This document shows positions 1-9,670 of a DNA stretch of 9,670 nucleotides, piece after piece. Location: NCBI GenBank assembly GCA_028065135.1, contig JAPTWR010000127.1, positions 8,793 to 18,462 of the forward strand, read 5' to 3'. Both the position numbers and the translations under genes were made by a program. Each line of letters starts with the position of its first letter. Position 1 is the stretch's first letter. Source of the DNA: Acidithiobacillus sp. (GTDB lineage Bacteria > Pseudomonadota > Gammaproteobacteria > Acidithiobacillales > Acidithiobacillaceae). The notes under the pieces were generated by a model that searched no databases, was not told the origin of the DNA, and saw only the letters and a program-made list of their open reading frames with translations.

Positions 1-586
1 CGTCTCCAATCCCAGCCTCCCACTGCGTAATGGGCAAAGGCTGCAAACTGCTGTTGGGACCGATGGCGTTGCTCAGTTGCGTTGCCGTGGTATTCAACAG
101 CGTGGACAGATCGTTCAGAGACGCCAAGAGAGGCCCTTTCTGGGCCATGATCTGGTTCGCCAGAACCTCTTCCCGGGGGTTGCCGGACTGCACCATCTGC
201 ACCAGGTAATCCGACAACTGTTCCGGGAAATCAGCGGCGACGGCCTGTATGGCGTAGGCTTCCGCCTCACCGTCACCGCCGATGTTGAGCGCGCCGGTCA
301 CCAGATATTGGGTGACCTGATCCCATCGGGTGTTGTGGCATTGCTCACGAAAGCCCATGGGATTGGTGACCACCGGGCCGAGACCGGCCCAGGTGGCGGC
401 GGCGTAGGGCGCGAGTTGCCCATACGACTGCGCGGCGGACTGTACCTGCGCCCAGGTCTGCGCCATGGCACCGAGCGCCCTGCTGTCTGCCTGCATGGCG
501 GACAACGGATCGGCCAAGGCGGACGCCGGCATGGATACCACGGCCAGAACGGCCAGGAGAGCGGTTGTAAAACGGGTTTTTCGCAT
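1..586 (-). CDS. Secreted protein of unknown family at the trbJ position (C-terminus outside window)
   Basis: Reading leftward from ATG at 584-586 gives 195 uninterrupted residues running off the left edge, so the C-terminus is missing. Residues 1-25 are a clear signal peptide: basic MRKTR, then a hydrophobic stretch, then ASALA before a likely cleavage at ADPLS. The mature part is Ala/Gln-rich and probably helical, with a single Cys at about residue 88 in FREQCHNTRW, and later stretches rich in Gln, Asn and Leu. A G-run (CTGGGGG) about 7 nt upstream is a weak Shine-Dalgarno. The gene lies 85 nt after the EexN-like lipoprotein gene, behind a copy of the 30-bp element. Many trb clusters have the periplasmic protein TrbJ near this position, so a role in the transfer channel or pilus is a reasonable inference. 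I do not recognise a TrbJ signature and give no symbol. Confidence 0.8.
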   Translation of the reverse strand, partial: MRKTRFTTALLAVLAVVSMPASALADPLSAMQADSRALGAMAQTWAQVQSAAQSYGQLAPYAAATWAGLGPVVTNPMGFREQCHNTRWDQVTQYLVTGALNIGGDGEAEAYAIQAVAADFPEQLSDYLVQMVQSGNPREEVLANQIMAQKGPLLASLNDLSTLLNTTATQLSNAIGPNSSLQPLPITQWEAGIGD

Positions 587-619
587 GAGTAACCCCCAGA
601 GAGAAGACGATTCCCTCCG

Positions 620-649
620 GGTATAGCGGGGCAAAACGGGGATAGGTAG
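620..649 (-). promoter_or_regulatory. 30-bp conserved element, copy 1
   Basis: Read on the minus strand, the element is CTACCTATCCCC, ten variable bases (GTTTTGCCCC here), then GCTATACC. It matches copy 2 at 28 of 30 positions and copy 3 at 26 of 30. It sits between the lipoprotein gene stop and the next start, with its right end 33 nt from the ATG at 586. The GCTATA block could be a -10 hexamer, giving a leader of about 25-30 nt, but I see no good -35. It may instead be an operator. A degenerate half copy lies directly upstream at 649-661. Confidence 0.75.
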
Positions 650-671
650 TCTATCGGGGCCGCGTTTACAG

Positions 672-998
672 CTAGTTCAGGGCCTTGGACAGGGTGCTCA
701 GGGTGTTCGGGCTGGATTGGTACTCGATGTCCTGCTGTGCTTGGTCTGCATTGGTACAGTTCGGAGAGGATCCATCCGCAATGCACGGTGCGTGGTTACA
801 TTCCTGGATCAGCTGCTTTCGCTGGCGGGGATGGTGCTGGTAATAGTCCGTCGAGTGATATTGGCTTGCCATGTCGTAGGGCTCCGGCTTGCATACTGCT
901 GTCTGGTCTGCTGGTGCCGGCTTTTTGTGCTCATGCCCACACCCGGCCAATCCCAGGACCGACAACGCGGCCACCACGGCGATCTGCGATACCTTCAT
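672..998 (-). CDS. eexN: EexN-like entry-exclusion lipoprotein
   Basis: This is a 108-residue lipoprotein starting at ATG 996-998, chosen over a longer upstream frame because GGAGGAAG lies just before it and a perfect lipoprotein signal follows. Residues 1-20 are MKVSQ, a hydrophobic core, and the lipobox LAGC, with the lipidated Cys at position 20. The C-terminal half has the pattern YYQHHPRQRKQLIQEC (residues 52-67), then PNCTNAD (79-85). This matches EexN-family proteins, where Y-x-x-HP, a later Cys and P-N-C-x-N-A recur. EexN-type proteins (and TrbK in RP4) sit in the donor envelope and block redundant conjugation between cells carrying the same element. Here the gene follows trbE by 74 nt with a hairpin between, consistent with that role. 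The family call is from motif recall. Function on this element is inferred. Confidence 0.8.
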   Translation of the reverse strand: MKVSQIAVVAALSVLGLAGCGHEHKKPAPADQTAVCKPEPYDMASQYHSTDYYQHHPRQRKQLIQECNHAPCIADGSSPNCTNADQAQQDIEYQSSPNTLSTLSKALN

Positions 999-1022
999 GA
1001 AATCTTCCTCCTTCGGTTCTAT

Positions 1023-1041
1023 GGGCCGGGAAATCCGGCCC
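1023..1041 (-). other. Hairpin between trbE and the lipoprotein gene
   Basis: A perfect 7-bp inverted repeat, GGGCCGG (1023-1029) and CCGGCCC (1035-1041) with a 5-nt loop, lies in the 74-nt trbE-eexN gap. On the minus strand it ends about 12 nt before the Shine-Dalgarno of the lipoprotein gene. It has no following T-run, so it is not a classical terminator. It could stabilise or process the mRNA, or dampen read-through so the lipoprotein is made at a different level from TrbE. Confidence 0.45.
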
Positions 1042-1072
1042 GCACCCAATGGCGCGGATTGTCTCGTCAACC

Positions 1073-3583
1073 TCAGAAAGCCGGATACAGGCGTTCCAGA
1101 AGGCCGATCCAACTCCCCTGAACCGGAACGGGGAGCCGTTCCCGCAACCAGGCCACGGGCCATGTCCGCCCATACAGGTCCCGCAATTCCGCTACCCGCT
1201 TCACGTCGCGAGGATCGGACACGGCGCAGAAAGCCAGGGTCACCGGACCCATGGCAAAAGACACCAGCCGCTGCCCATTAGGGCTGCTCACGTAGTAATC
1301 CTGCTTCGGGGTCGCGGTCTGCAAAAGCTGGATCTGCCGGTCCAGCAGGCCAAAGGCCGTATACATGGGCATCAAGGTGGTCGATCCGGCTTCCCGGTTG
1401 GGCAGAAAAATCTTGGTCGGGCAGCTTTCCTGCAACACCGGAAGCAAGGGGCTCCCGATGAGATCGGCCAGGGACTGCGTGGCGAAGAGGACCGCCGCGT
1501 TCTTCTTGCGCAGCACCTTGAGCCACGCCCGGATTTTGGCCAGGAACAGCGGGTTGTCCAGCAGGGTCCAGGCCTCGTCGAGCACGATCAGCGTGGGGCT
1601 GCCATCCAGCATGGTTTCGATGCGATGGAAGAGGTACAGCAGGATGGGCACCACGATACCCCTGGCGGTATCGCCCTGGGGCAGGCTGTCCATCTCGAAG
1701 GTCAGAAACCGGCTGGAGAGATCCAGACCGTCGTGCCGGGCATCCAACAGATCCCCGTACTTACCCGTGCCCTGGTACACGCCCACCGCCTGTTTCAGGC
1801 GGGCATCCTGCAAGAGGGACACCACGTCGGTAATGGACCGTCCCTGTTCCGATGCCAGACCCTCGATGGCCTGGTGGATGACGGCCCGCTCGGCGGAGGT
1901 CACCGTCACCCCCTGGAGCACAGCCAGGCTTTCCAGCCATTCTTCGGCAAACACCCGCTCGGCCTGGCTATCCACCCGCTCCAGCGGGGCAAAAGACAGC
2001 TTGCTGTACTCTCCGCCCAAGTCGTAGTGCTGGGCCAAGCCCGGCGCGGCAGCGCCCACGGCCTCGGTGAGCGCGAAGAGGGACCGCCCCTTGTCGAAGG
2101 CGATGACCCGCGCGTTGCGATAGCGCAGCCACTGGGCCACGAGCAGCGCCAGCAGACTGGACTTACCAGCACCGGTGGGCCCCAAAATCAGACTGTGCCC
2201 AACATCCGAGACATGCAGATTGAAGCGAAAAGGCGTGGACCCCGAAGTCTTGGCGAAAGTGAGGCACGGTGCCGGTTGGTTCCCCGTGCGCATGAGTGGA
2301 CTGGGACACTCCCGCTCTCCCGCCCAGATCGCCGTTTTGGGCGAAACATCCGCGAAGTTCATGCTGTTCAGCACCGGGCGGCGCACGTTCTCCCAGGTGT
2401 GGCCCGGCAGGCTGCCCAGGAAGGCCTCCACCACATTGACCGTCTCCCGCTTGGCCACGAAGTTGGCGTTGTCGAGCAGGTTCATGACGATCCGAACCCG
2501 ATCCTCCAGCGTCTTGGCGTCCTTCCCGCGTAGCACGACGGTGAATGTGAAATAGCCCAGGCGCACGGCACCGCTGGACACGTCGCCATCGGCCAGCGCG
2601 GTTTCCTGTTCCATGGCCTGCTTGAAGGGATCGGCCCGGTCATGCCGGACCTGACCCCGGTCCAAGGCGGCCGAGAGGTAATCCCGCAGGCTGAATTTGG
2701 AGCTGGCCCACTTCTCCCGATACTTCCCGATCAGCTTCTTGGACTCCTGCTGATCCTGGAGAATGAAGCGGGTGGTGTAGCGCAGCGGGAACGGCAGGCC
2801 GTGCAAATCTTCCAGCAGCACGGGATTCGTGCGGTCCGGGTAGCCCGTCACACTGACCACCTCGATCAACTCCCCGTCGATGGATGGCTCCACGCCGGCG
2901 ATGAAATCGTGGTGCCCGAGAAGCACGTCCAGATAGCCCGGGATCGTCGGGGGATTCACGCCGTGCGCCTTGCCGGTCAGGCACTCATGATAGTGGGTCA
3001 GCAAGCCGCGAGCATCGAGCGGGGATAGCAGAAAGGTCTGCTGCAAGATCCCGGTGACGGCGCGAATGGCGTCCTCGAATTTCTGCAGGAGCACGTCGAA
3101 GGTGTCCGGCTGCGCGTCCTTTTTGGACTCCAGAAACATCTGCCCGGCGGACACTTCGGACTCCGGCGGGGTCTGCCAGGTAAGCGCCAGAGTGTAGCGG
3201 GAGAGAAAGTGCAGGCCCTCCTGCTCGAATTGGGAGCGGCGCTCCAGATCGATGAGGGCGGATACGGGATCGGGGAAGAAGCACCGGCTTTCTTCGATGT
3301 ATCCGTCCGCAGGGACACGGGTGGCCGAGATCTGCACGGTCCATCCCGACCCGAGCCGCGTCAAGGCGGCATTGACGACCGCCGACATACGGTTGATCCC
3401 GGCGTGGGAAAGACTTTCCCGGTCTGGGCCGGAAAATCCGATGACGGACAGGAACGAACCATCCTTGTTCAAGAGGACGGCGCAGGGTTTACCCAGAACC
3501 GTGATCTCGCCCGCCAGGATGGCGGGGTTGAGCAGATCGGGCAGCGCAAGCTCCTTACTGCGAAACTCTTTGACGTTCAGCAT
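1073..3583 (-). CDS. trbE: TrbE, VirB4-family conjugative transfer ATPase
   Basis: This 836-residue protein is a full-length VirB4/TrbE ATPase, the cytoplasmic motor at the inner-membrane base of the conjugation channel, needed for pilus assembly and substrate transfer. Walker A is GPTGAGKSS at residues 468-476. Walker B is LIVLDEAW at about 665-672 with Asp-Glu at 669-670. ATQSLAD at 701-707 is the usual downstream motif. Residues 1-440 form the family's N-terminal domain that contacts TrbD/VirB3 and the channel. Length is normal for the family and no break is seen. The ATG at 3581-3583 lies 29 nt inside the end of trbD and has no convincing Shine-Dalgarno, so it is probably translated by coupling to trbD. 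The long open frames on the opposite strand here are shadows. Confidence 0.95.
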   Translation of the reverse strand: MLNVKEFRSKELALPDLLNPAILAGEITVLGKPCAVLLNKDGSFLSVIGFSGPDRESLSHAGINRMSAVVNAALTRLGSGWTVQISATRVPADGYIEESRCFFPDPVSALIDLERRSQFEQEGLHFLSRYTLALTWQTPPESEVSAGQMFLESKKDAQPDTFDVLLQKFEDAIRAVTGILQQTFLLSPLDARGLLTHYHECLTGKAHGVNPPTIPGYLDVLLGHHDFIAGVEPSIDGELIEVVSVTGYPDRTNPVLLEDLHGLPFPLRYTTRFILQDQQESKKLIGKYREKWASSKFSLRDYLSAALDRGQVRHDRADPFKQAMEQETALADGDVSSGAVRLGYFTFTVVLRGKDAKTLEDRVRIVMNLLDNANFVAKRETVNVVEAFLGSLPGHTWENVRRPVLNSMNFADVSPKTAIWAGERECPSPLMRTGNQPAPCLTFAKTSGSTPFRFNLHVSDVGHSLILGPTGAGKSSLLALLVAQWLRYRNARVIAFDKGRSLFALTEAVGAAAPGLAQHYDLGGEYSKLSFAPLERVDSQAERVFAEEWLESLAVLQGVTVTSAERAVIHQAIEGLASEQGRSITDVVSLLQDARLKQAVGVYQGTGKYGDLLDARHDGLDLSSRFLTFEMDSLPQGDTARGIVVPILLYLFHRIETMLDGSPTLIVLDEAWTLLDNPLFLAKIRAWLKVLRKKNAAVLFATQSLADLIGSPLLPVLQESCPTKIFLPNREAGSTTLMPMYTAFGLLDRQIQLLQTATPKQDYYVSSPNGQRLVSFAMGPVTLAFCAVSDPRDVKRVAELRDLYGRTWPVAWLRERLPVPVQGSWIGLLERLYPAF

Positions 3584-3947
3584 CTTTTCGGGCTCCCAGC
3601 CGGGCTATCCAGGACAGCAGTTTGGTGGTGGCGGGGATGGGGTGCGGGTTGGGGATCTCCCGGTACCCGGCCTCCAGCGTCGCGCCGCTCCCATAGAAGG
3701 TCTGGTACTTTCTGGACCGGTTGACCACCGCGATCATTTGGGCGTCGGATTTCGCCAGATGTTGCAGCACCGCCTGAATCAGCATGAACAGCAGCACGGC
3801 GATGACAGCGCCCGGGATGGAGAGGGTGAAGAAATACACCAGCATCGCAAATCCGGCGTTGTACATTGTCGCTGTGCGTTCCGCCCCCATCAGCAGATGG
3901 GGACGGACCAGCGACTGGTACAGCCGCACCTGCCGTGTTCCGTCCAT
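3555..3947 (-). CDS. trbD: TrbD, VirB3-like inner-membrane protein
   Basis: A 130-residue protein starting at ATG 3945-3947, fixed by a very strong GGAGGAGG 4-6 nt upstream. A longer in-frame extension upstream is an arginine/proline-rich shadow of trbC and is rejected. The N-terminus QSLVRPHLLMGAERT (residues 11-25) is the conserved VirB3/TrbD entry motif. Residues about 33-66 are one long hydrophobic hairpin or one to two membrane segments. The cytoplasmic tail contains DAQMIAVVNRSRKY (about 68-81), also typical. VirB3-family proteins are inner-membrane partners of the VirB4/TrbE ATPase. The gene starts 22 nt after trbC and overlaps trbE by 29 nt, as expected for stoichiometric partners. 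It is somewhat longer than the roughly 100 residues usual for TrbD, with the extra length in the basic C-terminal tail. Confidence 0.88.
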   Translation of the reverse strand: MDGTRQVRLYQSLVRPHLLMGAERTATMYNAGFAMLVYFFTLSIPGAVIAVLLFMLIQAVLQHLAKSDAQMIAVVNRSRKYQTFYGSGATLEAGYREIPNPHPIPATTKLLSWIARLGARKDAERQRVSQ

Positions 3948-3969
3948 CTTTCCTCCTCCGGTCTGGCCG

Positions 3970-4359
3970 TTACAGACCCAGGCCGTGGGCCAGGGTCGCC
4001 AACAGGCCGGCGTGCTGGCCCAACACGGCCGCCTGGATACCGGCCTGCTGGCCGAACCACCCATACTGGGCGATGAGAAAGCCGCCGCCCGCGGCGGTAC
4101 CGATACCGACGGCGGCCTTGCCGTAGTCGTGCTTGAAGGCGTGCACCGCGCCGTAGCCGACGCCGCCGGCCACGCCCACGGACCCGATGAAGGGCATGAA
4201 GTTCTGCTGAACGAAGTTGCTGATGTCCCCGAAGGGGCCACCGGTGGCCGCCAAAGCGGCCGCGGTTCCCGCCAGGGTAAGCCCCACGCCCAGAGCCAGC
4301 TTGGCCTTGCGGCTCAAAGGCCGGCGATTGTACTGCGGCATTGCGTCTACCTGTTCCAT
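3970..4359 (-). CDS. trbC: TrbC, VirB2-like conjugative pilin precursor
   Basis: A 129-residue hydrophobic protein. I chose ATG 4357-4359 (MEQVDAM) because AGAGGA lies 7 nt upstream. A second possible start is ATG 4339-4341 (MPQYNRR). The longer frame back to 4467 runs through the hairpin and the 30-bp element and is not plausible. Residues about 10-20 are basic (NRRPLSRKAK), followed by a signal-like segment LALGVGLTLAGTAAALAA (21-38). Two Gly/Ala-rich membrane segments follow, near 57-71 and 81-98, which is the normal architecture of TrbC/VirB2 pilins that are cleaved and inserted in the inner membrane before pilus assembly. A further 25 or so residues, rich in Gln, Ala and Leu, extend the C-terminus. 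Placement directly before trbD and trbE supports the call. Sequence similarity among pilins is low, so the call rests on architecture and order. Confidence 0.82.
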   Translation of the reverse strand: MEQVDAMPQYNRRPLSRKAKLALGVGLTLAGTAAALAATGGPFGDISNFVQQNFMPFIGSVGVAGGVGYGAVHAFKHDYGKAAVGIGTAAGGGFLIAQYGWFGQQAGIQAAVLGQHAGLLATLAHGLGL

Positions 4360-4420
4360 GTTGCGATTCCTCTTGCAAGCAGGTTGTCCCGTTACCTCGA
4401 CGTATCGGTAGGGACCACTC

Positions 4421-4453
4421 CCGACACGCCACAGGCCCCTTGGCCTGTGTCGG
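4421..4453 (-). other. Strong hairpin in the trbC leader, abutting the 30-bp element
   Basis: CCGACAC (4421-4427) pairs with GTGTCGG (4447-4453), and AGGCC (4433-4437) with GGCCT (4442-4446) around a CCTT loop, giving 12 pairs with a 5-nt bulge. An alternative perfect 8-bp stem is 4430-4437 with 4442-4449. On the minus strand it begins at the base next to the 30-bp element and ends about 60 nt before trbC. No T-run follows. If the element is a promoter, this would form the first part of the trbC mRNA, plausibly stabilising it. Confidence 0.55.
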
Positions 4454-4481
4454 TATAGCGGGGCCAAAAGGGGATAGGTAG
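4452..4481 (-). promoter_or_regulatory. 30-bp conserved element, copy 2
   Basis: Minus-strand CTACCTATCCCC, middle TTTTGGCCCC, then GCTATACC. It lies 4 nt beyond the stop of the DotD-like gene and ends 92 nt before the trbC start. It therefore separates the regulator-trbB unit from trbC-trbD-trbE. It differs from copy 1 at two positions and from copy 3 at two positions, all in the middle block. Interpretation as promoter or operator is inference from position and conservation. Confidence 0.78.
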
Positions 4482-4485
4482 GCCC

Positions 4486-4881
4486 TCAGTCGCCGACCAG
4501 CGGCGCGTTGTGAACCACCAGGACCTGACCACCCAACAGGGCAAAGCTGCCTTGGATGTAGGAGATGCCGGCAATCCGCTTGAGCAGGGTGATGGCGGGG
4601 ACCGCCTCCCCATAGGGAATTTTCTCCCCGATCATGGCGTAGTTCGGCCCGGTGAAACGAAATTGGATATGCAGCTTGCGGGCAATATACCGCAGTGCTC
4701 CGCGCTCACTGACGCGATAGCTGGCCGGTAGCCGCACGTCAAAGAAAAAGGTCGCGGGGGGATCGGAAAAGAAAGAAACACTTGGCTTGGGCCTTACCGG
4801 CGGACTCCGATGCAACACCACCGGGACCGATATTACCGGAACCACCGGAATCTGGAGTTCTGGGGCAAGAGCGTACCACAT
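4486..4881 (-). CDS. Small protein resembling a DotD / secretin-N0 domain, between trbB and trbC
   Basis: A 131-residue protein starting at ATG 4879-4881, with TGAGGA about 8 nt upstream inside the end of trbB. The N-terminal 45 residues are proline-rich with hydrophobic patches (IPVVPVISVPVVL). I see no basic n-region or lipobox, so export is uncertain. Residues about 47-125 read as a beta-alpha-beta-beta-alpha-beta unit: FFFDVRLP, ALRYIARKLHIQFRFTG, MIGEKIPYG, AITLLKRIAGI, GQVLVVHN. That pattern resembles the N0/STN-like fold in secretins, TcpQ/PilL-type proteins and the type IVB lipoprotein DotD. This similarity is from pattern only. The standard trb order has trbC directly after trbB, so this is an insertion within a conserved gene pair. 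A role in the outer-membrane part of the channel or pilus is inference. The gene itself is well supported by its packing. Confidence 0.72.
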   Translation of the reverse strand: MWYALAPELQIPVVPVISVPVVLHRSPPVRPKPSVSFFSDPPATFFFDVRLPASYRVSERGALRYIARKLHIQFRFTGPNYAMIGEKIPYGEAVPAITLLKRIAGISYIQGSFALLGGQVLVVHNAPLVGD

Positions 4882-4891
4882 GGGCTAATCC

Positions 4892-5845
4892 TCACTGATC
4901 GAAACAAACGATATCGGAAACCACACGGCCCGCCGGATGGCCTGGGTCGCGCCGGATCTGGACCACCACGTCCACGGCTTCCCGGATCAAGGCGCTCTGG
5001 GACGGCACCCCCGCCTCCTGGCAAAGCTGGTCCAGACGGATCAGTGCGGCTTCCGGGTCATTCGCGTGCAGGGTGGCCAGTCCCCCGGGGTGACCGGTGT
5101 TCCAGGCCTTGAGCAGCGCCAAAGCGGCGCCGTCGCGCACTTCACCCACAAAGATGCGGTCCGGACGGTAGCGCAAAGTCAGCTTCAGGAGCCGGGTCAT
5201 GTCGATATTGGCATCCGGGTCCGTCAGCATCTGGACGGTGTTGGGTGCCTTGCAGACGATCTCCCGCGTGTCCTCGATGATGACGACACGCTGATCGAGC
5301 CCGGAGACCTGGGCGACCCGATGCGACAGAGCGTTGAGCAGGGTGGTCTTGCCCGAACCGGTCCCACCGCTCACCAAAATGTTCTTGCGCGTGTCCAGGG
5401 CTTCGGTCAGATAATCTCGCTGATCTGGGGCCAGAATGCCGGCATGCACATAGTCCTCCAGGGTGAAGATCCTGGTGGTGGGCAGGCGGATAGAGAACGT
5501 CGGCATGGGCGTCAGAGGCGGGATACAGCCTGCGAAGCGGGCTCGGCGAAACTCGTCGGGCATCGCCCCCTCAACGATGGGCCGGTTCCGGTCCACCACC
5601 GTTTCCCGCCAGGACGCCATGAGGGCCAGGAAGTTGAGCGCCTTGGCCGGACTCATGCGGGTCAGTTCGGTGATCCCGTGTCCATGCCGCTCCACGAGGA
5701 TTCTTCCGTCGTCGTTTAGCATGATTTCAACGGCGGATGGGTCATCGAAAACCGCGCAGATAGTCTCTCCCAGAATCCGGCGCATCTGCTCGATCAACCG
5801 GGCATGGGCCTCGACCTTGGCCTTGTCGATGGAATGCAGCGTCAT
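4892..5845 (-). CDS. trbB: TrbB, VirB11-family secretion ATPase
   Basis: A 317-residue hexameric-type ATPase that powers conjugative pilus assembly and substrate transfer at the inner membrane. All family motifs are visible in order: Walker A GGTGSGKTT at residues 160-168, Asp box IIEDTREI at 189-196, Walker B RIFVGEVRDGA at 230-240, and His box HPGGLATLHAND at 252-263. Length is typical of TrbB. The start at ATG 5843-5845 is supported by GGAGG 8 nt upstream and lies only 3 nt after the stop of the upstream regulator gene, so the two are almost certainly co-transcribed and translationally coupled. A long open frame on the opposite strand over the same region is a shadow. Confidence 0.96.
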   Translation of the reverse strand: MTLHSIDKAKVEAHARLIEQMRRILGETICAVFDDPSAVEIMLNDDGRILVERHGHGITELTRMSPAKALNFLALMASWRETVVDRNRPIVEGAMPDEFRRARFAGCIPPLTPMPTFSIRLPTTRIFTLEDYVHAGILAPDQRDYLTEALDTRKNILVSGGTGSGKTTLLNALSHRVAQVSGLDQRVVIIEDTREIVCKAPNTVQMLTDPDANIDMTRLLKLTLRYRPDRIFVGEVRDGAALALLKAWNTGHPGGLATLHANDPEAALIRLDQLCQEAGVPSQSALIREAVDVVVQIRRDPGHPAGRVVSDIVCFDQ

Positions 5846-5848
5846 GGG

Positions 5849-6316
5849 TCATTCCTCCGTCGGGTTCTCGTCTTCAACAACGATGCGCTGCTCCAGCAGC
5901 CGGGCGATCCGGCGCAACGCCCGGGGCCGGTCCCCGTCGAATCCCATCTGGGCCACTTGCGTCAAAAACCGCTCGTAGCGAGTCAGCGCAGAGGACCGGA
6001 CGGCCTCCGCCTCATCAAGAACCGGCTCCGGCAGGTGCAGCAGCATGAGTTTGACGAACATATCGAACATGGCCGTGAGGGTATCCAACTCGGCTTGCAC
6101 GGCCTCCACATCCCCCCTGAGCGCCAGGATCGTTGCGGACATGCGCCGCTCGAAGCCGCGCAGATCGCCGTCTCCCGCCGTGTTGGCCGCCTCGATGCCG
6201 CGAAGCGCATAATCCGTGATCAAGGCGGCCCTGGAGACGCGCTTCTCCCGAGATTCCTTTTCGATACGGTCGGCATAACGACCGATGAGCTTTACTTGTC
6301 CGAATACCGTGGGCAT
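5849..6316 (-). CDS. Ribbon-helix-helix-like regulator with helical C-terminus, first gene of the trb cluster
   Basis: A 155-residue protein starting at ATG 6314-6316, fixed by AGGAGG 6 nt upstream. Residues about 4-42 contain a strand-like segment (VFGQVKLIGRYA), a charged helix (DRIEKESREKR) and a second helix beginning VSRAALITDYALRGI. This is the layout of a ribbon-helix-helix (CopG/MetJ-type) DNA-binding domain. The rest is mostly helical and charged, with a likely coiled coil near 55-90 and an acidic end (EDENPTEE). Small CopG-like genes next to trbB occur in Tn4371-type conjugative elements (recalled, not searched). The gene lies 3 nt before trbB and 29 nt after a copy of the 30-bp element, so it may regulate its own unit and the other element-headed units. 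A relaxosome accessory role, like MobC or TraM, is an alternative. The fold is inferred from pattern only. Confidence 0.75.
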   Translation of the reverse strand: MPTVFGQVKLIGRYADRIEKESREKRVSRAALITDYALRGIEAANTAGDGDLRGFERRMSATILALRGDVEAVQAELDTLTAMFDMFVKLMLLHLPEPVLDEAEAVRSSALTRYERFLTQVAQMGFDGDRPRALRRIARLLEQRIVVEDENPTEE

Positions 6317-6344
6317 GGGCCCCTCCTGTTCATCGTCCCGCTTT

Positions 6345-6374
6345 GGTATAGCCGGACCAAAAGGGGATAGGTAG
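6345..6374 (-). promoter_or_regulatory. 30-bp conserved element, copy 3
   Basis: Minus-strand CTACCTATCCCC, middle TTTTGGTCCG, then GCTATACC. Its right end is 28 nt from the ATG of the regulator gene at 6316, closely matching the 33 nt seen for copy 1. It is the most upstream transfer-block signal in the window and probably marks the start of the cluster. It differs from copy 2 at two positions. Two CTAT cores, 19 bp apart, lie on about the same helical face, which would suit either paired regulator dimers or a promoter. Confidence 0.76.
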
Positions 6375-6560
6375 GGGCTTGCGGACGGCGGGCAATGACA
6401 GTGGTAAGGCTTAACACAGAGCAGAATTGATCTGAGCAACAAAGCTCTCCCTAGCCGCGATGGCGGCAATAGATTCCCAAGTAGCGCCATCAGGCGTGAT
6501 GCGCTACTGTTGACATCATTCAGGGACAAACGGAAGCGCGCAGCAGGTGCCCGCCCAGAG
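6375..6560. other. Junction region without a gene, containing hairpins
   Basis: No open frame or Shine-Dalgarno here supports a gene. The stretch lies between the first element of the transfer block and a decayed phospholipase D fragment. It contains a small stem at 6454-6467 (GCCGC, GATG, GCGGC) and a larger one at 6480-6508. It probably holds the boundary between the transfer block and other DNA. A terminator, recombination site or part of an origin of transfer are all possible, but nothing distinguishes them. Confidence 0.4.
6480..6508. terminator. 12-bp stem with one bulge, possible bidirectional terminator or recombination site
   Basis: AGTAGCGC (6480-6487) pairs with GCGCTACT (6501-6508), and ATCA (6489-6492) with TGAT (6497-6500), around a GGCG loop with C6488 bulged. 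There is no strong T-run on either side, so factor-independent termination is uncertain. The imperfect palindrome lies in the junction region and could equally be a protein-binding or recombination site. Confidence 0.35.
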
Positions 6561-6565
6561 AAGAG

Positions 6566-6799
6566 GTGGCTTTCCTGGAGCAGCACGGAGTCCAGGTGCG
6601 CCTGACGAAGAAACGTCCTATATACATGCATGCCGAGGCGGATATTTCGAGCCGCTACGCATTTGTGGGCAGCGAGAACTACAGTACGTCTTCACTTGAG
6701 GGGAACCGCGAGATGGGCTTAATTCTGACCAACCCAACGGATGTTTCCAGATTGCCGGCGCAATTTGCACAGGATCGCAAGGTGGCGGGGACGGCATGA
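6566..6799 (+). pseudogene. C-terminal fragment of a phospholipase D-family gene
   Basis: Residues YAFVGSENYSTSS and NREMGLIL match the end of phospholipase D-superfamily proteins, where a second HKD motif (H-x-K-x4-D) precedes a GS-x-N block and an NRE motif. Only about 80 residues survive. The in-frame sequence upstream is unrelated and ends at a TGA at 6497-6499, so the N-terminal half with the first HKD is missing. The remaining HKD is also degraded: it reads HAEADISS, with Glu for the catalytic Lys and no Asp at the expected place. A GTG at 6566 opens the frame, but a translated product would be inactive. The stop TGA overlaps the next ATG as ATGA, so the intact ancestor was probably in an operon with the downstream gene. 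The fragment is best read as a relic left at a rearrangement point. Confidence 0.75.
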
Positions 6800-7470
6800 G
6801 GCGCGCGCATATTCTGTGGCTGCTTCTCGGATTGCCGGCCCTGGCTGTGGCGCAAGTGCCACCGCCCGCCCTCACCAGCGTCAATTTTCATGTGGTGACG
6901 CATTATCGGGTGCCCAGGACGGTGCTGCATGCCGATCTGCAGGCAGAGGCATCGGGAAAAAATCCGGTGCAGCTGGCCTCCATGGTCAATCAGGACGTGG
7001 CCTGGGCAAAAGCACGGCTGCAATCGGTGCCTGGGATTACCTGGCGTAGCGCCGGGTACCAGACGCAGGCGACGGGCCAGGCCGGTGCGCCTTGGCTGGT
7101 ACGGGAAGACCTGGCCGTGCAAAGCCCGAATCCGTCCGCGCTGCTCCCCTTGCTGGGCACATTGCAATCCCGGTTACACTTGGTCGGGCTGCATTATGCA
7201 GCGCGTCCCGCCGCCGCACACAAGGCACTGAGAGGGGCCGAGCTGCGGGGGCTGCGCCGATACCGAAAAGAAGCACAGCAGAATTGCGATGTGCTAGGCT
7301 TCAAAGGGGTGCGTCTGGGACAGATCTTCATCAACACGAATATCGTCCCATTGGCGCGGCCTGTGCCGATGATGGCCATGGCCGCCCGTGTTGTCCCCGG
7401 GCCGGTAGTAGGCCGAGGTGGGACGGAAAGTGGCAGGGTGGTGGTTGGGGGTAACGCTTATTGCGAGTGA
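6796..7470 (+). CDS. Secreted SIMPL/DUF541-domain protein
   Basis: A 224-residue protein with a signal peptide (MRRAHILWLLLGLPALAVAQ, probable cleavage near residue 20). The mature part has features of the SIMPL (DUF541) family: an early strand region, a long helix MVNQDVAWAKARLQSVPG (about 63-80), the segment WLVREDLAVQSPN (100-112), a helix after LHYAARPAAAHKALRGAELRGL, then GFKGVRLGQIFIN (168-180) and a C-terminal strand VVVGGNAYCE. Members are periplasmic or surface proteins of poorly known function, some linked to oxidative or envelope stress. The ATG at 6796 overlaps the stop of the phospholipase D fragment as ATGA and lacks a good Shine-Dalgarno, so translation was probably coupled to the lost upstream gene. 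Whether it is still expressed here is unclear. The family call is from pattern recall. Confidence 0.75.
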   Translation: MRRAHILWLLLGLPALAVAQVPPPALTSVNFHVVTHYRVPRTVLHADLQAEASGKNPVQLASMVNQDVAWAKARLQSVPGITWRSAGYQTQATGQAGAPWLVREDLAVQSPNPSALLPLLGTLQSRLHLVGLHYAARPAAAHKALRGAELRGLRRYRKEAQQNCDVLGFKGVRLGQIFINTNIVPLARPVPMMAMAARVVPGPVVGRGGTESGRVVVGGNAYCE

Positions 7471-7643
7471 GAGAGCGAACTGTCCTGGTAAGAAGAAATG
7501 CCTGTAGCACGCAGGGACTGGTTGCCCATTGAGAGCCAGCACCCCTAGAGCATTCTCCAACGACGCCAAGGCAGCGAGAGCGGTCATTCGCGGCTGGCTT
7601 TCCGTTGGATTCGATATGATATGCAGTCGCCATCGCCACCGCT
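7471..7643. other. Convergent intergenic region
   Basis: This 173-bp gap lies between the SIMPL gene stop on the plus strand and the porin stop on the minus strand. Open frames here extend antisense to the SIMPL gene and resemble no family I know. I see no clear stem followed by a T-run, although two convergent transcripts should end here. Confidence 0.5.
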
Positions 7644-8760
7644 TCAGATGCCTGCTAGTTCCTTAAAATTCACTTTTATCCGCAAAATACCCACCAGATC
7701 CGTAGGCAAGTCACCTCCGGGATGAATCACGACCTGTATATCTGGTTGAAGACGGACACCATGAGCCAGCCCAAATAATCCGGTCAGCTCATAGCTGGTT
7801 TCGGCATGAGGCAAGCCACGCAGACTGGCCCGCGAGAAGCCCACGGACAGGGAGTCTTTCGCAGAACGAGGGATAAGCCCTGCCAGACGCAGACCTCCTC
7901 CAACATACCAGGGTACCGGATTGATAGGTTTTGGCGCTCCGCCTCCCTGGAGGAAAACTCCCCAATGTAGAGGGCCTGTCTGCCAACGGTATTCGCCGAT
8001 GCCATAACAACCGCTCATGTTGGGGCCCAGGCTGCCGGCCAGAGACGCTTTCTGCCGATTGTGCATGACCCCCATCTTGAGGGTATAACGCCCGTCGTAC
8101 AGTGTGCCGCTTTGATCCAGTTCGAGCATCATGAGGACGCCTTGGGAAAAGGGTTGTTGCCAAGAATGGATGGCGTCGGCGCCAAAAACACCGCCTTGAA
8201 TGGAGGTATCCCCGCCACCGAGCGCGACCATGGTTCCCAGACTGGAAAATGGGTACGTCGGCATCCCCTGCAGATTCTGGCTCAGGATGGGAAGGATCCC
8301 GAAGGAAGCATTGAGCAGATCACAGGCCACGCCGGCGTTGTCGAAATAATCATTGGCGTTCAATAGACCGAGCCGCACGCTGAGCGGATTCCATCGTTGC
8401 CGGAAATACAGTCGATAGGGCCAGGCTATCGGGGGTCGTGAGATTGCTGACTCCCTGGACATCACCCACATACGCTTCCGGATTGCCGGTATCGACCGCC
8501 AGAAAGTTCACGACGACTTTGCCGCCTTTCCATGCTCCCGCGCTCTTACTATCCCAGGAAAGTCCACCGACGAACAAGACGTTTCCCACGCTGCCCGTGG
8601 CCAGCCCTCCCGTTAGATTGCTCACGACCTCTCCCTGGGCCTTGGCTTTTAGGCGGATGCCGGACCAAAAAGATGGGGTAGCCACTGGCCCTTCGGCACT
8701 TGCATGGCCCCCAGCCGCCATCAGAAACACCACACCCCACCACAAATACAGACAGCGCAT
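7644..8760 (-). pseudogene. oprB: OprB-family porin gene with a frameshift
   Basis: The start at ATG 8758-8760 has AAGGAG 7 nt upstream and encodes a signal peptide (MRCLYLWWGVVFLMAAGGHASA). Frame one then gives SFWSGIRLKAKAQGE, GKVVVNFLAVDTGNP and GDVQGVSNLTTP. A different minus frame continues with YRLYFRQRW, VRLGLLNANDYFD, NASFGILPILS and TYPFSSLG, ending in a strand-rich barrel. Together these match the outer-membrane carbohydrate porin OprB in order, over about 372 codons. The shift falls near a run of five G (8431-8435), where one base too many would account for it. Downstream of it, frame one runs to a stop at 8350. The second piece lacks its own signal peptide, so a functional porin needs a correction of frame. 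Sequencing error, true decay or slippage cannot be told apart from one sequence. OprB-type porins admit sugars and other small solutes. Confidence 0.78.
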
Positions 8761-8868
8761 AACCACACTCCTTGCGAATGCCCGCCAGGGCATCCCCACG
8801 AGTCAGCGGTAACGCTCACCAACAGACAATTTCTCGTAAATGAATATCCGGAAAACAGTATAGATGGA
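8761..8868 (-). promoter_or_regulatory. Porin gene leader with inverted repeat
   Basis: The 108-bp gap between the OsmC-family gene and the porin gene contains ATGCCC (8778-8783) and GGGCAT (8788-8793) around GCCA. The palindrome ends just upstream of the porin Shine-Dalgarno on the minus strand. It could be an operator or leader hairpin. The gap becomes A+T-rich above about 8820, where a porin promoter may lie, but I cannot place -35 and -10 hexamers with confidence. Confidence 0.35.
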
Positions 8869-9285
8869 TCAACACGTGGTTATTTCTATTCCCAACTGTA
8901 CATTATCATGGATAGCCTTATGAATTGGGCATTGCTCCAACATTAGGCGCAAGGTATTGCGATCTGCAGCAGATAATGAAACTGTTAGCACTAAATGCAC
9001 ATCTATACTGACGATACGGCAACAAGGACCATAATCTACTATCCATCGCAAAAGGGCAGAACACGAAGGCGGATACTGGCGGCGGCGCATAAATCGCGCG
9101 GTGAACTCAGTCAGACATACTCCGAGTGACCAGACCAGACACGAGTCCGGCTTGGTGAGCTCTGGTGCCAATATCAGTTGGCCATCACCTGCACCCTCAC
9201 AGGTAGGCTTTTCTCCAATCTCCACATTGCCCAAGGCATTACGCTTAACAAGCACAGCCTGCTCGTGCAGTTTCGTGTGCGGCAT
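8869..9285 (-). CDS. OsmC-family protein
   Basis: A 138-residue protein starting at ATG 9283-9285, with AGGA 7-8 nt upstream. It has the OsmC-family layout: an N-terminal strand segment (LGNVEIGEKPTCEGAGDG, about 18-35), a central helix carrying the first catalytic-type cysteine in VWSLGVCLTEFTARFMRRR (Cys57), and a C-terminal LEQCPIHKAI (116-125) with the second (Cys119), then the closing strand VQLGIEI. Length is normal. OsmC/Ohr-family proteins use the two cysteines to reduce peroxides, often organic hydroperoxides, in the cytoplasm. Which subfamily this is cannot be judged by eye. It also has extra cysteines (29, 49, 75, 88, 89, 138), unusual for so small a protein. It lies upstream of the porin gene on the same strand, 108 nt away. 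Confidence 0.8.
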   Translation of the reverse strand: MPHTKLHEQAVLVKRNALGNVEIGEKPTCEGAGDGQLILAPELTKPDSCLVWSLGVCLTEFTARFMRRRQYPPSCSALLRWIVDYGPCCRIVSIDVHLVLTVSLSAADRNTLRLMLEQCPIHKAIHDNVQLGIEITTC

Positions 9286-9368
9286 AGATCTATCCTAAAG
9301 AGACCAGGACGTTGGTGGCGCTGCAAGGCCATGTCACTTGGCCAACAATATTCGTATCAGACAAGGAG

Positions 9369-9670
9369 TTATTCCCTTACCAAAGCGGGGCCAACGGCCG
9401 CTATGTTATCCAACTCTTCTGGAGTAAAGCAGTGTGTCGATCTTGCTTTTCCGCGCCACTTCAGCCAAAGCACATAGACCACGCCCAAGGCAAGCAGGGT
9501 GAGAACGGTCTGGTCAACGCCTGCGGCAACATATTTGGGACCGCATATCAAAAACAAGACTTCTACTGCCGTCAGGCTTGTTACAACGCACACAGCCGCG
9601 ACAAACAGACCAAGATGATGATGTGCTTTCACTTGGCGATGGACGGCATCATGTTTGCGGATAAGGAACA
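9369..9670 (-). CDS. Small membrane protein, start beyond the right edge
   Basis: The minus frame stays open from the right edge to TAA at 9369-9371, giving 99 visible residues. A GTG at 9630-9632 could start an 87-residue protein, but it has no Shine-Dalgarno. The sequence before it (FLIRKHDAVHRQV) continues smoothly into KAHHHLGLF, so the true start probably lies outside the window. There are two predicted membrane segments, near LGLFVAAVCVVTSLTAVEVL and VLTLLALGVVYVLWLKW, followed by a basic WRGKAR stop-transfer region and a soluble tail ending in PALVRE. I do not recognise the family. It is 83 nt upstream of the OsmC-family gene on the same strand. Confidence 0.6.
   Translation of the reverse strand, partial: FLIRKHDAVHRQVKAHHHLGLFVAAVCVVTSLTAVEVLFLICGPKYVAAGVDQTVLTLLALGVVYVLWLKWRGKARSTHCFTPEELDNIAAVGPALVRE

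Follow-up and report, generated by a model that had tools for sequence, protein, structure and literature searches.

Repeats that look like dedicated on-switches ahead of transfer and DNA-handling genes in an Acidithiobacillus mobile element

Three copies of a 30-bp element in a trb-type cluster

We analysed a window of 9,670 nt from Acidithiobacillus sp. (GCA_028065135.1, contig JAPTWR010000127.1, positions 8,793-18,462 of the forward strand). Judged by their protein matches, its genes constitute a trb-type T4SS cluster on the minus strand, with Pfam support for VirB4/TrbE, VirB11/TrbB and VirB3/TrbD. The gene for a 155-aa protein (5849-6316), which is ribbon-helix-helix-like by eye only and has no credible Pfam match, is followed by a trbB-like (VirB11) ATPase gene (4892-5845; PF00437 T2SSE, 130.9 bits) whose plasmid matches are named trbB, and by a gene for a 131-aa protein without a Pfam or NCBIfam match (4486-4881). 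Next are a trbC-like gene (3970-4359), named from position and size only and with no Pfam match, a trbD-like (VirB3) gene (3555-3947; PF05101 VirB3, 48.5 bits) and the gene of an 836-aa trbE-like (VirB4) ATPase (1073-3583; PF03135, 52.4 bits; PF19044, 49.8 bits). A small lipoprotein-like gene (672-998; N-terminus recognised by eye, no Pfam match) precedes an exported-protein gene (1-586), which is cut by the window end and is the first of a trbJ-trbL-like block. Just past the transfer cluster, positions 6566-6799 carry a PLD-like piece (PLDc_2, 34.8 bits) whose match is confined to the latter half of that profile; it is probably a gene remnant. Two overlapping minus-strand frames at 7644-8799, of 275 aa (OprB porin match) and 149 aa (no match), may be a single porin gene that has been disrupted, or may reflect a sequencing error.

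Three copies of a 30-bp element lie between these genes, all in the minus orientation. Copy 1 (620-649; upstream box 649-638, -10-like core 627-620) is 33 nt ahead of the exported-protein ATG (A at 586) and is without the CA start-site letters. Copy 2 (4452-4481; upstream box 4481-4470, -10-like core 4459-4452) is 92 nt ahead of the trbC-like ATG (A at 4359), and copy 3 (6345-6374; upstream box CTACCTATCCCC at 6374-6363, -10-like core GCTATACC at 6352-6345) is 28 nt ahead of the start of the 155-aa gene (ATG with its A at 6316). Based on the conserved letters at motif positions 35-37, transcription is predicted to start at about 4446 for copy 2 and about 6339 for copy 3. An earlier note on this DNA had given the positions and orientation of the copies, the 28- and 33-nt gaps and a pairwise identity of 26 to 28 of 30, all of which were borne out: the identities are 28, 28 and 26, and CTACCTATCCCC and GCTATACC are invariant across all three copies. 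The pattern (up to three mismatches) has three matches in the window against a mean of 0.00 in 200 dinucleotide shuffles. The gene behind copy 1 encodes an exported protein that is not clearly TrbJ itself. It sits just ahead of the trbJ-like gene; its full-length orthologue (339 aa, no Pfam match) lies behind the element in a related island (B), and in another (A) the element is directly ahead of the trbJ-like gene.

The consensus of 25 distinct sites, from the window and its relatives, is CTRCCKATCCCC, then seven loosely conserved bases, then CYGGCTATACC. Variation limited to the middle of the element, as proposed in the earlier note, is seen inside the window but not among relatives: the 25 sites vary between A and G at position 3 and between G and T at position 6 (with C in two of them). 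The 3' half is conserved from C20 onward (24/25), with G at position 22 in 20 of the 25. Downstream of CTATACC, C35 is found in 17, A36 in 18 (otherwise G) and G37 in 21 of the 25 sites. We infer that transcription starts at position 36 or 37, which would put TATACC at -10 and the box at positions 1-12 at about -36 to -25. Within 10 nt of the element, only these start-site-like letters and a preference for A or C at -4 are conserved. With CTACCK in the -35 place and TATACC at -10, the repeats do not have the form of an ordinary host sigma-70 promoter, in which a TTGACA-like -35 precedes a TATAAT-like -10 by about 17 bp.

Distribution of the element across islands and genomes

An exact scan of a species-genome collection returned three matches, all in Acidithiobacillus sp. 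YTS05 (G001). The strict pattern with up to three mismatches found 15 copies in this genome and 0 for the reversed control. All 15 fall in two islands, A (~1.686-1.779 Mb) and B (~2.578-2.714 Mb), and a widened pattern picks up two more, 1746620 in island A and 2051580 in neither island; this is not the genome-wide scatter of random copies that the earlier note regarded as fatal to its proposal. The sister genome (G002) has nine matches against one in the reversed control. Eight are in a single island, C, and the ninth (2222085, three mismatches) falls in a second element, F. Across 29 family genomes, the widened pattern with up to two mismatches matched in five, with one match overall for the reversed control; G005 and G029 have a single match each, probably fortuitous. 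Sites lying outside any island (YTS05 2051580, G005 C63 and G029 C40) differ in their 3' core (AGCTATGCC, GCAATACC) and were discounted as accidental.

The window aligns with island C over positions 1-7235 (97.7-98.6%) and with island B over positions 1-6388 in two pieces (98.5% and 93.2%). Megablast found no similar DNA in phages, similar DNA in plasmids was confined to short trbB fragments in rhizobia, and the exact motif was absent from viral contigs. Island bounds, from parB to the traG side, were set by gene homology. The island gene set includes T4SS-DNA_transf, VirB8, T2SSE, TrbE, VirB3, DUF3363 (relaxase-like), ParA, SSB, topoisomerase and ArdC. Coupling protein, T4SS, relaxase-like and partition genes thus occur together, as expected of an integrative conjugative element (ICE).

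A weight matrix with a cut-off of 14 was built from the 25 distinct sites; several of these belong to islands B and C and the window, which are near-identical, so the counts of the matrix are not independent. It found 0 sites in 2.82 Mb of first-order Markov sequence. Its sites in the islands lie ahead of traG (T4SS-DNA_transf), topB, ssb, the 155-aa gene, trbC, the trbJ block, trbF (VirB8) and ardC, and ahead of genes for a 224-aa protein that resembles TraF by eye but has no Pfam match and for a 1066-aa protein that aligns with the DNA-polymerase-A protein of island B. Copies ahead of transfer genes in related islands support the earlier suggestion of a shared promoter or operator for the transfer system. 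The further copies it had predicted are present before the coupling protein gene traG and before trbF/virB8, and topB is also headed by the element; the relaxase-like DUF3363 gene lies further downstream on the same strand.

Where islands A and B have orthologous genes headed by the element, its orientation is unchanged and its distance from the gene is similar; the encoded proteins are 42-81% identical. The trbC-like gene has orthologues behind the element in both islands, as has the 155-aa gene in island A (66% identical). The copies are non-coding and alike among themselves, as would be expected had they arisen through duplication or been a dispersed mobile repeat without a part in regulation, but their retention before such diverged orthologues and their fixed internal spacing make that reading very improbable.

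Both YTS05 islands are interrupted. In island B, an insert of ~34 kb (G001:C1 2662300-2696470) divides the 131-aa gene that follows trbB. The insert begins with Tn7-type genes (TnsA by Pfam), its cargo is metal-efflux-like by eye, and a large part of it is also present in G002 element F, at 87-100% protein identity. In island A, topB (G001:C1 1729210-1732692) is interrupted by ~1.4 kb and has an in-frame stop, so this island may be decaying with its promoters kept.

Two upstream boxes with a common -10-like core

YTS05 has 54 occurrences of the 9-mer GGCTATACC; 29 fall in the islands, which make up 8.4% of the genome (binomial P ~1e-17). The 25 occurrences outside are best regarded as background because the reversed 9-mer reaches 30 genome-wide, and a host origin of the -10 was rejected on this comparison. 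Upstream of the 29 island sites, 13 have an ATCCCC-type box, 12 have CGCAAC at an exact distance, two (both at ardC) have a CTATACC repeat and two have none of these. Genes assigned behind the CGCAAC sites are parA, ssb, a polymerase gene and genes for a 181-aa or a 327/328-aa protein, suggesting that replication and partition genes join the regulon through a second upstream box with the same -10. The distance to the start codon is 26-58 nt in 21 of the 23 assigned sites and 93 and 105 nt in the others; our script gave no start for the remaining six of the 29.

All fetched stretches, flanks included, contain 152 GCTATACC sites. ATC(C/G)C begins at -16 in 46 of these and at any other offset in at most two, and CGCAAC begins at -14 in 21 and at no other place within 30 nt; 12 sites were counted for both boxes. 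By element, CGCAAC accompanies 7/24, 6/27 and 6/25 GCTATACC sites in islands A, B and C (counts that are not independent because B and C are near-identical), 0/19 in E, 1/30 in F and 0/21 in an element of G025. On these counts, the CGCAAC box is characteristic of islands A-C and nearly absent from the other three. The G025 element (G025:C1 2211844-2263429) has CTATACC promoters with different upstream boxes, including CACCGA at a fixed place in four sites, one of them ahead of ssb.

Class II activators bind around -36 to -25, which is where the conserved upstream box lies. Two box types sharing one -10 could accordingly reflect host sigma-70 acting on a poor -10 (TATACC) with the help of ICE-encoded activators, one binding CTACCKATCCCC and the other CGCAAC, in the manner of AcaCD, SetCD or BisDC, the sigma-like protein described below being otherwise employed. 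Master-activator regulons are known in ICEs and plasmids, and the ICE encodes DNA-binding candidates, namely a tandem winged-helix-like protein and an AlpA-like protein with HTH_17. A T at the last -10 place is what sigma-70 needs most, yet TATACC is without it and CTATACC is the least variable part of the element; the 9-mer is also no commoner outside the islands than its reversed control. AcaCD and SetCD are FlhDC-type activators working with sigma-70, and BisDC is FlhDC-like. The FlhC family (PF05280; FlhD was outside the search) had no member in either of the two genomes searched (G001 and G002) at E <= 1, and an FlhDC-like activator was rejected on that result; in a control, PF05280 was positive in 5 of 14 named genomes, including E. 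coli, with one above the cut-off. We consider a class II activator less likely than the reading favoured below. The winged-helix-like protein, which is a candidate binder of an upstream box, is a tandem duplication in island B (2650547-2651290) and single in island A (1737516-1737896).

IncP trb operons are repressor-controlled, and the element could by analogy be an operator in which a direct repeat, CTATMCC spaced by ~19 bp, is bound by the 155-aa or a KorA/KorB-like protein over ordinary promoters. In front of ardC in each island (A 1767422, B 2590288) the two halves are both CTATACC, and the small protein encoded first behind copy 3 would be a possible autoregulator. The upstream half is, however, of the ATCCCC type or CGCAAC rather than a copy of the 3' half in 25 of the 29 island sites, no second promoter hexamer was found within 10 nt on either side (wider flanks were inspected by eye only), and the CI/cro region of the islands has other repeats, ATAACC. 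These points leave a repressor operator decidedly improbable.

A sigma-like protein and a proposed transfer switch

The mobile element encodes a highly unusual sigma-factor-like protein that could read the repeat. The 476-aa protein (island B 2591460-2592890), encoded in the cro operon, is predicted by structure modelling to contain a sigma region-2-like (sigma-2) fold. It had no sigma match in Pfam, NCBIfam or the PDB, by sequence or by profile. None of the 16 members of its family passed the curated cut-off for a Pfam sigma-70 match, the best being 13.2 bits for the island-A homologue against a PF04542 cut-off of 24, and Foldseek, run on the full-length model, found nothing meaningful. Residues 217-329 are modelled as a confident helical domain, for which the matches listed are assorted helical proteins. 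Sigma region 4 did not appear among the matches listed for this domain, and its comparison with the sigma region-2 profile gave no sensible match. The sigma set comprised the 27 sequences, out of 30 loci, that passed a length and pattern filter (three were dropped), and the protein-database search scored only 7,993 candidates. A G025 protein upstream of ardC shares only the tail motif and is at most a doubtful homologue.

For more distant elements, the 30 of 38 topB rows that had a locus were examined (one, L137, begins inside the gene and is uninformative). Within 140 nt upstream of topB, GCTATACC was present in eight loci, TCTATACC in eight and neither in 14. GCTATACC lies 36-41 nt from the start codon in G001, G002 (both), G026, G024 and G025, and 35 nt before it in G005 and in one copy of G013. 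The loci with TCTATACC, eight in all, come from G011, G015, G016, G018, G019 and G025 and encode TopB 51-56% identical. In these loci (L119-L123 and L133-L135), GATCTATACC stands 36-58 nt before topB, preceded by CCGACCCAACAAC in seven of the eight, possibly as a sister promoter class. TopB homologues at 35-38% identity had neither sequence in 6/6 cases, as did closer ones in G013 (63%), the second copies of G016 and G024 (53%), G021 (53%), G022 (51%), and G008 and G019 (44%). No sigma-like homologue was detectable in eight genomes with G/TCTATACC before topB (G005, G011, G013, G015, G016, G018, G019 and G024), which counts against the mechanism proposed below.

On balance we favour, with modest confidence, the reading that the 30-bp repeat serves an Acidithiobacillus ICE as the promoter of its transfer genes and belongs to an element-wide regulon with a CI/cro switch and a sigma-like reader. 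GGCTATACC would be the -10 element and CTACC(G/T)ATCCCC, at about -36 to -25, the upstream element, with transcription expected to start 6-7 nt after CTATACC; a second promoter class, with the CGCAAC box and the same -10, would serve replication and partition genes. An S24-peptidase CI repressor would keep the cro operon silent, and its S24 domain suggests SOS control. On relief of CI, host sigma-70 would transcribe the cro operon from a TTGACA-type promoter (by eye, TTGACA-N16-TATACT in island B and TTGACA-N17-TATTTT in island A). The operon would yield the orphan sigma-2-like protein, which would direct core RNA polymerase to promoters with CTATACC, where the upstream boxes would determine promoter class and strength. 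The copies, their restriction to islands, their fixed spacing and the gene order are read from the sequence and the sigma-2-like fold is predicted; promoter activity, reading of the -10 by this protein and CI/SOS control are inferences. More tentatively, the protein may be an ICE-private, extremely diverged sigma factor, combining sigma-2 with an unrelated DNA-binding domain, that is freed by CI relief and redirects host RNA polymerase to CTATACC, the two box classes separating replication and partition from transfer in the manner of a phage early/late switch.

The earlier note knew of no described equivalent. As to kind this does not stand, given ICEclc and AcaCD/SetCD, whereas this particular Acidithiobacillus motif was not found described in the literature available to us. 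AcaCD of IncA/C plasmids and SetCD of SXT/R391 ICEs resemble the present system, as far as the accessible accounts go, in a master activator and a common box before transfer operons, in dependent islands too, but they are of the FlhDC type. T4 gp55, among the minimal or diverged phage sigma factors, is from a lytic phage, whereas the ICE protein is long and has another helical domain as well as a conserved tail. ICEclc has a 27-bp motif shared by 8 of 9 transfer-regulon promoters and its own regulator cascade, with BisDC binding sites still to be confirmed according to its authors (PMC9286271); host RpoS reportedly has an effect on it (PMC3395598). ICEclc differs in its BisDC control. In the Acidithiobacillus islands the conserved part includes a -10-like core and two upstream box classes, and the T4SS is of the trb type. 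The A. caldus ICE-2 elements ICEAcaTY.2 and ICEAcaSM.2 likewise have a Trb T4SS, a cI/Cro phage-like module and ParAB, and their excision changes after DNA damage, but they are reported with cI, cII and Cro; the main text of that paper mentions neither a promoter motif nor a sigma factor ('promoter' 0, 'sigma' 0) (PMC3826726). Promoters of ICEAfe1 were predicted with general software, and the available text reports no shared motif (PMC6370655). A search of the open-access literature, with most subscription papers outside its scope, gave nothing pertinent, judged by titles and the beginnings of abstracts, on sigma factors carried by ICEs or conjugative plasmids. A shared motif before ICE transfer promoters is thus known in kind, and the link to a sigma factor is the bold part of our proposal.

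The repeats look, from their sequence and placement, like copies of a dedicated on-switch ahead of a mobile element's transfer and DNA-handling genes. If the proposal is true, conjugation in these biomining bacteria would have a single defined switch, sigma-factor substitution would join the known modes of transfer control in conjugative elements, and a sigma family would exist that sequence profiles miss. The promoter signature, ATC(C/G)C or CGCAAC followed by GCTATACC, would be usable for annotating transfer regulons where genetics is hard.
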